IMG/VR virus record: IMGVR_UViG_3300035670_000020
Span: 62,001-126,000 of that record
DNA: 64,000 bases
Reading direction: 5' to 3' (one strand)
Origin: a virus
Shown here piece after piece: positions 1 to 64,000 of the stretch. The position numbers and the translations under genes are program-made. Numbering within the stretch: the stretch's first letter is position 1; each line of letters begins with the position of its first letter. Under the pieces are notes generated by a model that was not told where the DNA came from, made no database searches, and was given only the letters and a program-made list of their open reading frames with translations.

Positions 1-1374
1 TCCTATGACATGGAAACGATTTAAGTCTAGTCCAGATATACCTTCTAAGTCTCGCTTTTTAAGTCTACCTTCAATGTTTAGATAATACACTTCACGCGGT
101 TTCTTAAGTGTTCCTTGGTATTCTGATTTTTGTGCAGTAGCGGCGAAATCTAAAGATAAACTAGTATTGTGCGTTACAATAAAATCATTTGTTAAATATA
201 GTCCGTCTGGATTTTCGATTTTAATACACATAGCTTCTTCGTTAGCGACCTTTTCAACTTTTGTAATTGTTCTAAATAAGTTAGGTTTGATTCTCACTTT
301 TCCGGTCTTTTTTCTAGGAAGACTAAATAGTTTATCTAGAGTATTTCCACTAATAGTTAATCTATAGGATGGAAATTTTTTGCCATTTTTGCCAGAATAG
401 CTAGTGAATCTTTTCTTGATTCTACACAAATAACCTAGGCTTTGTGCTAATTCTTGTACATCTTTAGCTAGCTGTTTCGATGTTGTAGAGTACTCTGTTC
501 TATTTCTCTCCATATTAGATCCGTCTGTGTCCATTAATCCTTGCATTAATTTAAAGCGATTAGTCGTGCTAGCATATAAATATTCTTTAGGAATAAATTT
601 GTTATGTGAATTTTTACCAAATAAGTTTAGTGTTTTTAATTTGGCTCTAAGAGTATTTTCAAGCAAGAGTCCTCCACCAAAATTACCACTAATTGAATAG
701 TCATATTTATCTTTACGTTTAAAAGATAAGTTATTTTCGTCACAATATTTTTGGAATTTGTCTAAAATATATTCATCTCCACTAGATATTATTATCGATT
801 TAGTAATGCCTCCATCACCAATCAAACATCCTAAAATATATGGATCTATTGGTAGCCTTTTTTCTTGTTTAAAATAAACAGGCTTAGTAACTGGAATCTT
901 CCATTTCCATCTATCAGTATATTTTAATCCTTCGTCTAATATTTCTTTAAGAGTAATAGTTTTCCAATTTGTTTGTCTATTATTTTTTGATACAGTCCAG
1001 TTATGATCTAATCCACAATAGGTTTTGGACCCATCATTAAATGTTACTCGATATATATCTTTTTTCCCTTGTGGGAATAGGCCAACAACTTTAGTGGTTT
1101 TACCATTAGGGCTGCATACCAAATCTCCAACTTTTAGGTTTTTTAGTTGTGTTGGTCCTTTAGGTGTGTAGATTATATCTGTTAATCTTTGTAGTTTACC
1201 TACTTTGGGCTGACCAGTTAATATAAAAAAACTGCCTTCTGGAACCCCACCATTGAGAGCAATATCAAGTCCGGGGCTAATAGGAATAATAACCTGTTTT
1301 CTATCAATAATGCTATTAGCGCTCGAAATTATATTTTCGCCAAATTCTTTACTAATATCTTCTTTAACTGCCAT
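1..1374 (-). CDS. RecA/UvsX-like recombinase interrupted by an intein (3' end outside window)
   Basis: This is a RecA-fold strand-exchange ATPase, expected to act in phage recombination and repair. The start is ATG at 1374 and the gene runs off the window at base 1, giving 458 codons. Residues 1-60 end in a Walker A motif, GQPKVGK (54-60), and the P-loop resumes at residue 404 with TSLSLDF, so the extein reads GQPKVGKTS after splicing. Residues 404-458 continue as RecA-like sequence. Residues 61-403 are an intein, listed separately. The start overlaps the preceding gene by 11 bases. UvsX, RecA and Sak4-type recombinases share this fold, and the missing C-terminus prevents a finer call. Confidence 0.75.
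   Translation of the reverse strand, partial: MAVKEDISKEFGENIISSANSIIDRKQVIIPISPGLDIALNGGVPEGSFFILTGQPKVGKLQRLTDIIYTPKGPTQLKNLKVGDLVCSPNGKTTKVVGLFPQGKKDIYRVTFNDGSKTYCGLDHNWTVSKNNRQTNWKTITLKEILDEGLKYTDRWKWKIPVTKPVYFKQEKRLPIDPYILGCLIGDGGITKSIIISSGDEYILDKFQKYCDENNLSFKRKDKYDYSISGNFGGGLLLENTLRAKLKTLNLFGKNSHNKFIPKEYLYASTTNRFKLMQGLMDTDGSNMERNRTEYSTTSKQLAKDVQELAQSLGYLCRIKKRFTSYSGKNGKKFPSYRLTISGNTLDKLFSLPRKKTGKVRIKPNLFRTITKVEKVANEEAMCIKIENPDGLYLTNDFIVTHNTSLSLDFAATAQKSEYQGTLKKPREVYYLNIEGRLKKRDLEGISGLDLNRFHVIG
166..1194 (-). other. Intein (class 3 type) with LAGLIDADG endonuclease, inside the RecA-like gene
   Basis: This is a 343-residue in-frame insertion at the Walker A Lys/Thr junction. The first residue is Leu, not Cys or Ser, so the standard N-terminal nucleophile is absent. 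Instead there is Trp at intein position 66 (DHNWTV, block B), Cys at 323 (AMCIKI, block F position 4) and Thr at 341 just before the terminal His-Asn, with Thr as the +1 residue. This Trp-Cys-Thr set defines class 3 inteins, in which the internal Cys starts splicing. Two LAGLIDADG motifs, LGCLIGDGG (121-129) and GLMDTDGSN (219-227), indicate an embedded homing endonuclease. Confidence 0.8.
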
Positions 1375-1810
1375 TATTTTGCTCCTCTGTATCTTCGTCT
1401 AGGGATTTCAATTTAGATAAGATATTATTAACTGTTGGAATTTTTCTATCAAACTTAATATCTTTTTTTCTTTCTAGATTCATTTTTAGTTCTTTGTTCT
1501 GTGAATCTAAAAGTTTCTGCTCTTTCTCTATAATAGCAATCAAACTGGGCGCTCGCAAAGAGTATAATCTCTGTGCTTTTGGATCTCGTAACGCTTTAAC
1601 TATTGCTGCTGGATCATACTTTTTAACAAGCTTATTTGCTGTAGCTATTTGGTTTCTATAAAAAGCCGCCCATTCTTTAGATACCCAAAATCGATAGTGT
1701 AGATCTTTTTTATCGTATCGAGCCTTATTTTCACAGATTATCTCTGTAATATATTGAGCAGCGGTAACGGTTTTGCCGTTACTATACTTGGAAGGATATC
1801 TATTAGACAT
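1364..1810 (-). CDS. Hypothetical protein, 148 aa
   Basis: The family was not recognised. This is a charged, probably helical soluble protein with a Lys/Glu-rich stretch at about residues 90-140. No signal peptide, membrane segment or metal motif is visible. It lies between a small HTH-like gene (3-base gap) and the RecA-like recombinase, whose start it overlaps by 11 bases. It is therefore probably co-transcribed with recombination functions. A recombination accessory role is only a guess from position. Confidence 0.6.
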   Translation of the reverse strand: MSNRYPSKYSNGKTVTAAQYITEIICENKARYDKKDLHYRFWVSKEWAAFYRNQIATANKLVKKYDPAAIVKALRDPKAQRLYSLRAPSLIAIIEKEQKLLDSQNKELKMNLERKKDIKFDRKIPTVNNILSKLKSLDEDTEEQNNGS

Positions 1811-1813
1811 TGA

Positions 1814-2170
1814 TTACTTTGGGCGAAAAATTGCGTCTTTGTTTCGAATACTGATAGGATTTGACTTATTCTTTTTTCTGTGTTCATCAGCTAGTTCTGT
1901 GAAACCCTTTGTTGTTATAGTAACAGTACTATTACCGTCAGCATCTTTCTTTTCGACCAACGGAAGATTTTTCTTTCGCTTTTTGGCAACGGCGGGTTCG
2001 TTCTTGTTTTTCATTTTCTTGTTAGCTTGAGTATTAACTTCTGCTTTTTCCAAGCATTTGATTACTTGATCAACAGATAATTTAAGAGCCTCAGAAATTT
2101 CTTCTGCGTCTTTCCCTTCATTATTCATCCAGTAAATTGCATATGTTTGTGTTTTATTTAGTCTAGCCAT
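1814..2170 (-). CDS. Small HTH-like protein, 118 aa
   Basis: Residues 1-45 (LNKTQTYAIYWMNNEGKDAEEI followed by a second helix, split here only for description) look like a short helix-turn-helix of the kind found at sigma-factor or resolvase ends. The rest is a lysine-rich linker (KKMKNK, AKKRKKN) and a polar tail. The stop codon of the upstream gene and this ATG overlap as TAATG at 2170, indicating translational coupling. It may bind DNA, but no partner or target can be named. Confidence 0.55.
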   Translation of the reverse strand: MARLNKTQTYAIYWMNNEGKDAEEISEALKLSVDQVIKCLEKAEVNTQANKKMKNKNEPAVAKKRKKNLPLVEKKDADGNSTVTITTKGFTELADEHRKKNKSNPISIRNKDAIFRPK

Positions 2171-2559
2171 TAATTATTCTCCTTGTTTGCCTTGCTCAAC
2201 CATGATCTATTTAGTGTTCGTAGATAATTGACATATAACTCAAAAACCTTTGGATTAACCTCAATAAAATTTGTAACCTCGTCTGTTCGTTTCAGTAATG
2301 TGTTTGATTGATTTGTTACTAGTGGATTTGGATCAAATATATTTCTACGATCATCTACTCTAACAAAAAATCTAGTTTTTCCATTATTTGTTATTGTTTT
2401 TGCATAAACGTCTTTGTCGTTTTTAAGAGCTTTTTCTGTTTTGATGCGAGGGTTTAGTAAATCGTCTAAGAAATCGTTTTTCTTTTTGTGTCCAAAAAAT
2501 TCATATTCGTTATTGTCTGATACATTCGGATCTATTTTAAAAATACATTCTTCTGCCAT
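2170..2559 (-). CDS. Hypothetical protein, 129 aa
   Basis: The family was not recognised. It is an acidic/polar soluble protein without signal peptide, membrane segment or cysteine motif. It is tightly packed: its ATG follows the zinc-ribbon gene by one base and its stop overlaps the next ATG (TAATG). It belongs to the same right-to-left operon that ends in the RecA-like recombinase. Confidence 0.55.
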   Translation of the reverse strand: MAEECIFKIDPNVSDNNEYEFFGHKKKNDFLDDLLNPRIKTEKALKNDKDVYAKTITNNGKTRFFVRVDDRRNIFDPNPLVTNQSNTLLKRTDEVTNFIEVNPKVFELYVNYLRTLNRSWLSKANKENN

Positions 2560-2560
2560 A

Positions 2561-2941
2561 TTAAATCTTCTTTCTTGGGTTCTTTTTTCTTCTAACTTTT
2601 TGTGAATTATCAGACCATTTAACTGTTTGGTCTGTATTCATCCTTTTCATTCCTTTTGGTAACGCTCCCTTTTGGCGATAGTCATAGTGTTTCTTTTGTA
2701 GTCTACTCTTATGGTCGTCGCTAAATCTATCTCTATTGCGATCAGCTAATTCTCCAAGAGTAAGTTGATCATCGCTTTTTTTTACACTAGTGATCTGTGT
2801 AGCAACGTCCAACATATAGTTACGGTGCGTTTTTTTACTATTGCAATGAAGACATTTGGGCGATTCTTGATAGTCTTTTATAAAGAAAAAGAGTTCAAAT
2901 TTTTCGCCGCATTTATCGCATCCATAACTATACGTTGGCAT
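2561..2941 (-). CDS. FmdB-type zinc-ribbon protein, 126 aa
   Basis: The N-terminus MPTYSYGCDKCGEKFEL, followed by a second pair CLHC at about residues 30-33, is the typical FmdB/CxxC regulatory zinc ribbon. Four cysteines would bind one zinc. The remaining two thirds is basic and probably disordered, ending in RRKKNPRKK, which fits a nucleic-acid-binding role. The start overlaps the HNH endonuclease gene by 14 bases. FmdB-like ribbons are common small phage proteins of unknown precise function. Confidence 0.65.
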   Translation of the reverse strand: MPTYSYGCDKCGEKFELFFFIKDYQESPKCLHCNSKKTHRNYMLDVATQITSVKKSDDQLTLGELADRNRDRFSDDHKSRLQKKHYDYRQKGALPKGMKRMNTDQTVKWSDNSQKVRRKKNPRKKI

Positions 2942-3524
2942 TTTGCTTATAACTTTCTGGTAAATATATCGCCCACTCTTCAGGAATACTATCCTTTATT
3001 TTAGTTAGATATCTGTTGATTGGCAAGAATTTACTGCTCTTAGCTGGAACATATGGTAAATGTAGTAATGGCATTTGTGCTTGTTGGGGAGTTCTATTTC
3101 CCTTTTTATGATTACATTTGACACAACTAGTTGCTATATTTGTCCATACTGTAGGAGTTCCCTTTTTATAGTTCCATAAGCTCTTAGGTATTACGTGATC
3201 ATATGTTAATTCGCTACTATCAAATATCTTATGACAATATAAACAAGTATAATCATCTCTTATGAAAACATTTCTTCTATTAAAGGCGATTCCATGACGA
3301 CTTGTTTTGAAGAACTTACGTGTTCTTACAACAGCAGGAATAGGATACTTACGATCATGAGCACCCTGAATAAAATCATCCTTATAAAAGTCTAGAATAT
3401 CTACGCCATGTTTATCATCTTCTGTATATCCTAAACTCCAACTCATTGCACGAGTCCAAGATACTATACAAAGCGGACTATAATCAGCATTCAAAACTAA
3501 ACATCTACTGTTTTTGGTTTTCAT
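2928..3524 (-). CDS. HNH endonuclease family protein, 198 aa
   Basis: The HNH fold spans about residues 88-142: CLYC (94-97), YDHVIP with catalytic Asp-His at 109-110, an Asn at 129, and CVKCNHKKGN (134-143). The four cysteines form a structural zinc site. The N-terminal half (VLNADYSPL, then a Trp-rich segment) matches a widespread stand-alone HNH family found in bacteria and phages, so it is not clearly a homing enzyme. It sits between phoH and the FmdB-like gene. Possible roles are DNA processing or packaging-associated nicking, and the sequence does not decide. Confidence 0.75.
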   Translation of the reverse strand: MKTKNSRCLVLNADYSPLCIVSWTRAMSWSLGYTEDDKHGVDILDFYKDDFIQGAHDRKYPIPAVVRTRKFFKTSRHGIAFNRRNVFIRDDYTCLYCHKIFDSSELTYDHVIPKSLWNYKKGTPTVWTNIATSCVKCNHKKGNRTPQQAQMPLLHLPYVPAKSSKFLPINRYLTKIKDSIPEEWAIYLPESYKQNANV

Positions 3525-3554
3525 CGTACAATTCCGAATTAACTATCGTTCCTA

Positions 3555-4301
3555 TTAACTAGACTTTTTGCTATTTTCGTATTCTTTTTCTTCCAACATC
3601 TCTAGTCTGTCTAATATTTTCTCAATTATGGGATTACGAACAATATCAGTGGTTTCTAGTACAGAAACGCCGATTCCATCTATCCCATACAAAGAGTCAA
3701 TCATATACTTAAATCCGCCTCTCATATGATATGGTAGATCAGATTGAGATACGTCGCCAGTAATCACCATTTTACTGTCTCTGCCTATTCGTGTCAAGAG
3801 CATTTTTAGTTGATCATAGCTTGCGTTTTGGCATTCGTCCGCAATTATAAAACAATTATGAAAATTACGACCCCTCATAAAACCAAATGGAACAATCTCA
3901 ATCTTATTACTAGCCTTTAATGAAACATATGTTCCAGCAGCAGAATAATTATTAATCTCATCTAATATTGGTAATAAATACGGATGTAATTTTTCTTCGA
4001 AAATTCCTGGTAGAAAACCAAGCTTTTCGCCAGCCTCTACAACTGGTCTAGTTATAATAATTTTATTAACTTTATCTTCTAACAAATACTCCAGCGCAGT
4101 ACCTACTGCACAAGAAGTTTTTCCGCTCCCTGCTGGGCCATGACACAAAACAATGCTATTTTGATTTATTTTATTGATATAGTCGGCTTGATTAGCAGAT
4201 CTAGGTTTTACTTTATGTCTATTAGCAAATCCCTTAAAATTTGTTGGCGGTCCAATATCATTAGTAGCATCTATAACCTTCTTTTTTCTAGTTTTTCTCA
4301 A
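3555..4301 (-). CDS. phoH: PhoH-like ATPase, 248 aa
   Basis: This is a PhoH-type P-loop ATPase. It has Walker A GPAGSGKT (55-62), the family signature IITRPVVEAGEKLGFLPG, a Walker B region IIADECQN and the sensor-like VITGDVSQSDLP. The length fits the compact phage/bacterial form. The only possible start is a TTG at 4301 with AAGGA about 8 bases upstream; there is no internal Met before the conserved domain. A promoter-like element lies 40-58 bases upstream. PhoH is common in large phages and its role there is unresolved. Confidence 0.9.
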   Translation of the reverse strand: MRKTRKKKVIDATNDIGPPTNFKGFANRHKVKPRSANQADYINKINQNSIVLCHGPAGSGKTSCAVGTALEYLLEDKVNKIIITRPVVEAGEKLGFLPGIFEEKLHPYLLPILDEINNYSAAGTYVSLKASNKIEIVPFGFMRGRNFHNCFIIADECQNASYDQLKMLLTRIGRDSKMVITGDVSQSDLPYHMRGGFKYMIDSLYGIDGIGVSVLETTDIVRNPIIEKILDRLEMLEEKEYENSKKSS

Positions 4302-4340
4302 AGTTAGGTTCCTTTTAGGGAAGTGTGTTTATAGTAAAAT

Positions 4341-4360
4341 CCTACCATTATATACACTAT
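4341..4360 (-). promoter_or_regulatory. Promoter-like element before phoH
   Basis: On the minus strand the sequence reads ATAGTGTATATAATGGTAGG. It contains the TGTAT-nnTAA core seen before several late-type genes and also a TATAAT-like box. It overlaps the dUTPase stop codon and lies about 40 bases before the phoH TTG. No good TTGACA box is visible. Confidence 0.45.
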
Positions 4361-4779
4361 CCGCTTGATCCAAACCCCTTTTCGCCCCTATTGGTTTCTG
4401 TCAATTCGTCGGTTTCCACCATAGGGAAATTAAAATGTTGCTCAATAATGACTTGGGCGATTTTGTCTCCATAAGTTATTTCAAATGTTTTTTCTTTGTC
4501 TGTATTAATTAGTACAACTTTATATTCGCCCGAATATCCACTATCACAAACTCCTGCTAAAACATCAATACCTTGTTTAGCAGCAAGTCCTGATCTTGGG
4601 GCGATTCGTGCATAGAACCCATCAGGTAATTGTAAACAAATTCCTGTGCCGACAATAGCTCTTTCTCCAGGGGGAATAGAAACCTGTTCGACGGCAAATA
4701 AATCAGCCCCTGCGTCTGTTGGATTATTTCTTTTGGGCGTTATTGCTAATTCATGAATCTTCTTTACTTTAATCATCAT
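4357..4779 (-). CDS. dut: dUTP pyrophosphatase, 140 aa
   Basis: This trimeric dUTPase hydrolyses dUTP to dUMP, keeping uracil out of DNA and feeding thymidylate synthesis. All five motifs are present: DAGADLF, APRSGLA, VCDSGYSGE, GDKIAQVII and the C-terminal RGEKGFGSSG. AGGAGG lies immediately before tandem ATGs at 4779 and 4776. A longer reading from a TTG at 4800 would overlap nrdA and adds no conserved residues, so the ATG is preferred. It follows nrdA by 9 bases. Confidence 0.93.
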   Translation of the reverse strand: MMIKVKKIHELAITPKRNNPTDAGADLFAVEQVSIPPGERAIVGTGICLQLPDGFYARIAPRSGLAAKQGIDVLAGVCDSGYSGEYKVVLINTDKEKTFEITYGDKIAQVIIEQHFNFPMVETDELTETNRGEKGFGSSG

Positions 4780-4787
4780 TCCTCCTA

Positions 4788-6446
4788 TTAGGCTTCGCAA
4801 CTAGAACAGCTCAGAAGATTTCTTGCTAATTCCTGAGCAGGATTTGCGCTCCTCTGATAATAAAATGTTTTAACTCCCATCCTCCATCCCTCAATTAGTA
4901 GATCGCTAACTTGTTTTGGTGGAGTATTGGGTGGAACCATAAGATTTAAGGATTGTGCTTGATCTATATATTGTTGACGATTAGCTGCTTGAATAACAAT
5001 TTCTTTTTGGCTAATCTCACCAAAGGTCTTAAACACATCTTTTTCTTCTTGAGATAGAAAATCTAAATGTTGAACAGAACCACCCTTAACCAATATGCTC
5101 TTCCACACTTCATCATTATGTTTATCATATTTTTTCAATAGATCTTTTAGGTGAGGATTTTTAAATGTAAATTTGCCCTTAGCTAAATTCTTAACAAAGT
5201 AATTACTGTTAAGCGGCTCTATACTGGGGCTAACTTGTCCCAATATAAAGGAACTACTTGTTGTTGGAGCAATAGCAAGAGTTGTAACATTTCTTCGCCC
5301 ATAGCCCTCTAATATTGGAGCTTCTCCAAATTTTTCGGCTAATTCAATAGTAGCCCTATCCGCCTTTTCTCTTATTGTTTTCCAGATTTGTCCATTAATC
5401 ATCTTAGCTTGTAGACTTTCAAATGGAATCATTTTGCTCTGTAGGTATGAATGCCACCCCAATCCGCCCAAACCTAATGCTCTTTGGTTTAGGGCAAAGT
5501 TTCTAGCGCTCTTCATAAATCTTATATTTTCTGTTTTATCTACAAACTCTTGATTAACAGCGTCTAAGAAATATATCATAGTTTCTACTGCATCTGTTTC
5601 GGCTATCTCATCCCAATGCAATAGATTAAGACTACTTAGTACACACACAAAACTATTGTTCTCATCTGAAAAAAGATTTATTTCCGAGCATAGATTTGAC
5701 CCACTTATCTTCATGCTCTTATCTTTATACACTTGAGGAGCATTATTATTTACTGTGTCGGTAAAGAATATATAAGGATAACCAGTTTCAAACCTCTTTT
5801 GGATAATTTTGGCCCAAATCTTTCTCTTAGACTTATCTCCCTCAACCATACTATTCATCCAAGCATCAGTAATAGTAACCCCAATGCTCATATTCTGAAT
5901 AGAATGACCTTCTCCTCTAATCTGCAAAAACTCTTCAATATCCGGATGTTCTACCGGGAGATATGCTGCAAAAGATCCTCTACGTTGCTGACCTTGAGTG
6001 ATAACATTTGTAGCAGTATCGAACATTTCCATGAAATGTACTGGCCCACTACTTTCGCCCCCAACACTAATCTTAGCTCCACGACCTCTTAGATCACCAA
6101 AATAACCACTGGTTCCTCCACCCACTTTGCTCATCATTCCAACTTCTGCTGTTTTGTACAAGATACTAGTGATTGTATCGTCTATATAACTCCCAAAACA
6201 AGAAACAGGTAATCCTCGTTTATTTCCGAAATTCGTAATGACTGGTGTGCTTAATGAATAAAAACCTTTTGATAAATAGTTATAGAATTTATCAGAGAAC
6301 CCAGATACACCCAATATCTTTTCTGCATTATCTGAAATTTGTCTATATCGTACTTCTGGCTCTGTACCTTCTTCTAGGTAACCGCGTTCTAAAAATAGTC
6401 TTGAGTGCTTATTTAGCCAATAAAATGGTTCATTTACTTTTGTCAT
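4788..6446 (-). CDS. nrdA: Ribonucleotide reductase large subunit, class I, 552 aa
   Basis: The catalytic alpha subunit reduces ribonucleotides to deoxyribonucleotides with the adjacent beta subunit. Visible features are PVSCFGSY with the first redox cysteine, the NLCSEI motif (Asn-Cys-Glu active site), the segment CVLSSLNL, the phosphate-binding IAPTTSSS, and a C-terminal CSSC pair for re-reduction. At 552 residues it is much shorter than E. coli NrdA: it starts at the catalytic barrel and lacks an N-terminal ATP cone, so it should escape dATP inhibition through that site. It lies between nrdB (25 bases) and dut (9 bases). Confidence 0.93.
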   Translation of the reverse strand: MTKVNEPFYWLNKHSRLFLERGYLEEGTEPEVRYRQISDNAEKILGVSGFSDKFYNYLSKGFYSLSTPVITNFGNKRGLPVSCFGSYIDDTITSILYKTAEVGMMSKVGGGTSGYFGDLRGRGAKISVGGESSGPVHFMEMFDTATNVITQGQQRRGSFAAYLPVEHPDIEEFLQIRGEGHSIQNMSIGVTITDAWMNSMVEGDKSKRKIWAKIIQKRFETGYPYIFFTDTVNNNAPQVYKDKSMKISGSNLCSEINLFSDENNSFVCVLSSLNLLHWDEIAETDAVETMIYFLDAVNQEFVDKTENIRFMKSARNFALNQRALGLGGLGWHSYLQSKMIPFESLQAKMINGQIWKTIREKADRATIELAEKFGEAPILEGYGRRNVTTLAIAPTTSSSFILGQVSPSIEPLNSNYFVKNLAKGKFTFKNPHLKDLLKKYDKHNDEVWKSILVKGGSVQHLDFLSQEEKDVFKTFGEISQKEIVIQAANRQQYIDQAQSLNLMVPPNTPPKQVSDLLIEGWRMGVKTFYYQRSANPAQELARNLLSCSSCEA

Positions 6447-6470
6447 AAATATTTATATCCTAATTAACTT

Positions 6471-8417
6471 TTAAAATAATTCGTCTACACTAAAACATAC
6501 TGAATTTTTAGAGTATTCAACTGGTCTTGAGTTAAAGAAGTCTGTCATATTATTGCCTAGAATCTGTTCATCAAACCATGTTGTTTTTTTAAGCATTTCG
6601 TTGTCTACTCCAAATACTGATTCATAGCCAATTTCTTTCAGAGAGGCATTTAAGCGATCCTTAATATATTCTTTCAAAAGATTTGAATTAAGATATTCGC
6701 TCTCATATCCATTAACGATCCAATCAATGATCTCGCACTCATATTTTACTGCTTCTTTGGCTTCGTGCAAGATTTTTTTCTCTAGCTGTTCATCGAATAG
6801 GTCTGGATGTTCTTCTTTAATAGTATTAATGATTTTTATTCCAATCATAGAATGCAAACAATTTCCTGCAATAAATGTTTTACCGTCTAGTCTTGTTATA
6901 ATAGCTCCAGAATCCACTGATACGCAATATACATTGCCATTGTATTTAGTTATAGTTTTCTTTATTCCGTGTGAAACTGGATTATGGTCTATTTTTCTTA
7001 ATCCAAGCTTATAACATGGACTATCTTCATATCCTTCTTTTGTATTAGCATAGTAACTTGTTGCATACCCAGCACATATTGCTATAGATTGAACCATATC
7101 GATACACGATTTATTAGTAGAAGAATACCCTATACTGTCAGAGTCAGACCTTTTATATCCATCCCACTCAACTACTTCTTGTATAAAGTCTTCACACCAT
7201 TCTAGAGATTTATTTTTAAGATCGACCCAATCAAAAGATTTATAGTCAAAATCATGATTAAATGTTATTCTATAGATAACTTCATTATCTTTATTTGGTT
7301 CTGATTTAGTATATGGAATATTGCTCTTATTTAATATCCATTCCAGTCTCTCTTTTTTTCTATCCTTAGTTAATGCAAAAGAGTGTGTTTGCCCGCCATT
7401 TTTTCCTCTTTTTATTTTTTCTGCTTTGGTATTTTTCCAATACAAAATAGATCCGTCTGCTTGAATAGCTATCTTAAGTCTGTCTTCGTAAGACAAAATA
7501 TTGTCTCCATCATTGTTTAATGTGCCACTAATTGGTATTTTTATATTTTTATGTAACTTAAGATCAATTGCTTTCTTTTTTTTGTAGTTGTCATAATTAT
7601 CAAAGTAAACCATATCATGATTTGGAGTAACTATGCACTTGTTTCCAGATCTACTAAAAGCGATAACATCTCCAGTATATTTTTTATTAGTTTTATGATT
7701 GACTTTAGTAAATTCTATTAATCCTTCTGGAGTATATTGAGCTACATCATCTCCTACATTAATATCTCTAAAATCTACCCATCCTTTTGGGGTTAGTATT
7801 TCAGTGCCTTCAATATAGCATTCTTCTCTTGATGTATACTCAACCTGCTTATTTGTATCTTTTAGCATATTCTTAAATCGCCCAAAATAGCTAATAGTAT
7901 AAAACTGACTAAATAGAGCAATATTTTCAACAAATAAAGTAAACAAAATTAATGAATAGATGAATTGTTTTTTATTATCTTCGTGGAATTTGTGTAGATG
8001 TTTGCGTAAGTAGTTTACGCGTCCCTTAATAATATCTAATTCTAAAATCTTCTCAAAATTATCATCAATACCAAGTACTTCTAATAAACGCTCATAAGCA
8101 TCCCCATGAATGACTTCAACATGAGCCATTGTATAACCAAGATCATTAAGAGAAGGATGAGGTAAATTCTCTCCCAGCTTCGCCCAAAACTTCTTGACCG
8201 AAATCTCTAATTGACCAATTGTTGAAAGGGCGCGAATTATAATCTGTTGTTCTTGATCTGTTAAATTAACCAAAAAATCCTGTTTGTCGCTTTGGAAGTT
8301 GAATTCTCTGTGCGTCCAGAAGCCGTTGTGCATAGCTTCAATAAAGTCTTGGGTCCAGGGATAGTGATCAGGTTTACGGGAAATTTGTTCATTAAATATC
8401 ATCTTTGATTGCTCCAT
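6471..8417 (-). CDS. nrdB: Ribonucleotide reductase small subunit with an intein, 648 aa
   Basis: This is the di-iron, tyrosyl-radical beta subunit. Extein residues 1-199 and 520-648 join to a 328-residue protein. The first ligand set is Glu71, Glu101 and His104, with the radical Tyr at 108 (EVIHGDAY). The second set includes the motif Glu-Cys-Leu-His, formed only after splicing: Glu199 precedes the intein and Cys520-Leu-His522 follows it. The unspliced chain therefore cannot assemble the iron site. It is part of an operon dCMP deaminase, small ORF, nrdB, nrdA, dut. The start ATG at 8417 has no strong ribosome-binding site. Confidence 0.92.
   Translation of the reverse strand: MEQSKMIFNEQISRKPDHYPWTQDFIEAMHNGFWTHREFNFQSDKQDFLVNLTDQEQQIIIRALSTIGQLEISVKKFWAKLGENLPHPSLNDLGYTMAHVEVIHGDAYERLLEVLGIDDNFEKILELDIIKGRVNYLRKHLHKFHEDNKKQFIYSLILFTLFVENIALFSQFYTISYFGRFKNMLKDTNKQVEYTSREECYIEGTEILTPKGWVDFRDINVGDDVAQYTPEGLIEFTKVNHKTNKKYTGDVIAFSRSGNKCIVTPNHDMVYFDNYDNYKKKKAIDLKLHKNIKIPISGTLNNDGDNILSYEDRLKIAIQADGSILYWKNTKAEKIKRGKNGGQTHSFALTKDRKKERLEWILNKSNIPYTKSEPNKDNEVIYRITFNHDFDYKSFDWVDLKNKSLEWCEDFIQEVVEWDGYKRSDSDSIGYSSTNKSCIDMVQSIAICAGYATSYYANTKEGYEDSPCYKLGLRKIDHNPVSHGIKKTITKYNGNVYCVSVDSGAIITRLDGKTFIAGNCLHSMIGIKIINTIKEEHPDLFDEQLEKKILHEAKEAVKYECEIIDWIVNGYESEYLNSNLLKEYIKDRLNASLKEIGYESVFGVDNEMLKKTTWFDEQILGNNMTDFFNSRPVEYSKNSVCFSVDELF
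6861..7820 (-). other. Intein with degenerate LAGLIDADG endonuclease, inside nrdB
   Basis: This 320-residue insertion starts at Cys (CYIEGTEILTPKGW, block A) and ends FIAGN before a +1 Cys. Block B is VTPNHDMV with the conserved Thr and His. The usual penultimate His is replaced by Gly, a known but less common variant. Two endonuclease-like motifs, KIAIQADGSI (116-125) and EVVEWDGYK (215-223), are weakened LAGLIDADG helices with one acidic residue each, so endonuclease activity is uncertain. The insertion point is between two metal ligands of NrdB. Confidence 0.88.
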
Positions 8418-8447
8418 TTAAAATAGGTGTACTTTGTCTCCACAATG

Positions 8448-8582
8448 TTACAGTTTTTTATTCAACAGAGCTACCATGCCTATTAAAACGGATGCTCGAA
8501 AGGAGGTTTCCGCTGTAGAATGTCCATAAAAAAGATCATATGAGTATATCAGCATGGAAATATAAAAAATAACATTCATCAT
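8448..8582 (-). CDS. Possible small membrane protein, 44 aa
   Basis: A short reading frame lies between the dCMP deaminase (25-base gap) and nrdB (30-base gap). It encodes MMNVIFYISMLIYSYDL, then a second apolar stretch ASVLIGMVALLNKKL. Both segments could be short membrane helices. The upstream sequence CAGAGACAGAT is only a weak ribosome-binding site. Without this frame the interval would be unexplained. The family was not recognised, and it could be chance. Confidence 0.4.
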   Translation of the reverse strand: MMNVIFYISMLIYSYDLFYGHSTAETSFRASVLIGMVALLNKKL

Positions 8583-8607
8583 ATCTGTCTCTGTTGTTTT
8601 GGTAATC

Positions 8608-9102
8608 TTACAATACACCACTCAATTGTTTCAGCCAATCATAGTTTGGCTCAAAATATTCTATTTCGATACCTGTCATTTTAACAAATTGGTCAAATAG
8701 TTTTTGTTGATTTTCATCAAATAGATGAGTCCCATGAGATTTAGCCATAACGATTTTTGTGATGCCATTTTGCCACAGCGTCATGGCGCAATTATTGCAA
8801 CATTGACCGGTTACATATGCTATTGCGTTGTCTGGCCTAATAACACAATTAGCCAAACTATTTATTTCACTATGGATGAAGACCGCATATTTAGCGGGTC
8901 TTTCTAAGGGTAGTTCTTTATCGTGCATTCCTTTGGGAAATCCATTATAGCCAACCCCCAATATCCTATTTTGTCTATCCGTAATGACACAGCCATGTTG
9001 CGTATGAATATCGTGCGATCTTTGTGAGGCTACTTTTGCTAGACCAAGAAAATAATTGGTCCAGTCGGGTCTTGTGCGATGTGTTGGATTTTCGTTTGGC
9101 AT
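8608..9102 (-). CDS. Deoxycytidylate (dCMP) deaminase, 164 aa
   Basis: This zinc enzyme converts dCMP to dUMP for thymidylate synthesis. The zinc site is the HSEIN motif (His and catalytic Glu) and CCNNC, with the two outer cysteines as ligands. N-terminal WTNYFLGLAKVASQRS and GVGYNGFPKG are typical of the family. A GTG six bases upstream (9108) is possible, but ATG at 9102 is preferred. A consensus promoter ends only 8 bases before this ATG, so the mRNA may have almost no leader. It heads the deoxynucleotide operon. Confidence 0.9.
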   Translation of the reverse strand: MPNENPTHRTRPDWTNYFLGLAKVASQRSHDIHTQHGCVITDRQNRILGVGYNGFPKGMHDKELPLERPAKYAVFIHSEINSLANCVIRPDNAIAYVTGQCCNNCAMTLWQNGITKIVMAKSHGTHLFDENQQKLFDQFVKMTGIEIEYFEPNYDWLKQLSGVL

Positions 9103-9110
9103 AGTCACAT

Positions 9111-9139
9111 ATTATATCGAGAGACAGCCTATGTGTCAA
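9111..9139 (-). promoter_or_regulatory. Consensus sigma-70 promoter before the dCMP deaminase operon
   Basis: The minus strand reads TTGACA (9139-9134), a 17-base spacer, then TATAAT (9116-9111), an exact match to the host housekeeping consensus. Transcription should begin about 7 bases further on, at or 1-2 bases before the ATG at 9102, leaving little or no 5' leader. It implies early expression by the host RNA polymerase. Confidence 0.88.
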
Positions 9140-9153
9140 GTTGTCGTTATTAG

Positions 9154-11670
9154 TTAGATGTATGAAGAAAAGAATCCTCCGGCTAATATTTTATTATCGC
9201 TTTGAAGCTCTATTGACATTATATTTGGATTATCAAATCCCGTAGAGGTTATGAAGGATGTATCTAAAGAGCCGTCAGAGTTTAGTCTAGCCATACCGTT
9301 TCTTGTTACTTCATTATATGATGTAAACTGTCCAACACAAACGATTTTTCCATCTGGCTGTATTATAGTTTTTCTTACTCTATTATTAAATCCAGTGCCG
9401 CCAACATTAAACGTATTGTCTATAGATCCATCTGTATTTATTCTAGTTATTCTATTTTGGGTAACCCCATTATAGCTAGTGAATTGACCACAGCATATAA
9501 TTTTACCATCAGATTGTATTGATATATGTTCAACTGGTTGAAAAAATCCGACCCCAATATTAAATGTATTATCAATAGAACCATCAGTATTTATTCTAAC
9601 TATTCTATTTGTTGCATATCCATTATATGAGACAAAATATCCTCCAATAATTAATTTTTGATTCGACTGAACAGCTACGCATAGCGTTGTATTGTTGAAT
9701 CCAGACCCTATATTAAATGTCTCATCTATAGACGCATTAGAATTTAATCTAACGACATATGGGCAGCTAGTTGATTGATAAGAAGAAAACCTACCCACAC
9801 ATACAATTTTTTCGTCATTTTGTATTGCTGAACCGTATATATGATCACTAGCTCCAGCATTCACATTAAATGTGTTATCTACAGACCCGTCTGTATTAAG
9901 TCTAACTATTCTGTTTGTTGGTAAAGTGAATTCTCCAACTACAACAATTTTATTGTCTGGCTGTATAATAATATTATATGGAGGAAAATTTAACCCTTGA
10001 GTGAATGGCATATCTACAGTTCCGTTAGAATTGAGTCTAATAAGTGCAAATTTTGCGACACCATTATAAGAGCGAAAGCCTCCGCCTATTAGTATCTTAT
10101 TATCTGCTTGAACTTTAATTGTTGTAACTGAGTTGTCAAAACCAGTACCAACATTAAAGTCGTTGTCTGCTACTGAATTAGAATTTAAACGAATAATATT
10201 GCGATAATTAGTATTAATAATATCCTCAAAAGACTCGCCAATTGTATCAGTAATACAATCAGCTATTTGTTTTCCTACACTGCTAACCGTAGCACAGTTT
10301 TTTAGTCTTGCTCCGATAGAGTCAGTGGTTGTTAGTTCCGAAACCGGTGTGTTCCAGAAATCTTGAGTATTTTCTATTTGTAGTGTTCCAAGAGTATTAT
10401 CTACTGGCACATTTATCAGTACAGAATTTATCGGCGGTACTATCATAGTACCAGTAACCGCCACATTATAAACAATGCCATCTCTAACATCTTCTGGATT
10501 TACATCTATAGCTCCAACCGGATCTACAAGAGCTTTTTTAGTTGAAAGATAACGATACATCAAAATTTTATTATTTGTAACATCTTTAAATCTTATTGTT
10601 CCGTTGGTTGGACTAGCGCCCAAATCACCATATTCAGCTTCTTCTATATAACATACTCTAGTTGATACACAACTGACACCAGGTCCGCCCGCTACTCCAG
10701 AGCCGCCTATTGCTTTGAATAAATTTATATCACCTCCAGAAGCGCCAGTTATATTAAGACCTATTGCTGATAAACTAGAACTTCCTCCCGTAGCAATACC
10801 GGCACCGCTGACAGTCAAAGTACCGCCTGCGCTAAAATTGACTGCGTTAGCAGATGAAACTGAATGACCATTAATGCTGCCAACAATAATAGTGTTCCCA
10901 CTTGCTTGAGTGATGTTAGCACCGACACTACTAGTGCCTGATCCGGCACTTATATTTCCTATTATATTTATATTTAAATTTGTACTTGTACTTATTATTT
11001 CTAAACCAGGAGCAGCAGTTCCTCCTGTAACATTGCCATTAATTGTAATTGTAGCAAGTACACTTGATAAAGTTGAATAGTAAAAACCATTTGCTCCCGT
11101 ATTTACTGAGCCGCCCGTTACATTGCCATTAATTGTAATAGAAGAATTGTCGCCAGTTATATATAAACCCCAAGCACTATTTGCCGAGCCGCCGGTTACG
11201 TTTCCATATATAATAATAGTGGAATTTGAACCGCTACAAGCAAATCCAAAACCAGATGTGCTTGTTCCTCCTAATATATTTCCTGTTATTGTAATAACAC
11301 CATTACTTCCTGACCATATTAATCCATCACCTGTCGTCCCGCCAGTTATATCTCCATTAATTGCAAGAGTTCTGTTCGCTGTAGAGTTAGTAAATAAATT
11401 GTTTACACCCCCAGTGATTAAGTCACAATTTAAAGTCAAACCACTAGCTGCTAATTGAAAAGTGCCACTAGCTGTAGCTCCATCAAAATTTGTATTTCTA
11501 ATAGAATCTACTGTGAATCCAACATTAACCTGAATAATAAAACCATTACTCATCAACACATCAGACGCAGTAAAGCTTCCAAAATAATCTCCTGCTGTGC
11601 CTGCGGGCGTAGTTGCCCAAACATCTACATCATTCACATTACCATTTTTTCTTGCAAAATATGTTGCCAT
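9154..11670 (-). CDS. Large tail-associated adhesin with delta-60-like repeats, 838 aa
   Basis: The N-terminal part (about 1-330) is rich in short ITINGNVTGG-type strands and should form a beta-helix or stacked beta structure. The C-terminal part (about 480-838) has about seven repeats of the form RLNxDGSxDxTFN...QpDGKIvcvGxFtsYNG, the delta-60 pattern that probably folds as a beta-propeller. The N-terminal region and the GDLGASPT/RYLSTKKxLxDP segment are closely related to the next gene upstream. ATG at 11670 follows GGAG by 7 bases and matches the paralogue's MATYFARK start. A receptor-binding or virion-surface role is inferred. Confidence 0.7.
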   Translation of the reverse strand: MATYFARKNGNVNDVDVWATTPAGTAGDYFGSFTASDVLMSNGFIIQVNVGFTVDSIRNTNFDGATASGTFQLAASGLTLNCDLITGGVNNLFTNSTANRTLAINGDITGGTTGDGLIWSGSNGVITITGNILGGTSTSGFGFACSGSNSTIIIYGNVTGGSANSAWGLYITGDNSSITINGNVTGGSVNTGANGFYYSTLSSVLATITINGNVTGGTAAPGLEIISTSTNLNINIIGNISAGSGTSSVGANITQASGNTIIVGSINGHSVSSANAVNFSAGGTLTVSGAGIATGGSSSLSAIGLNITGASGGDINLFKAIGGSGVAGGPGVSCVSTRVCYIEEAEYGDLGASPTNGTIRFKDVTNNKILMYRYLSTKKALVDPVGAIDVNPEDVRDGIVYNVAVTGTMIVPPINSVLINVPVDNTLGTLQIENTQDFWNTPVSELTTTDSIGARLKNCATVSSVGKQIADCITDTIGESFEDIINTNYRNIIRLNSNSVADNDFNVGTGFDNSVTTIKVQADNKILIGGGFRSYNGVAKFALIRLNSNGTVDMPFTQGLNFPPYNIIIQPDNKIVVVGEFTLPTNRIVRLNTDGSVDNTFNVNAGASDHIYGSAIQNDEKIVCVGRFSSYQSTSCPYVVRLNSNASIDETFNIGSGFNNTTLCVAVQSNQKLIIGGYFVSYNGYATNRIVRINTDGSIDNTFNIGVGFFQPVEHISIQSDGKIICCGQFTSYNGVTQNRITRINTDGSIDNTFNVGGTGFNNRVRKTIIQPDGKIVCVGQFTSYNEVTRNGMARLNSDGSLDTSFITSTGFDNPNIMSIELQSDNKILAGGFFSSYI

Positions 11671-11684
11671 TATTATCTCCAAAT

Positions 11685-13031
11685 TTATTGATTAAGCGCT
11701 GTCGATAATTGTTGAGCTACTGAGTCTATGGTAGCACAATTTTTTAGTCTTTCTCCGATACTTCCTGGCGTATTAATTGATGATATTGGAGTGTTCCAAA
11801 AACCTCCTAATGGAAGATTCCATGTTCCAGTACCGCTATCAACAGGCACTCCTATTAATACAGATTCATATGGTGGCATATATAAAGTACCAGTTGTAGC
11901 AGTTAAATTGTATGCTGTGCCATATCTAACATGTGATGGATCAACAATTGGATAAGAAGCGGGGTCTATTAGTGTTTTTTTTGTGTCTAAGTAGCGATAT
12001 ATTAATGCAACATTACTTAAATTATCGGTTAATCGTATTGGTCCTATTGTTGGAGAAGCGCCCAAATCACCATATTCAATACCAGTTAAATATATGATCC
12101 CGCCCGCACCGGTATTAGATGCCCCCGCTCCGCCGATTTGTGTTGAGCCTCCTATTGCTATTCCACCTATTGTAGCCTCTACTGTAGCTCCATCTATGTA
12201 TAATCCATGAGAACCACTTTCTGTTCCACCAACAACGTCGCCATCTATATTAACAGGACACGCTCCTGCTGTGGGAGTAAAGTATATTCCTGCTGCGTTT
12301 GTATTTGTCCCACCATACACACTTCCACCTATGTCTATTGCTGTTGTAGAAGCTGTTGTTATGTTGATACCTCTAGCCGTTGCTCCACTTCCGCCATAAA
12401 CGCTTCCGTCTATATTTATTATATGGTTAGATCCACCTAAGCTAATTCCATAAGAAGTACCACCAGAGCCTGCGCTTACATCTCCACTTATATTAATGGT
12501 TAGGCCTGTACTTGATGAAGATATTCCAACCATTCCACCAACCGATCCACCAGTGACATTACCGTTTATTGTTATATTTTGTGTGTTTGCCCCAACAGTT
12601 AAAACTTGTGAATTAGTTCCGTCGTCTCCTATAAGATTTCCATTAATAGTTACTACACAATTTGTTCCTGTAATTCTAAAACCGTTTGGTGCGGCGGCAC
12701 CTACAATGTTTCCGTTTATTACTATAGAACTATTTGCTGTAGTTAGAGACAATAAAGCAACTGCTCCAGATCCGGTAGCATAAACTTCTGCTGTTAGCGT
12801 AATGCCATTATTTATATTGAATCCGCCAGTAGCAGTAGCGCCACCGGTGTTGTCTCCCCTAATTTGAGCAACAGTAGTATTAACATTTATTGTAATAGTA
12901 AAAGAATTACAAACTAATATGTCACTACTAGTAAAACTACCAAAATAATCACCAGCAGTTCCAGTTGGAGTGGTCGCCCAAACATCAACATCGTTTATAT
13001 TTCCAGTTTTTCTTGCAAAATATGTTGCCAT
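11685..13031 (-). CDS. Tail-associated beta-structure protein, 448 aa (paralogue of the neighbour)
   Basis: It starts MATYFARKTGNINDVDVWATTP, nearly the same as the downstream neighbour, then has many GNVxGGsvggm-like beta turns. The last third shares GDLGASPTIGPIRL, RYLDTKKTLIDP and the TPGSIGERLKNCATIDSVAQQL end. It lacks the delta-60 propeller that extends the neighbour. Tandem ATGs are present at 13034 and 13031. It probably arose with its neighbour by duplication, one copy later gaining or losing the C-terminal domain. Confidence 0.65.
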   Translation of the reverse strand: MATYFARKTGNINDVDVWATTPTGTAGDYFGSFTSSDILVCNSFTITINVNTTVAQIRGDNTGGATATGGFNINNGITLTAEVYATGSGAVALLSLTTANSSIVINGNIVGAAAPNGFRITGTNCVVTINGNLIGDDGTNSQVLTVGANTQNITINGNVTGGSVGGMVGISSSSTGLTINISGDVSAGSGGTSYGISLGGSNHIINIDGSVYGGSGATARGINITTASTTAIDIGGSVYGGTNTNAAGIYFTPTAGACPVNIDGDVVGGTESGSHGLYIDGATVEATIGGIAIGGSTQIGGAGASNTGAGGIIYLTGIEYGDLGASPTIGPIRLTDNLSNVALIYRYLDTKKTLIDPASYPIVDPSHVRYGTAYNLTATTGTLYMPPYESVLIGVPVDSGTGTWNLPLGGFWNTPISSINTPGSIGERLKNCATIDSVAQQLSTALNQ

Positions 13032-13059
13032 CATACACCCCGTATTTTTTATTATATTG

Positions 13060-14040
13060 TTATGTATATGTTACAGTTTCTCTATCATCCCACTTAACAT
13101 TTGTAGCAACAGTAAAGCTGAATACGCTTCCATCAGAATTATAAACAGTTTTTTTGATTGTCCAAACAGAATCTGATGTTAATGAATTTGTTGGTGCTGT
13201 TCCTATATAATTTGTAGAATCAACCGTATCTGAAAGAACATATCCAAAAGTAAATATTGATGTTATTGTTAAGCTATTTGCTTCATCAACATAGTCTAAA
13301 ATTATTCCAGTTCCAGCAACCAATAAATTAGATACTTCATCATCTATATATTCGTTTAAAGCTACTCCACTCACATTAATAGTATGGGCATTAAAGTTTC
13401 CATTAATATCTAAGGTAGTTGTGGGAGACGTAGTTCCAATACCAATACTTGTTCCGCTTTGATAAATAACGCTTTGATTTATGTCGTTTGATCCGTCAAA
13501 CTTACTTAAATATCCGTCTATGCCACTAATGCTCGGCAATAATCCGCTAACCGACGCATTAAAGTCTGTTATGTCGGAGCTTACATGGATGTGTCCTTCT
13601 AAGCTATAATCTCCAGACGGCTGAACTCCTGTTACTGTTATTGTTAGAGTATCGATACCATCATCGTATGCTAATCCAATATAATCTCCTTCTACAAGCA
13701 AAGCTGCTACTCTATCATCAACTTCTTCTTGGGTTAATCCTCCGCCAACACCAGTATAAGCTATTGTGTATAGATTATCTACAAAAGATATTGATATATC
13801 TCCACTACCAGATATAGCTGGGATTAAACCACTAACAGCTGTGTTAAAATCAGTAATGTTTGTTGTTGTGTGTGTGTGGTTTGTACCAGCATATGTTAAT
13901 GTATTCCAATCATTAACTCCATCCCCAATCTTATATTTTAGTGTATCTGTTTCGTAGCACCACTCGCCTGCCGCAAGGGTTGGATTAATTAAAGATAATG
14001 CTGCTGCTGTACCACGTTTTATTTGAATTTGTGTAGACAT
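13060..14040 (-). CDS. Phage tail-fibre protein with Mtd-type N-terminus, 326 aa
   Basis: The N-terminus STQIQIKRGTAAALS, followed by LAAGEWCYETDTLKYKIGDG, is the module found at the start of many tail-fibre and Bordetella-phage Mtd-like proteins. Further on are ITDFNxxVSGLLP units and IGIGTTSPTTTLDINGNF, both typical of fibre shafts. A clear TAGGAG precedes the ATG by 5 bases. It lies in the fibre operon running from 21534 to 9154. No diversity-generating reverse transcriptase is seen in the window. Confidence 0.75.
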   Translation of the reverse strand: MSTQIQIKRGTAAALSLINPTLAAGEWCYETDTLKYKIGDGVNDWNTLTYAGTNHTHTTTNITDFNTAVSGLIPAISGSGDISISFVDNLYTIAYTGVGGGLTQEEVDDRVAALLVEGDYIGLAYDDGIDTLTITVTGVQPSGDYSLEGHIHVSSDITDFNASVSGLLPSISGIDGYLSKFDGSNDINQSVIYQSGTSIGIGTTSPTTTLDINGNFNAHTINVSGVALNEYIDDEVSNLLVAGTGIILDYVDEANSLTITSIFTFGYVLSDTVDSTNYIGTAPTNSLTSDSVWTIKKTVYNSDGSVFSFTVATNVKWDDRETVTYT

Positions 14041-14048
14041 GATTTCTC

Positions 14049-14225
14049 CTAAGCTACTTCTCCAGCGTCTGCGATAGATACAGTAGACAAATCAACAATT
14101 TCATTGTTATCTTTTTTTGTATAAGCTTTTCCATCTGTTGTATTGACAACAATTTCTCCAACCGATATTTCGTCGGCCGTTGGAATTGCTCCTGGTGTAT
14201 TGTTTCGTTTTTGCAGTATTACCAT
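14049..14225 (-). CDS. Small stand-alone fibre N-terminal module, 58 aa
   Basis: This short gene encodes MVILQKRNNTPGAIPTADEI, then SVGEIVVNTTDGKAYTKKDN. That is the same opening module as the two large fibre proteins upstream (KRSSTPGSIPGSGDLTTGEIALNTADG in one of them, described here in part). It stops right after the module. Its ATG at 14225 overlaps the stop of the 103-residue gene by 7 bases and it ends 8 bases before the next gene. It could be a functional cap or attachment piece, or the remnant of a longer fibre. Confidence 0.7.
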   Translation of the reverse strand: MVILQKRNNTPGAIPTADEISVGEIVVNTTDGKAYTKKDNNEIVDLSTVSIADAGEVA

Positions 14226-14530
14226 ATATCAGATGTTGGAATTAGGGGAATAATATCTCTTAATAAAACAATTTCGGTTCCAGCTACTATTGTAGCTACA
14301 TTACTATTAATCCACATATTATGTAATAATCCTCCGGGTTGAATTTCAGTTAATATATCTGCACATAACATATATTTACCGTTAGTTAATAAAACTGGAC
14401 TAGGCACACAATTGGTATCTCCAAATTGTGTCCATTTATTTTCAACCTCTGCTGCTAGTTCTGAAGAAAATATTAGTGCGTATTCGCGCAATACTTCAAT
14501 GTTTGAGTTTAGTAGCGATTCAAACGTCAT
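14219..14530 (-). CDS. Small fibre-operon protein, 103 aa
   Basis: The family was not recognised. The start is ATG at 14530, overlapping the previous stop as TAATG and preceded by GGAGG; a longer frame from 14566 would overlap the upstream gene needlessly. The sequence is helical at first (MTFESLLNSNIEVLREYALI) and then mixed, ending near LLRDIIPLIPTSDIW. Its position between two fibre genes suggests a chaperone or small structural protein, by inference only. Confidence 0.6.
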   Translation of the reverse strand: MTFESLLNSNIEVLREYALIFSSELAAEVENKWTQFGDTNCVPSPVLLTNGKYMLCADILTEIQPGGLLHNMWINSNVATIVAGTEIVLLRDIIPLIPTSDIW

Positions 14531-16812
14531 TATGGCCTCCCCATAGAATTTCGTGCATTTCGCCATATTAATGCGAATATGGCGTGTTGTTCTGGTGTCA
14601 TGGTTTCTCCAATAAAATATCCACGAGCAGTAGCATTAGATTTTGCGTCTCCATAAACAATAGTTGTTGGAACCCCGCCAGAAACATTTTGATACGACCT
14701 AGCAAGAACGCAAAAATCTCCTTCAGGCATTTGGTTGTATGCGGCTGCTGATGTTATTTGTGTACTACCCTTTTGTACACCATCCTCAAATAATCGCATA
14801 TCCGTTGCTGATGCCCTATTAACCACTTTTAAATTTGGTGATGATGTATAAGTATTTATTCCAACGTGTAACGACTGACCTCCTGGAAATGTGTTATTTC
14901 CAGAAATCCATAGTCTTCCTCTTGGTGGAGTCGGACTACCTTCATTAAAAAATACACCACAATGACCATATTGCGTACTTGATGTAAAAGCATTAGCTAA
15001 ATCTAATCCTATGCTATGGGTGGACCAATCTAATTTAATAGTTGGTAAAGGTACTGTGCGTATATATTTAGTAGAAGCATTTCCAGGCAAGCCTCTATTT
15101 AAAGAATAATCTGAAGATATAAATGCTACGTTAGTATCAGTACTATTACCATAAGTAGTCCCAAAAGGAATATCTCCTAAATAAAGAGGCACAAGAGCAG
15201 CATTAAGGTTAGAACCTGTAAATAAGTTTAATCTATAAAATTTGTTTCTTAGACCAGCCGCATCAACATCTTGACAAAATTTATTTACAATACTAGCTAC
15301 TAAAAATGAAACTGTGCCATTGTTCGTATAAACCCTATTAATCCAATCTTGTGCTTCGGGATGCGAAACCGTTGGTTTAACATCAATATTATAATATTGA
15401 CCTACTAACGATTCTAATCCTAACCTATTAGAATATTGGTTTGTAGCATAATAAATTAATTCATGAATGTTAGCGTCTATAGGACGACCAGCCACTCTTC
15501 CATTACTCACCCAAAATCTTGATACACTACTTGTTAATGGAGTATTTGTTGTATACTTTAAGTCTCCATCACGATATGTATAAGAGTTTGTGCCATCCCA
15601 ACTACCTGAATGTAAATGGGTTGTGTTAAGCACAGGCGGATTATTACCAGCGGCAGTATCATTTCTACGCCAGTTCATATATGAGTTTACAGCATTTTCA
15701 AGTCCACCCCCATCAGTATTGAATATATTAAAATAACCGCGACCAGAACCCGTAGTGCCACGAGAACCCACAGTAATTAAATAATCAGCAGTTGGAGATA
15801 AACTTACATCTCTATATAAAGTACGACTAGGAGCAAATGCTATATATGGTCTGTTGTTATGTATTAATTGATAGCCAGTAACTGAACAAAAGGGACGTTG
15901 ACCTACCGATGGTGGTGTTAAATGTCGATTATTGCCGCTTTGATCATACCAAGTATGAACTAATGAGCATCCGTAAGGTAAGGTTGTTGTTGTTTTAAGC
16001 TCTGTTGGTGAGTCAGCTATTTCTAATTGGAAGCCATAAAATTCTACAACACGAGCCGCAAAACTATCAAAATAAAATCCTATTGCTCCATCAGCTAGTG
16101 TATAAGTAAAACTTATTGAGTGTCTAGTCCAATCTGAAGTAAAAACTTTAGCGACTGTAACGCCTCGATTTGTAAGGTTTGAGCGTAGAACTGTGTTTAA
16201 TGTATTGCTGCCAGAGACTAATCGCGCCCAAAAAGAAAAGGTTACTCTTCCGTTTAAAGATGGTAAAAATCCTCTAGCGTACGAATCGGTTGGTGTACCA
16301 AACCTCCTATTTACGGTATCTGGAAAAGTTACTTGTGCAGCGTTGGTTCCGCCAAAAGGATCGGTTGCTCCAACGGTTTGTGTTGGATAATTTACAACGC
16401 CAAATATAACATTGGTTCTATAGTCATTAATGCCCCAATTTACAGAAGGATAAACAGCATTTCCTCCAGAACTAGACGCCCATCTACCAGCATAACCACT
16501 ACTAATCTCATCCGCCGTAAAATCGCGCTCTATTGAGTCATGACTACGAACTAGTCGCACAACCGGACCAGTATATATTGAAGATAGTTGACGTAAAGAA
16601 TAAGCACCAGCCGCTCCAGGATACGCATCAAGTACTGGGGCTAATATTTCCCCGCCATCTGCTGTTGCGCTAGTTAATTTTACAATATTGTTAGTTGTTA
16701 TTTTTGTGTATACCACACCATCAGCAGAATTAATCGCAAGCTCTCCTGTTGTAAGCTGATTAGAATCAGGTATACTATTAGACACTGCCGAATGTTTGTG
16801 TTTGATTATCAT
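14530..16812 (-). CDS. Large tail fibre/spike protein, 760 aa
   Basis: It starts with the shared fibre module (KHKHSAVSNSIPDSNQLTTG, then ELAINSADG). It continues with AYSLRQLSSIYTGPVVRLVR and later TWYDQSGNNRHLTPPS, the arabinofuranosidase-B-like/concanavalin-like domain often carried by tail spikes. Two such lectin-type regions can be seen, the second from about residue 490. The role is probably carbohydrate binding at the host surface. It overlaps its upstream neighbour by 4 bases (ATGA) and its downstream neighbour as TAATG. Confidence 0.75.
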   Translation of the reverse strand: MIIKHKHSAVSNSIPDSNQLTTGELAINSADGVVYTKITTNNIVKLTSATADGGEILAPVLDAYPGAAGAYSLRQLSSIYTGPVVRLVRSHDSIERDFTADEISSGYAGRWASSSGGNAVYPSVNWGINDYRTNVIFGVVNYPTQTVGATDPFGGTNAAQVTFPDTVNRRFGTPTDSYARGFLPSLNGRVTFSFWARLVSGSNTLNTVLRSNLTNRGVTVAKVFTSDWTRHSISFTYTLADGAIGFYFDSFAARVVEFYGFQLEIADSPTELKTTTTLPYGCSLVHTWYDQSGNNRHLTPPSVGQRPFCSVTGYQLIHNNRPYIAFAPSRTLYRDVSLSPTADYLITVGSRGTTGSGRGYFNIFNTDGGGLENAVNSYMNWRRNDTAAGNNPPVLNTTHLHSGSWDGTNSYTYRDGDLKYTTNTPLTSSVSRFWVSNGRVAGRPIDANIHELIYYATNQYSNRLGLESLVGQYYNIDVKPTVSHPEAQDWINRVYTNNGTVSFLVASIVNKFCQDVDAAGLRNKFYRLNLFTGSNLNAALVPLYLGDIPFGTTYGNSTDTNVAFISSDYSLNRGLPGNASTKYIRTVPLPTIKLDWSTHSIGLDLANAFTSSTQYGHCGVFFNEGSPTPPRGRLWISGNNTFPGGQSLHVGINTYTSSPNLKVVNRASATDMRLFEDGVQKGSTQITSAAAYNQMPEGDFCVLARSYQNVSGGVPTTIVYGDAKSNATARGYFIGETMTPEQHAIFALIWRNARNSMGRP

Positions 16813-17702
16813 AGAACTGCTGCGATTGTTGTTAGATATGTACTAATTCTGGCCTCTAGTTTAGCAAGATCAAGTCCTGCGCCTATAGAATAGAAAGCTA
16901 AACGACTACTAGCAAAATATGCTCCATCACTAAAGACCAAAAAATTTGCAGAGCCTGGAGTGCTACTATTTTGTTGTATTTCGACATTAGTACTAGCATT
17001 ACGTGCAATATACCCCGATGAATCTGTTCGACTAACGCCCTCAAAACCCAAAGTTACTGCTGGAAATGACGCTATGGTTACTCCACGAGATTGAGTTAAA
17101 AGGGCGACTGATCGATATATAGCAGATCCTGCGGAACTAAAACTACCAGGATTAGCTCCTATGTGTAACCGTGTTGCAATACCTAGTGCGGTTGCCCATG
17201 TGGCTACGTGTTGATCATTCTGTGGATTTGCGTTATTAGCATAGTTTGTATTTATATATGTACTGACAGAATTGCCCTGTATACCTGTTTCACGGTTATA
17301 ATTAGCTGCTGCGAAACCAAAGTTGGTTGGCGCTGGCCCCCGTAACGGTATCATACATCCATCAACTGTTCTAGGACCGGCCAACAAACACATTGCTCCA
17401 ATACTATCCCACAATTGATCATATTTTAGTCCAACAATTAAATTATAAATAGCCGCCCTAACACCTTGCTCTAGTATTGTTGTGTCAGCGACTTCGACTG
17501 CGTTTATATATGCCACGGCATCCATATCGATTTCCCCACCATCTAATATATCTGGTTTACGCAAATCAATAACTGAATCATCTGTTTTTTTTATGAACCA
17601 TGTGCCGTCTGCTGTATTTAGTGCTATTTCGCCAGTTGTTAGGTCGCCAGAACCAGGAATTGAGCCTGGAGTGCTACTACGCTTATGTAGAATGTTGGTC
17701 AT
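16809..17702 (-). CDS. Tail fibre protein, 297 aa
   Basis: The opening ILHKRSSTPGSIPGSGDL plus TTGEIALNTADG is the same module as in the two downstream fibre genes, so this is one of a set of fibre variants. The remainder is beta-rich with a lectin-like feel (for example FSSAGSAIYRSVALL and SDGAYFASSRLAFYSIG). Stop-start overlaps on both sides (TAATG at 17702, ATGA at 16812) show a tightly coupled fibre operon. Confidence 0.7.
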   Translation of the reverse strand: MTNILHKRSSTPGSIPGSGDLTTGEIALNTADGTWFIKKTDDSVIDLRKPDILDGGEIDMDAVAYINAVEVADTTILEQGVRAAIYNLIVGLKYDQLWDSIGAMCLLAGPRTVDGCMIPLRGPAPTNFGFAAANYNRETGIQGNSVSTYINTNYANNANPQNDQHVATWATALGIATRLHIGANPGSFSSAGSAIYRSVALLTQSRGVTIASFPAVTLGFEGVSRTDSSGYIARNASTNVEIQQNSSTPGSANFLVFSDGAYFASSRLAFYSIGAGLDLAKLEARISTYLTTIAAVL

Positions 17703-20700
17703 TAGTAGTTTCCTCCATCAATTGTGTCCGTAGTTGTTAAAAGCCCATCTGTGGTTGTAACAACGATTTGATTAGCTATAGAACCAATTTTACCATCATT
17801 AGTAATGTTGCCATGGGTATGATTATCTAGTGCTACGCCAGTTCCATTAACTAATAATGTAGTAAAATCTCCGCTACTACTTGGAATCCAGTAGTCAGTA
17901 GAGCTATCGTATTGTAAAAATTGACCATGGGTTACGCCACTAATGTTTACATCATGATTATCATCAAGATGACCATAACTAGTTGGTCTTACAAAAATTT
18001 TACCATTACTAGCTGCGTCTAAAATAATAGCTGCTGATATGCTATGCTTAGGCTCAATATTGGTTAATTTACCAGGAATTGTTGGATGGACATAAAGAAT
18101 ATCTCCAGCAACCCAAGTTTCATCTCCAACAGCAAATGGTGATGCTACATTACCTCTAGTATCAATATTATTGATATGCCCAAAATTCATAGCATATCCA
18201 TTATTATTATCGTTTATATCTTCTAGTACTAATCCAATAAATCTTATTTCTCTAATAGTTCCATCAGAAACATATAAGTCTGGTGTTATAATACCGTTAG
18301 AATGAACTCCACTAGCATAAACGACTTGGCCTTTATATAATACAGATCCTGTTGTGTTTCGTATTCTATAAACATTATGTTCGCCAACATTAATAGTAGC
18401 ATCATCTGTTAATGCAATATCCATTGTCCCTTCGGTATCATTCCATCCTATCTGACCTTGGGTAAGAATAGGAGCGGCATCTAGATCTAGTTGAATTTTA
18501 TCAAAAGCTGGCGCTGTTACTGTATTAATCGTAAGAATTCCACTCGCATCAACATAATCAAGATTAATATTATTTCCTGCTACTAAAAAACTATTACCTA
18601 AATTGTCTTGAATATCTTCTAAAATAATATCGACTGTATAAATTCCGCTATTTGAGACGACTGAAATACCACTACCACCAACAATATCTTTAACTGGCAA
18701 TAGACCACTCACAGACGCAGCAAAGTCAGTAATATCTGTTGCTGTGTGAGTATGACCGCTTATACTTACAGGAATATTATTAACAAACAAATTTTCACTA
18801 AAATTACCGGAACCAGTAATGTCTAATGTATATAAAGGAGTGTCTGTGCCTATGCCAAATTTACCGTCATGTGTTAATCTTGCTCTTTCTATACTTCTAG
18901 GCTTAAAAATAATATTTTGATTAATACTACTGTTAGAGATGTGTCCAATGGTAACAGGGCCAGTATATCCCATAACCATTGCTGTGCCGTCTTGATTTCC
19001 AACTTTTACATATGCTCCTGCATCTAAATATAGATTACCAGAATTATCTCCCCTTACTTTGCAGCTTGTATCGGCTATTCCTGTTCCTGTTTTTATGTAA
19101 ATTGTTCCTAAACTATTACTAGGACCCCTAACATACACACTTCCGGCAATATCTAATAGCCCACTAGGGCTTGTTGTTCCAATTCCAATATTTGTTCCGC
19201 TTTGGTAAATTACGCTGTTTCCTAATTCATCTATATCATTAAACTTTGGTAAATATCCAAGAGTACCACTTATAGTTGGAAGCAAGGCTATTACTGATGT
19301 ATCAAAATCTGTAATATCGTTACTATTATGAGTATGTCCGTTTATAGAATAGTCGCCACTAGGCTGTAGTCCTGTTACTTCAATGGTATAAACGTTGTTA
19401 TCCTCGGTAACCGCCACATAGCCACTTCCTGCTACAGAAATAGTTGCTGGAATAGTCGGAAGTAAACCGCTAACTGCGGAATTAAAGTCTGTGATTTCGT
19501 TTGCGGTATGGGTATGGCCCACCAAAGAGTAATCACCGCTAGGCTGGAGGCCACTGGTAGAAATTGTTAAACTATCACCTAAATCATCATAATTCAATAT
19601 AATATAAGAACCAGCAACAAGTAAACTGTTTATTCTATCATCTACTTGTTCACTTGTTAGCCCAAAATCTCCAGTAACACTTACAGTATAATCAGTTCCA
19701 CTATTAGATATATCAATACCGCTTCCTGCTGTCAGGGATGTTATAGGCAATAAACCACTAACGCTACTATTAAAGTCTGTAATTTCGCTTGCAGTATGAG
19801 TATGTCCTGCCAGGGAGTAGTTGCCGCTTGGCTGCACACCAGTTATCGCAATAGTGTAAACGTTGTTGGCAAAGGTAGATGTGGCGTACCCCGTACCAGT
19901 AACGCTCGGAAGTAAACCGCTCGTGGCCGAGTTGAAGTCAGTAATGCTGCTGGCGATGTGAGTGTGTCCAATATCAGATTTTTGAGCTAATCCACTAGCT
20001 ACAGTTGTAGCAAAATTTGGATCATCACCTAAAGCAGCGGCTAATTCGTTTAAAGTGTCTAAAACTGCTGGAGCAGATTCTACCAGATTACTGATTTCTG
20101 CTCTAACAAATGCTGTACTAGCTATTTGATTTGTATTTGTTCCACTAGGTGCTGTTGGTGATGTTGGTATTCCAGAAAAATTAGGACTGATTAGCGGAGC
20201 ATAGTTGATTAATAATCCACTAACAGAAGCGTTAAAATCAGTGATGTCGTTACTAATATGAGTATGATTATCAAGAGAATAGTTGCCACTTGGCTGTAAA
20301 CCAGTTACAAAAATAGTATAAGTATCATTATTAAGTTCTGCTACGGCATAACCACTACCCTCCACGTTAATCTCTGTAGGAAGCAATCCACTTACCGCTG
20401 TACCAAAATCAGTAATGTCACTTGAAAGATGGGTGTGTCCGTCAAGAGAGTAGTTGCCGCTTGGCTGTAGCCCCGTTACTTCAACAGTATAAATGTTCGC
20501 ATCTTCTGTGACTACTATATAACCACTTCCCGCTACTGTAATAGTAGCTGGAATGCTCGGCAACAAACCACTAACTGCGGAATTAAAATCGGTGATTTCG
20601 TTTGCTGTGTGGGTATGTCCTTCGATAGAGTAGTCACCACTTGGTTGTAATCCTGTTACTATAACTGTGTAAGTACTGTTGTTCTCGTTGACTATTACAT

Positions 20701-21136
20701 AGCCGCTACCTTCTACTATAATTTCCGCTGGTAGCAAACCACTTACCGTTATGTCGAAATCAGTAATGTTGCTCGCAGTATGAGTGTGTCCTACTGTTGA
20801 GTAGTTACCACTTGGTTGTACCCCTGTTATCTCAATAGTATAGACATTGTTAGCGAAAGTGGACGTGGCGTATCCCGTACCAGTAACACTTGGAAGTAAA
20901 CCGCTTGTTGCTGAGTTAAAATCTGTGATTTCACTACTGGTATGGGTATGTCCTACTAAACTTATATTGTCTGGAATAAGTAGAGAACCTATTACAGCTT
21001 CAACTGATTCAGTAGCGGCTTCGATATTAATGGATTCAATTGGAGTAGTTACGGCTACATCTATACTGTTTTGCTCAAAAGAGCTTGGTGTAACTGTTAT
21101 AGTATAGGTCTGTTCCGTAACCTGAACCGTACTCAT
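17702..21136 (-). CDS. Long tail fibre with repeated ITDF shaft units, 1144 aa
   Basis: About ten copies of a shaft unit, GHTHTASEITDFNSAVSGLL, separated by strands ending TGLQPSGNYS, occupy most of residues 50-640. A collar region follows with IGIGTTSPSGLLDIAGSVYV and IGTDTPLYTLDITGS. The C-terminal 330 residues (LYKGQVVYASGVHSNGI onward) are a domain seen in other phage fibres. The start is ATG at 21136, overlapping the upstream stop as TAATG. Repeated shaft units fit a long trimeric fibre. Confidence 0.85.
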   Translation of the reverse strand: MSTVQVTEQTYTITVTPSSFEQNSIDVAVTTPIESINIEAATESVEAVIGSLLIPDNISLVGHTHTSSEITDFNSATSGLLPSVTGTGYATSTFANNVYTIEITGVQPSGNYSTVGHTHTASNITDFDITVSGLLPAEIIVEGSGYVIVNENNSTYTVIVTGLQPSGDYSIEGHTHTANEITDFNSAVSGLLPSIPATITVAGSGYIVVTEDANIYTVEVTGLQPSGNYSLDGHTHLSSDITDFGTAVSGLLPTEINVEGSGYAVAELNNDTYTIFVTGLQPSGNYSLDNHTHISNDITDFNASVSGLLINYAPLISPNFSGIPTSPTAPSGTNTNQIASTAFVRAEISNLVESAPAVLDTLNELAAALGDDPNFATTVASGLAQKSDIGHTHIASSITDFNSATSGLLPSVTGTGYATSTFANNVYTIAITGVQPSGNYSLAGHTHTASEITDFNSSVSGLLPITSLTAGSGIDISNSGTDYTVSVTGDFGLTSEQVDDRINSLLVAGSYIILNYDDLGDSLTISTSGLQPSGDYSLVGHTHTANEITDFNSAVSGLLPTIPATISVAGSGYVAVTEDNNVYTIEVTGLQPSGDYSINGHTHNSNDITDFDTSVIALLPTISGTLGYLPKFNDIDELGNSVIYQSGTNIGIGTTSPSGLLDIAGSVYVRGPSNSLGTIYIKTGTGIADTSCKVRGDNSGNLYLDAGAYVKVGNQDGTAMVMGYTGPVTIGHISNSSINQNIIFKPRSIERARLTHDGKFGIGTDTPLYTLDITGSGNFSENLFVNNIPVSISGHTHTATDITDFAASVSGLLPVKDIVGGSGISVVSNSGIYTVDIILEDIQDNLGNSFLVAGNNINLDYVDASGILTINTVTAPAFDKIQLDLDAAPILTQGQIGWNDTEGTMDIALTDDATINVGEHNVYRIRNTTGSVLYKGQVVYASGVHSNGIITPDLYVSDGTIREIRFIGLVLEDINDNNNGYAMNFGHINNIDTRGNVASPFAVGDETWVAGDILYVHPTIPGKLTNIEPKHSISAAIILDAASNGKIFVRPTSYGHLDDNHDVNISGVTHGQFLQYDSSTDYWIPSSSGDFTTLLVNGTGVALDNHTHGNITNDGKIGSIANQIVVTTTDGLLTTTDTIDGGNY

Positions 21137-21534
21137 TATAAACACTCAAGGTTACTAGTATATAAACTATATCTTTTGACGAGAGTAATTTTTCCGTACA
21201 AAACTCTAACAACTATATTGCCTCCGCCCGTATAAAGATCTGTTGGACTTTCCAATTCTAAGTCATATTTGGCAGAATTAAATGTGTAGCCGTTTGTTAC
21301 AGTGGCAGGGATTTGAAATACTACTTCTCCACTTGGTCCACAGGTTAAATTATACAGGGAGGGATCTGTATTTTCTGATGTAAAAACTTGGGTATTTCCG
21401 TCATTTGTTAACCAGCTTATTCGGGCGCACCAATTAGTTAAATCTACCGGATTATTATCTGCGTCATTATAAGTAAAAGTTACGCTATAAGACGAACCCT
21501 GTTCAATTGAAAAATCATATTTACCGGCAGCCAT
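21136..21534 (-). CDS. Tail/baseplate-type protein, 132 aa
   Basis: The opening YDFSIEQGSSYSVTFTYND, then NPVDLTNWCARISW, matches a common phage tail-associated beta-sandwich family (BppU-like upper-baseplate N-terminal type). No enzyme motifs are present. It sits directly before the longest fibre gene and is translationally coupled to it, so it could attach that fibre to the virion. Confidence 0.6.
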   Translation of the reverse strand: MAAGKYDFSIEQGSSYSVTFTYNDADNNPVDLTNWCARISWLTNDGNTQVFTSENTDPSLYNLTCGPSGEVVFQIPATVTNGYTFNSAKYDLELESPTDLYTGGGNIVVRVLYGKITLVKRYSLYTSNLECL

Positions 21535-21558
21535 ATATATCTCCTAATTAAGTTAATG

Positions 21559-21810
21559 TTATTTTGTAGCATTTAACTTATTATACACTATAAGACTGAT
21601 AGCTGCCCCTCCAATACCATAAACAATTCCCGTAGGTTGTATTCTATCATATGAACCTATGGCATATAAAATTGCTCCCCCAACATATGAACCAACAACA
21701 CCAAGAGCTACGGTTTGAAAAAAGCCCATCTTTTCTTCGCCAGGAACTACAGCTTTAGCAATACTCCCAACAAAAATGCCGTATACGCACCATATTAATA
21801 AACTAAACAT
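21559..21810 (-). CDS. GlsB/YeaQ/YmgE-family small membrane protein, 83 aa
   Basis: Three hydrophobic, glycine-rich helices cover nearly the whole chain, with the family's signature order: FVGSIAKAVVPG near residue 14-25, GVVGSYVGGAIL in the middle and GIGGAAISLIVY near the end. This is the transglycosylase-associated/stress membrane family, of unknown activity. It overlaps the preceding gene by 8 bases. Its place in a membrane-protein cassette next to a protease suggests an envelope or lysis-related role. Confidence 0.75.
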   Translation of the reverse strand: MFSLLIWCVYGIFVGSIAKAVVPGEEKMGFFQTVALGVVGSYVGGAILYAIGSYDRIQPTGIVYGIGGAAISLIVYNKLNATK

Positions 21811-22189
21811 TTGCGGCCTCCATTAATGAATATGTGTCTTCCTGACCTAGATTTTCTCCTGTATCTAATATGGCATTCAATAATGACATACTATATTTAG
21901 CATATTGATCTTTGCTCATTTTTTGACGCATTATTTTTTTGATTCTCATTTTAGTAAAATAACCGCGCTTCATTGAAAACATTCTAATTTCTGAACCGTA
22001 AAAATCAGCAGCATCTTTGGCTCCAAAATTACATGTTTTTGATTTATTACATTCTTGTAGTACTCGTATTAAACCAATAATAATACTAATAATCATAAGT
22101 ACAGCGATAAAACTACCAAATTCTTCTTCAGCTGGTATATTAGCTTGCTCTCTTATTTTTTCGGCTAATTTTTTAACGCGTGGATTCAT
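21803..22189 (-). CDS. Membrane-anchored hypothetical protein, 128 aa
   Basis: One hydrophobic helix (FIAVLMIISIIIGLIRVL, about residues 28-45) lies near the N-terminus, followed by a basic, mostly helical soluble part with KMRIKKIMRQKMSKDQYAKY. The family was not recognised. It is in the cassette of small membrane proteins between the papain-like protease and the fibre operon, and overlaps the GlsB-like gene. Confidence 0.55.
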   Translation of the reverse strand: MNPRVKKLAEKIREQANIPAEEEFGSFIAVLMIISIIIGLIRVLQECNKSKTCNFGAKDAADFYGSEIRMFSMKRGYFTKMRIKKIMRQKMSKDQYAKYSMSLLNAILDTGENLGQEDTYSLMEAANV

Positions 22190-22196
22190 ATATTGC

Positions 22197-22598
22197 CTAT
22201 CTTCTATAAATAGTTGTTGGTTTGGCGGGTTTGCTCGGTGCTGGTTTAATGGGACACTTACCTTCTTTGCATTGATCTTCGGATTCCTTTTGTGGAGATA
22301 GAATAATCGGCGGATGCTCTAAAGCTTCTTCTTGAGGAAGATCGCCCGATTTATTATCTGGAACACAATAAGGACACTCTATATCCACAACAACAATAGT
22401 GTCGCCACTTTTAATTATCCCTTTTCCTTTACATATAGGACATTTACTTCTAGGATATTTCTTTTCGATATCGATCTTCCTAGATTTAATCTTAGCTCCT
22501 GCAACAATAACAGCGGCTGTGGAGCCAATACCATAAGCGTTAACAGAAGTTATGCAGAGAATGAGAATTAGGGCGATTTTGAGTAATTTATTTTTCAT
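22197..22598 (-). CDS. Exported protein with DnaJ-like zinc site, 133 aa
   Basis: The start is ATG at 22598, with GAGG 6 bases upstream. Residues 1-22 (MKNKLLKIALILILCITSVN) form a signal peptide. The mature part has CPICKGKGII and CPYC, a CxxCxGxG-type zinc site as in the DnaJ cysteine-rich domain. The C-terminus is Pro/Lys-rich with another CPI. It overlaps the preceding small membrane gene by 11 bases. Function is unknown; a periplasmic or virion-associated metal-binding protein is possible. Confidence 0.6.
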   Translation of the reverse strand: MKNKLLKIALILILCITSVNAYGIGSTAAVIVAGAKIKSRKIDIEKKYPRSKCPICKGKGIIKSGDTIVVVDIECPYCVPDNKSGDLPQEEALEHPPIILSPQKESEDQCKEGKCPIKPAPSKPAKPTTIYRR

Positions 22599-22776
22599 CT
22601 TCGTCCTCTTTTCTAAATATTCTTCTTCTTTTCTTTTTAGGTGGAGTAGGTTCGTCTGGAGGTACGGGTTCATCAACTTTGGGCAAATTAGCTGTAATGA
22701 TTTTTAAGACACCTAATATAAAAGCAGTTATAATTGCTATTAATCTATTGAGGGCGATTTTGTCTAGAATTCTCAT
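22588..22776 (-). CDS. Small membrane protein with basic tail, 62 aa
   Basis: The start is ATG at 22776, preceded by GAGGTG; longer frames run into the protease gene. It has a single transmembrane helix (LIAIITAFILGVLKIITANL) followed by a Pro/Glu linker (PVPPDEPTPPKKKRRR) and a charged end. The layout of one helix plus a polyproline-rich charged tail resembles small lysis or anchor proteins such as spanin-like components, but no lipobox or family signature is present. Confidence 0.5.
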   Translation of the reverse strand: MRILDKIALNRLIAIITAFILGVLKIITANLPKVDEPVPPDEPTPPKKKRRRIFRKEDEDEK

Positions 22777-22795
22777 CGTTACACCTCGTTGTAAG

Positions 22796-23716
22796 TCAAT
22801 ATGTGAAGCCGTAATCTGGAAGTTTTTGTGGTTTGAAGCCGTCGAAATTAGAAAAAGCATATGTTCTACCAGCATTGATCATACCTTGCATAGTTTCTGC
22901 TTTAATCAAAAAACATCCATCTGGTATTGGTCCCCAGGAGGGATGTCCACCCTGACACCAAGCTCCCCAGCTATTAATTATCATAAAATCCATATTTCCT
23001 TGCGTATCGTCACAAGCTCCTACACACATACAATGATTCCAACTACCAGAAGGTTTACAAAAACCTTTTGAATCTCTTTTTGAGCTAAAACCATAATTGC
23101 TTCCAACACTTAAGCCATATCCATTAGCTAGGGCGTCACGAGCTTCTTCTACGGTTTTAATAAGACTAACTGTACGAACCTGATGATCATTAGCAATATC
23201 TATAACTTTATCTGGTACTCCGCGACCACCCCATGAGTTGCCAATTGAAAACTTATATTTTGATAAATCAACTATTCCATCGTAGTTTTGCCTTAATAAT
23301 ATACCACCAACAGTGCTAACAAATTTTGCTGCACGAGCTGGGTCCATTCCTCCACCAGAAAACCCTCTATAGCCATAAATTCCTTCTGTGGCTCCAATAG
23401 AAATATACGCTTCTGGTTCTCCATCTATATCTATTTCTACACAACGCGTTATATCACAAGCATTTCGTGTGCCATGAGAAGTACAGTCTGGTCCGGTTTG
23501 TCTTTCTTTAAAAGCTCGTTTCTTGTCCATTTTTTCATAACTTTTATATGGTACACTTAATTTACCCTTACCTGATTTAGCAATTTTTTTAGCAGCATCG
23601 CCGAAGTATGGATATTTTGAGTGGGTTAATAGTTCTTCATAAATATGTGGTTCGTTAATACATCCGACATATCCATTAGAATACTTTTCTAATAACTCTT
23701 TGGGACTTAATGGCAT
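22796..23716 (-). CDS. Papain-like (C1 family) cysteine peptidase, 306 aa
   Basis: The catalytic arrangement is visible in order: Gln then Cys in QTGPDCTSHGTRNACDI (about residues 72-88), His in SWNHCMCVGAC, and Asn-Ser-Trp in IINSWGAWCQGG, the classic papain triad context. There is no signal peptide. It lies among small membrane proteins upstream of the fibres, so it may be a virion- or lysis-associated peptidase that cleaves host cell-wall or surface protein. That would suit a host with a protein-rich envelope. Confidence 0.8.
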   Translation of the reverse strand: MPLSPKELLEKYSNGYVGCINEPHIYEELLTHSKYPYFGDAAKKIAKSGKGKLSVPYKSYEKMDKKRAFKERQTGPDCTSHGTRNACDITRCVEIDIDGEPEAYISIGATEGIYGYRGFSGGGMDPARAAKFVSTVGGILLRQNYDGIVDLSKYKFSIGNSWGGRGVPDKVIDIANDHQVRTVSLIKTVEEARDALANGYGLSVGSNYGFSSKRDSKGFCKPSGSWNHCMCVGACDDTQGNMDFMIINSWGAWCQGGHPSWGPIPDGCFLIKAETMQGMINAGRTYAFSNFDGFKPQKLPDYGFTY

Positions 23717-23718
23717 AA

Positions 23719-24213
23719 TTATTTACTCCCTTCAACAGCGCCCCAACAAATCGCCCTGAAAGCTTCTACTGCTTTTTTTCTTGATTCTGGTGCTAGAGGC
23801 ACAATATCGTCACCCAAAACACCCTTAACTAATTCATTACATAAAGCCATAGTTTTTGGATATTTATCTTTCATTTTAAGTTCCATCATATGACCACTCA
23901 TACTATTTATTTCCCTAACTTCGCTCGTATTTGAAACAGCTTCTTTATCGCCCTCTAAACTAATAGCAAGAGCAAGATCGCCCATTAATTTGGCGAATTC
24001 AAGAGCATCGCTTTTTCTTGAAAATCCGCCCTCTTCTTTAAAAGTCTCCCCAATCTCTTTTGCTTTTTCTAATAAGATGGGATCAGTAGGAGCCACAACA
24101 TCAATAGCTACTACGTCTGTTTGATTATTATTCCAATTAAGATTAGGATTGTTATATACGCCAAAACCTATTAAAGCCAAAGCCACCCATAATACCATTG
24201 AATTTTTCATCAT
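23719..24213 (-). CDS. Membrane-anchored/exported hypothetical protein, 164 aa
   Basis: Residues 1-22 (MMKNSMVLWVALALIGFGVY) form a signal anchor. The remainder is helical, with EKAKEIGETFKEEGGFSRKS and a later MGDLALAIS segment, and no cysteine motif. It ends 2 bases before the papain-like protease start, suggesting a matched pair, for example an inhibitor, anchor or partner. The family was not recognised. Confidence 0.5.
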   Translation of the reverse strand: MMKNSMVLWVALALIGFGVYNNPNLNWNNNQTDVVAIDVVAPTDPILLEKAKEIGETFKEEGGFSRKSDALEFAKLMGDLALAISLEGDKEAVSNTSEVREINSMSGHMMELKMKDKYPKTMALCNELVKGVLGDDIVPLAPESRKKAVEAFRAICWGAVEGSK

Positions 24214-24220
24214 ACACCTC

Positions 24221-24649
24221 TTATTTTTTGTCTTTGCCGCAAGCGGTTACGCTAAGATGAGGAAACATTTGGTCAGCAATTTCAATAGCTTGATCACAAC
24301 CAGCTTGCACAGCAAGATCACGAGTTTGTTTCCAGCTAACAATTAACTTAAAGAATACATCAGAAGATTCGTTTTTATCGTTCAAACTTACTGGTTTTGG
24401 AGCCGCAAGAATATCAAATATGTCTCCAGACAATGGCTTGGTTTCTACTGGTGTTGTAGTCCCACCAGCAGGTTTAATCTTGCCTACCATATTTGTCACA
24501 AAATCTTTGACAGCGCCCAGCTTGTTTCCGAACAAATACCAGACTGCTAAACCAACACCGCCCAACAACACTAAAGTTTGTCCGTTTAAACTCTTGCTAA
24601 ATTCTTCGAAGTTTTGCGTTGCGAATTCCATACCTGTAGCTAGTAACAT
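24221..24649 (-). CDS. Membrane protein, 142 aa
   Basis: A transmembrane helix (LVLLGGVGLAVWYLFG, about residues 26-41) is followed by a Pro/Thr linker and a helical domain containing a Cys pair (AGCDQA and TACGK). It is separated by 7 bases from the next gene. The family was not recognised. The neighbours (a holin-like gene and a peptidase) suggest an envelope or lysis role. Confidence 0.5.
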   Translation of the reverse strand: MLLATGMEFATQNFEEFSKSLNGQTLVLLGGVGLAVWYLFGNKLGAVKDFVTNMVGKIKPAGGTTTPVETKPLSGDIFDILAAPKPVSLNDKNESSDVFFKLIVSWKQTRDLAVQAGCDQAIEIADQMFPHLSVTACGKDKK

Positions 24650-24679
24650 TTTAATACCCGATACCTTTCGTTAATGTGT

Positions 24680-25123
24680 TTATGTGGTCTTTTTGAAATA
24701 TCCGATTTTATTGAAAGTTGATACTATAACATCAATACTGCTAGATACCATTAACAATAAAATTTTCTTTATATACTTATGAATGAGTCCCTCGAAAATA
24801 GAAGGAATGAGTGGTAGATCTACTGCTATAAAAACAGTATCATATAATTTTTCTATAAGGTGTAACGCTAGGGTTTTTTTATCAGCTCCTACAACTGATT
24901 CGCCCGCATATTTTTCGATAAGGATAACTATTTCACTAGCTGTTCCTTGAAGAATTTTCCATGCTTCATTTATAGCGAGACGCTTTACTTCGCCCAGATT
25001 AGTCTTTATCGTTTGGGCTAGGTTTTGTGTTTCTAGCTTTAGTTGTTCTAGATTTGGTAGTGTTGCTAATTTTTCGAGACTTTCTGGATTTAGTTGATTT
25101 TCGAGGTTTGCTTGTTCTGACAT
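24680..25123 (-). CDS. Hypothetical helical protein, 147 aa
   Basis: A long amphipathic N-terminal half (LEQLKLETQNLAQTIKTNL) is followed by hydrophobic stretches near residues 96-136 that may enter the membrane. GGAG stands 7 bases before the ATG at 25123. The first 125 bases lie inside the 3' end of the holin-like gene in another frame, which is unusual. The family was not recognised. Confidence 0.55.
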   Translation of the reverse strand: MSEQANLENQLNPESLEKLATLPNLEQLKLETQNLAQTIKTNLGEVKRLAINEAWKILQGTASEIVILIEKYAGESVVGADKKTLALHLIEKLYDTVFIAVDLPLIPSIFEGLIHKYIKKILLLMVSSSIDVIVSTFNKIGYFKKTT

Positions 25124-25373
25124 TGGTTTTCTCCGTAGCTTCTTTTTGGGCCACTATTTTTTTTACTTGCATTCTGCCCGCAATATATCTATAAAGAATA
25201 AATAACTGCCCACCTATTAATATACACGATTCTATGCCGTGGGTTGCTATATTTGTTAATTCATCCGTTTGGTCTTTTTCGGAGATTATGCCGGTTAGAA
25301 AAAGGCCCGAAAAAACGAAACTTGATAATACCACCCACCACTCTGTGGTCTTCCATCCAGGTTTATTTGCCAT
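24999..25373 (-). CDS. Holin-like membrane protein, 124 aa
   Basis: PGWKTTEWWVVLSSFVFSGL begins a first transmembrane helix (about residues 10-30) and CILIGGQLFILYRYIAGR is a second (about 50-66), giving the two-helix shape of small phage holins. The C-terminal 50 residues are low complexity and very basic (Lys/Arg/Ser/Thr). This tail is encoded where the next gene starts in another frame, so it may be a by-product of overprinting. A promoter-like GGTGTAT element lies about 35-45 bases upstream. Confidence 0.55.
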   Translation of the reverse strand: MANKPGWKTTEWWVVLSSFVFSGLFLTGIISEKDQTDELTNIATHGIESCILIGGQLFILYRYIAGRMQVKKIVAQKEATEKTNVRTSKPRKSTKSRKSRKISNTTKSRTTKARNTKPSPNDKD

Positions 25374-25404
25374 ATTTCACCCCATATAAATAAAAGCTAC
25401 TATA

Positions 25405-25418
25405 TATGTATACACCAT
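25405..25418 (-). promoter_or_regulatory. GGTGTAT late-promoter-like element before the holin-like gene
   Basis: The minus strand reads ATGGTGTATACATA, matching the GGTGTAT core found in other intergenic gaps in the same orientation as the following gene. It lies 32-45 bases before the ATG at 25373. Confidence 0.5.
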
Positions 25419-25443
25419 AATATGATAGCTTAATATTTGTTAA

Positions 25444-26052
25444 TTATAGAACTGAGGCTTCTCTAAACGCTTGATCCACTTGAGCTTCTGTTAAACCTAG
25501 TGCTGTAGCCATAGGAATTAACCAACTATGTGTACGTTCTATATAAGGAGCATACTCCCACTCTATTTTAACACTATCTCGTGTTGCTTGATCTGCGATA
25601 CTATCAATAGCTGCTTCAATATTGGTCATACTAATTCCGTGTGCTACAAGCCACAATCGAATCTGACGAGCAGAGACAGACGGAGGAATCGAATTTTCGT
25701 CTGGTTGAGGTATTTCAGGCCATGGAATTGGTTGACCTGACACAACAACATCCGGTAAATCTCTCAAAGCTTGCCTATAAACAGCCCAAGCAGACTTAAC
25801 AGCCCCAGATAAAGGAGCATCATTAGCTTGAGTCCAATCTGTTGCTGTTAACACAAGTCCGCGAACATGGCGCATATATTCGGTTTCGTCAGAAGGTGGA
25901 GGGTTTTTGCTGGCTAGTGACAAAACTGAATTAATAAGCCAACCTCCACCATTTTTGACGGCCACAGAACCGTTGTCGAATAAAATTTCAGAGTTGGGTG
26001 AAAGTCCCAAAGCTTCCATATCCTGCCAATTAATTCCAATAAATATGCTCAT
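25444..26052 (-). CDS. Phage tail assembly chaperone-like protein, 202 aa
   Basis: Residues about 62-100 (VRGLVLTATDWTQANDAPLS, then AVYRQALRDLP) match the phage tail assembly chaperone domain, often found as an accessory module in tail or fibre proteins. The C-terminal part (SARQIRLWLVAHGISMTNIE and a later IEWEYAP) is a second known phage module. Its start overlaps the upstream gene's stop by 4 bases. Confidence 0.75.
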   Translation of the reverse strand: MSIFIGINWQDMEALGLSPNSEILFDNGSVAVKNGGGWLINSVLSLASKNPPPSDETEYMRHVRGLVLTATDWTQANDAPLSGAVKSAWAVYRQALRDLPDVVVSGQPIPWPEIPQPDENSIPPSVSARQIRLWLVAHGISMTNIEAAIDSIADQATRDSVKIEWEYAPYIERTHSWLIPMATALGLTEAQVDQAFREASVL

Positions 26053-26948
26053 GTTACATTAAACCTCGTCGATGAAAAGGTAACCTGATTAACGGACGCA
26101 TCGCCGTTATTGTTTGTAAACATAGTGACTGCTCCACCGACATTTGTTGCTTCTGTTGGTCCGCCGGTTTTTGTACCAACTAGAACTCCATCTTGATATA
26201 GCCGAATATTGCCTAGTCCATCACTATAAAGAATAAAGTCGTGAGATACATCGTTTCCAAATGTTGCGTCGATAGACATTGTATCAAGAGAAACGCCGTC
26301 ATGAGACATAATCTCAAGATTATTTCCAACGCTTCTAAACCCAATTCCTATTTGATCAAGAGCTATTGATGGATCTAGTGAAAGAGATCTACCCCAAGAC
26401 ATACCAGTGATAAAATTTGGAGATGCGTCAAACTCGTGTCGTGCAATGCGTACAAATAGAAATCTTGGTTTATTCCAATCAATACCAAATAATCCGCCGC
26501 GCCTATACATTAATGAATTATTATTTAAGCCAGAATTACAATAAAATACAGATCTAGCTGTAGTTGAAGTATTAGTTCTCCATGTTATTCCATGTGTTCC
26601 AAAACCGTATGGGCTAACACCAGAAGATACTCCGCCTGTTGGAAAATATTCAGTAACTCCCAAACTTGCTATCACTGCTTTATCTGGTGATATAATAGTA
26701 TTCTCGGAAGTGCCATATAATGCGTCATTTAAGTCCGCAAACTCTCCACCACCCCCACCCAACTCAAATATAGTTCCGTCTTCTTTTGCTGCGTAAAGCT
26801 TCTCTTGGTCGTAGTCAATACAAAGATCTTTAAAATTAAGGTTTGTAGGCGCGCCCGTTTCTTCGTTCTCAACTAGACGTTGCTCTCTATTAAATTTGAC
26901 GATTCCAAAAAATCTAGAAATAAGTGATGGGTGGGTAAAAAATTGCAT
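26049..26948 (-). CDS. Virion/fibre protein with lectin-like region, 299 aa
   Basis: The N-terminus (about 1-75) is a short charged module, ending in a glycine run (ELGGGGGEFADLNDAL). The rest is beta-rich with SHDFILYSDGLGNIRLYQDG and TMFTNNNGDASVNQVTFSS, the pattern of a concanavalin-type carbohydrate-binding domain. A GGTGTAT element lies 43-60 bases upstream. A structural role on the tail surface is inferred. Confidence 0.6.
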   Translation of the reverse strand: MQFFTHPSLISRFFGIVKFNREQRLVENEETGAPTNLNFKDLCIDYDQEKLYAAKEDGTIFELGGGGGEFADLNDALYGTSENTIISPDKAVIASLGVTEYFPTGGVSSGVSPYGFGTHGITWRTNTSTTARSVFYCNSGLNNNSLMYRRGGLFGIDWNKPRFLFVRIARHEFDASPNFITGMSWGRSLSLDPSIALDQIGIGFRSVGNNLEIMSHDGVSLDTMSIDATFGNDVSHDFILYSDGLGNIRLYQDGVLVGTKTGGPTEATNVGGAVTMFTNNNGDASVNQVTFSSTRFNVT

Positions 26949-26990
26949 TTTAACTGATCCTGTATTTTGTCTTTTATTGATATTAGCTCT

Positions 26991-27008
26991 GTATTATTAT
27001 ACACCAAA
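26991..27008 (-). promoter_or_regulatory. GGTGTAT late-promoter-like element
   Basis: The minus strand reads TTTTGGTGTATAATAATA, the clearest copy of this element and also containing TATAAT. It lies 43-60 bases before the ATG at 26948, with no TTGACA at the expected distance. Confidence 0.55.
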
Positions 27009-27045
27009 ACCAAGAAAGCTAATACTAGAAATAAATGACAAATTT

Positions 27046-28644
27046 CTATTGATCTTCTCTTGTATTAATACTAGCATTTACATAAGTGGCAGTACCAGTA
27101 ACAGCTCTTGCGGCTAAAGTTAGAGTTTCCCCTGGTTGAATTGTTATTTCGTCTTCAAATTCATATGCTCCTCCTCCGTTTTGAGCTAAAGCATAAGCAA
27201 ATTGTACTTGACTTTTTTCACTAAAAGAACAAGTAGTTGCCGCAGTATCCCAGTACACACAACTATCAGGATCAAACCGGCTAAAGTTTGGTGTTCCGTT
27301 AAGCGTTGCGTTTTTTATTAAGTAAAAGGTGATGGGTGTGGCATCATCGTGAGCAGCACTAATACTTAATGGATAAACAATCGATTGGTTGGCTCGTTCT
27401 GGTACTCCACTATGACCGTGAGTTAAGTCATTTCTAATAGTAAATAGGGGATAGTATGTACTAGCCGCACTACCAACATAATTATTGGTTTCTACAAAAG
27501 GACACATTCTTGGGCCGGTTAGCTTCTTTTTTCCTTCTATAAATCCAGCAAATGAAGCGCATTTAACACTAACGTCGGTAGTAGATCCGGCCGAATAGGC
27601 AGCCATAGTAAAAGGAAAAGATGGTTGTGTGATATTTACCGCTGTCCTTAAATTAACCATACGTAAAGTGTGAACAGTAACCATATCGGGATTATTACCA
27701 GCTTGTCCGTGTTCTACCTGAAAAACAACATCTCCAAAACCCAAATACTGAATATTAATTTGATAAATATTTCCTTTTAATGGATCTAATATCATGCCGC
27801 TTTCGCCAGTGCCGTCCATTGGATCGCCGTTCCAGCTTACTTGTGGAATCCATGTATCAGTACTAGCTACGCCCGCGAGTGTTTCTGTGAATGTTCCTGC
27901 TGCTGGTACTCCAGCACCACTTTGTGCTACGGAAAATGCACCAGTCTTATCCCCCACCGAATCTGCTAAAAACACTACTGTTGATCCACGAGCCAAAGCT
28001 TTCCATCCGGCATATGTTCCTTGACTAATTTCGTATGCTGTTTTTGTTGTACTTCCGTTATTTGTGGCTGTAACTGTATAGGTAGTACCAGCTAAAGTAA
28101 TTTGATAATTGTTGGTTGAGGTGCTAGCAGTTGTTATAGTGAGAGTTTGAATTTCTCTAACTCCTCCATTAGAATATAGAATCCCAAAAGAGGTTCCATT
28201 ATAACCAAAATAGAATCCAGCTTCACCAGTACCCAAACCAGCAACAAGGATAGAACTAGCTGTTGGATTAGAAAACATTGCAGTAAATTTGCCAACCACG
28301 CCCTGACCAGCTCTGTATCTTAGTCTTTTTCTAGATTGAATAGTAGCAAAAGAATAAGCATTAGTACCAGTAGAACAAGAAAAAAAATTATCAGTACCAG
28401 ATATTTGTCCTGAAGTTACTCCACTAGGGCTTATAGCGTTTCCTATTGTTGTAATAATAGCGTCAGAATTAACACCATAAACAGCATCAGCCTGAAAAAT
28501 TGGCTCTAGATTTTCTACATGAATAGAGCCAAACGGTAGTCTTGGAGCATGAATAGCTACCTCCAAATGTCCTTCTGGCGTAGATGCCATAGGTATATAA
28601 TTTCCTGCGTCTGTTTGTGCTGTTATTGCTCTAATATATGTCAT
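27046..28644 (-). CDS. Large virion structural protein, 532 aa
   Basis: No named family was recognised with certainty. The N-terminus MTYIRAITAQTDAGNYIPMA suggests a virion surface protein, followed by a beta-rich body with an inserted repeat-like domain (TLTITTASTSTNNYQITLAG, residues about 165-250) similar to immunoglobulin-like insertions in phage surface proteins. Cysteines are scattered. It sits among tail proteins and is likely abundant in the particle. Confidence 0.6.
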   Translation of the reverse strand: MTYIRAITAQTDAGNYIPMASTPEGHLEVAIHAPRLPFGSIHVENLEPIFQADAVYGVNSDAIITTIGNAISPSGVTSGQISGTDNFFSCSTGTNAYSFATIQSRKRLRYRAGQGVVGKFTAMFSNPTASSILVAGLGTGEAGFYFGYNGTSFGILYSNGGVREIQTLTITTASTSTNNYQITLAGTTYTVTATNNGSTTKTAYEISQGTYAGWKALARGSTVVFLADSVGDKTGAFSVAQSGAGVPAAGTFTETLAGVASTDTWIPQVSWNGDPMDGTGESGMILDPLKGNIYQINIQYLGFGDVVFQVEHGQAGNNPDMVTVHTLRMVNLRTAVNITQPSFPFTMAAYSAGSTTDVSVKCASFAGFIEGKKKLTGPRMCPFVETNNYVGSAASTYYPLFTIRNDLTHGHSGVPERANQSIVYPLSISAAHDDATPITFYLIKNATLNGTPNFSRFDPDSCVYWDTAATTCSFSEKSQVQFAYALAQNGGGAYEFEDEITIQPGETLTLAARAVTGTATYVNASINTREDQ

Positions 28645-28653
28645 TATTACTCC

Positions 28654-28998
28654 TTAAATAATATACCATGCAGATCCATCACATTGAATAGTGAGCGAAT
28701 CATATTGAGATGATAAGGTAATAGTTGTTTCGCCGTCTATTGTTTCGCTGGTACTCCCGTCAATAGTAATAGTATTGCTAGAAGAGTCTATTTTTTTAAT
28801 ATAGTATAATACACCAGAAGCAGTACTAGTTTGTGGTAGATTTACTGTTATATTATTGCTTGTACAATCACATAAGATGGTGTGATTAGTTGTATCTAAT
28901 GTAATTGACGCAGAAGTAGTAGTTTCTATTGGCAGACTAATAGATTGATTTAGAATAGCTTTGTTGGTCGTTATTTGGTCAAAAGTGGATAGTGTCAT
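28654..28998 (-). CDS. Small fibre-type beta-strand protein, 114 aa
   Basis: The sequence is dominated by alternating Ser/Thr and Ile/Val (for example NTITIDGSTSETIDGETTIT), ending QCDGSAWYII. This small unit is often the C-terminal domain of tail fibres, here free-standing. A promoter-like GGTGTAT element lies 23-40 bases before its ATG and the next gene follows after 9 bases. Confidence 0.6.
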   Translation of the reverse strand: MTLSTFDQITTNKAILNQSISLPIETTTSASITLDTTNHTILCDCTSNNITVNLPQTSTASGVLYYIKKIDSSSNTITIDGSTSETIDGETTITLSSQYDSLTIQCDGSAWYII

Positions 28999-29020
28999 AT
29001 TGAGTTCCTATTTTGTGACT

Positions 29021-29038
29021 AATTTAGGATACACCATA
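29021..29038 (-). promoter_or_regulatory. GGTGTAT late-promoter-like element
   Basis: The minus strand reads GTATGGTGTATCCTAAAT, 23-40 bases before the ATG at 28998, and just downstream of a terminator for the previous transcript. The order terminator then promoter supports a transcription-unit boundary. Confidence 0.55.
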
Positions 29039-29061
29039 CAGCTTTGAATGTTAAGCATATC

Positions 29062-29089
29062 AACAAAAATGCCGCCCTAAAAGAGCGGC
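29062..29089 (-). terminator. Rho-independent terminator
   Basis: On the minus strand GCCGCTC-TTTTA-GGGCGGC forms a 7-base-pair stem (one G-U pair) with a 5-base loop, followed by ATTTTTG. It lies 29 bases after the stop of the 113-residue gene and would end the transcript that includes the sulfotransferase. Confidence 0.8.
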
Positions 29090-29117
29090 AAATTTTAGCG
29101 TCTAAATAAAGATGTTA

Positions 29118-29459
29118 TTATTCTGGTGTTGGTTCAGGAATAGTAACTGTTCCGTCCTCATTAAGAGTAGCTTGACCAATAAGAGCTTGTCCCTCAGTAA
29201 TGCTATCTGGCTTAACGCCCGCTAGAAGCTGTCCTAATAGGTAGTGTAAGGTAAATACTTCTGCGGCATCTGTTCCTAGAGCAGCAGCAATTTCATTAGG
29301 AGTAGCTCCTTGTCCATTCGCCCAAAATATTTTAGCTCCCTGGTTATATGCTTGTGCCATCTGTAGATAGCTTTGACGAGCCATTTGCTTTAGGCGATTA
29401 GCTGCTTGTGTAGCTGGTGGAACTTGTGGGCCTGCGTTTCCTTGTTCAAGAATGCTCAT
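29118..29459 (-). CDS. Hypothetical protein, 113 aa
   Basis: The family was not recognised. It is a helical, Ala/Gln-rich soluble protein (AANRLKQMARQSYLQMAQAY, then TPNEIAAALGTDAAEVF, a possible small HTH). It follows the sulfotransferase by one base and is followed by a terminator. It may be co-expressed with the sulfotransferase from the strong promoter at 30324-30296. Confidence 0.55.
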   Translation of the reverse strand: MSILEQGNAGPQVPPATQAANRLKQMARQSYLQMAQAYNQGAKIFWANGQGATPNEIAAALGTDAAEVFTLHYLLGQLLAGVKPDSITEGQALIGQATLNEDGTVTIPEPTPE

Positions 29460-29460
29460 A

Positions 29461-30261
29461 TTATTGTCTCCATATTTCTAGGTTACTATATTTTTCTACT
29501 AATTGTTTACCCAAAATTTTATCAGCGCGAAGAGGTACTGGTAAAACTTGTGGACGAATTGTGTGAAGATCGGGAATTCTGTGAACGCCCGCATCATCTT
29601 CTTTTGTATACTGCTCTACATTTGAAAAATTATGTTCAAAATAGGGCTTCTCCAAATAATCATACACCATTTTTAGGGTTTGGTGGGGCTTAGAAGTCAA
29701 ATCATCAAATTCAACGAATAAGAGGTCTTTTTGGAATCCTCTACTAATTGCGTCTTTTACTCGATTATAGGCTAACCCTACTGGTTGGGCTGCACCAGCC
29801 CAAATATCGCATCTGCCTTCTACTGTTTGGGCCTTGATATAATTTTCGCCCTCAAAATTCCATTGAGATTGTCCTGTGGTTTTTCTCCATAAGGATTCAA
29901 AACTTGCTAGAATTTCGCCCAAATTCCTAACTGGCACAATAATCTTTGGAGTTTTACCCAAGATAAATTGAGCCATTTCAATAAGGCTTAACCAACCACG
30001 ACCTTTATCGATTATGATTTCTTTATTTGTCTGATGATAGTTATTAATTATACTCTGCAAAACTACCCTTAATTGATCGTAGTTAATTCCTTCGGCTTGA
30101 TGTTCTATTAAATGATCCCATTGATTACGAACACCAAATAAAACATCATGTAATCCAGAAGTAGCTTTACTAACAAAGCAATTTGGATTTTGAGCTAAAA
30201 TGTTACAAAGTAAGGTACTTCCTGCGCGTGGAAGCCCGCTAATAAAAATAAAGTCCTTCAT
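29461..30261 (-). CDS. Sulfotransferase family protein, 266 aa
   Basis: The N-terminal FISGLPRAGSTLLCNIL (residues about 5-21) is the 5'-phosphosulfate-binding P-loop of PAPS-dependent sulfotransferases, and IIVPVRNLGEILASFESLW (about residue 110) contains the 3'-phosphate-binding Arg-x-x-x segment. Such enzymes transfer sulfate from PAPS to sugars or other acceptors. It lies inside a structural gene region but has its own consensus host-type promoter 35-63 bases upstream. A role in modifying host or phage surface molecules early in infection is inferred. Confidence 0.8.
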   Translation of the reverse strand: MKDFIFISGLPRAGSTLLCNILAQNPNCFVSKATSGLHDVLFGVRNQWDHLIEHQAEGINYDQLRVVLQSIINNYHQTNKEIIIDKGRGWLSLIEMAQFILGKTPKIIVPVRNLGEILASFESLWRKTTGQSQWNFEGENYIKAQTVEGRCDIWAGAAQPVGLAYNRVKDAISRGFQKDLLFVEFDDLTSKPHQTLKMVYDYLEKPYFEHNFSNVEQYTKEDDAGVHRIPDLHTIRPQVLPVPLRADKILGKQLVEKYSNLEIWRQ

Positions 30262-30295
30262 TGGATTCTCCTGTGTGTCTAGAAATATCTAGGTT

Positions 30296-30324
30296 ATTAT
30301 AGATTAGGAGACATGATTTGTCAA
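30296..30324 (-). promoter_or_regulatory. Consensus sigma-70 promoter before the sulfotransferase
   Basis: The minus strand has TTGACA (30324-30319), a 17-base spacer and TATAAT (30301-30296), an exact match. It lies between the end of a YadA-like gene and the sulfotransferase ATG at 30261, giving a leader of about 28 bases with GGAG near the start. Confidence 0.9.
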
Positions 30325-30345
30325 GTGTTGAAGACTCATATTTGA

Positions 30346-31911
30346 CTAAGGAGTTCCCCAACTTACTTGAGCAATATCTACAACCGCCACCCATCTTATA
30401 TTTTTCGCCGCAACGCCCGTTACTCTTATTTCTAAAGCTTCGTTTGTGTCATCAGCTACTACAGAGGCGGTAGCTGTGGAGAGCGAAGCGTCCGTGTCTG
30501 TTGTGGAAGTAACCGAACCAATAAGAGCGGTTCCATTTGCCGCATTATGTCTTATACCACCCTCAAACTTCCACCAAGCTCCTTCATTATCGGTATCGTT
30601 ATAAGCAGAAAGTTTAACGGTGAATTGCCAAGTTGTTTCGGCTGGAATTGTTAAACGAGCAGAACTTCCGTTAAGAAATAAAACCTGGTTTGCTGTAGCA
30701 TCAGTAGTAGCGCGACGAGCTACAAGGATAAGATGTTGGGCGTCACCAGCAGTAGCGAATTGTCCTGCCGCATGAGCAAGAGAGCCATAGAGAGAGGCTT
30801 TTGCGTAAGATCCACCAGGAACAGAACTATAAGTAGCAGAAGCTGTGTTTGAGCGACCTCCTCCTACAGAGCTATAATTAGCAGAAGCTTGGTTTAATAA
30901 ACCTCCAACCGCAGAACTATAAGAGCCAGAAGCTGTGTTTTGTCTACCTCCTCCTACTACCGAACACGAAAAGCCAGAAGATGTGTTTGATTTACCTCCT
31001 CCAACAGAATTATGATAGCCACTTGCTTCATTTGATTCGCCTCCCACTATAGAACTATAATAACCAGAAGCTGTGTTTTGGCGACCTCCTCCTACAGAGC
31101 TATAATTTTGTGTTGCTGAGTTGAAAAAACCTCCCCCTACATAACTCCAATAGGCAGAAGCTGTGTTTGAGCGACCTCCACCAACAAAACCACAATAAGA
31201 AGAAGCTGTGTTTAAGTAACCTCCTCCTACAGAACTCGCATAGGCAGAAGCTTGGTTTTGGTAGCCTCCTCCTACAGAACTCATATCGGCAGAAGTTATA
31301 TTGTATTTACCTCCTCCTACAAAACTATGAGAACCAGAAGCTGTGTTGCCGTTACCTCCTCCAACAGAACTATAGGTGGCAGAAGCTGTATTTGATAGAC
31401 CTCCTCCAACAGTAGAGCTTTGTCCAGTTGCTTGGTTTGATTGACCTCCTCCAACAGTAGAGTTTTGTCCACTTGCTTCGTTTGATTGACCTCCCCCCAC
31501 GGTTGATCCGTAGTTGCTTGCTTGATTGGAATAGCCGCCCCCAATGGTTGTGTATTCGCTGCTTGCTTGGTTGGAATTGCCGCCCCCAACGGTTGTGTAG
31601 AGGCCGCTTGCTGAATTGTACGAGCCGCCTCCAACGGTTGCGTAGGAGCCGCTTGCTGTGTTGAAAAAGCCGCCTCCAACGGCTGCGTAGTGGCTGCTTG
31701 CTTGATTGTTGCGACCGCCCCCAACGGCTGTGTAGTAGCCGCTTGCTGAATTGGAATGGCCGCCTCCAATAACTGAATAATTTCCAGACGCAACCTGTGA
31801 GCTAACACTACGATATTGCTGTAAATCAATAGCATTTACTCCTCTTGCATCTCCTTCTATATCTAACTGAAAAACTTCTGTTGATAAATTAGTTGTTGTT
31901 ACTTTTTTCAT
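30346..31911 (-). CDS. YadA-head-like repetitive adhesin/fibre, 521 aa
   Basis: Residues about 40-375 are some twenty copies of a 15-residue unit, YSSVGGGxxNTASAx, the pattern of trimeric autotransporter/YadA left-handed head repeats found in phage fibres. The last 145 residues (HAAGQFATAGDAQHLILVAR onward) form a C-terminal domain nearly shared with the next gene. It probably forms a trimeric fibre. A promoter directly follows its stop codon. Confidence 0.82.
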   Translation of the reverse strand: MKKVTTTNLSTEVFQLDIEGDARGVNAIDLQQYRSVSSQVASGNYSVIGGGHSNSASGYYTAVGGGRNNQASSHYAAVGGGFFNTASGSYATVGGGSYNSASGLYTTVGGGNSNQASSEYTTIGGGYSNQASNYGSTVGGGQSNEASGQNSTVGGGQSNQATGQSSTVGGGLSNTASATYSSVGGGNGNTASGSHSFVGGGKYNITSADMSSVGGGYQNQASAYASSVGGGYLNTASSYCGFVGGGRSNTASAYWSYVGGGFFNSATQNYSSVGGGRQNTASGYYSSIVGGESNEASGYHNSVGGGKSNTSSGFSCSVVGGGRQNTASGSYSSAVGGLLNQASANYSSVGGGRSNTASATYSSVPGGSYAKASLYGSLAHAAGQFATAGDAQHLILVARRATTDATANQVLFLNGSSARLTIPAETTWQFTVKLSAYNDTDNEGAWWKFEGGIRHNAANGTALIGSVTSTTDTDASLSTATASVVADDTNEALEIRVTGVAAKNIRWVAVVDIAQVSWGTP

Positions 31912-31923
31912 TCTAACCTCTTA

Positions 31924-34359
31924 TTACGGAGTTCCATAACTTGTTTGTACTATATCTACTACGGCCACCCAACGTATATTTGTTACAGCGATGCCTGTCA
32001 CCTGGATCTCAAGAGACTTACTTGTGTCATTTGCAACTATAGATGCGGTTGTTGTACTAAGAGCAGCGTCTTTTTCTTCTAAGACTTGGGTTACTGTTCC
32101 AACTATAGCTGTTGTATCAGATCCATCTCTTTTTATGGCTCCAACAAATTCCCATGCTGCTGCCGCATCATTTGTGTCGTCATAAGCACTTAAATTAACT
32201 GTAAATTTCCATACAGTTTTAGCGACCGGTAGAATTAATTCGTCGTCTGTTCCATCTAAGAATAGAACTTGGTTAGCTGTGTCGTCCGTGGTTTCTCTGC
32301 GAGCTATAAGGATTAAATGTTGGGCGTCTCCTCCAGCAGCGAATTGTCCTGCTGCATGAGCAAGAGCGCCCCAGTGAGCGGCTTTTGCTTGGTATCCACC
32401 CGGAATGGTTGCGTAGCTATTGCTTGCTGAATTGGCAGAGCCTCCTCCAATAATTGATTTATCTCCGCTTGCTGTGTTATTTACTCCACCAACAATACAT
32501 GACAAATATCCACTAGACGTATTTTGTGTACCTCCAACAGTAGCTGTCCATCCTCCGATTGCTATGTTATTACTGCCACCACCTATAAAACTATATTGAT
32601 TACTTACTGTATTGAAGCCGCCACCAGCAATGGTTGCGCATTGGTCTGTTGCTGAATTGGAACGACCGCCTCCTACTGTTGCGTAGTTGGCCGAGCTTGT
32701 GTTACTGCGACCCCCATTGATAACGCTAGAAGTTCCACTAGCAGCATTTAGTCCTCCGCCTCCAATAAAACTATCGTTTCCTGAAGCTGAATTTTGATAC
32801 CCACCAACTACAGAACTACATGTTGCTGTCGCTTCGTTGCTATATCCCCCAAGAACAGCACTATTGCCTCCAGAACTTGTGTTATAACGACCACCCGCTA
32901 CTGTTGCGTAATCATAAGTTGCTGAGTTGGATCGACCCCCACCTACTATTGCATAGTTGGCAGAGCTTGTGTTGGAAAGGCCGCCTCCTACTGTTGCGTA
33001 TTGGTAAGAGGCTGAGTTGGAGCGACCTCCTCCTACTGTTGCGTAGTAGCCAGAGCTTGTGTTGGAATAACCGCCTCCTACTGTTGCGTATTGGGCAGAG
33101 CTTTGGTTGGAATAACCGCCTCCTACTGTTGAGGCGTAGCCAGAGCTTTGGTTGTAACGACCGCCTCCTACTGTTGCGTAATTGTTAGAGGCCGAGTTGG
33201 ATTGACCGCCTCCTACTGTTGCGCATTGGGCAGAGCTTTGGTTGGAATAGCCGCCTCCTACTGTTGCGTAATTGTTAGAAGCTGAGTTGTAGCGACCGCC
33301 TCCTACTGTTGCGCATTGGGCAGAGCTTTGGTTGGAATGACCGCCTCCTACTGTTGTTGATAGGGCAGAGCTTGTGTTTTCGCGACCTCCTCCTACTGTT
33401 GCGTAATAGGCAGAGCTTTGGTTGAAAAGACCGCCTCCTACTGTTGCGTAATTGGCAGAGCTTGTGTTGGAATAACCGCCTCCTACTGTTGCGTAATAGG
33501 CAGAGCTTTGGTTGAAACTACCGCCTCCTACTGTTGCGTAATTGGCAGAGCTTGTGTTGGAAAGGCCGCCTCCTACTGTTGCGTAGTTATATGTTGCTGA
33601 ATTAGATTGACCTCCTCCAACAGAACTATAATTACCAGAAGCTGTGTTGTACCAACCACCACCAACTGTTGATGCATAATAACCAGAAGCAGTATTACCT
33701 TGTCCGCCGCTTACTGTAGAAGAAAAAGCACTTGATGTATTAGAAGAACCTCCCCCAACTACTGATGAATTATTTGTTGCTTGATTAAAACCCCCACCAC
33801 CAACAAAAGAATAATCACCAGTACTTTGATTCGTTGTTCCGCCTACAACAATAGAGTGTTGTGAGCTTGCTGTATTACTAAAACCCCCCACTATTACCGA
33901 TCCATATCCTGATGCTACTTGGTTCGCAGCGAATCTAGTTTTTTGTAAATCAACTGCGTCTTCTCCTCTAGCATCACCGTCAGCGGTTCTTTGTATGGCA
34001 CCTGTTCCGTTTTGGGCAAGAATCAGCGATCCGTTAGTATTGGTGCTTGTTACAGTATTACCATCAAAAGTAAGATTATCAACATCGATATCACCAGTAA
34101 CAGTAAGGGTTGTTCCGTCAAAAGTTAGATTAGCTTCGGCGTTTAAGCCATCTATATCTCCAGTATTAGTAATAATACGATTATCGCCGGGATTTAAAAC
34201 AACAGCCGCGCCATCAGAAGCTAAATTTACCAAATCACCAACTGTTATCTTTTTGGTTTCCTGATCACCAGTGGGATCATCCATGATCAAAATAACATCA
34301 TCTAGAGATAGATCTCCGCTACCTGTTGGAAATTCATTAAATCTTAAAATTCTAGGCAT
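31924..34359 (-). CDS. YadA-head-like repetitive adhesin/fibre, 811 aa
   Basis: The N-terminus (about 1-135) is a fibre-attachment region with NLTFDGTTLTVTGDIDVDNL. About residues 150-660 are more than thirty head repeats with YATVGGG cores alternating NTSSA and NQSSA. The C-terminal domain (HAAGQFAAGGDAQHLILIAR onward) is paralogous to the next gene. The repeat-encoding DNA is nearly identical over many units. It starts shortly after the small 62-residue gene and ends 12 bases before its paralogue. Confidence 0.85.
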   Translation of the reverse strand: MPRILRFNEFPTGSGDLSLDDVILIMDDPTGDQETKKITVGDLVNLASDGAAVVLNPGDNRIITNTGDIDGLNAEANLTFDGTTLTVTGDIDVDNLTFDGNTVTSTNTNGSLILAQNGTGAIQRTADGDARGEDAVDLQKTRFAANQVASGYGSVIVGGFSNTASSQHSIVVGGTTNQSTGDYSFVGGGGFNQATNNSSVVGGGSSNTSSAFSSTVSGGQGNTASGYYASTVGGGWYNTASGNYSSVGGGQSNSATYNYATVGGGLSNTSSANYATVGGGSFNQSSAYYATVGGGYSNTSSANYATVGGGLFNQSSAYYATVGGGRENTSSALSTTVGGGHSNQSSAQCATVGGGRYNSASNNYATVGGGYSNQSSAQCATVGGGQSNSASNNYATVGGGRYNQSSGYASTVGGGYSNQSSAQYATVGGGYSNTSSGYYATVGGGRSNSASYQYATVGGGLSNTSSANYAIVGGGRSNSATYDYATVAGGRYNTSSGGNSAVLGGYSNEATATCSSVVGGYQNSASGNDSFIGGGGLNAASGTSSVINGGRSNTSSANYATVGGGRSNSATDQCATIAGGGFNTVSNQYSFIGGGSNNIAIGGWTATVGGTQNTSSGYLSCIVGGVNNTASGDKSIIGGGSANSASNSYATIPGGYQAKAAHWGALAHAAGQFAAGGDAQHLILIARRETTDDTANQVLFLDGTDDELILPVAKTVWKFTVNLSAYDDTNDAAAAWEFVGAIKRDGSDTTAIVGTVTQVLEEKDAALSTTTASIVANDTSKSLEIQVTGIAVTNIRWVAVVDIVQTSYGTP
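32890..33600 (-). repeat. Tandem 45-base coding repeats in the larger YadA-like gene
   Basis: About 15 consecutive units recur every 45 bases, each containing (plus strand) CCGCCTCCTACTGTTGCGTA and then a variable segment with GGCAGAGCTT. Units differ mainly in the region coding for the residues after GGG. Such near-identical tandem DNA allows unequal recombination and length change in this gene. It is a coding repeat, not a CRISPR. Confidence 0.85.
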
Positions 34360-34378
34360 TAGTTTTCTCCATTATTTT

Positions 34379-34567
34379 TTAGCCCCCGACTATAATTTGT
34401 TCTTCAAATCTATCTTGATATTTTGATTCTATTTCTGCAATCGTATCGCATTCTGAAGGAGCCTTCTTTATCAAGAGATATGCACCACCATCAGGACGAG
34501 CATTAACATATGCGCGCTTTTCATTAATAGGATTACCGCTTGCAATTGCTATGATGTCAGTTGCCAT
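34379..34567 (-). CDS. Small hypothetical protein, 62 aa
   Basis: The family was not recognised. It is a compact protein (MATDIIAIASGNPINEKRAY, ending EEQIIVGG) without membrane segment or motif. Its ATG overlaps the previous stop as TAATG and it ends 20 bases before the large YadA-like gene. It may be a small component of the fibre attachment, by position only. Confidence 0.55.
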   Translation of the reverse strand: MATDIIAIASGNPINEKRAYVNARPDGGAYLLIKKAPSECDTIAEIESKYQDRFEEQIIVGG

Positions 34568-34935
34568 TATTTATCTCCTTTGTTGTGTCTGTCTCGATAT
34601 TCTTCTTCTGTTTCATCCATACGCTCTTCTAAGCTTTCTAGTGTTTTGCTAAGAGTAGCTATATTGATTTTTAATTCTGTCATCACCTCTATTACTTTTT
34701 GTAGAGTAATACTAAGCGCCCCATAAGCTTCTTTATTACTAGCTAACCTTTCCATAATAAATTCACGATCTTTACTATAAGGCGATTCTGTAAGTATCAT
34801 TTTTGTTATTTCTTCTTTATTAACTAGTTTGCGTCCCACGCCCACCCAAAATCCAGCCAGCGTTATAATAATAGTAATTGACGCAGTAGAAACAGTCTGC
34901 CAAAAATGAATAATAGCTTCATGATCATCTGGCAT
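34567..34935 (-). CDS. Membrane protein with coiled coil, 122 aa
   Basis: One transmembrane helix (TASITIIITLAGFWVGVG, about residues 16-33) is followed by a helical coiled coil with heptad-like spacing (LQKVIEVMTELKINIATLSK and a following LESLEERMDETEEEY). This layout is found in small phage proteins annotated as holin-associated or tail-length helpers. A GGTGTAT element lies 29-45 bases upstream. Confidence 0.55.
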   Translation of the reverse strand: MPDDHEAIIHFWQTVSTASITIIITLAGFWVGVGRKLVNKEEITKMILTESPYSKDREFIMERLASNKEAYGALSITLQKVIEVMTELKINIATLSKTLESLEERMDETEEEYRDRHNKGDK

Positions 34936-34963
34936 TTTATTTCTCCTTTAATTATATTCTCTA

Positions 34964-34980
34964 TTTGATAGATACACCAG
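34964..34980 (-). promoter_or_regulatory. GGTGTAT late-promoter-like element
   Basis: The minus strand reads CTGGTGTATCTATCAAA, 29-45 bases before the ATG at 34935, next to a terminator ending the previous transcript. Same core and orientation as the other copies. Confidence 0.5.
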
Positions 34981-34983
34981 CCG

Positions 34984-35020
34984 ATAAAAAAACCAAAGAT
35001 GTCCAAAAACATCCTTGGTT
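34984..35020 (-). terminator. Rho-independent terminator
   Basis: On the minus strand AACCAAGGATGT and ACATCTTTGGTT form a 12-position stem with one mismatch-like wobble around a 6-base loop, followed by seven T residues. It lies 31 bases past the stop of the 164-residue gene and should end that transcript. Confidence 0.88.
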
Positions 35021-35050
35021 AATTTAATACTCAGTAATTACTAAAAAGAA

Positions 35051-35545
35051 TTAGTAGCTGTCGTTTGTTGGTTCACCGCCAGTAGTATATGTTACTTTTT
35101 CGCCACGAGTAGCGTAATCAACATAAGTTGATCCGGTAATAGCTTTGTGGAAAGTATCGTCAGCATCAGTTGGAGGAGTTGTCCAGGCGCCCGAATAGAT
35201 ATCCCAGTATCCAGCGCGAATAGCTGTTGCAACCTTATTGGTCTTAACAGCTTCGATACGATGAACACCCTGAGTTAATTCAGGAACAAGGGCTGGACTA
35301 AGAGTTCCAGCATCAACACCACCACGAGTATAAGACATAAGAGGAGCAACTGGATTCGAGTCATCATAAAGAAACTCACCAGCACTATAAGCTTCGGCAA
35401 TATCGCCTCCATCATAAACATACTTATTATCAGGAGCGTGCGCGCCTAAGTCAGTACCGGATAAAATTGCGCTTGTGGCTGGACCAAGTACTGCTCCATT
35501 ATTGTTGTCAGTTGCGCCACTACCTAAAGCTGTTGTTGTTGCCAT
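35051..35545 (-). CDS. Putative virion protein, 164 aa
   Basis: The family was not recognised. It is a soluble, beta-rich, low-cysteine protein starting MATTTALGSGATDNNNGAVL, a composition common in abundant phage decoration or structural proteins. It is a single-gene unit followed by a strong terminator, which fits a highly expressed product. A head-decoration role is an inference. Confidence 0.55.
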   Translation of the reverse strand: MATTTALGSGATDNNNGAVLGPATSAILSGTDLGAHAPDNKYVYDGGDIAEAYSAGEFLYDDSNPVAPLMSYTRGGVDAGTLSPALVPELTQGVHRIEAVKTNKVATAIRAGYWDIYSGAWTTPPTDADDTFHKAITGSTYVDYATRGEKVTYTTGGEPTNDSY

Positions 35546-35622
35546 TTTTTAAACTCCATACGAATATTGTGTTTAGATAAAATACTAGAAAGCATCACTA
35601 GTACATTACCCCAAACAGGAGC

Positions 35623-36288
35623 TTAAACTGAAATTTTATTAAAAAGTTCTAGGCCAGAAGTATAGAAAAATCGCACACCAGAGATATTTGGTGTATTTTT
35701 GATGAGTTTTACATGTTTGTCATTATAAACATTGCCAGTACAAATAGATCTAATATTACTCTTCATCGTTAAAAAGTTGCATGCAATTAAATTATCCTCA
35801 ACATTATCAAGTGTCGCCCCACTACTAGTAAAAACCGTATCCAGATTAAACTCCTGCAAAATCTTACAAACTTTATCCAGAGTTTCGTGCTTAAATATCC
35901 TATATTCTAGAATATAACGAATTCCCACATTTTCTGGCCCACATAATTCTGTGAGAGCTTTAATTTCTTCCCTAAATTTGTCATATTTTCGATTTGTGAT
36001 AACTTTGGTCGGAATCATTAAATCGACGTATTTTACTTTGGCAGAATGTTTGATGATTTGACCCACCATAAATACACGACTTTTCCAATCGGCCAGCCCA
36101 TAAGGAAAATCTAAGACACACGAAACCGGAATTTTAGCAGGGATGCGGTTTTCCATGAGTTTGATGGTATTTAGACTATAAGGCAAAACCGAAATAGATG
36201 TAGCACCATATTTTAGGGCTTTTGTTATTTCTTCTTGTGTTTCGTGCTCATTTAGCTCATAATTATAGCAAGCATAATCTATTATCAT
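35623..36288 (-). CDS. DeoC-like TIM-barrel protein, 221 aa
   Basis: The pattern ISVLPYSLNTIKLMEN, CVLDFPYGLADWKSR, then YVDLMIPTKVI and VFTSSGATLDNV parallels the deoxyribose-phosphate aldolase fold. The usual Schiff-base lysine context (KTSTG) is here TSSGA with no lysine, so aldolase activity is doubtful. It overlaps the upstream ClpP-like gene by 4 bases. It may be a divergent aldolase-fold protein recruited to another task. Confidence 0.5.
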   Translation of the reverse strand: MIIDYACYNYELNEHETQEEITKALKYGATSISVLPYSLNTIKLMENRIPAKIPVSCVLDFPYGLADWKSRVFMVGQIIKHSAKVKYVDLMIPTKVITNRKYDKFREEIKALTELCGPENVGIRYILEYRIFKHETLDKVCKILQEFNLDTVFTSSGATLDNVEDNLIACNFLTMKSNIRSICTGNVYNDKHVKLIKNTPNISGVRFFYTSGLELFNKISV

Positions 36289-37001
36289 AATTTGCTCATG
36301 TAGTTTTTGATAAAATCAATATTGGGGAATTTTTTACTACCCAATACACCGTCCGCAAAACCATAATCAACAGCTTCTTCGCTATTCAAGATCCAATCTA
36401 TTTTTGTTGCCAATTGATTAACGATGTGCTTTTTAGCCATCATTTTTTTCCAATTTTTCTCTTTATATATCTTACTGTTAATACACCTTTCAGTAAAGAT
36501 ATTAATCATCTTCTCGGATTCCTTCTCGCTCCACTGAACAGAACTTAATACAGCTTTGTGTTCATTTTCAATAGAGATCGAACCATAATGAATTAAAAAG
36601 TTGCTGTTTTGGCTCAATATTCTTAGATCTGCCCCCTGCAAAATAACGCTACTTGACGATTCAACTTTTCCATACGCTACAATACAAATAGGACTTTTAC
36701 TTGCACGTATATTGTCGAATATACCCAGACAGTCTTGCCAATCACCACCAGGCAAGTGCATATGAACAAGAATGGGCGATAAAGAGAGAGTATTTAAATA
36801 CCGTAAATTTTTTTCAAAGATAACAGCAGAACGATAATCTACACCCGCCTCGTCTTTATCGTCTGATATATATGAGTGTAAATATATCTCTCTATTAGGA
36901 ATATCAATATTATAATCGTGTATATATTGAAATTCTGTTAGACGATCTTCTTTTGATTTTTTGTCTTGCTCTTTTTTAGTTGTATTAGTTTTGTTGGTCA
37001 T
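36285..37001 (-). CDS. ClpP-like serine protease, 238 aa
   Basis: A crotonase/ClpP fold is suggested by HMHLPGGDWQDCLGIFDNIR, a serine-rich nucleophile elbow VESSSSVILQGAD, a histidine in FLIHYGS and the C-terminal SEEAVDYGFADGVLG, in the order Ser, His, Asp. Phage ClpP-type proteins often process the prohead, but no portal or capsid gene is next to it. An alternative is a regulatory protease. The N-terminal 30 residues are lysine-rich. Confidence 0.7.
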   Translation of the reverse strand: MTNKTNTTKKEQDKKSKEDRLTEFQYIHDYNIDIPNREIYLHSYISDDKDEAGVDYRSAVIFEKNLRYLNTLSLSPILVHMHLPGGDWQDCLGIFDNIRASKSPICIVAYGKVESSSSVILQGADLRILSQNSNFLIHYGSISIENEHKAVLSSVQWSEKESEKMINIFTERCINSKIYKEKNWKKMMAKKHIVNQLATKIDWILNSEEAVDYGFADGVLGSKKFPNIDFIKNYMSKL

Positions 37002-37431
37002 GAAAGTTATTTATTCGTTGTTGGATATCTGTCATCACCTCTTTATCTGCAAAACACTTACCAATACCAATTCTAAATCTATAACGGGTAAAAGGGTCTA
37101 AGATTTCAACGCCAGGACATTCTTCAATAATATCTAATACGTTTTGGGATATATTAAAGTTAGTATGCCCAACCCAAAAATTAAAAATCTTACTAGAAGA
37201 AGTATGTTCGTTATACGGAATAATGCCCATAGGAGTCTGAATAACTCGCACTTGTTTTGGCATATGTTTTTCTATACGTTCCTCAAATATCATTGAGGCT
37301 TCGCTATCATCATCGTCACCGTATTGATTCCATTTGACCTCGCCCGTATCTTCTCCAAACGGATCAACCCATTTTTCCCATTTTATCGTGGGATTTGTGG
37401 GACTATCATCGTCTATGTCATTTTGGTACAT
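36985..37431 (-). CDS. Hypothetical protein, 148 aa
   Basis: The family was not recognised. Residues 1-50 are acidic (DIDDDSPTNP, DDDDSEASM) and the rest mixed, with ISQNVLDIIEECPGVEILDP and YRFRIGIGKCF. It overlaps the ClpP-like gene by 17 bases and starts 2 bases after the next upstream gene. It is probably co-regulated with the protease, possibly as a substrate or partner. Confidence 0.55.
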   Translation of the reverse strand: MYQNDIDDDSPTNPTIKWEKWVDPFGEDTGEVKWNQYGDDDDSEASMIFEERIEKHMPKQVRVIQTPMGIIPYNEHTSSSKIFNFWVGHTNFNISQNVLDIIEECPGVEILDPFTRYRFRIGIGKCFADKEVMTDIQQRINNFHDQQN

Positions 37432-37432
37432 A

Positions 37433-37837
37433 TTATTCCCTTTTTGAGAAATCTGTGGGTCGAACCACAGGAGTATTTTTATTTATTGATCGATTATGTC
37501 TGGCTTTATGCAACTCTTCCCATGTTGCTATGATTGTCATAACCTTATCTTTTACCGGAGGACTATTAATTGCGATATCTTTTAAGGTCGCTAACATAGA
37601 AGAAAAATATAAACCAGCATTCAAACTATCTATCATATCTGCAAAAGCAACCATTCTGTTTGGATCATTATCGTCTTGAATAACAATCTTAATATATGGC
37701 TCATTAGTATCAGGAGTTATGCAAAGCACGATGTGGTCGCCCATTTCTTCGTCTTTGAGTTCTGGTTTTTGGGGAGTTTCAACAACTGTATTATTGTTAA
37801 TTAGCTCTTTCAGTTTTGTCCATAATTTGTTTATCAT
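37433..37837 (-). CDS. Hypothetical protein, 134 aa
   Basis: The family was not recognised. It is a soluble protein with HIVLCITPDTNEPYIKIVIQ (possible beta-alpha core) and a helical C-terminal half ending in a basic tail. It overlaps the next upstream gene's stop by 4 bases (ATGA), so it belongs to the same operon leading to the ClpP-like protease. Confidence 0.55.
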   Translation of the reverse strand: MINKLWTKLKELINNNTVVETPQKPELKDEEMGDHIVLCITPDTNEPYIKIVIQDDNDPNRMVAFADMIDSLNAGLYFSSMLATLKDIAINSPPVKDKVMTIIATWEELHKARHNRSINKNTPVVRPTDFSKRE

Positions 37838-38223
37838 TGCAGTTTTTGTGTGACCTCTAATAGAATGTGACTATGAGTATTAGGTACATGATAATTGAAC
37901 TCAATCCAATGAACATTATTAAGGTTTTGACTTTTGGGCGTTAATAGTCCGTGTATAATATATAGAGTATTTTCTTCTTCACTAATTTGTGGTAATCTAT
38001 TCTTTATTGAGATAAGTTGTGAAATTAGTTCCAGGTCGCTGATAAATATATATTCTTTGAGTTTTTGGGCGATATACATAACAGGATTATCAAAATACTC
38101 GTCAGACACTTCCAATAAAGGTAGTTCAATTTCGTCAGATTTTGTTGATAAAACAAACTGTTTATTCTTGGCAATATCTGTTGCTAATAATACACAAGCT
38201 ATTTTTGTGTTATGATTTTCCAT
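37834..38223 (-). CDS. Hypothetical protein, possibly Nudix-like fold, 129 aa
   Basis: The beginning (KIACVLLATDIAKNKQFVLS, then IELPLLEV) resembles the first strands of a Nudix domain, but the Nudix box is absent, so catalysis is not supported. The C-terminal part has WIEFNYHVPNTHSHILLEV. It starts the operon that runs to the ClpP-like and DeoC-like genes. The fold suggestion is weak. Confidence 0.45.
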   Translation of the reverse strand: MENHNTKIACVLLATDIAKNKQFVLSTKSDEIELPLLEVSDEYFDNPVMYIAQKLKEYIFISDLELISQLISIKNRLPQISEEENTLYIIHGLLTPKSQNLNNVHWIEFNYHVPNTHSHILLEVTQKLQ

Positions 38224-38294
38224 TTAGCTCCTCTTCATTTCGATTTACAATTTATGATAGGTCATTCTGAAAGTAAATGCAAGTTCGTACTTGT

Positions 38295-38633
38295 TTACTT
38301 ATTGATATTGACTATTTCTGTATCTTTAAAAAGATGGCTCAATTTTTCTATTTCTGGTTTATCATATAATCTATTTCGGCATTGACACTTAGGACATATC
38401 CATTGACCTTCATGCCAAGTTCTATAAGATCCACCATAACCACACTCTTCTTCATGGGTTTGTTGATCAATGTATGTTAGTTCTCTTATTTCCCAGCCGC
38501 GCAAACAATCTATGTTTCCGCACCTTACCAAAGTGTGCGATAATTTGTCGTTAATAGCTTTATATACTAAATTCAGTTGATCTTGTAAATCTTGTTTTTT
38601 AGCTTCAAGTTCCGCTAGTGTGGGCGTCTTCAT
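38295..38633 (-). CDS. Zinc-binding hypothetical protein, 112 aa
   Basis: A short coiled coil (LAELEAKKQDLQDQLNLVYK) is followed by CGNIDC and CPKCQC, two cysteine pairs that could form one zinc site, with an intervening HEGQW segment. The family was not recognised. It overlaps the preceding gene by 29 bases and is the last gene of the NAMPT operon. Confidence 0.55.
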   Translation of the reverse strand: MKTPTLAELEAKKQDLQDQLNLVYKAINDKLSHTLVRCGNIDCLRGWEIRELTYIDQQTHEEECGYGGSYRTWHEGQWICPKCQCRNRLYDKPEIEKLSHLFKDTEIVNINK

Positions 38634-39030
38634 CTACTTTATTTCTCCTGTCTAATTCGTCTGCAATAATTCTTAGGTCATAGCTAGATAAGCAACTTCC
38701 TGTTTCTAACCAATAAGACCAAACTCCATCCCCAGGTCGCCTATCTATAGAATTATCTTCTTTGCAGGTTTGTAAAACTCGTTTTTTGTATTCTATATTA
38801 TTGCATTGTAACTTTGCTTGATCTAAAGTGTCATAAGTTTCATGTAATTTTTCGTTAATATAAACAGAAAAAATAGGAACAGTTTTATATTTTTCACCAG
38901 CATTGACAATAGTATAATATGGCTCTATTACTACTTTTTTATCTTCTACGACCAGATATTCTGCGCAATCATAATGACTAAAAGCTCTGTGTTTATATTC
39001 ACCTATAGTATGCCATACTAATCTAGACAT
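38605..39030 (-). CDS. Hypothetical protein, 141 aa
   Basis: The start ATG at 39030 has GAGG 6 bases upstream and overlaps the stop of the 53-residue gene by 8 bases; a longer frame from 39057 is less likely. The protein is mixed, with SVYINEKLHETYDTLDQAKL and a C-terminal charged helix. The family was not recognised. It is the third gene after the NAMPT-like enzyme. Confidence 0.55.
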   Translation of the reverse strand: MSRLVWHTIGEYKHRAFSHYDCAEYLVVEDKKVVIEPYYTIVNAGEKYKTVPIFSVYINEKLHETYDTLDQAKLQCNNIEYKKRVLQTCKEDNSIDRRPGDGVWSYWLETGSCLSSYDLRIIADELDRRNKVDEDAHTSGT

Positions 39031-39184
39031 TCCAAACCTCTTGAACAGCCACAACAAAGTGATAATCCGTATTCCAGCTTTGAGAAGGTATTAAAGCTAC
39101 TGCCTCTAATATATGATGTGCTTCTAAATACTCCCAACGTAGTTTATCTGTTTGTTCCTGAATTGTTATTCTGAATTTTCTCAT
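39023..39184 (-). CDS. Small hypothetical protein, 53 aa
   Basis: The ATG overlaps the NAMPT stop codon (ATGA, 39184-39181) and the stop codon overlaps the next ATG region, so it fills the gap exactly as a coupled small gene. The sequence MRKFRITIQEQTDKLRWEYL, then ILEAVALIPSQSWN and FVVAVQEVWNV, is a plausible small alpha-beta fold. Its family is unknown. Confidence 0.7.
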   Translation of the reverse strand: MRKFRITIQEQTDKLRWEYLEAHHILEAVALIPSQSWNTDYHFVVAVQEVWNV

Positions 39185-40695
39185 ACGATATAAAGTCTCC
39201 TACGAATATCTGCCAAGGTATGATCTACCAACAAATTACCGTCTTGGAATACCGGCACTAGTTCGCCACCCTCTTCTTCTTCGTGTGTTACTTGATCCCG
39301 AAGAACATACTCGCCGCTCACTAAATCAACTCTCAAAAGTCCTCTGGCGGATTTCTTCATCCCGTCATCAGTCACAGGGTCTTTGAAAATTTCTCGTGGC
39401 TGTCCGTCCACTTCACAGTAGGTACTTTTTACAGCAATTCCTAAAGAATCTCTGGTGTTGTAATTGTAGGTATAGGAACCAATCCCAAAGACGATGTTGT
39501 TACTGGCAAATCCCTTCTTAGCAAGACGTTCACAAATTGCTTCTGCTCGTTCTCGGCTAATAGAATCTCCATAGATACAACCGATATGAGGATCAAGTTC
39601 CTTGAATCCCTTAGAATTGACTTTACCACCAAATACTTCCCAAAGAAGTTCGATGACACCTTTATATTCGGACTCACTATGATTTTGTTTGTAGTAATCT
39701 GAACAGTTTTCATATGGTAATATTGTACCATCATTGGTTCTAGGATTAGTATTTAGCCCACAAACAATATCTACAGGATCGCCGCTATCTGGACGAATAA
39801 CCATCTTTCCTTCTCTGCTCAAGATTTTGTCCTTGAGTTTTGTGCAGAAGGTCGTGCATACTTGCCATAGGTCGAAAGAATCCGAAACAATACTAACAAT
39901 ACCACTTGGGAATTGATCTAGGATTCTATTAAAGGAATCAATTTCTTGTTCTTTTCCGTAGCTTGTCATGACAGAATGTTCGGAAGCCGGGACAGAACTA
40001 CCAATCAATTCTGTTTCCATATTGGCGTTGTAGTATTCTTCAAGCATAAATACGCTAGGAATAGTATCAGTACCAGTAAAACTCAGAAGATGACCAGCTT
40101 GATTAAACGTACTTTCTGTGCTAGAACGACCTCTTTGACTAAAATCATGACCTTGCCATTGAACAAAACTACGATCATCACAAGTTTTATCGGCCCAATT
40201 TTCAAGAATTTTGCGGTATTCTCGGGCGATAGTTGCATTGACACACAAATCCCAAATACACGTACTCATTTGTGTTTCAAGAAAATTTACCAACCAAGCA
40301 AAATCGTCATGAGTATTTGTAATAGTAAAGAAAGGAACCTTTTCTCTTACAAGACTTCCTTCTGGTAAAGCTTTAATCAAAATAGGAAGATGCCCAAGAT
40401 CATGTAGCTTCTCGATATGTTCGGTTGGCATATCGTAGAAACTAAAATGTTTGTGGAAACGCTTGAATTGCTGGACTACTTTTTCTTTTGGTTGTTCAAA
40501 AAAGTTTCTGTTCCATTGACCTAATAGGTATTCTTTAAGATAGTATTGTAATCCGAAGAAAACGGATCTATCTGTTTGCATATGTTTGAAAGAGCGAGGA
40601 GTAAAATTAGAATATAGACGAGTAATCCCACCTGGATACATTAGGTGGTGAAACTGTTTGTAGGAATCACTATTAAGAATCGGCAAAATTTCCAT
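39181..40695 (-). CDS. Nicotinamide phosphoribosyltransferase-like enzyme (NAMPT/Namat), 504 aa
   Basis: NAMPT family, whose members join nicotinamide to a phosphoribosyl donor. The catalytic-loop His lies at 240 in SSVPASEHSVMTSYG (equivalent to His247 of human NAMPT). FVQWQGHDFSQRGRSS and GTDTIPSVFMLEEYYNANM are other signature segments, and the C-terminal MVIRPDSGDP is the phosphoribosyl-binding region. Length matches full NAMPT. ACAGGAG stands 8 bases before the ATG and a strong host-type promoter 44-71 bases upstream. In NARP1-type phage systems a NAMPT homologue (Namat) instead joins nicotinamide to ADP-ribose pyrophosphate to give NAD+ directly. Which activity this enzyme has cannot be read here. 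Confidence 0.9.
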   Translation of the reverse strand: MEILPILNSDSYKQFHHLMYPGGITRLYSNFTPRSFKHMQTDRSVFFGLQYYLKEYLLGQWNRNFFEQPKEKVVQQFKRFHKHFSFYDMPTEHIEKLHDLGHLPILIKALPEGSLVREKVPFFTITNTHDDFAWLVNFLETQMSTCIWDLCVNATIAREYRKILENWADKTCDDRSFVQWQGHDFSQRGRSSTESTFNQAGHLLSFTGTDTIPSVFMLEEYYNANMETELIGSSVPASEHSVMTSYGKEQEIDSFNRILDQFPSGIVSIVSDSFDLWQVCTTFCTKLKDKILSREGKMVIRPDSGDPVDIVCGLNTNPRTNDGTILPYENCSDYYKQNHSESEYKGVIELLWEVFGGKVNSKGFKELDPHIGCIYGDSISRERAEAICERLAKKGFASNNIVFGIGSYTYNYNTRDSLGIAVKSTYCEVDGQPREIFKDPVTDDGMKKSARGLLRVDLVSGEYVLRDQVTHEEEEGGELVPVFQDGNLLVDHTLADIRRRLYIV

Positions 40696-40738
40696 TATTT
40701 TCTCCTGTAAGATTAACTCTCTGTCGCCCTATGTTGCT

Positions 40739-40766
40739 ATTATACCAAGTCTGGTGAGTCTGTCAA
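40739..40766 (-). promoter_or_regulatory. Strong sigma-70-type promoter before the NAMPT-like gene
   Basis: The minus strand has TTGACA (40766-40761), a 16-base spacer and TATAAT (40744-40739). The start site would be about 35 bases before the ATG at 40695, with AGGAG in the leader. It implies that the NAMPT operon is read early by host polymerase, separately from the PRPP-synthetase-like gene upstream. Confidence 0.87.
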
Positions 40767-40781
40767 GCCCTGGCTGTGTTT

Positions 40782-41048
40782 CTAGTCCTTTGACAATTCT
40801 TCATTAAAGACCCATTCTGTATACTTGTTGATTTTTTCTCTATCTATTTTAGTATAGTTATCTATTACCCAATTATATTGATCTTTTATTTCTTGTTTAA
40901 GGGATTTAATAAAAGATTTGGAGCCTCCATATGATACTGCATTCCACACACGAGACAAAGCTAACAAATATTCTTCTGTTTCAGTATTTCGTGATTCGCC
41001 AATTTCTTCTAACAAATCAACCATTTCTTCTATAGAAACTTTTTTCAT
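40782..41048 (-). CDS. Hypothetical protein, 88 aa
   Basis: The family was not recognised. It is an all-helical, acidic soluble protein (MKKVSIEEMVDLLEEIGESR, ending TEWVFNEELSKD). It is separated from the NAMPT promoter by 16 bases and from the preceding gene by 2 bases. It ends the operon containing the PRPP-synthetase-like and NADAR genes. Confidence 0.55.
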   Translation of the reverse strand: MKKVSIEEMVDLLEEIGESRNTETEEYLLALSRVWNAVSYGGSKSFIKSLKQEIKDQYNWVIDNYTKIDREKINKYTEWVFNEELSKD

Positions 41049-41050
41049 TT

Positions 41051-41335
41051 TTAATATCCTCTTCTTAATTTTTCTAGTCTATCTTTTTCTTGCATTTCTC
41101 TTATTAGGTCTATTGGTGTTTGATTAAATGAATTTTCTGTTTGGACTAAAGCAATTTCAATTATCTCCCAGTTCTCTAGATCTTTTTTAATTCTAGGGTT
41201 TATCATTATTTCACGAAGATGTAGTTTGATGTGTCCTATATGATTCCAAGTTTTTCCTTTGTTAGACCATTGTGGATCATAACCACCCTTACTATATAAT
41301 CCTGTTTTCTTGTGTCTAATTTTATAGATAAACAT
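41051..41335 (-). CDS. Hypothetical protein, 94 aa
   Basis: The N-terminus (FIYKIRHKKTGLYSKGGYDP, WSNKGKTWNHIGHIKLHL) is a small phage family seen in many phages without assigned function; the second half is helical and basic. It starts directly at the stop of the 56-residue membrane gene. No enzyme motif is visible. Confidence 0.6.
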   Translation of the reverse strand: MFIYKIRHKKTGLYSKGGYDPQWSNKGKTWNHIGHIKLHLREIMINPRIKKDLENWEIIEIALVQTENSFNQTPIDLIREMQEKDRLEKLRRGY

Positions 41336-41506
41336 TTATTTACTCCAAAATGCTAAATAAGGTAAAGCTAACGGCCATAAAATCGCAAAAACAAAAGGTT
41401 TCCACAAATCTTCATTTTTGCCGCCTAAAATAGCAAGAAAAAGATAAGCAATAAACGAAACAACAACTCCACCGCAATATATGCCTAATAAAAACATACT
41501 CATCAT
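41336..41506 (-). CDS. Small two-helix membrane protein, 56 aa
   Basis: The ATG at 41506 overlaps the NADAR stop codon (ATGA) and the stop abuts the next ATG at 41335, so the gene is exactly fitted in the operon. Two hydrophobic helices are clear: FLLGIYCGGVVVSFIAYLFL and PFVFAILWPLALPYLAFW. It is a possible small membrane regulator; the family was not recognised. Confidence 0.72.
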   Translation of the reverse strand: MMSMFLLGIYCGGVVVSFIAYLFLAILGGKNEDLWKPFVFAILWPLALPYLAFWSK

Positions 41507-42003
41507 ACTGATTGATCTTCCAAAAATTTTGGTATAAAATAGTTGTCTCGTATGTCAGTTAGAATTTCGCCCAATAAATTCTGTCCACGCCATTTTGTTG
41601 GATCTTGGGCGTCAGGATGATTTTCCGCAAGACCGATCCCCCAAATTTTATCGTAAGGGCTTGCTTCTACCAGAAGTGTTTTTGCGGTCATTAAAAGTTG
41701 TGCGCGTAAATCTTCATTTTGCTCAAATTTAAGGATATTGCCCATACGCACTATACTCTTACAATTCTGTTCCCAAATAACAGCATTAAAATTAACTACT
41801 TGTCTACCTAATTGTTTTTGTTCTCTTGGATCTTCTGACAAAAGAATTAAAGACTCGGTTTTAGAATCACCAAAAAGTCTAGCTTTCTCAGCCATCATAA
41901 ACTGTTCTGCACAATTATATGCACGACCATTTAGATAAAAATTGCTTTTATACCACTGAGAAAAAGGTCCGCTCCAAAAGAAGGTAAATTTGTCGTATTT
42001 CAT
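41503..42003 (-). CDS. NADAR-domain (YbiA-like) protein, 166 aa
   Basis: It has the characteristic FWSGPFSQWYKSNFYLNG, YNCAEQFMMAEKARLFGD, VEASPYDKIWGIGL and WRGQNLLGEIL segments of the NADAR/YbiA family. Family members hydrolyse N-glycosidic bonds of ADP-ribose-like or riboflavin-pathway compounds, and some remove ADP-ribose from nucleic acid. It lies between the PRPP-synthetase-like gene (adjacent) and, three small genes later, the NAMPT-like gene. This makes a role in NAD/ADP-ribose metabolism or counter-defence likely, but the substrate is unknown. Confidence 0.88.
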   Translation of the reverse strand: MKYDKFTFFWSGPFSQWYKSNFYLNGRAYNCAEQFMMAEKARLFGDSKTESLILLSEDPREQKQLGRQVVNFNAVIWEQNCKSIVRMGNILKFEQNEDLRAQLLMTAKTLLVEASPYDKIWGIGLAENHPDAQDPTKWRGQNLLGEILTDIRDNYFIPKFLEDQSV

Positions 42004-42765
42004 TTAAGCTCCAACAGTGGCTAGAGACACTTCGCCTGTCCGATTAAAAATCCTCTTGATTCCAGCTTCTTCTAGAACCCCAAGTCCCTTAGAATATATT
42101 CCGTGACTTGTATATAAATAAACCGAAGCCACATCCTTAGAGTATAAGAGCTTTGCGGCCTCAATAAATGTTCGACCTCCATCGCAAATATCATCAATAA
42201 TTAAAACGCTATGTCCCGCAAGATCGTATGTTTGTTCAGATATTTTTAGTCCAGTAATTTGACCAGTTAATTGATCTCTTTCTTTATCTAAAACGACTGT
42301 GTGAAATCCAGTAGGAACGCAATGCTCATAGCGAATTAAACTACCGTGATCTGGATAACAGATAAAGTCGGGTCGAACTTCCCTAAGAACATCGTATATT
42401 TCTGATGTTGGCTCAATATCTACAAAATTTGATGGAAGTAAATGTTTAGAATGAGCATCATAAGTATATACGCGATTATAAAAAGGAGCAATAATCTTCA
42501 AGAAGGTATTGAGTCCAAAAGTCGTATCATTTGCAATAGGTTTATCTTGACGACCATAAGGAAGAAACGGAATATATAGATTAGCGTTATGTTGAAGTAA
42601 ATCTCCCAACTGACAAACAGTAACTAATTCATGGTCGCCCTCATAAATCCATTCAACATCACAACGCTTACATTCTAACAATTCATCATCAAGCTTCCAC
42701 ACTTGTTGAGTCTTATCTGGAAAAATGGTTGGAATAATTTTTTCGCCGTTCAATGTTACTGACAT
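42004..42765 (-). CDS. PRPP-synthetase-like (Prs/Adps family) enzyme, 253 aa
   Basis: It carries IPFLPYGRQDK (residues 65-75, the ATP-binding flexible-loop type motif), DAHS (103-106) and a PRPP-binding loop VLIIDDICDGGRTF (187-200). It is shorter than bacterial Prs (about 315 aa). Canonical Prs makes PRPP from ribose-5-phosphate and ATP. In phage NARP1 the Prs-like Adps adds pyrophosphate to ADP-ribose. The neighbouring NADAR gene and the nearby NAMPT-like gene make an NAD+ rebuilding role plausible, though plain PRPP supply remains possible. It ends next to the NADAR gene. Confidence 0.85.
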   Translation of the reverse strand: MSVTLNGEKIIPTIFPDKTQQVWKLDDELLECKRCDVEWIYEGDHELVTVCQLGDLLQHNANLYIPFLPYGRQDKPIANDTTFGLNTFLKIIAPFYNRVYTYDAHSKHLLPSNFVDIEPTSEIYDVLREVRPDFICYPDHGSLIRYEHCVPTGFHTVVLDKERDQLTGQITGLKISEQTYDLAGHSVLIIDDICDGGRTFIEAAKLLYSKDVASVYLYTSHGIYSKGLGVLEEAGIKRIFNRTGEVSLATVGA

Positions 42766-43838
42766 TTTTCAATAGTCTCCTTAATAATCTTAGCAGTATT
42801 TTCCCAAGTAAACTTCTTACACGTACCTAAACCATGAGCATTATATACGATACGATTCTCATAACAATGTCTCATATATTGTTTTGTTTGCTGGAATTGT
42901 TTTTCGCCCAGTTTTGCCCATTTTCCTGTTCCAAAAAACCATTTTCCGTCATTAGCTACTTCCAATTCATCAATATCAACAAGGAATGAATTGTCTTTAG
43001 TACAATATTGAGTATGAGCGGAATAGTTAGTTGCTATGATCGGTTTATTCAATGCCATACTTTCCAGAATTGAATTATTCCATCCTTCTGCTCTTGATAA
43101 AAATACTCCACAATGCCCTAACGATATATATTGTGCTAAATGATGTTGTGTTGGTAGTCTCTCAAATATTTTGATCTTCTTTTGTAGAGGAGATAGTTTG
43201 ACTAGATTTTCCCATTGAGCTGTTTCTTCTGCGTTTAAGAACGGATTTGCGGGAAGTAACCATAATTCTACATTATCTGTTTGACTAAATGTGTTATTGA
43301 AGCATTGTATGAGAAAATCGTGAGCTTTTCTTGTTTCCCATTTACCAATATGAAAAAACACATATGGTTGTTGTGGGTCTTCGATCTTTATTCTACGCTC
43401 GTCTTTAAAAATGTCAAGGTCAACTGCTAGAGGGGCTACATAAACAGGCTTGACTACTCCATTATCAATTAGGACTTGTTTTGCCCATTCGCTCGACACA
43501 AATATTCCGTCGCATGAATTTAGGTGTACGCGCTCTTGATCTGTTAATTGATCTACTTCAAAAAAAACATGACTGAAATATGGACCACTTCCTATTCTTT
43601 GGGCGAGGTCAAATTGATGCCAGATTTTTAAGCAGGGAGCTTTGTAGTCAAAGTTTTGGGCGTTTCCATAAGTCTCTTGAACTATAGCTTTTTCTATGTC
43701 GTTATTGAGTTGAATATTTTGGGTACTCATAGGAAACAAACTAATATCAACTCCAAGATTATGTAATCCTTTTAGGATGTTGACGCTTGTAATTCCATAG
43801 CCAGTTGTGCCTAGTGGACACTGTAGATTAAGTTTCAT
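42756..43838 (-). CDS. Glycosyltransferase (GT-B, family 1/4 type), 360 aa
   Basis: The C-terminal nucleotide-sugar half has the typical RAEGWNNSILESMALNKPIIATNY motif, with the E-x7-E arrangement (GHCGVFLSRAEGWNNSILE). The N-terminal half begins LQCPLGTTGYGITSVNILKG. It transfers a sugar from a nucleotide donor to an unknown acceptor. It overlaps the PRPP-synthetase-like gene by 10 bases and its upstream neighbour as TAATG, so it is in the same transcript. Confidence 0.85.
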   Translation of the reverse strand: MKLNLQCPLGTTGYGITSVNILKGLHNLGVDISLFPMSTQNIQLNNDIEKAIVQETYGNAQNFDYKAPCLKIWHQFDLAQRIGSGPYFSHVFFEVDQLTDQERVHLNSCDGIFVSSEWAKQVLIDNGVVKPVYVAPLAVDLDIFKDERRIKIEDPQQPYVFFHIGKWETRKAHDFLIQCFNNTFSQTDNVELWLLPANPFLNAEETAQWENLVKLSPLQKKIKIFERLPTQHHLAQYISLGHCGVFLSRAEGWNNSILESMALNKPIIATNYSAHTQYCTKDNSFLVDIDELEVANDGKWFFGTGKWAKLGEKQFQQTKQYMRHCYENRIVYNAHGLGTCKKFTWENTAKIIKETIEKCQ

Positions 43839-44587
43839 TATATTTTATCTTTCCATTCTTTTGATATTTCATGACATGTTCTTATAAAGTATTCTAAATC
43901 AAAATCACTTTTCATTCGTTGTAGGTCTTTGTGTACCCAGCCTATATTATCAATAGTATATCCTTTACTTGAGTCTATTCTATCTAAGGACGCTGTTTTG
44001 TTGTGTACTGATATTTCTCTACCAGTTAAATAACATTTATGGTTTTGTTTTTCTAGCAATAAATCCATATCTTCTATTGTTAGAGAAAATTTTCTATTTT
44101 TACTTTTAGCTCCCAACTTAACTTGGGCAAAATAAGTTCCTGTTATATTTTTTGTACCTTTATAAGAAACATGATCAATTCCGCGTTTTCTTCTACTACA
44201 ATTTTTACATACTTTAGTTTTTCCTAATTCACTAGCTTTTGTCACATATTCATATCCGCATACACAACGAATTAATATTTTTCTTCTATTATTAATAAGC
44301 TCTTTAGTATATCCAATAACAGTAAAATTATTAATTATATCTCCAGACTTATATTTATGTAAATTATTTTTAGCAAAGCAACTTTTACAAGAATTAATTC
44401 TTTTTATATTTCCTGTAGGAACTATTCTAATTTTTCCACATTCGCATCTAACTTTAACGTGCCAAGCTTTGTTTCTTCTAAAAGGTTTTTTTGATATTAC
44501 TGTATAAAGACCATATTTATCTCCATATTTTGTAATAATTCTTTTTGTTTTGTGGTTTTTACTATCTTTTTGTTTCAATTTTTTCAT
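43838..44587 (-). CDS. HNH homing endonuclease with zinc-finger N-terminus, 249 aa
   Basis: The N-terminal half has three cysteine-rich zinc-ribbon-like repeats (VKVRCECGKIR, INSCKSCF, IRCVCGYEYV, KVCKNCSRRK), of the type seen before HNH nucleases in phages. The C-terminal half has an HNH-like region (QNHKCYLTGREIS, SLDRIDSSKGYTIDNIGWVH). The gene overlaps its neighbours by ATGA and TAATG, with no disrupted gene visible, so it is free-standing and may cleave a nearby target. Confidence 0.75.
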   Translation of the reverse strand: MKKLKQKDSKNHKTKRIITKYGDKYGLYTVISKKPFRRNKAWHVKVRCECGKIRIVPTGNIKRINSCKSCFAKNNLHKYKSGDIINNFTVIGYTKELINNRRKILIRCVCGYEYVTKASELGKTKVCKNCSRRKRGIDHVSYKGTKNITGTYFAQVKLGAKSKNRKFSLTIEDMDLLLEKQNHKCYLTGREISVHNKTASLDRIDSSKGYTIDNIGWVHKDLQRMKSDFDLEYFIRTCHEISKEWKDKI

Positions 44588-45687
44588 ATCAGATATTGTG
44601 GATTCTTATTGTCATGAATTTTTGTTACTCTTATAAAACTCGCGCATTTATTCATATCTTTAATACATACTGCTCCAATATAAGAGCAACATGATCTTAT
44701 TCCTCCTAGTAGTTCATTAATAATATTTTGTATTGGTCCTTTATATGGAACCGTAATTTTAGTTCCTTCACTAGCTCTATAGTCTTTTTTTGTGTCTTCA
44801 TATATCGCTTGTGCATAATGTGTTGACATCCCATAATATGTAAAGTTAATTTTTTGTGGGATTTTCTTTGGGTCGATACTACAATAATCATAAGTCCATT
44901 CACCAACACATTCATCTACACCAGAAAAATAGCCGCCAAGACAAATAAAATCAGCCCCAGCACATAACGCTTTCGCTATATCTCCTGAATTTTTATGTCC
45001 ACCATCAGAACAAACTAGTCCTATTTTTTTAGGTTCCTTTTGTTGTCCATGAGCTATATATCCATTATTTATAACACAACTTAATTGAGGAAATCCACAA
45101 CCTGTAACAAATCTTGAAAGACAAGCCGATCCACCACCAATTCCAACCTTAACAATATCAACCCCGCCATGAATAATAAGTTCTTGTGTAGAAGCCGTGT
45201 TAGTTACATTTCCAGCCATAATTATTGAATCTTCAAAATGTGATCTAACTTCTTTGCAATACTTAACAAAACTATCCATATGTCCATTAGGAACATCAAT
45301 ACAGATATTGGGCGACTCTATATCTAGGGCCAGAAGCTGATTGTCTAGCTCTATTAGTTTGCTTAGTTCGCTCTTTTTATATCCTATACTAATCCAAACA
45401 TAAGGTATATTTTGTGGTTTCTGTTTAAAGTACTGTACTAATTCTTCTACAGAATGATACTTATGCAAAACAGCAATCATGTTATTGTCAGCCATCTTAT
45501 CTGCAATAGGGAATGAGCAAAATCCCATATTGGCACACATAACTGGTGTACCTTTCCATGTTCTAGGAGAATGATAAAACTTAAATTCGCGCAAAATCTC
45601 AATATCTGCTCTACTATCAACAGTAGATCTTTGCGGTTCAATAAGAACATCGTCAAAATCCAATTGGATTTCATTGTTGATTTTCAT
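44584..45687 (-). CDS. guaC: GMP reductase/IMP dehydrogenase family enzyme, 367 aa
   Basis: The beta-alpha barrel carries a catalytic cysteine at residue 189 in KVGIGGGSACLSRFVTGCG and a downstream PQLSCVINNGY, matching GMP reductase (GMP to IMP with NADPH). The opening LDFDDVLIEPQRSTVDSRAD is typical. It is unusual for a phage and may adjust purine pools. It precedes the HNH endonuclease and glycosyltransferase in one operon. Confidence 0.88.
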   Translation of the reverse strand: MKINNEIQLDFDDVLIEPQRSTVDSRADIEILREFKFYHSPRTWKGTPVMCANMGFCSFPIADKMADNNMIAVLHKYHSVEELVQYFKQKPQNIPYVWISIGYKKSELSKLIELDNQLLALDIESPNICIDVPNGHMDSFVKYCKEVRSHFEDSIIMAGNVTNTASTQELIIHGGVDIVKVGIGGGSACLSRFVTGCGFPQLSCVINNGYIAHGQQKEPKKIGLVCSDGGHKNSGDIAKALCAGADFICLGGYFSGVDECVGEWTYDYCSIDPKKIPQKINFTYYGMSTHYAQAIYEDTKKDYRASEGTKITVPYKGPIQNIINELLGGIRSCCSYIGAVCIKDMNKCASFIRVTKIHDNKNPQYLI

Positions 45688-45733
45688 CGAAACAAATTCT
45701 CCTCAAGACAAATTTAGCGTGTCACTATGTATG

Positions 45734-46420
45734 TTATTTAACTAGCTGTCTAATGTTTTCCAAGCCCTTCTTTATATTAAGACGAACGGCTTCGCGTGAC
45801 ACCCCGAATTCTTTTCCTATATCATTCAGGCTCAAATCGTCAATATAGTATCTCTTGATTTGTTCTTTCTGTTTTTCGTTAACTACTCCTGATTCTAACA
45901 GAGCATTAAGGTCTTGTTTTATGAGATTTATTTGTTCATTGCTTGATGACTCAAATGATGGATCAGTTTGTTTTGGATCAGCAAAAATTTCATGTAGAGA
46001 ATATTCTTGGTCGTTACTTGGTTTAGTAATTCTATCTAAACTAATCATTTGATAAGGGCCGTTTTCTTTTTTGTATTTGCCACTAACATAAGACTTGATT
46101 GCCCATATCGCACACTGATTCCTATATGAATATGCTGTTTTTGATTTTTGTGTCTTTCCTTTTCTTGTTGGATCAAATCTACTATCGCCCAACATAATTG
46201 CTGTAGCAACGTCACTAATAGCGTCCTCGCTTTGTAACATTTCGTTTTTGAGTCCTGTATAAAACTTTGGAGCAAATTTACTAATCATTTTTTTGGCTAG
46301 TGTTAAGTAATCGCCCAAAGATGCGCATTGTGTCATTGTTTGCATATTTTTCCTTTTCTTTTTCTTGTTAGTTGTCCTAGTACTAGTTTTTTTAGTACTG
46401 TTTTGATTTTTCCTGTTCAT
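45734..46420 (-). CDS. Phage sigma-70-family factor, 228 aa
   Basis: Region 2 is the helical stretch around DAISDVATAIMLGDSRFDP, and region 4 is the helix-turn-helix LSLNDIGKEFGVSREAVRLN near the C-terminus. Two starts are possible: ATG at 46420, or ATG at 46345, which has AAAAGGAAAAAT before it and removes a very lysine-rich leader; the shorter start has the better ribosome-binding site. A strong host-type promoter precedes it, so it is probably made early and may drive a later class of phage promoters. Confidence 0.8.
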   Translation of the reverse strand: MNRKNQNSTKKTSTRTTNKKKKRKNMQTMTQCASLGDYLTLAKKMISKFAPKFYTGLKNEMLQSEDAISDVATAIMLGDSRFDPTRKGKTQKSKTAYSYRNQCAIWAIKSYVSGKYKKENGPYQMISLDRITKPSNDQEYSLHEIFADPKQTDPSFESSSNEQINLIKQDLNALLESGVVNEKQKEQIKRYYIDDLSLNDIGKEFGVSREAVRLNIKKGLENIRQLVK

Positions 46421-46436
46421 TACGCTTCAAGTTCCT

Positions 46437-46464
46437 ATTGTACCATGAGCTTCCTGTGTGTCAA
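46437..46464 (-). promoter_or_regulatory. Sigma-70-type promoter before the phage sigma factor
   Basis: The minus strand has TTGACA (46464-46459), a 16-base spacer and TACAAT (46442-46437), one mismatch in the -10 box. It lies between the GIY-YIG gene and the sigma-factor start, so the sigma factor is placed under host control. Confidence 0.85.
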
Positions 46465-46487
46465 GCGAGTCGCTGGTGACGCTAATG

Positions 46488-47354
46488 TTAGTAGTTTTCA
46501 TAATAATTTTTCCAAGATTTGAATGAAGAATATTTAATATTATTATGTTTACAAAATTCTCTTTTAGATAAACCAGAATCTTTCCATTCTCCATATTTTT
46601 GTTTTTTGTATTCTAGATCTTTAACTCGCACAGATTTCTGAATAGGCTTCTTATCTCTAATATAACTACATTTCCACAATGAAATTGTTCTACTGTCAAC
46701 ACCTATTAATTTTGCGTAATCTGTTTGAGTTAAACCTAGTTCTTTCATTTTTTTTATATGTTTAATTTTATTGTTTGCTGTCAAGTTTCTTAGGTCTGGA
46801 CGATATTTCCTAATCCACCAATTAAATAAATTATTTTTAATATCATATTTTTTACAAATATTCTTTTTTTCTATAGGAAATGAATTTTCCCACTCATTCA
46901 AAATCTTATGAATTTGCTTCAAAGAAAATGTTAGTCTTTCGTCTCTTTGGATATTCCAGTATTTTTGGTTCCTATTTAAACAGGAATTAGACATATTTTT
47001 TCTATGATGTGTAGTAAATTTTTTGCCAATATTGGAAAATTTAATATCTTCAGATTCCGTTAATATATTAGTTAATATTCCTGTCTTGTCTTCAATTTTA
47101 CCAAACCATCTTATAAGAAAACTTTCTTTTCTCAGGGCTTCTTCGTATGAATCGCACTCATATAAAACTTTAATGAGCGCACCGTACTTATTTATATATG
47201 CTTTTTTTATAGGATTGTTTGCTCTGTTTTTATGGCTATTTATTCTTCTTTTTATGTCTTTAGTTATCCCTATATAAAATAGGCCATCGTCTACTTTATT
47301 GGTGATATATTTAAAATTTTTTTCCTTATATAGTCCATAAACATAAATTTTCAT
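46488..47354 (-). CDS. GIY-YIG homing endonuclease, 288 aa
   Basis: The N-terminal domain has YVYGLY then LFYIGITKDIKRRINSHKN (GIY-YIG), followed by CDSYEEALRKESFLIRWFG with the conserved Arg-Glu. The C-terminal half has one or two helix-turn-helix segments (LTQTDYAKLIGVDSRTISLW, LSKREFCKHNNIKYSSFKSW) that should bind DNA. It sits between the sigma-factor promoter and a virion-like gene, in a spot where mobile endonucleases often insert. Confidence 0.85.
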   Translation of the reverse strand: MKIYVYGLYKEKNFKYITNKVDDGLFYIGITKDIKRRINSHKNRANNPIKKAYINKYGALIKVLYECDSYEEALRKESFLIRWFGKIEDKTGILTNILTESEDIKFSNIGKKFTTHHRKNMSNSCLNRNQKYWNIQRDERLTFSLKQIHKILNEWENSFPIEKKNICKKYDIKNNLFNWWIRKYRPDLRNLTANNKIKHIKKMKELGLTQTDYAKLIGVDSRTISLWKCSYIRDKKPIQKSVRVKDLEYKKQKYGEWKDSGLSKREFCKHNNIKYSSFKSWKNYYENY

Positions 47355-47386
47355 ACGTTTGCTAATTCTCACTTAATACATTGACT

Positions 47387-48424
47387 TTACCAGCTCCACT
47401 TGCACGACCACCACCTAGCTTTCCATTTTGGACCAGGATTATCACAATTGTGCCTAGCCCTAAAACTTTTTCTTCGTTCTGGATCGTTTTTCTTGATTCG
47501 CATGTTCGGATCGCCAAATCTTAAAATAATCACTTTACCTTTTTCGTTTTTTACATATACTGCAAATTTTTTCGGACCATCTGGTGTACGAAAAGGTTTA
47601 TTAAGCTTTACTTTACGCCCCTGATATTCTTCTGCTCTGCCCATGTATAATAACTGTTGACCATCTTTCTTATGTAAACCAGTTCTATCGAAGAAGAATA
47701 TTTCATTTGTTGTTGGATCTCTATATTTAAATAGGGCTGATTCCATTTCTTGTTTGTTTTCTTCTTCATTTTCGTCTTCATGCTCGTATTCGTCTTCATA
47801 TTTTCCAGGCTCATAATATTTAACAAAATCATAAACATTTTGTATATATATTTCTGCCTTAGAAATCATATCTTTTGTCCAATCTTGAAACTCTACTTCC
47901 GTATTCATGACTTTTAGAAGCTCTGTAACTTCCATTAATTGGTCATGCATTTTTTGAATTTGCTCCAAAGCCATCTCGTCACCGCTACTAGATTGCGCTT
48001 TTTTCCAAGATTCTGGGTCTGGTCTGTCTTTGTCTCCTGGTTTTGCGGGTCTATACTTTTTACCCTCCCTTTGGCGCTTTCTTCTAATATTTTCCCAAAG
48101 ACCTGGTCGTTCTTTTGCGCAATCCCATTCTTCTACTGTTTCACCAAAATCTTCATATTCATCCTCTAATGGAACATAGAAATTTATTGGCGATAGCTCT
48201 TCTGTGACCCCGTCTTCTTCGCATTCACAGTCGCTATAAGTAATTTGTTCTTGAAGGGCTTCCAAAATTTCGCTGACTACAGAACCTTTTGTGTTAGCTT
48301 GTCTATTACAAATAGCGTATCTTTGTCCTTTGTCTGGATATTCTTTATTCATAACGGGATCACTCATACATCTAGACATAAATTTGTCAATTTTTTCATC
48401 TTTTTCTCTTTTAGGTATTGGCAT
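47387..48424 (-). CDS. Phage protein with conserved RARHNCDNP C-terminus, 345 aa
   Basis: The start ATG at 48424 has AAAGGAG 5 bases upstream. The N-terminus (PIPKREKDEKIDKFMSRCMS, then QRYAICNRQ) and C-terminus (RRKSFRARHNCDNPGPKWKA, ending WWSCKWSW) are recalled as conserved features of large phage proteins, but I cannot name the family. A long acidic middle (EDEYEHEDENEEE) separates them. It might be a head or scaffolding-type protein. A GGTGTAT element lies just before it. Confidence 0.55.
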   Translation of the reverse strand: MPIPKREKDEKIDKFMSRCMSDPVMNKEYPDKGQRYAICNRQANTKGSVVSEILEALQEQITYSDCECEEDGVTEELSPINFYVPLEDEYEDFGETVEEWDCAKERPGLWENIRRKRQREGKKYRPAKPGDKDRPDPESWKKAQSSSGDEMALEQIQKMHDQLMEVTELLKVMNTEVEFQDWTKDMISKAEIYIQNVYDFVKYYEPGKYEDEYEHEDENEEENKQEMESALFKYRDPTTNEIFFFDRTGLHKKDGQQLLYMGRAEEYQGRKVKLNKPFRTPDGPKKFAVYVKNEKGKVIILRFGDPNMRIKKNDPERRKSFRARHNCDNPGPKWKARWWSCKWSW

Positions 48425-48439
48425 ATATTTTCTCCTTTG

Positions 48440-48455
48440 ATTAGGATACACCAAT
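48440..48455 (-). promoter_or_regulatory. GGTGTAT late-promoter-like element
   Basis: The minus strand reads TTGGTGTATCCTAATC, directly after the deoxyribosyltransferase-like stop codon and 16-31 bases before the ATG at 48424, with AAAGGAG in between. Its GGTGTATCCTAA core is nearly identical to the copy before 28998. Confidence 0.55.
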
Positions 48456-48994
48456 TAAGCAATAGACATATCTAAAAATCTCCAGCGATCAAAATCGTCA
48501 ATAATAACAGATTCATTGATATGATATAAATAACTCTTAAGATCATCCCATGAAGAAAAAATCATTTCATGAGGTATTGTTCCAAATAACCAGTCCGGAG
48601 CATTTTCTTTACCTTGCTCCATATGTACCAATATAGCTTTTCTTAAATTGTTTGCAGAAAAACATTCCTCCCATGTACCTACTGCGTAATGATCTAGATC
48701 AATATTAACTATTAAAAAATCACTAAGATCAACAAGACGAAGATCAACCTTTCTAATAGTTTTCATAATTTTGGAGAGTTCATCGTATTTACCTTCTTTT
48801 TTTAGTTGTTGTTTAAGAATGTGTGTCTCATCATCCTCTTTACCTATATTCATGGGTTTTTTAAGAGGATTGAACACCACCACACCTAAACTCTGCAAAA
48901 ATGGAGTAATATCTTCTCTCCAGCCTCTACCTCTATCCTTTACTCTATCCATTGCTCCTGCAAGATAAACTCTCTGATTAGATAACCTATTCAA
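48455..48994 (-). CDS. Nucleoside 2-deoxyribosyltransferase-like protein, 179 aa
   Basis: RVYLAGAMDRVKDRGRGWRE, FNPLKKPM and the segment VDLSDFLIVNIDLDHYAVGT followed by WEECFSANN match the nucleoside deoxyribosyltransferase family, whose Glu (here in GTWEECF) is the nucleophile. Members exchange bases on deoxynucleosides or cleave nucleotides. It could edit nucleotide pools or hydrolyse defence signals. It is joined to the glycosyltransferase by a 1-base gap. No partner gene is evident. Confidence 0.7.
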   Translation of the reverse strand: MNRLSNQRVYLAGAMDRVKDRGRGWREDITPFLQSLGVVVFNPLKKPMNIGKEDDETHILKQQLKKEGKYDELSKIMKTIRKVDLRLVDLSDFLIVNIDLDHYAVGTWEECFSANNLRKAILVHMEQGKENAPDWLFGTIPHEMIFSSWDDLKSYLYHINESVIIDDFDRWRFLDMSIA

Positions 48995-49753
48995 TCAAAT
49001 CTCCTTAATAAAACCCTTGATTGTATTCTCTCTAAAAATATCTAGATAAGGTTGCTTGCTACGATGTACTTCTTCCAAACATCTTGCCAAATGTTCTGGA
49101 TTTGTGCTTCTACCTTGGGGGTTTTCATAATACAATCCCACTGGATGATTTAGTAATTCCAATTTTGCTCCACCAAATGCACACCGAAGCCAAAATTCTC
49201 CGTCTGCGGCAGAAAAATAGCTTTCGTCAAAATATCCAAAACGGTCATGCAAACTCTTTCTCCAAAGAGGCATACAATGAGGACTATTGTGATTTAATAA
49301 ATTTTCAAGAGAAAAGCTAGAAATAGGATAAACTAAATTATAGCTATTGTCCTCATATTTTTCGTTGGCTGTTCTTGAAACATAAGTGATACCATAAGCT
49401 ACATCAATATGGGGTTTTCTTACTAGAAGTTTATATAGTAATTCTATTCCATGACACGGTTTACGGTCATCAACATTCCAGTTGCCTATAATGTCAGCCT
49501 GACATTGTTTAATTGCAATATTCCATGCTGGATAAAGTCCTGGATCTTCATCTAATCGAATATATTTAACGTTTTCATACATCCTACTCCTTGGCTCGAT
49601 ATACTTTCTTTCATTTTCTGGAGAATTACAGTCCAAGATAACAAATTCTGTATCTTCAAACATAGTTTGCTTGAAGACATCTTCCAGATATCCCTCTATA
49701 AATTTTTCACCCTTATAGACAGAACAGAAGATAGATACTTTGTATTTTTTCAT
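48995..49753 (-). CDS. Glycosyltransferase family 2, 252 aa
   Basis: The start KVSIFCSVYKGEKFIEGYLE and the IIGNWNVDDRKPCHGIELL segment (DxD-like at VDD) are typical of GT-A family 2 enzymes. It ends LARCLEEVHRSKQPYLDIF. It probably adds a sugar in the surface-glycan pathway encoded further right. It overlaps the actin-like gene as TAATG. Confidence 0.82.
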   Translation of the reverse strand: MKKYKVSIFCSVYKGEKFIEGYLEDVFKQTMFEDTEFVILDCNSPENERKYIEPRSRMYENVKYIRLDEDPGLYPAWNIAIKQCQADIIGNWNVDDRKPCHGIELLYKLLVRKPHIDVAYGITYVSRTANEKYEDNSYNLVYPISSFSLENLLNHNSPHCMPLWRKSLHDRFGYFDESYFSAADGEFWLRCAFGGAKLELLNHPVGLYYENPQGRSTNPEHLARCLEEVHRSKQPYLDIFRENTIKGFIKEI

Positions 49754-50763
49754 TATGAAAGAACCTTAGAGGCAATTAAACATCCTTTAGAAACGCTGTG
49801 TAGAGGATCTACGGCATGAACAACTTCACTAATTTTGACAGGAAAATCTAATTCGCCCAATTTCTTTTTGAATGTATCTACATATCCGTCAGCTTTTGAT
49901 GTTCCGCCCGCGATAACTATTTTAAGTGGATCTTTGAACTTTGGCAAAGCTTTATGTCCACCTAGAGCAAAAGCTAATTGTTTAACTGTATAATCAATTA
50001 ATCTTTCATAATATGTAGCAACAGCCTCTAAGATCGGATTAGGATTAGTTTCGCCCACTTTAAATCCACCGCCCTCTTTTTCGGCTTGTACAACGCTGTC
50101 TGGTTCACCAGTTGCAACGGCACTCATACGATCAATCCAGTCGCCCGATTTTGTTGTACTAAATACAACCGTTGGTTCACCATTCAACATCACACAAACA
50201 TTTGTCATTCCAGAACCACAACTAATAGCAATACCAGTATAATCGTCATTCTCAAGTTCAGCGTAACACAGAGCTTCTGCTTCGTTGATAGCTCTGGCAT
50301 CATACCCACATTCAGTTAAGATAGATTTTACAACATCTTCATGATAACCAACGTCAAAATCTTCTGTTTCTTGGTCTACTGGTTGAGCAGGAACGCAGAA
50401 CACTAATTTGTCGCCTGGGTTAGCTGCTTGCCCAACAACTTCTTTGAGAATAAACGCTAGAACTCTTTTTGCATCCTTTTCTTTGGCCGACACTACTCCT
50501 CTATACATGGGGCGTTTTGCTGTGTCGTTTCGCTCAATAGCTTTTTCAATTGCGTCTTTACCAAGTATGATAAATGAGCCATCAACGTCCTTGATAAAGG
50601 TTTTTCCTGCTAAACCCTTCTCGATCATTTTTGTGGCTACAGGAGTAGTAGGCTTAATAACATAAAAAGCATCACGAAATTCTTTATATTCGACATTGCC
50701 AGCATCATTGTCTTTTGACAAAACAATAAAACTCGTACCCACATCTAAACCAACATTTGCCAT
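49753..50763 (-). CDS. Actin/Hsp70-fold ATPase (ParM/MreB-like), 336 aa
   Basis: Start ATG at 50763, with AGGAG 7 bases upstream, gives MANVGLDVGTSFIVLSKDN (phosphate-1 loop). The second phosphate loop is ISCGSGMTNVCVM and the adenosine motif IVIAGGTSKADGY, in the order of actin/Hsp70 ATPases. Such proteins form filaments or move DNA; phage homologues position DNA or cargo. No ParR-like partner or centromere-like repeats were seen. Confidence 0.75.
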   Translation of the reverse strand: MANVGLDVGTSFIVLSKDNDAGNVEYKEFRDAFYVIKPTTPVATKMIEKGLAGKTFIKDVDGSFIILGKDAIEKAIERNDTAKRPMYRGVVSAKEKDAKRVLAFILKEVVGQAANPGDKLVFCVPAQPVDQETEDFDVGYHEDVVKSILTECGYDARAINEAEALCYAELENDDYTGIAISCGSGMTNVCVMLNGEPTVVFSTTKSGDWIDRMSAVATGEPDSVVQAEKEGGGFKVGETNPNPILEAVATYYERLIDYTVKQLAFALGGHKALPKFKDPLKIVIAGGTSKADGYVDTFKKKLGELDFPVKISEVVHAVDPLHSVSKGCLIASKVLS

Positions 50764-50782
50764 AATTTTACTCCTATTATTA

Positions 50783-51094
50783 CTATTTTTTGAGACCTTT
50801 GAGTTTGTCAACTGCCGACGATATATTTTCGTCAGATTTTTTGGTTTCGCCCAGCGACCCATATTTTTTTTCCATGCCGTCAGTTGTGATTTTGGTCACT
50901 ATTTTCTGATCTTCTATAGATATAGTATTGGGGCGAGCTTGATTGTCAACATCCTTTTGCTTCTTAAAGAAAGATTGTGAAGGGGTTCCGAAATTTTGCT
51001 GACTATTCAATTTTCCTATTAAATATCCCAACAATCCAATAATAATATTGGAAGATAGTACGGATGCGATAATGAGTGAATCGGTATGAGACAT
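50783..51094 (-). CDS. Membrane-anchored small protein, 103 aa
   Basis: Residues 5-24 (DSLIIASVLSSNIIIGLLGYL) form a transmembrane helix, followed by a hydrophilic, charged tail ending DKLKGLKK. It lies 19 bases before the actin-like gene start and overlaps the RmlC-like gene as TAATG, so it could be a membrane partner of the actin-like ATPase. The family was not recognised. Confidence 0.55.
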   Translation of the reverse strand: MSHTDSLIIASVLSSNIIIGLLGYLIGKLNSQQNFGTPSQSFFKKQKDVDNQARPNTISIEDQKIVTKITTDGMEKKYGSLGETKKSDENISSAVDKLKGLKK

Positions 51095-51663
51095 TATAAT
51101 TGGCTTAAATATGGTAGGTTTTTATCTTTTTCTGAGAGGATAATATCCTCAATACCGATAGGATATTCTATATTTACGTCAGGATCATTCCATTTTAGAC
51201 CTTGCTCTGTTTTTGGATTGTGAGAAGATTCTGTCGTTAAATATTGGAATATAGACCTATCCGATATTGTTAATACACCATGAGCGAAACCGGGAGGAAT
51301 ATACATCATTTTTCCCTCTGGTTTATCTAAACAGCCATATCCCCATAGATAATCATTTCCCACTAAAATGTGTGCTGTATATTTACCAAATGTTTTAGAT
51401 CCTTTTCTTACATCAACAGCAATATCAAATATTCCACCAATAATTGGTTTAACTATTTTACCTTGACTATCGGCCCCAGTATGAAAATGAAGACCTCTTA
51501 ATACGCCATATTTAGAGCTAGCTAATTTTGATTGTTTTACTTCTACATTTAATTGATCCTTATTAAAAGTTTCACATAAATATCCTCTATCGTCCTCATA
51601 ATAATCATGATGAATCAATAGAACCTCTGGCAGTATTGTGTCTTTTTCAAATCTAATATTCAT
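51094..51663 (-). CDS. rmlC: RmlC-like sugar 3,5-epimerase, 189 aa
   Basis: The cupin signature includes EDDRGYLCETFNKDQLNVEV, LRGLHFHTG with catalytic His, and FQYLTTESSHNPKTEQGLKW. It is a dTDP-4-keto-6-deoxyglucose 3,5-epimerase type. Together with the RmlD-like reductase nearby it could make a dTDP-deoxyhexose, but RmlA and RmlB are not in the window, so the sugar may be made from host precursors. Confidence 0.85.
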   Translation of the reverse strand: MNIRFEKDTILPEVLLIHHDYYEDDRGYLCETFNKDQLNVEVKQSKLASSKYGVLRGLHFHTGADSQGKIVKPIIGGIFDIAVDVRKGSKTFGKYTAHILVGNDYLWGYGCLDKPEGKMMYIPPGFAHGVLTISDRSIFQYLTTESSHNPKTEQGLKWNDPDVNIEYPIGIEDIILSEKDKNLPYLSQL

Positions 51664-52298
51664 CTTTTTAAGTTTCTTCCTATTAAATATCCATTACGAC
51701 TATTTTTGTTATCAATAAGGATTTCAAACTCCTCGCTGTTCGCCCTGATATATTCTGCCGCATCATAATTTTTAAGAGTTTCTGTATCGTCCAAGACTAT
51801 GATTTTTGATCTACCTTTTAGAATAAAAAATTCAGCTTTAGAACAATATTCTCCTCCATCAAGTATAAGTAAATCTATTTCGTGTGGTATTTTATTTAAG
51901 GCTATTGGAGACTCTTTGTGTTCTCTAATTGATTCCTTAAACCATTCTTTTTGTTGCTCTCTAGAATATGTTGTAAAAAATCTATCTGGATAATTATCTA
52001 GATTAATAAGATCTTCTTCTATTGTAATTCGCCCAAATACTAAATCTACTATCCATAAATCGTCTTTAAGATTTTTTTGAGCTTCTAAATATCTGTCATA
52101 ATTAGCTTCTATTGACATTACTAATGAAGGACTAGATAATATCCATTTACTAGAATCTTTCCATCCATCAATGATACATTTGGTTGAACCCAATCCATTC
52201 CATGTACCAATATCTACTATTGTTCTTATGTCTTGATGTTTGGCAAGCTCGTAAATCTTTTGTCCTATTTCGGAATCTCTATTGATTTGTCCGCTCAT
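51660..52298 (-). CDS. SAM-dependent methyltransferase-like protein, 212 aa
   Basis: The motif I-like IVDIGTWNGLGSTKCIIDGW and later EIDLLILDGGEYCSKAEFFI suggest a class I methyltransferase fold. The position in a sugar gene island, with ATGA overlaps on both sides, fits a sugar or lipid modification step. The substrate is not identifiable. Confidence 0.65.
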   Translation of the reverse strand: MSGQINRDSEIGQKIYELAKHQDIRTIVDIGTWNGLGSTKCIIDGWKDSSKWILSSPSLVMSIEANYDRYLEAQKNLKDDLWIVDLVFGRITIEEDLINLDNYPDRFFTTYSREQQKEWFKESIREHKESPIALNKIPHEIDLLILDGGEYCSKAEFFILKGRSKIIVLDDTETLKNYDAAEYIRANSEEFEILIDNKNSRNGYLIGRNLKR

Positions 52299-53671
52299 GA
52301 TTTAGGGAAGTTTGTTGGACTTCCATCCTTTGAGTATTCTGAAAATTTAGGTCGATAATTATCTCCAAGCCAATCCATAGTCTTCGCTAAAACTCCATCA
52401 TGTTCTGGACTACCATCATACAATTCAAATTTTGAAAGGGTTCCAGAGTTGTCCAGACTACTCAATTCTTCCCATAGTTCTGTTCCTGGAAATGGTATAC
52501 AATCACTTATTTGCCAATGAACTTTATTGTTATTTTGCGCGCCTATTGCGGCTAATTCTTTCAGTGTTGCTTGATCTTTTTCCCAAGAATTATCTTTTTC
52601 TCCTGGTAGATTTTTCATTGTAGTAAAATGAAATTCCATATTGGAAAAATGAGTAACTAAATATTTGAGGTTATCGTATGACACTTTTGTGTCCATATGC
52701 TTCTTTACGTTGTCTGACAAAACCTGATTAAAAGTTTCTACTCCAAATCTCATGCCAACACAACCAGAGTCTACCATTATATCATAAAGCTCTGGCTTAC
52801 TCGTATCTATTCTACCCATCATTGTCCAGGGCAAACCAAGCTTTTTTAATCCGTCACACATTTCTGTGATTCGCTTTGGACCCAAATTCCAAGTATCATC
52901 ATCAAAAAATATGCTCTTGAGTGAGTCTCCAAGTAATGTTCGCATTTGATTTAATTCATCTATAACAGCACTAGCTGATCTACTTCTATACTTACCATTA
53001 TTAATAACATTAGGCCATTGACAATAAGTACACTTAAATGGACATCCGCGAGAAGTACTAATAGTTAATTGTATTCTGGGCGTTCCCATAGAAGGATCGT
53101 AATAATTTGCGATATAAGATGGGCGGAGTGGTAGAAAATTATCACCATTTGGTAGAGTGTCTAGATTTGTTAAGTGTTCAAATTTATAGATAGATTTAGA
53201 TTCATTTCCTTTTTGGCAAATATCTAAGGCCGGGATATCATATTCACCAATAATACAATTATCAATATAATCCAGTTTTATACATTCTTCTGCATAAACC
53301 TTCATATGAGGTCCACAAAACACATTTCTACAATTTAGTTCTTGTTTTGCCCATTGAGCGAACTCTCTATTTAGTTCATATGTTGGAGTTGAAACATCGT
53401 AAAAAACAACATCTGGTTTATACTCCAGGAACATACGCTTAGAATTATTGAGATTACTATGTCGTAATGCAACACCATCATATAATTCTACTTCAAATCC
53501 ATGAGACTGAACATATTTAGCAGCATAACCCAACCAAAAAGGAAACGGAGCATACCCATGAAAGTGTGATCCTTTATTTGTCCAAGGCCAACGAGAACCA
53601 GCATTTGGTCCTGTATGAATCTCTCCATTGATTATTCTAACGTATGGTATATTTGCGAATAAAATTTTCAT
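52295..53671 (-). CDS. B12-binding radical SAM enzyme, 458 aa
   Basis: The N-terminal half is a cobalamin-binding domain (DVVFYDVSTPTYELNREFAQW, FCGPHMKVYAEEC). The radical SAM cluster is CPFKCTYCQWP (CxxxCxxC) in ISTSRGCPFKCTYCQ. The start is ATG at 53671, overlapping the upstream stop as ATGA. B12 radical SAM enzymes methylate unreactive carbons or modify sugars and lipids; inside a surface island, a sugar modification is likely. Confidence 0.87.
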   Translation of the reverse strand: MKILFANIPYVRIINGEIHTGPNAGSRWPWTNKGSHFHGYAPFPFWLGYAAKYVQSHGFEVELYDGVALRHSNLNNSKRMFLEYKPDVVFYDVSTPTYELNREFAQWAKQELNCRNVFCGPHMKVYAEECIKLDYIDNCIIGEYDIPALDICQKGNESKSIYKFEHLTNLDTLPNGDNFLPLRPSYIANYYDPSMGTPRIQLTISTSRGCPFKCTYCQWPNVINNGKYRSRSASAVIDELNQMRTLLGDSLKSIFFDDDTWNLGPKRITEMCDGLKKLGLPWTMMGRIDTSKPELYDIMVDSGCVGMRFGVETFNQVLSDNVKKHMDTKVSYDNLKYLVTHFSNMEFHFTTMKNLPGEKDNSWEKDQATLKELAAIGAQNNNKVHWQISDCIPFPGTELWEELSSLDNSGTLSKFELYDGSPEHDGVLAKTMDWLGDNYRPKFSEYSKDGSPTNFPKS

Positions 53672-54537
53672 GATTGTATCCATTCCTTAAAATTTGCTAG
53701 TCTGTGTTTTATAGTATGATTTTCAATAGTTTTGTGGTAAGCTGTTTGACGAAATGGCATAGTATAGTCGGGATGCTTTAAATAGAACTCTATAGCCTTT
53801 TCGCACTCAGTCTTATTTTTTACGAATACCATACATCCATCAAAATTATCAACTAAATCTTGTGACGTATCAGAAATAATAAAACCTTGACATGCCATGA
53901 TATTAAAAAGACGAAAATTAAAAGTTCCATAATCAAGATGTTCTTTCAAATGAGCGTTGAGACAAATAATGGAACTAGTATATAACTTTCTTTCACCTTC
54001 TAATGATATCTTTCCTTTGCAACATTCGTCATTCCATGATTGTGGATTTCCATAAATAGAAAGTCCATATGGTTTTGCAGATAGGATATAGTCTTCTGTT
54101 GTTTGTTTATCTCTTATATTATTCCCAACAAAACAGCAGTTAATATAGAAATTGCTATCAAAATCTGGATAATAAATATCTGGATCTGTTCCGAATTGAC
54201 AAACCAATCCTTCTTCCTCACATGCTTCTTGCATTTTTTTTGATGTAAAAATGTATTTATTATAGCGATGTTTGTGTTGCTGGAACATTTCTACTGTGCC
54301 GGGCCAATAAGGCTTTGGAAACACATTTTGTAGATATAGAACTTTAATGGGCGAATTTGAATTGTCTTGTAGTAGAGGGCTAAAAGATATGGAAATGTCG
54401 TGATCGCCAGGAGCGTTAAGGGTCGCCCCTAATTCTTTTGCCCACATTCTTGCTAGAAGCTCGTCACCTTGGACATTGGCTCCATTATTTTGTATTGTTA
54501 AAGAAGTTGTTGATGTTGATAAGATATTAATTTTCAT
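53668..54537 (-). CDS. Glycosyltransferase (CgeB-like), 289 aa
   Basis: The mid-part VCQFGTDPDIYYPDF and the region CLNAHLKEHLDYGTFNFRLF followed by IMACQGFIISDTSQDLV match the glycosyltransferase family that includes CgeB, with the family-1 type sugar-binding C-terminal half. It overlaps the RmlD-like gene by 11 bases. Donor and acceptor are unknown. Confidence 0.7.
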   Translation of the reverse strand: MKINILSTSTTSLTIQNNGANVQGDELLARMWAKELGATLNAPGDHDISISFSPLLQDNSNSPIKVLYLQNVFPKPYWPGTVEMFQQHKHRYNKYIFTSKKMQEACEEEGLVCQFGTDPDIYYPDFDSNFYINCCFVGNNIRDKQTTEDYILSAKPYGLSIYGNPQSWNDECCKGKISLEGERKLYTSSIICLNAHLKEHLDYGTFNFRLFNIMACQGFIISDTSQDLVDNFDGCMVFVKNKTECEKAIEFYLKHPDYTMPFRQTAYHKTIENHTIKHRLANFKEWIQS

Positions 54538-55366
54538 GAGTCATCCTAAAAAGCCCCTGATCTATTGTATTTGGTAGATCGTCAAACATCCTGTTGTATT
54601 TTGCTGGATTTAGAGATATGTCTTTTGGAAATCTTGTTGGGATTGTGTCTATGGGCTTTAATAGTTTTTCGTTTTTACCAAAAGCCAGAGCTACTTTCTT
54701 ATAAAGATTGTATCGATTTGATGCCCATGCAGCAAGATGAATAAGTTTAATTTTATTTACATCGTCAAACATAACTCGCTCAAGCATTTCGGCAAAATTT
54801 ATAACATATGTTGGGCTATTAATCACTTTTCTATAACACTCTATAATTTCACCTTTATCTAATTCATCTAATAGCCATTTTATCCACGGAGATCCACTTC
54901 CATAAAGACCAGAAGTTCTAACTACAATACCATTTGAAGCATCGTTTGTTGTGATTTCTCCCAACATCTTACTAATTCCATAAAAAGTTTTGGGGTTCGC
55001 TTGACTCTTTTCTGTATAAATTCCTCCTTCATCACCAGAAAAAACATAGTCTGTTGATATATAAATAAATTTTATGTCACTAATAATTGTTTCAAGAATT
55101 GTTTTGGGTGCTTCTGTATTTATTTGTGTGGCTAATTCTTTATTTTGTTCACATAAATTAATATCTTTTATACCAGCAGCATAAATTATATGTGAATAAT
55201 AGGGTTTATTTTTAGAGCTAAAATATTTTCTTACATCCACATCATTGGTTAAATCAAGGTCTTTTCTTCCTATAATATGTGTGGTATACTTTTGAGAAAA
55301 AAATTTGTAAAGATTAGTCCCAACAAATCCGTTTCCCACTATCAATATTTGTTTTTGTGGGTGCAT
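54527..55366 (-). CDS. RmlD-like dTDP-4-dehydrorhamnose reductase, 279 aa
   Basis: A Rossmann GNGFVGTNLYK start and a YISTDYVFSGDEGGIYTE segment followed by YGISKMLGE (Tyr-x-x-x-Lys) match the RmlD/short-chain-dehydrogenase family that reduces dTDP-4-keto sugars with NAD(P)H. The product is a deoxyhexose such as rhamnose, but other 4-ketosugar reductases share this pattern. It follows the exostosin-like gene directly. Confidence 0.82.
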   Translation of the reverse strand: MHPQKQILIVGNGFVGTNLYKFFSQKYTTHIIGRKDLDLTNDVDVRKYFSSKNKPYYSHIIYAAGIKDINLCEQNKELATQINTEAPKTILETIISDIKFIYISTDYVFSGDEGGIYTEKSQANPKTFYGISKMLGEITTNDASNGIVVRTSGLYGSGSPWIKWLLDELDKGEIIECYRKVINSPTYVINFAEMLERVMFDDVNKIKLIHLAAWASNRYNLYKKVALAFGKNEKLLKPIDTIPTRFPKDISLNPAKYNRMFDDLPNTIDQGLFRMTHEN

Positions 55367-56169
55367 TATGTTTCTGTTTCTTGTGCCGCTTTTTTAATTC
55401 GATTAATCCAATAGCTTTGACTAGTTATAGATAATTGATAAGTTTTACCAATAGTGATATTATACAAATCTTCCATATGTTGTTTATCTCTTAGTTCATC
55501 AATATCGTTTATAATAATAATAGGCAATTTTTCATACATTTCATAAATTTTGTAGTCGCCTATCTTTACAGTAATTGGAATCCTGCCAGCATACAGAGTT
55601 TCCCATAGACGATGCGTGTCAACCCCGTTTCCCGCTGGACACAGGTTCATTTTATATTTCTTGACCTCTGACACCCACTCTTTAATGGAAAGCGTAGGGG
55701 ATTCGCAAACGATATGAGAGCAATTAGAAGCAATATTCCAAACCTTGTTTCTGTGTTCAGTATTTGTTTTGATGTTAAAGTTACAGTAAATAAATTCACT
55801 AATTGATTCTGGCTGCATATAATTTAAACAGTCCATTTTTTCTTGTACGCGATTTCCCCAGCCAACTCCGTGTCCGTTTCTTATGCACTCGTCACGGTTT
55901 TCAATTCCTATTGGAATTGGCTCTATGATTGGATTTTTAGATACTGCGTTTTGACAAAACCATTTTGTAATATTTTTGGGCGCTAAATCTAGAATATGAT
56001 CAGTGATCGGATAATCAGAGTTACCTGTAATTAAAATAACATCATGATCAAGCAAGCTTATTTGTCCAAAATCTTCTTGTAAAAAATCAGTTTTACAAAA
56101 CCACACCTTATCTCCATCATGAAGATTGGCGAAATTATTAAGTTGTATAAAATCAAGATTTCTGTTCAT
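55366..56169 (-). CDS. Exostosin-like/glycosyltransferase protein, 267 aa
   Basis: The C-terminal KYKMNLCPAGNGVDTHRLWE, TLYAGRIPITVKIGDYKI and a final helix match exostosin-type or related glycosyltransferases (GxGxDTHRxWE is the classic signature). The N-terminal half is unknown. The start ATG at 56169 overlaps the upstream gene by 17 bases. It is part of the sugar island. Confidence 0.7.
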   Translation of the reverse strand: MNRNLDFIQLNNFANLHDGDKVWFCKTDFLQEDFGQISLLDHDVILITGNSDYPITDHILDLAPKNITKWFCQNAVSKNPIIEPIPIGIENRDECIRNGHGVGWGNRVQEKMDCLNYMQPESISEFIYCNFNIKTNTEHRNKVWNIASNCSHIVCESPTLSIKEWVSEVKKYKMNLCPAGNGVDTHRLWETLYAGRIPITVKIGDYKIYEMYEKLPIIIINDIDELRDKQHMEDLYNITIGKTYQLSITSQSYWINRIKKAAQETET

Positions 56170-56533
56170 AAGATTTTTCTTCCACAAAGTCTGATCCAGT
56201 TAAGTCGTTAAGCTTACGTTTTAGTTCAGCTCTCTTATCATTAAATGTATATACATCACGAGCAAGCTGGATAAACTCGTCATCAAATTCTTTTAATCTT
56301 TCTTTGACACGAATTTTGTCTTCAGTTTCCCACAAAATATGATTTACTTCACTTAACGTCACATAATATTGAATAATTTCTGGACGCACCATCCAAATCG
56401 AACAAATCTCATATAAATAATGATATTCTTTTTTAACATTAGCTAGTTTTTGTGGATCTTTTACTTTATCTAATTTAATACTTAGAATGTTCAATTTATC
56501 CAAAATCTCGCCGCTAGAAACCTCGATCTGCAT
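56153..56533 (-). CDS. DUF6165-like helical protein, 126 aa
   Basis: The start ATG at 56533 follows GGAGGAAGTATA and overlaps the upstream stop as TAATG. The sequence MQIEVSSGEILDKLNILSIK, then KLANVKKEYHYLYEI, is characteristic of the DUF6165 family of small helical proteins that often accompany glycosyltransferases. It probably has a structural or regulatory role in the sugar island. Confidence 0.65.
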   Translation of the reverse strand: MQIEVSSGEILDKLNILSIKLDKVKDPQKLANVKKEYHYLYEICSIWMVRPEIIQYYVTLSEVNHILWETEDKIRVKERLKEFDDEFIQLARDVYTFNDKRAELKRKLNDLTGSDFVEEKSYEQKS

Positions 56534-57207
56534 TATACTTCCTCCCAAATTTTGGTTGTTGTCATGTCGCTATAAGGCAATAGATGTTTATTTTTGTGAT
56601 AGAATAGCTTTCCAGAAGTAGGAATTCTTTCTACAAGATGTTTAAATGATGAATTGACGCAATGAATCTCACTAGCATTCTGTATAATAAGTCCATAATT
56701 AAAAAAGTCAACACTAGGAACAGTGTAAATAGTTTTTATGTTTGGAGTAATTTTAGAGTAATCGATACCATCAATACCAAGAGAACTTGCGCTATGAATA
56801 AATGCGTAAGGCTCGTTATTATTAACAAAATATTTGTATGTTTTATATTCTGAAGTATAATCCCTGCGATAATAAAATAGATCTCTATCAAGTGTTTCCA
56901 TAGGAATGTTTGTTCCATTAAGATAGAAATTTCTGTCCCATAAACAATTAGCTATTTTTTGACCTCCTACAGCAAAACCTAATCTATATCCTCCCATATT
57001 AGATATCTTAATAAAGTTTTCTGCGTCTTTATCATCTTCAACCCCAATAATATTGATTCTTGGATCATCTCTATACATAAATATTACATTTTTTAGATTT
57101 TTATGTTTACATATCAGATATGATTCCCCGTGTTTCTCAGTTAGGTGTCTAACTAGTGCATTACAAATAATGTGATCACCTAATCCTAGGTGGTGATAAA
57201 TAATCAA
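56533..57207 (-). CDS. Glycosyltransferase family 9-like protein, 224 aa
   Basis: The opening IIYHHLGLGDHIICNALVRH, with a middle YAFIHSASSLGIDGIDY, resembles heptosyltransferase/family-9-type nucleotide-sugar enzymes; the C-terminal half is shorter than usual. It lies between a DUF6165 protein and two family 2 glycosyltransferases. Function in surface glycan assembly is inferred. Confidence 0.6.
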   Translation of the reverse strand: MIIYHHLGLGDHIICNALVRHLTEKHGESYLICKHKNLKNVIFMYRDDPRINIIGVEDDKDAENFIKISNMGGYRLGFAVGGQKIANCLWDRNFYLNGTNIPMETLDRDLFYYRRDYTSEYKTYKYFVNNNEPYAFIHSASSLGIDGIDYSKITPNIKTIYTVPSVDFFNYGLIIQNASEIHCVNSSFKHLVERIPTSGKLFYHKNKHLLPYSDMTTTKIWEEV

Positions 57208-57217
57208 TTTAGTTATC

Positions 57218-57835
57218 CTATTTGATATAGTTAATAAGCTTCTCTGGACAATACATTATACTTGCATCTGGCACTTTTGTCAATATAGACCTACAAAACA
57301 ACCCATCTTCGCCCGACGAACTATCTTTGTACCATAGGTTACTTTTTTTAATTGTATCAAGTTTGATAGATATTGGACCGTGACACATATTCTCTTCGAG
57401 CGGACATTGTAGATTTGTACTATTGTATCTGGCTTTTTTTGTTATTTTGTGTACAGTAATTTTTTCCATATCAATATTATTAAATTTTTGTGAACCACTA
57501 TTATAACTATGTATCATCATATCAACACTGAAGTTATTAAAAATATGTTTAACTATTTCGCATTTTTGTGGATGTACTTCATCATCAATATCACAAAAAC
57601 ATAATATCCCTTCCTTACACTCTTTTATTAATTCATTTCTAGCATTTCCAGCAGATAGTCTATTTGCAAATATCATTAAGTCTGGCCCGCGTAAAATATC
57701 TACATAGGGGCTTGATATATCGCTGACTACTATAAAAATTCTGTCTGGTCTAACTGTTTGATTTTTAATAGAAGATAAACACCTATGTATATGGTGTGCA
57801 TCAACGCTATAGCTAGTGATGCCAAAGTTAATCAT
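57218..57835 (-). CDS. Glycosyltransferase family 2-like protein, 205 aa
   Basis: The opening NFGITSYSVDAHHIHRCLSS, a KEGILCFCDIDDEVHPQKCE segment (DxDD) and a CHGPISIK region match the short GT-A family. It is closely related to the next upstream gene in layout (FCDIDDEVHPQKCE against FFDVDDIPHPQKIE), so the two are probable paralogues. It overlaps that gene by ATGA. Confidence 0.7.
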   Translation of the reverse strand: MINFGITSYSVDAHHIHRCLSSIKNQTVRPDRIFIVVSDISSPYVDILRGPDLMIFANRLSAGNARNELIKECKEGILCFCDIDDEVHPQKCEIVKHIFNNFSVDMMIHSYNSGSQKFNNIDMEKITVHKITKKARYNSTNLQCPLEENMCHGPISIKLDTIKKSNLWYKDSSSGEDGLFCRSILTKVPDASIMYCPEKLINYIK

Positions 57836-58461
57836 TGTCGATATAAAATTAGTGGAAAATCTGCAAATATTCCTTTATAATTTCCTTTTACTAAAGATTG
57901 ACAAAATAAGCTATCTTCTGATCTTTCTCTAGATTTGTCTTCGTCAAATTTAATTATGTTAAATATGTTGCGTTTAACTGCTATATGAGCATGATGTATT
58001 TTTTTGTCTCTACATTTTACATTAGTGCTATGTTTTCTTCCTGTTGGCAATTCTATATCTGTAAATGTGTTTATTTTATTTATATCGGTTAGATTTAGAG
58101 ACGGATATTTATTTGATTTGAATTTGTTGTAAGAGTGTAGCATATAGTCATAATCACCCAATATTTTCTTAGTTGTCTCTATTTTTTGTGGATGTGGAAT
58201 ATCGTCAACATCGAAAAACACAATTACTTCATTCTGAGCTAACTCTGCTCCTTTATTTCTTGCCCACGCGGCATTTTGTCTGTGTTTATTGTAATGTATA
58301 AGAAATTTTGGAAGGGTCGTATTGATATCCAGATGAGTTGCTTCGCTACATACGATTAAAGTTTCATCTGGTAACTGAGTTTGTCCCTCAAATAAAGGCA
58401 AGAGAGAATGTAAATAGTGATGATCACCACTATAACACGTAATACATAAAGTTATTTTCAT
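57832..58461 (-). CDS. Glycosyltransferase family 2-like protein, 209 aa
   Basis: The opening TLCITCYSGDHHYLHSLLPL and NEVIVFFDVDDIPHPQKIET give the GT-A DxD motif. It forms a paralogous pair with the downstream gene. A GGTGTA element lies 32-49 bases upstream of the ATG, after a short gap. Both probably act in sequence on the same glycan. Confidence 0.72.
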   Translation of the reverse strand: MKITLCITCYSGDHHYLHSLLPLFEGQTQLPDETLIVCSEATHLDINTTLPKFLIHYNKHRQNAAWARNKGAELAQNEVIVFFDVDDIPHPQKIETTKKILGDYDYMLHSYNKFKSNKYPSLNLTDINKINTFTDIELPTGRKHSTNVKCRDKKIHHAHIAVKRNIFNIIKFDEDKSRERSEDSLFCQSLVKGNYKGIFADFPLILYRQ

Positions 58462-58492
58462 TAGTTTTACCCTGGTATTTTGATAATACTCA

Positions 58493-58510
58493 GGATAATT
58501 TACACCTTTT
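58493..58510 (-). promoter_or_regulatory. GGTGTA late-promoter-like element, weak copy
   Basis: The minus strand reads AAAAAGGTGTAAATTATC, 32-49 bases before the ATG at 58461, in the 48-base gap between two genes. It differs from the core in having GGTGTAAATTAT, so it is the least certain copy. Confidence 0.35.
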
Positions 58511-58788
58511 TAATAGCTTTTATATTTTTCCTCTAATTCTTTTAAAGCCTCCATTACAGATAATTTCTGCATATCTGTATACACCTGATAGCTCTTAAGA
58601 TTGTTCTTCATTCCTTCCAAAAAATAAATTGATGTTGTTATATCTTTGTTTTTTTGTTCTTCAAAATATCTTGTTATTGGATTACTAATACATTTTGTGT
58701 TGTTTAGGTGGCTTTTTAAGATGATGATCAGGTCACATATTCTTGTTTCTGGTGTTTTATGACTTATTTTCCATAAATGATCACTCAT
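58510..58788 (-). CDS. Hypothetical protein, 92 aa
   Basis: The start ATG at 58788 overlaps the upstream stop by 8 bases; a longer frame from 58854 lies mostly within the neighbour. It is helical and polar (MSDHLWKISHKTPETRICDL, ending ALKELEEKYKSY), with no motif. The family was not recognised. It may be a small helper of the adjacent glycosyltransferase. Confidence 0.55.
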   Translation of the reverse strand: MSDHLWKISHKTPETRICDLIIILKSHLNNTKCISNPITRYFEEQKNKDITTSIYFLEGMKNNLKSYQVYTDMQKLSVMEALKELEEKYKSY

Positions 58789-59446
58789 TGTCAGGTATAT
58801 ATAAATAATGTTGTGGATGACGTATATCATATTCGTCAAATACTTCGCCCACAAATCCTCTGTTTACCCTTTTTGTAGGAAATGGCTTTTTTTCAAAAAA
58901 TGGATCATGAACTACTTTGTCGTTACCTATAATGGGATAAAGTACTTGCGAGAAAAAATCATAGTCTGTTCCATATTTATCTTGTTTATTAAAACCATTT
59001 AATAATTTCTTCATATCGTATAAGTAATTTTTACGATACCCCCACATTCCCCCAAGAATAGGGAATCCATGATAAGGATGATCACGCATAATATGAAAAG
59101 ATTTATCGGTATTGAGCCATTCGTCAACAGCCGCCTTTTCTCTTAAAGATAAGCGACTATCGGTATCTCGAAATATAGAAATATCGATATTGGGGTAATA
59201 TGATGTTTCAAATCTCCAAAACATTCCTCGCCAATCAGCAGGACCGCTCTTAATATAAAGATACGTATTTGGAAGAGAAGATAGGGTCTCTAATATATCG
59301 TCTGGAACATCTGACGCTACATGATAATGACACTCCCAATCTGGATAAAGATCAAGAGCTATTTCAGCGTTACGAATAGCCCCAACGGTATATTTTGGAT
59401 TACTTCCCCATAAACTAAAACTAATTACTTTAAGTTGTTCTGGCAT
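58781..59446 (-). CDS. Glycosyltransferase-like protein, 221 aa
   Basis: It contains FRDTDSRLSLREKAAVDEWL, which carries a DTD-type metal-binding motif, and YDMKKLLNGFNKQDKYGTDY near the centre. These match a family of short GT-A enzymes found in phages and giant viruses, often called glycosyltransferases. It overlaps the macro-domain gene by 1 base (TAATG) and starts the surface island on this side. Confidence 0.65.
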   Translation of the reverse strand: MPEQLKVISFSLWGSNPKYTVGAIRNAEIALDLYPDWECHYHVASDVPDDILETLSSLPNTYLYIKSGPADWRGMFWRFETSYYPNIDISIFRDTDSRLSLREKAAVDEWLNTDKSFHIMRDHPYHGFPILGGMWGYRKNYLYDMKKLLNGFNKQDKYGTDYDFFSQVLYPIIGNDKVVHDPFFEKKPFPTKRVNRGFVGEVFDEYDIRHPQHYLYIPDNE

Positions 59447-59982
59447 TATACTCTTTGTGTTCTATTTTTAGCAGGAGAATAATTGTAGATGACTACTGGT
59501 ATATTCTTCCAGATATCATCAATAAGGTCAGAAATGAAGGCCCAGTCGCCGCCTGCGAGTTGACTACCGAATTTATTGCAGTGCAGTTCTACTTTATCAA
59601 ATCCACTATTCTTGATATAATTGCGAACATTAACCATACAATTGACTAATGCTTCGTAGTTTAGTGGGCGAGGATTGGTTTTTGGATTAATGATTCCATT
59701 TTGGGCGACCATATTCGCAAAAATTAAACGGTGGTTATGAAGGGGACTTTTAACTGTCTCTACATATTGTACATAACCTAGAGGTGGTTTTGTAAGCAAA
59801 TCAAAGTTTGCTGCCACTTCTGGAAATGCGTTACGAACAGCTAGAGCAAATCCACTACCAAATCCTCTAACGTTATTACAAACGTGTGGAATGATTACAG
59901 AACTACCCAAATTACCGCTTAAAACAAGCTTTTTTGCTGTGCTGAAAATTTCGCTATTAACAACACGTACATATGGATTCAT
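59446..59982 (-). CDS. Macro-domain protein, 178 aa
   Basis: The ADP-ribose-binding fold is indicated by VIIPHVCNNVRGFGSGFALA followed by AVRNAFPEV, and GSQLAGGDWAFISDLI. Macro domains bind or hydrolyse ADP-ribose, ADP-ribosylated protein or nucleic acid, or the Appr1p type product. A strong host-type promoter stands 38-66 bases upstream, so it is probably expressed early. Together with the NADAR and NAMPT-type genes it suggests ADP-ribose/NAD-related counter-defence. Confidence 0.87.
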   Translation of the reverse strand: MNPYVRVVNSEIFSTAKKLVLSGNLGSSVIIPHVCNNVRGFGSGFALAVRNAFPEVAANFDLLTKPPLGYVQYVETVKSPLHNHRLIFANMVAQNGIINPKTNPRPLNYEALVNCMVNVRNYIKNSGFDKVELHCNKFGSQLAGGDWAFISDLIDDIWKNIPVVIYNYSPAKNRTQRV

Positions 59983-60019
59983 GATATTTCTCCTTACTTA
60001 GAATGTCCTCACACCCTTC

Positions 60020-60048
60020 ATTATATCAGACGCAAGAGTACTTGTCAA
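60020..60048 (-). promoter_or_regulatory. Consensus sigma-70 promoter before the macro-domain gene
   Basis: The minus strand has TTGACA (60048-60043), a 17-base spacer and TATAAT (60025-60020), an exact match to the consensus. The leader to the ATG at 59982 is about 30 bases and includes GGAG. The rest of the gap (60049-60148) has no other convincing feature. Confidence 0.9.
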
Positions 60049-60148
60049 GCACCAGACTACTGAGAGTCTAGTGTCTTACCCATATTTATATATAAGGTGA
60101 ATGTATAATAGTGAATTACTAAAATTATAAATATTTGCGTTCCAAAAT

Positions 60149-60166
60149 TTTGGGTGTATTATTAAG
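60149..60166 (+). promoter_or_regulatory. GGTGTAT element before the pilin-like gene, plus strand
   Basis: The plus strand reads TTTGGGTGTATTATTAAGG (trimmed at 60149-60166), the same core as the minus-strand copies but now facing the only plus-strand gene, 43-60 bases before its ATG. The change of strand together with the gene direction is good evidence that the element is functional and directional. Confidence 0.55.
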
Positions 60167-60208
60167 GTAGATTATAGCTAGTAATATATCCCACCTATGG
60201 AGAAAAAT

Positions 60209-61393
60209 ATGAATATCAAAACTCGCCGCTCTGCATTTACCCTTGTCGAACTTCTAGTTGTAATTGCTATTATTGGTTTATTAGTAGCAATTTTACTCCC
60301 AGCCCTTTCTTCTGCTAGAAATTCTGCTCAGGCAGCAGCAAGCGGATCAAATTTAAGCACATTTGGTCGTGGTTTCATGATTTTCTCCACAGAAGATAAG
60401 CGATCACGCATGAGTAGCGGCGCTTTTGATCATTTAAGAGATGGAGATGTTAGAAAAGTTGGATGGGTTGCTGATATTATTAGGATTAAGGTGTCAAATC
60501 CAGGTAAGGCGCTTGATCCAGCTAATACTTATCAGGTAAATGAAAAGGTTGCCGACTATATTGGAGCTACCAATACAACTAAAGCTAATCCTGTTCGCTG
60601 GAATAATAAAACAGCAGATGTTCATTTTGGTGGAGCTAATGGCCCCACAGATTTTGCTGGATCACCAACACAAGCACAAAAGAATAAATTATGGGAAGAC
60701 GGATATAACACAAACTATGCAACAACATGGCAGTTTAGTCGTGGCGATGTTGTTCCTGGGTCTGACGGAAAGATTAATTCTAATGGAGCTATGAATCCTG
60801 TAACATCTGATCCTTCTAAATGTCCTCTAGATGGTGACGGCCCATTAACAGAAAAGAAATTAACTGGTGGAGGAGTAAGTCGTGATAGAGTTGCTGTAAT
60901 GGGTGCGGCTCGTCCAGGCGACGGTTCTGATGCTCTTGTTACTGATGCAATGTTTACCACCTTTAATAATTTCTTTGGAACAGATCAAACAATGATTACA
61001 ACTGGAGGTATTTTAGTTGAATCATTTACTGATGGAATGAATTGTCCTTTTACTGATGTTACTCTTGGTGGTGGCACAGATCAAAAAATTCATGAAATTA
61101 ATGATATTTTCCCTATTCATGGTTCTCGTAAAACAACTGTTGGAGCAAATACTCTTCTTACAGGAGGATATGCCCAAGTTTTATTTGCGGACGGTCACGT
61201 TGCCAAAATTGAGGATGTGGGCGGTTATCAAGATAATCCTGACAGTTGGCTAGGCCCATATAAAACTGGTGGTGTTCCAACAGCCTCTTCGTTTGAAATT
61301 AATAAGAGTGGCTATGATGAAGTTAGAGAACTGATCTGGCTCCATCAAATAGGTAACTCGTCAGGTGGTGTTGGCGGAGGTTCTGTAGAGTAA
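60209..61393 (+). CDS. Type IV pilin-like / DUF1559-type protein, 394 aa
   Basis: The only long plus-strand gene. ATG at 60209 with GGAG 6 bases upstream gives MNIKTRRSAFTLVELLVVIA and IIGLLVAILLPALSSARNSA: a prepilin leader with Ala before the FTLVE cleavage site, then the N-terminal helix. Near the C-terminus is QVLFADGHVAKIED, the DG motif of the H-X9-DG/DUF1559-type proteins that are abundant in Planctomycetota, Lentisphaerota and relatives. The body is large and beta-rich. It could be a phage-encoded pilin-like surface protein, processed by the host prepilin peptidase. It appears to be host-derived. Confidence 0.88.
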   Translation: MNIKTRRSAFTLVELLVVIAIIGLLVAILLPALSSARNSAQAAASGSNLSTFGRGFMIFSTEDKRSRMSSGAFDHLRDGDVRKVGWVADIIRIKVSNPGKALDPANTYQVNEKVADYIGATNTTKANPVRWNNKTADVHFGGANGPTDFAGSPTQAQKNKLWEDGYNTNYATTWQFSRGDVVPGSDGKINSNGAMNPVTSDPSKCPLDGDGPLTEKKLTGGGVSRDRVAVMGAARPGDGSDALVTDAMFTTFNNFFGTDQTMITTGGILVESFTDGMNCPFTDVTLGGGTDQKIHEINDIFPIHGSRKTTVGANTLLTGGYAQVLFADGHVAKIEDVGGYQDNPDSWLGPYKTGGVPTASSFEINKSGYDEVRELIWLHQIGNSSGGVGGGSVE

Positions 61394-61428
61394 TTTTATA
61401 AGGGACTTACAAAAATCCTTGACTACTC

Positions 61429-61677
61429 TTATTTAACCTTTGTCCACTTGGGCGTGGGTAACGGACACTCCTGATCTCTCCACGCAAGTTTATTCATAAG
61501 AATTTCTTTGTCGTTAATGTTACAGCCGCAATGGTCGCATCGCTCTAGTTGAGCATCATAATATTCGCAGCTTTTGCAAATAGCTAGACGTTGTAAGATT
61601 AATTCTTTGGAGCTTTTTGGTGAGCCATTTTTAATATGTGTCCAAAGAGCTTTTATAAATCTAAGTATTCTTTTCAT
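61429..61677 (-). CDS. Small zinc-site phage protein, 82 aa
   Basis: The cysteine-rich centre (LAICKSCEYYDAQLERCDHC followed by GCNIND) and the C-terminal QECPLPTPKWTKVK match a small family frequent in phages with a CxxC-CxxCxC zinc site. No function is known. It converges with the pilin-like gene and starts the right-hand minus-strand group. Confidence 0.7.
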   Translation of the reverse strand: MKRILRFIKALWTHIKNGSPKSSKELILQRLAICKSCEYYDAQLERCDHCGCNINDKEILMNKLAWRDQECPLPTPKWTKVK

Positions 61678-61945
61678 TTTCTTTCTTTCCTATTTTTTGA
61701 ATTGTAGAATCAGCTCCAACTATCTCATACAGATCAACTTTATTGACTATCTCATTATCTTTAATCCAGCGTATTTCTCCGGTATTTAGACACACGCACA
61801 TCCTTGTGCCACTTTTCTTAAAGTCTGTAGTTAATATATACCGTAAATGATTGGTTTTACAATCACACGAACATATAGAAACCTCAAAACTATCTCCTGG
61901 AGATAATTCTTCGAGATAAAATTCACCTATGGCTTTATCGCTCAT
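61661..61945 (-). CDS. Hypothetical protein, 94 aa
   Basis: The family was not recognised. Small mixed protein (ELSPGDSFEVSICSCDCKTN, then MCVCLNTGEIRWIKD) with several cysteines but no clear metal motif. It overlaps neighbours by 17 and 11 bases, so it is coupled in the operon. Confidence 0.55.
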   Translation of the reverse strand: MSDKAIGEFYLEELSPGDSFEVSICSCDCKTNHLRYILTTDFKKSGTRMCVCLNTGEIRWIKDNEIVNKVDLYEIVGADSTIQKIGKKENEKNT

Positions 61946-62135
61946 CTTCTTGCCATCTGCTAAAATACTCAGAATATTTTTCTTCTTCGTATTCTTGCTC
62001 TTTCTCCTTTTTATTTAGTTTATCAACTCGATGTTCTCTGTTGATATCTTTGATGAATTTTTTATCTTTGCGCTTTTTCCCATAATTATTCTTGCGGGAA
62101 AATGCTTTGCCTTCAAACTCGTCGTTGTGTGACAT
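61935..62135 (-). CDS. Small basic hypothetical protein, 66 aa
   Basis: A very charged sequence (FSRKNNYGKKRKDKKFIKDI, then KLNKKEKEQEYEEEKYSEY), probably disordered. The family was not recognised. It ends within the start of the next gene (overlap 11 bases) and lies 2 bases after the protease. A nucleic-acid or protein-interaction role is only a guess. Confidence 0.5.
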   Translation of the reverse strand: MSHNDEFEGKAFSRKNNYGKKRKDKKFIKDINREHRVDKLNKKEKEQEYEEEKYSEYFSRWQEDER

Positions 62136-62137
62136 AA

Positions 62138-62887
62138 TTAGTCTTTTACCTTATTCTCCTCTATCCACTTAATATACGAACTCACCCTGGTGTGACCAGA
62201 CTCTTTATTATAGCGTCTACGTGTCTTTGTGTCAATCGTTTCCGATACAAAACTATTTACACCAGCTAATTTGCCGTCGATAAATAAACCGCCCCCACTA
62301 TCACCGCTCTGTATAAAAAATCCAAGCTCTTTTTGTTGGCGTGTCCCAACAGGAAACGGACAAAAAATCATTTCTGGTTTTGATCTATAGATATAGTTTA
62401 ATCCAGCCCTCTTATTTCCGTCATTATATAGTTTTTCGTCATGAAATCTCCCAGTAAATCCATAGCCAGCAACTTCCACCTTCTTACCTGTTTCGTTGCG
62501 ATCAGTAAATAGTTCTGGATATTTATCTAATTCAAAGCTTTTCTGAGAATATCCTAGAGCTAAATCTACAGTCGCAAATGTTTTTGAGTTATAGTCTTTA
62601 TGTATAAACACTTTTTCTAAAAGAAACTTTTTGGTCCCATGAACCACAACACAAATTTCTCTGTCATCAACAACATGAGCAGCCGATAAAACGTGGTGAT
62701 CGTCAATCATTATACAAGAACCACAATAAACTCCACCCTTGTCATCAGAAGCAATCAATAAACACACAAAAGGAAACTCGTTACCTTTTTCTATGTATTT
62801 TTCGTCTTTAGTATTTGGGTCAGTAACGCCCCCATAAGATATGGCTGTTAGAAATATAGCTAACAATAGTTGTTTTAAATATGTCAT
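62138..62887 (-). CDS. Exported trypsin-like serine protease, 249 aa
   Basis: A signal peptide (MTYLKQLLLAIFLTAISYGG) precedes a chymotrypsin fold: catalytic His in VLSAAHVVDDRE, Asp in FATVDLALGYSQ, and Ser in FIQSGDSGGGLFIDGKLAG. Cys residues (GVYCGSCIMIDD) suggest disulfides. It should act outside the cytoplasm, on envelope or host-surface protein. A GGTGTAT element lies 31-49 bases upstream. Confidence 0.9.
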   Translation of the reverse strand: MTYLKQLLLAIFLTAISYGGVTDPNTKDEKYIEKGNEFPFVCLLIASDDKGGVYCGSCIMIDDHHVLSAAHVVDDREICVVVHGTKKFLLEKVFIHKDYNSKTFATVDLALGYSQKSFELDKYPELFTDRNETGKKVEVAGYGFTGRFHDEKLYNDGNKRAGLNYIYRSKPEMIFCPFPVGTRQQKELGFFIQSGDSGGGLFIDGKLAGVNSFVSETIDTKTRRRYNKESGHTRVSSYIKWIEENKVKD

Positions 62888-62917
62888 ATTATATATCCTC
62901 CAGATGAGAAATTAACA

Positions 62918-62936
62918 TATTCTTATACACCTATTG
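62918..62936 (-). promoter_or_regulatory. GGTGTAT late-promoter-like element
   Basis: The minus strand reads TCAATAGGTGTATAAGAAT, 31-49 bases before the protease ATG at 62887, in the gap after the thioredoxin-like gene. It matches the core of the other elements. Confidence 0.5.
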
Positions 62937-62950
62937 AATTATGTGGGGAA

Positions 62951-63328
62951 TTATTCTATAGATTTTAGCCATTCCCTATATCTTTTGGGCATATATCCTA
63001 TTATTTTTCCTTTTTCTTTATCTTTATCAAATATCCTTGATTCTGGTATAGTCTTTATTCTATATTTCTTTTTAATCTCTTCGTCTTTTTCAATATCGAT
63101 ATAACACACGATATATTTATCTGATTCTGGAATACCGCCCAACAAAATGTCTCTTTTAAGTTTATGACAATAGGTACAGTATTCTGCCCCGAATATCACA
63201 AGGATCGGCCTGTTGGTTTTTTCGGCCAATTTTTGCGCTTCTGGTAACGACTCAATTATAAATCCTTCTGCTAAACTTGATGAACTAATGACTAGACCCA
63301 GAAATATCGCAATTAATATTTTTCGCAT
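62951..63328 (-). CDS. Exported thioredoxin-fold protein, 125 aa
   Basis: A signal peptide (MRKILIAIFLGLVISSSSLA) is followed by a thioredoxin-like fold with the redox pair in FGAEYCTYCHKLKRDIL (CTYC), and YRIKTIPESRIF providing the cis-Pro region. It probably works outside the cytoplasm, where it could form or reduce disulfides, for example in the adjacent protease. Its start overlaps the RuvB-like gene by 44 bases. Confidence 0.87.
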   Translation of the reverse strand: MRKILIAIFLGLVISSSSLAEGFIIESLPEAQKLAEKTNRPILVIFGAEYCTYCHKLKRDILLGGIPESDKYIVCYIDIEKDEEIKKKYRIKTIPESRIFDKDKEKGKIIGYMPKRYREWLKSIE

Positions 63329-64000
63329 GTTTACCTAGAATCCTTCCTTTTTGAGTTCTTTGAACCATCCCGGTTCTTAATAGATACGGCTCAATACTGT
63401 TTTCAATAGTGTCGATGGCAATACCTGTCATCGAACTAATTGCTTTCAGCCCTAATGGATTACCAATATTCTGTTGCAGAACTTGGATGTATATTCTATC
63501 ATACACATCTAGCCCATTTTCGTCTATCCCCTGTGTAGAAAATACTTCATCGACAGACAATTTGTTGTTATCTCCTGATGCTGTATACATTTGAAACCAT
63601 TGAATACGGGCGTTTAAGATTCGGGGCGTTCCTTTACTACGCTTTGCAATCTCGCTCAGAGCTTCATTATCAAGATTTAATCCAAGACGCTCGGTATTAG
63701 CTTTTGCTAATTGTACAAGCTCTGGGGTATTATAAAATCTCAGATGTTCTTTGATTTGAAAACGATCATAAAACGGCTGACTAAGACTTCCTCCACTAGT
63801 TGTGGCCCCAATAAGAGTAAAGGCTGGAATAGCAATTTCCTCTGGTTCTTTTTCCAAAACGATATTGATTTTGAAATCTTCCATTACTGGATAAAGAAAT
63901 TCTTCTACCAAAGTTGGCAAACGATGAATTTCGTCAATAAAAAGAACAGAGCGTTTAGTCATTCTCAATAGGTATGGAAGTATATTTTTGACCTTCCGAA
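63285..64000 (-). CDS. ruvB: RuvB-like Holliday-junction branch-migration ATPase (5' end outside window)
   Basis: The Walker B region SVLFIDEIHRLP, the sensor segment LIGATTSGGSLSQPFYDRF and the C-terminal winged helix (PLGLKAISSMTGIAIDTIEN, PYLLRTGMVQRTQKGRILG) identify RuvB, the hexameric motor that moves Holliday junctions. The N-terminal domain with Walker A is outside the window; reading upstream continues to base 64000 without a stop. No RuvA or RuvC homologue was recognised in the window, so a partner may be elsewhere or be the host's. Confidence 0.9.
   Translation of the reverse strand, partial: RKVKNILPYLLRMTKRSVLFIDEIHRLPTLVEEFLYPVMEDFKINIVLEKEPEEIAIPAFTLIGATTSGGSLSQPFYDRFQIKEHLRFYNTPELVQLAKANTERLGLNLDNEALSEIAKRSKGTPRILNARIQWFQMYTASGDNNKLSVDEVFSTQGIDENGLDVYDRIYIQVLQQNIGNPLGLKAISSMTGIAIDTIENSIEPYLLRTGMVQRTQKGRILGKHAKNINCDISGSSH

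Follow-up and report, generated by a model that had tools for sequence, protein, structure and literature searches.

The locus described here raises two questions: whether a Prs-like gene and a NAMPT-like gene of a large bacterial virus rebuild NAD+ by the NARP1 route, and what the NADAR gene that lies between them does. NARP1 (Adps and Namat) is already published, having been described recently as a phage countermeasure to NAD+-depleting immunity. The presence of NADAR near phage NAD+-salvage genes was remarked on in 2022. Overall, the locus is best explained as a phage NARP1 module that incorporates a NADAR, a reading to which we assign a probability of about 65%. The findings that are new in this work are the NADAR within NARP1, the statistics of NADAR linkage, and the loop signature of Adps.

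Gene layout of the locus

The window is the whole stretch of 64,000 nucleotides that was analysed. All genes of the locus are on the minus strand according to the ORF list of the window, in the order Adps, NADAR, three small genes, and Namat. The Adps-like Prs-family protein (42004..42765) has 253 aa. The candidate ADP-ribosyl N-glycosidase of the NADAR family (YbiA-type, 41503..42003) has 166 aa. The three small ORFs encode 56 aa (41336..41506), 94 aa (41051..41335), and 88 aa (40782..41048); they matched no family (at E 0.001 for the 56-aa and 88-aa ORFs), and the 56-aa ORF is hydrophobic by eye and is a possible membrane protein. The Namat-like nicotinamide ADP-ribose transferase (39181..40695) has 504 aa. 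The initial annotation had listed all of these genes, which are present where it placed them, and its spacing of about 1.3 kb between the outer genes was measured as 1,308 bp on the same strand. Adps and NADAR abut with zero bases between them, and NADAR shares a 4 bp overlap with the next ORF. The 159,970-b record and the 209,847-b record each contain one NADAR gene and one Prs-family gene, and the 209,847-b record encodes identical copies of all three proteins (Adps, NADAR, and Namat).

Identification of the Adps and Namat pair

The Namat-like protein was assigned from Pfam/PHROG matches (NAPRTase 149.9 bits, NAMPT_N 41.9 bits), motif, residue map, and tree. It shares 51% identity with SPbetaL1 Namat across 482 aligned positions, and its His240, which had been proposed as catalytic, aligns with His245 of that protein. 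The published motif of the Namat selectivity-clamp helix is GSX-Phi-X-Phi-X-Phi-TRD with X mostly aromatic (PMC12774641), and residues 406-416 of the window protein (GSYTYNYNTRD) fit this consensus and do not fit the Nampt-type motif (GMGGGLLQ..RD type) at the same position. The residues of SPbetaL1 Namat that contact NAD+ (NAM, ribose, and AMP) are identical at 17/20 positions. The three replacements are F392 to Y408, which is aromatic and compatible with the motif, R40 to K37, and A362 to S378. The stacking residue of the Namat loop (SCL) is reported to be Arg, Lys, or Tyr, and the following residue stacks where Lys or Tyr is present (PMC12774641). The window protein has K37 followed by H38, a pattern that the published rule allows, and H38 would then be the stacking residue. 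The window protein is placed among the Namats in a quick tree without bootstrap (32 Namat and 33 Nampt rows, including L334, a NAMPT row that diverges strongly and lacks the usual His motif), where Namat and Nampt are split with an SH-aLRT of 100.

The Adps-like protein was assigned from Pfam/PHROG matches, loop, tree, and model. The initial annotation had described an intact PRPP-binding loop at residues 187-200; the loop was correctly located, but it is not the canonical ribose-5-phosphate (R5P) loop. The sequence is DDICDGGRTF instead of DT(A/G)GT, and Gly replaces the first Thr of E. coli Prs, which marks the protein as Adps-type. The canonical loop is found in 0/136 Prs-family partners of Namat and in 4/4 partners of Nampt as well as E. 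coli Prs. Since the loop itself was among the search patterns that yielded 49 of the 136 partners, the 63 partners found by the Namat motif alone were counted separately, and the canonical loop is again absent (0/63). This criterion for the Adps-type R5P loop was derived in this analysis and not published before, and it offers a simple sequence test that separates Adps from PRPP synthetases. Such Adps genes are labelled ribose-phosphate pyrophosphokinase in phage records. The split between Adps and Prs also has a support of 100 in a quick tree without bootstrap. Identity between the window Adps and the SPbetaL1 Adps that has been tested is only 31%.

Ordinary salvage, with the Prs-like protein supplying PRPP made from ribose-5-phosphate, the NAMPT-like protein forming NMN, and a host NMNAT completing NAD+, is very improbable. 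Namat retains NMN formation from PRPP in vitro (PMC12774641), and the predicted model of the Prs-like protein (pLDDT 93.8) has the PRPP-synthetase fold, both of which this explanation would accommodate. The clamp motif, the phylogeny, and the loop type argue against it, as does the search for a phage NMNAT. The initial annotation had recognised no NMNAT, and PF01467 has no match in the 159,970-b or the 209,847-b record, both possibly incomplete, while 14/14 control genomes matched. Some phages do combine Prs, Nampt, and a NadM-type gene at one locus, and these loci are unlike the window, as are NARP2-type (Nampt and NMNAT) loci, some of which carry the same NADAR subfamily: they have the GMGGGLLQ..RD-type Nampt motif, the canonical Prs loop where tested, and a NadM-type gene. 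Ordinary PRPP/NMN salvage was rejected on the motif, the two trees, the partner-loop type, and the NMNAT search. The preference for NARP1 over an ordinary PRPP synthetase and a classical NAMPT thus holds, with both trees split at 100, the clamp motif, and 17 of 20 contacts, and the window pair is very likely Adps and Namat as judged from sequence.

In the closest relatives of the window Namat (L003 and L010, 77% identity), Adps immediately precedes Namat and is only 27-29% identical to the window Adps. No NADAR was found in the records of these two relatives. The cassette is therefore modular, with NADAR dispensable for NARP1.

Characteristics of the NADAR protein

The NADAR was assigned from its PF08719 match (169.6 bits, cut-off 35.1), active-site residues, and fold model. 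The model has a pLDDT of 97.2, and its best PDB match is 8bau, a NADAR with ADP-ribose (Foldseek E 8.7e-11, TM 0.77). Seven of the eight published active-site residues (E43, K50, R79, W89, R93, E125, D130, and W133 in P. nicotianae numbering) are kept, and E33, K40, R67, W77, E113, D118, and W121 of the window protein are invariant in 32 aligned sequences. The R93 position is occupied by Cys in the window protein and by Lys in YbiA. The E125 position is occupied by Glu (E113) as in the YbiA subfamily; His is described at this position for phage NADARs in the literature. The NADAR is probably an active hydrolase of ADP-ribose (ADPR) conjugates in counter-defence.

The YbiA-type Glu also suits another explanation, in which the NADAR is a house-cleaning N-glycosidase acting on riboflavin intermediates, an activity published for the YbiA type, or a passenger whose pairing reflects a shared accessory-gene region rather than function. 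This explanation is improbable given the linkage described below.

Linkage of NADAR to NAMPT-family genes

Among the best 80 of 387 relatives, 64 non-redundant NADAR loci were obtained, and 22 of them have a NAMPT-family gene within 10 kb (20 within 5 kb, and 21/22 on the same strand). The 22/64 is somewhat favourable, since five of the ten rows in the search alignment (A1) were chosen for an adjoining Namat. Fifty of the 64 representatives were tested as whole records; the 14 omitted ones are L296, L300, L311, and L332 (short contigs) and L339-L348, and five of them have a NAMPT nearby. In the whole records, 13/32 NADARs are within 5 kb of a NAMPT-family gene where 2.8 are expected, and 0/20,000 random placements gave a number as high. 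The distance limits (3-10 kb) were picked post hoc, and 3, 5, 6, and 10 kb each gave 0/20,000.

From the Namat side, at least 120 stretches matched the search pattern, and 50 longer, non-redundant stretches were taken. Five of 11 Namats have a NADAR within 6 kb where 1.2 are expected (76/20,000 placements as high). Another 50 Namat records from two mixed searches, some already known to have NADAR, were left out of this distance test; no NADAR was found in 78 of the 100 Namat records together, among the matches listed. The placement of NADAR beside NAMPT-family genes is unlikely to be accidental. The uniform null of the distance test ignores clustering of accessory genes, a point in favour of the passenger explanation, but the large chain of ribonucleotide reductase, likewise a common accessory gene, is not clustered in the same records (0/21 within 6 kb, with only 1.5 expected and one match below the cut-off dropped). 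Macrodomain genes also track the NADAR-NAMPT pairing in a tally of stretches of differing length, in which the 12/18 count includes the macrodomain gene of the window, 16.7 kb away, four Namat+NADAR loci have NADAR outside the scanned stretch or far along, and L260 replaces L289 in the Nampt list.

The partners at the 22 paired NADAR loci are Namat in 11 and ordinary Nampt in 11, and a NadM-type gene is present in 11/11 of the Nampt+NADAR loci tallied. A role of NADAR exclusive to NARP1 was rejected since ordinary Nampt adjoins NADAR as often as Namat, so that NADAR is not established as a supplier of ADP-ribose for NARP1 only. ADPR is not a substrate at the Nampt+NADAR loci, and the neighbourhood alone is therefore no proof of feeding. 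The earlier idea of a NARP1 version extended with NADAR stands as a recurrent gene association; the role of NADAR in it is a prediction, and the association extends to ordinary Nampt loci.

Only two changes are forced by well-supported branches in the NADAR tree, a weak quick tree with some labels set by hand, so repeated joining of NADAR to Namat is only suggested. Six cultured phage regions were checked by profile, and NADAR and NAMPT occur together in none of the stretches examined: RuSa1, LMTA-148, and Nernie have NAMPT and Prs without NADAR, and Vibrio D479, Serratia BF, and SalP219 have NADAR without NAMPT.

Proposed pathway and comparison with known systems

The NARP1 of Bacillus phage SPbetaL1 and others resembles the window in both core genes, the clamp motif, the catalytic residues, a same-strand arrangement with Adps preceding Namat, and the lack of an NMNAT match. 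The window differs in having NADAR and three small genes between Adps and Namat, a promoter-like site for Namat itself, and a compact Adps (253 aa), whereas Adps and Namat of SPbetaL1 overlap by one base. The window NADAR resembles others of the NADAR/YbiA family (the DarT1 antitoxin, P. nicotianae NADAR 8bau, and phage gp30.3) in fold and active site, and it differs in being embedded in an NAD+-rebuilding gene run and in its Cys at the R93 position.

The closest precedent is RyDEP, a glycosidase whose gene is inserted in the NARP1 operon of mycobacteriophage DyoEdafos and which yields ADPR that is converted to NAD+ by Adps and Namat in vitro (PMC13232231). Both loci have a glycosidase-type gene inside a NARP1 operon with ADPR as the expected product. 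RyDEP has a RyR domain and works as an O-glycosidase on 2'- and 3'-cADPR, whereas NADAR belongs to another family with N-glycosidase chemistry, and its coupling to NARP1 is a prediction. The RyR domain (PF02026) has zero matches in both records and likewise in the control genomes.

Identity, residues, phylogeny, gene order, the NMNAT search in two records, and the recurrent NADAR-NAMPT pairing are observations, whereas the enzyme activities, the substrate of NADAR, and the passage of its product to Adps are what we infer. Host NAD+-depleting defences cleave NAD+ to nicotinamide and ADPR or ADPR conjugates. Adps would convert ADPR and ATP to ADPR-PP, and Namat would join ADPR-PP to nicotinamide, giving NAD+ in a single step without NMNAT. 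NADAR most likely acts on conjugates made by the defence and hydrolyses their N-glycosidic bond, the proposed substrates being guanine that carries ADP-ribose or an ADPR signal linked to a base or an amino group. Such hydrolysis would remove the signal or lesion and return free ADPR for Adps. The enzyme between Adps and Namat thus probably either releases the starting material or removes a host signal; that its product feeds Adps is conceivable, at somewhat less than even odds.

A less probable reading keeps the NARP1 pair and gives NADAR an independent role in counter-defence, in which it cleans ADP-ribosylated DNA/RNA (for example after DarT1-type modification of guanine) or degrades an ADPR signal; the operon would be shared as an ADPR-conflict island, with the NADAR product not needed for rebuilding NAD+. 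All four tested NADAR subtypes, one of them phage-encoded, hydrolyse guanine-ADPr in vitro, and a phage NADAR (gp30.3 type) that was active on guanine-ADPr in vitro gave no protection from DarT1 in cells (PMC11125620). That phage NADARs degrade soluble ADPR signals has been proposed before (PMC7824862, PMC9503650). The equal frequency of NADAR at ordinary Nampt loci and the recurrence of macrodomain, deoxyribosyltransferase-like, and other genes in the NADAR-NAMPT loci fit this reading as well. Coupling would instead suit the direct abutment of NADAR and Adps as well as the RyDEP precedent, and the expected NADAR product, free ADPR, is the substrate of Adps.

With NADAR as a second glycosidase type in NARP1 beside RyDEP, phages would recycle several kinds of ADPR conjugates. 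A broader and rather doubtful proposal is that large phages equip either NAD+-rebuilding core (Adps-Namat or Nampt-NMNAT) with interchangeable cassettes of NADAR, macrodomain, and deoxyribosyltransferase-like genes, turning whichever ADPR conjugates the host defence makes into free ADPR and then phage NAD+, with NADAR as the feeder for N-linked conjugates as RyDEP is for O-linked cyclic ADPR. The specificity and roles of phage NADARs are termed poorly understood in PMC11125620, and their presence in NARP1 makes the substrate question testable.

Promoters and macrodomain-like gene

Three extended -10 sites were identified by sequence pattern in the window where 0.05 are expected; the record as a whole has 14, each of them on the minus strand. 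An exact sigma-70-type site (TTGACA-N16-TATAAT with TG, 40739..40766) is 43 bases before the Namat ATG. The site at 46437..46464 (TTGACA/TACAAT) precedes a run of sigma factor, IMPDH, HNH, glycosyltransferase, Adps, and NADAR, which it would drive judging from gene spacing. The third site (60020..60048, exact) is 37 bases before a macrodomain-like gene (59446..59982, minus strand, 178 aa) that lies 16.7 kb upstream of Adps. PF01661 matched no macrodomain, 59446-59982 included; the protein was assigned from PDB matches (2afc, 2fg1, and 5e3b, 'Macrodomain protein') and from our own macro profile built from neighbouring loci (81 bits). It is likely an enzyme that processes ADPR derivatives, and its gene possibly belongs to the same functional set as Adps, NADAR, and Namat. 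A terminator scan returned two sites, both on the plus strand.

Gene order at the locus

The window covers positions 62001-126000 of its IMG/VR source record, which has 159,970 bases. Identical copies of its Adps, NADAR, and Namat proteins are encoded in a further record, 209,847 bases long (loci L002, L013, and L093). The genes form a run on the minus strand. The run starts with a sigma-factor-like gene for a Sigma-70 region 4 protein, probably a phage sigma factor (45734-46420), followed by an IMPDH/GMP-reductase-family gene (44584-45687), an HNH-type endonuclease gene (43838-44587), a glycosyltransferase gene (42756-43838), the Prs-family gene (42004-42765), the NADAR gene (41503-42003), three small ORFs and, lastly, the NAMPT-family gene (39181-40695). 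The Prs-family gene overlaps the glycosyltransferase gene by 10 bp and adjoins the NADAR gene with 0 bases between them. The NADAR gene overlaps the following ORF by 4 bp, and a gap of 86 bp lies 5' of the NAMPT-family gene. Enzymes of the IMPDH/GMP-reductase type use NAD(P).

Each of the two records has one Prs-family gene and one NADAR gene. The initial annotation recognised no NMNAT, and the same was found here with PF01467, which had no match in either record, both possibly incomplete, and matched in 14/14 control genomes.

The NAMPT-family protein as Namat

Namat joins ADP-ribose pyrophosphate (ADPR-PP) to nicotinamide. The structure of Namat from the Bacillus phage SPbetaL1 was solved by Lan et al., who give the Namat signature as GSX-Phi-X-Phi-X-Phi-TRD and describe it as not present in Nampt (PMC12774641). 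The window protein has GSYTYNYNTRD at this clamp position, with His240 as the catalytic His, and is 51% identical to SPbetaL1 Namat over 482 aligned residues (49.3% by tblastn). Of the NAD+ contacts listed for SPbetaL1 Namat, 17/20 are identical. The changes are F392 to Tyr408, which is aromatic and inside the motif, A362 to Ser378, and R40 to Lys37, which is followed by His38 and agrees with the rule for Lys at this place in PMC12774641. The top PDB matches are 9w5w and 9w5x. Short stretches of them, inspected visually, are consistent with SPbetaL1 Namat, and the two entries are taken to be the structures of PMC12774641. The quick tree of 32 Namat-motif rows and 33 other phage NAMPT rows, most of which have GMGGGLLQ..RD or near it at the clamp position, is split at support 100 with the window protein among the Namats. 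The Namat-type assignment put forward in the initial annotation is upheld by these motif, contact, and tree data, and the protein is very probably a Namat.

The Prs-family protein as Adps

Adps converts ADP-ribose (ADPR) to ADPR-PP. The model of the window Prs-family protein (pLDDT 93.8) has the PRPP-synthetase fold, with a match to T. volcanium 3mbi (E 1e-14). K161, R163, D191, and D192 align with the loops of E. coli Prs, and H105 aligns with the metal-site His of archaeal Prs. The PDB sequence search with this protein returned Prs entries and no Adps. The loop that had been annotated as an intact PRPP-binding loop is the right one by alignment, but its sequence differs from the ribose-5-phosphate (R5P) loop of E. 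coli Prs (DDICDGGRTF against DDMIDTGGTL).

The loop was counted in a non-redundant set of 136 Prs-family proteins for which the nearest NAMPT is of the Namat type; part of this set came from a search using the loop itself. The canonical form, (D/S)T(A/G/S)G(T/S), was found in 0/136, DG(G/A) in 114/136, and other variants in 22/136. The 63 partners from loci found via the Namat motif alone, where the window Adps stands as its identical copy in L002, gave 0 canonical loops, 50 with DG(G/A), and 13 other variants. The canonical loop is present in 4/4 Prs beside ordinary Nampt and in E. coli Prs. The changed loop would give space to the ADP part of ADPR. Phylogeny and pocket residues, the check proposed earlier, place the protein on the Adps side of the quick tree, in which 60 Adps-type rows separate from 5 Prs-type rows at support 100, with a non-canonical loop. 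It is very probably the matching Adps.

The Namats nearest to that of the window (77%) are encoded in the records L003 and L010, each directly 3' of an Adps gene whose product has just 27-29% identity to the window Adps. Among 22 window proteins compared, L003 matches only Namat and Adps, and L010 matches both plus the 48455-48994 product. NADAR was not found in the L003 or L010 record. The cassette is modular, Namat having been combined with different Adps partners. The 48455-48994 gene (minus strand) is PF15891 deoxyribosyltransferase-like at 30.2 bits, barely above the cut-off of 30, and its homologue lies ~10 kb from Namat in the L010/L168 phage (53-61% over the parts compared).

The NADAR protein and its possible role

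The window NADAR matches PF08719 (169.6 bits). Its model has pLDDT 97.2 and only two PDB matches at E <=0.001, the NADAR-ADP-ribose complex 8bau and YbiA. The active site named by Schuller et al. (PMC11543638) consists of E43, K50, R79, W89, R93, E125, D130, and W133. Seven of these eight residues are present in the window protein (E33, K40, R67, W77, E113, D118, and W121) and are invariant across 32 aligned sequences; the R93 position is Cys, and Lys in YbiA. The window NADAR has the YbiA-type Glu at the E125 position, unlike the His described there for phage NADARs (PMC11543638).

In the most likely scheme, the host NADase or ADP-ribosylating defence would produce nicotinamide and ADPR or ADPR conjugates. 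The NADAR would cleave N-linked conjugates to ADPR, Adps would convert ADPR to ADPR-PP, and Namat would convert ADPR-PP to NAD+. The Adps-Namat pair, NARP1, is already published, reportedly first by Osman et al. in Nature in 2024. NADAR inside NARP1 was not reported in the literature searched, whose scope is short of most subscription papers, and is therefore counted as new as far as that literature goes. The closest precedent is RyDEP, an RyR-domain glycosidase whose gene is inserted in the NARP1 operon of mycobacteriophage DyoEdafos and whose product, ADPR, was the material from which Adps and Namat formed NAD+ in vitro (PMC13232231).

Linkage of NADAR to NAMPT-family genes

The best 80 of 387 relatives fetched with a 10-row NADAR alignment gave 64 non-redundant loci. 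A NAMPT-family gene lies <=10 kb from NADAR in 22/64 (11 Namat and 11 Nampt; <=2 kb in 16, <=5 kb in 20, and same strand in 21/22) and was not found in the locus for 42/64. Fifty of the 64 were taken as whole records, and 32 of these have a NAPRTase-family gene. It lies <=5 kb from NADAR in 13/32 against 2.8 expected under uniform placement, and 0/20,000 simulations were as high. Across these 50 records, the large chain of ribonucleotide reductase gave 0/21 <=6 kb with 1.5 expected, which is a weak control. From the Namat side, NADAR is present in 11/50 clamp-motif records among the matches listed, and 5 of these 11 have it <=6 kb from Namat against 1.2 expected (76/20,000 as high). NADAR was not found in 78/100 Namat records. 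NADAR and Namat, where both are present, tend to lie near each other.

Namat-neighbouring NADARs are at several places in the NADAR tree (9 label changes against 16.7 in shuffles), and the gene orders Adps-NADAR-Namat, Adps-Namat-NADAR, and Namat-Adps-NADAR were seen. The scattered places and varied order suggest that NADAR has joined Namat repeatedly, but just 2 changes are forced by well-supported branches.

NADAR is not bound to NARP1 alone, as it is paired equally with Nampt loci, and this is the main doubt on NADAR feeding Adps. ADPR is no substrate at Nampt loci, which leaves NADAR there no task but the removal of a signal or lesion, and the window NADAR may do no more than this. Phage NADARs have been proposed to degrade soluble ADPR signals (Iyer et al. 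2021, PMC7824862; 2022, PMC9503650), and phages that synthesise NAD+ themselves have been noted to carry NADAR genes close to NadM and NadV (Iyer et al. 2022, PMC9503650).

The companion genes were tallied at both kinds of loci. A NadM-type gene is present at 11/11 Nampt+NADAR loci against 1/18 Namat+NADAR loci (a partial hit, 28.6 bits). In the representative NadM-type gene, Pfam recognises just the Nudix half, but the NadM-type profile hits the protein annotated as nicotinamide-nucleotide adenylyltransferase in phage Cp1R7A-A1 (1.8e-58). SIR2 is present at 6/11 Nampt+NADAR and 0/18 Namat+NADAR loci. Macrodomain genes are present at 12/18 Namat+NADAR loci, 6/11 Nampt+NADAR loci, 8/67 Namat loci without NADAR, and 3/51 NADAR loci without NAMPT. 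The counts in the same order are 12/18, 1/11, 11/67, and 1/51 for PF15891 deoxyribosyltransferase-like genes, 5/18, 4/11, 5/67, and 3/51 for Thg1, and 6/18, 1/11, 2/67, and 2/51 for DUF1937. Based on these tallies, many such loci are ADPR-handling gene islands with one of two NAD+-making cores.

A recurrent phage cassette in loci L279, L288, L307, L334, L340, and L348 has NadM-type, Nampt, NADAR, SIR2, and Prs genes within ~12 kb, and its Prs has the canonical loop in L334 and L348, where this was tested. The cassette is a putative PRPP-based NAD+ pathway with ADPR-handling genes.

Promoters and other genes in the window

The window has 3 exact extended -10 promoters (TTGACA...TGNTANAAT), where 0.05 are expected. 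All lie on the minus strand: one before Namat (40739-40766), one before the sigma-factor gene at the head of the run leading to Adps and NADAR (46437-46464), and one before a macrodomain gene (60020-60048). The looser scan found 48 against 49.1 in shuffles, and therefore the strict class alone stands out. Across the whole record there are 14 strict sites, all on the minus strand, and 0 of the backwards control pattern; 10/14 lie at 126-160 kb of the record, which is probably an early region. The strict sites point to a Namat start that is probably early, from host RNA polymerase, and separate from that of Adps. The site of the 45734-46420 gene ends just 16 bases 5' of the first ATG used, and the true start of this gene may be further inside.

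The macrodomain-like protein (59446-59982, minus strand), whose gene has its exact promoter directly upstream, was missed by the PF01661 profile and has PDB matches 2afc, 2fg1, and 5e3b. The 49753-50862 gene (minus strand) matches the actin-like Volactin family strongly (197 bits), which is unexpected in such surroundings. The 60197-61393 ORF (398 aa) is among the few long plus-strand ORFs, and its N-terminus matches pilin-type PHROGs weakly.
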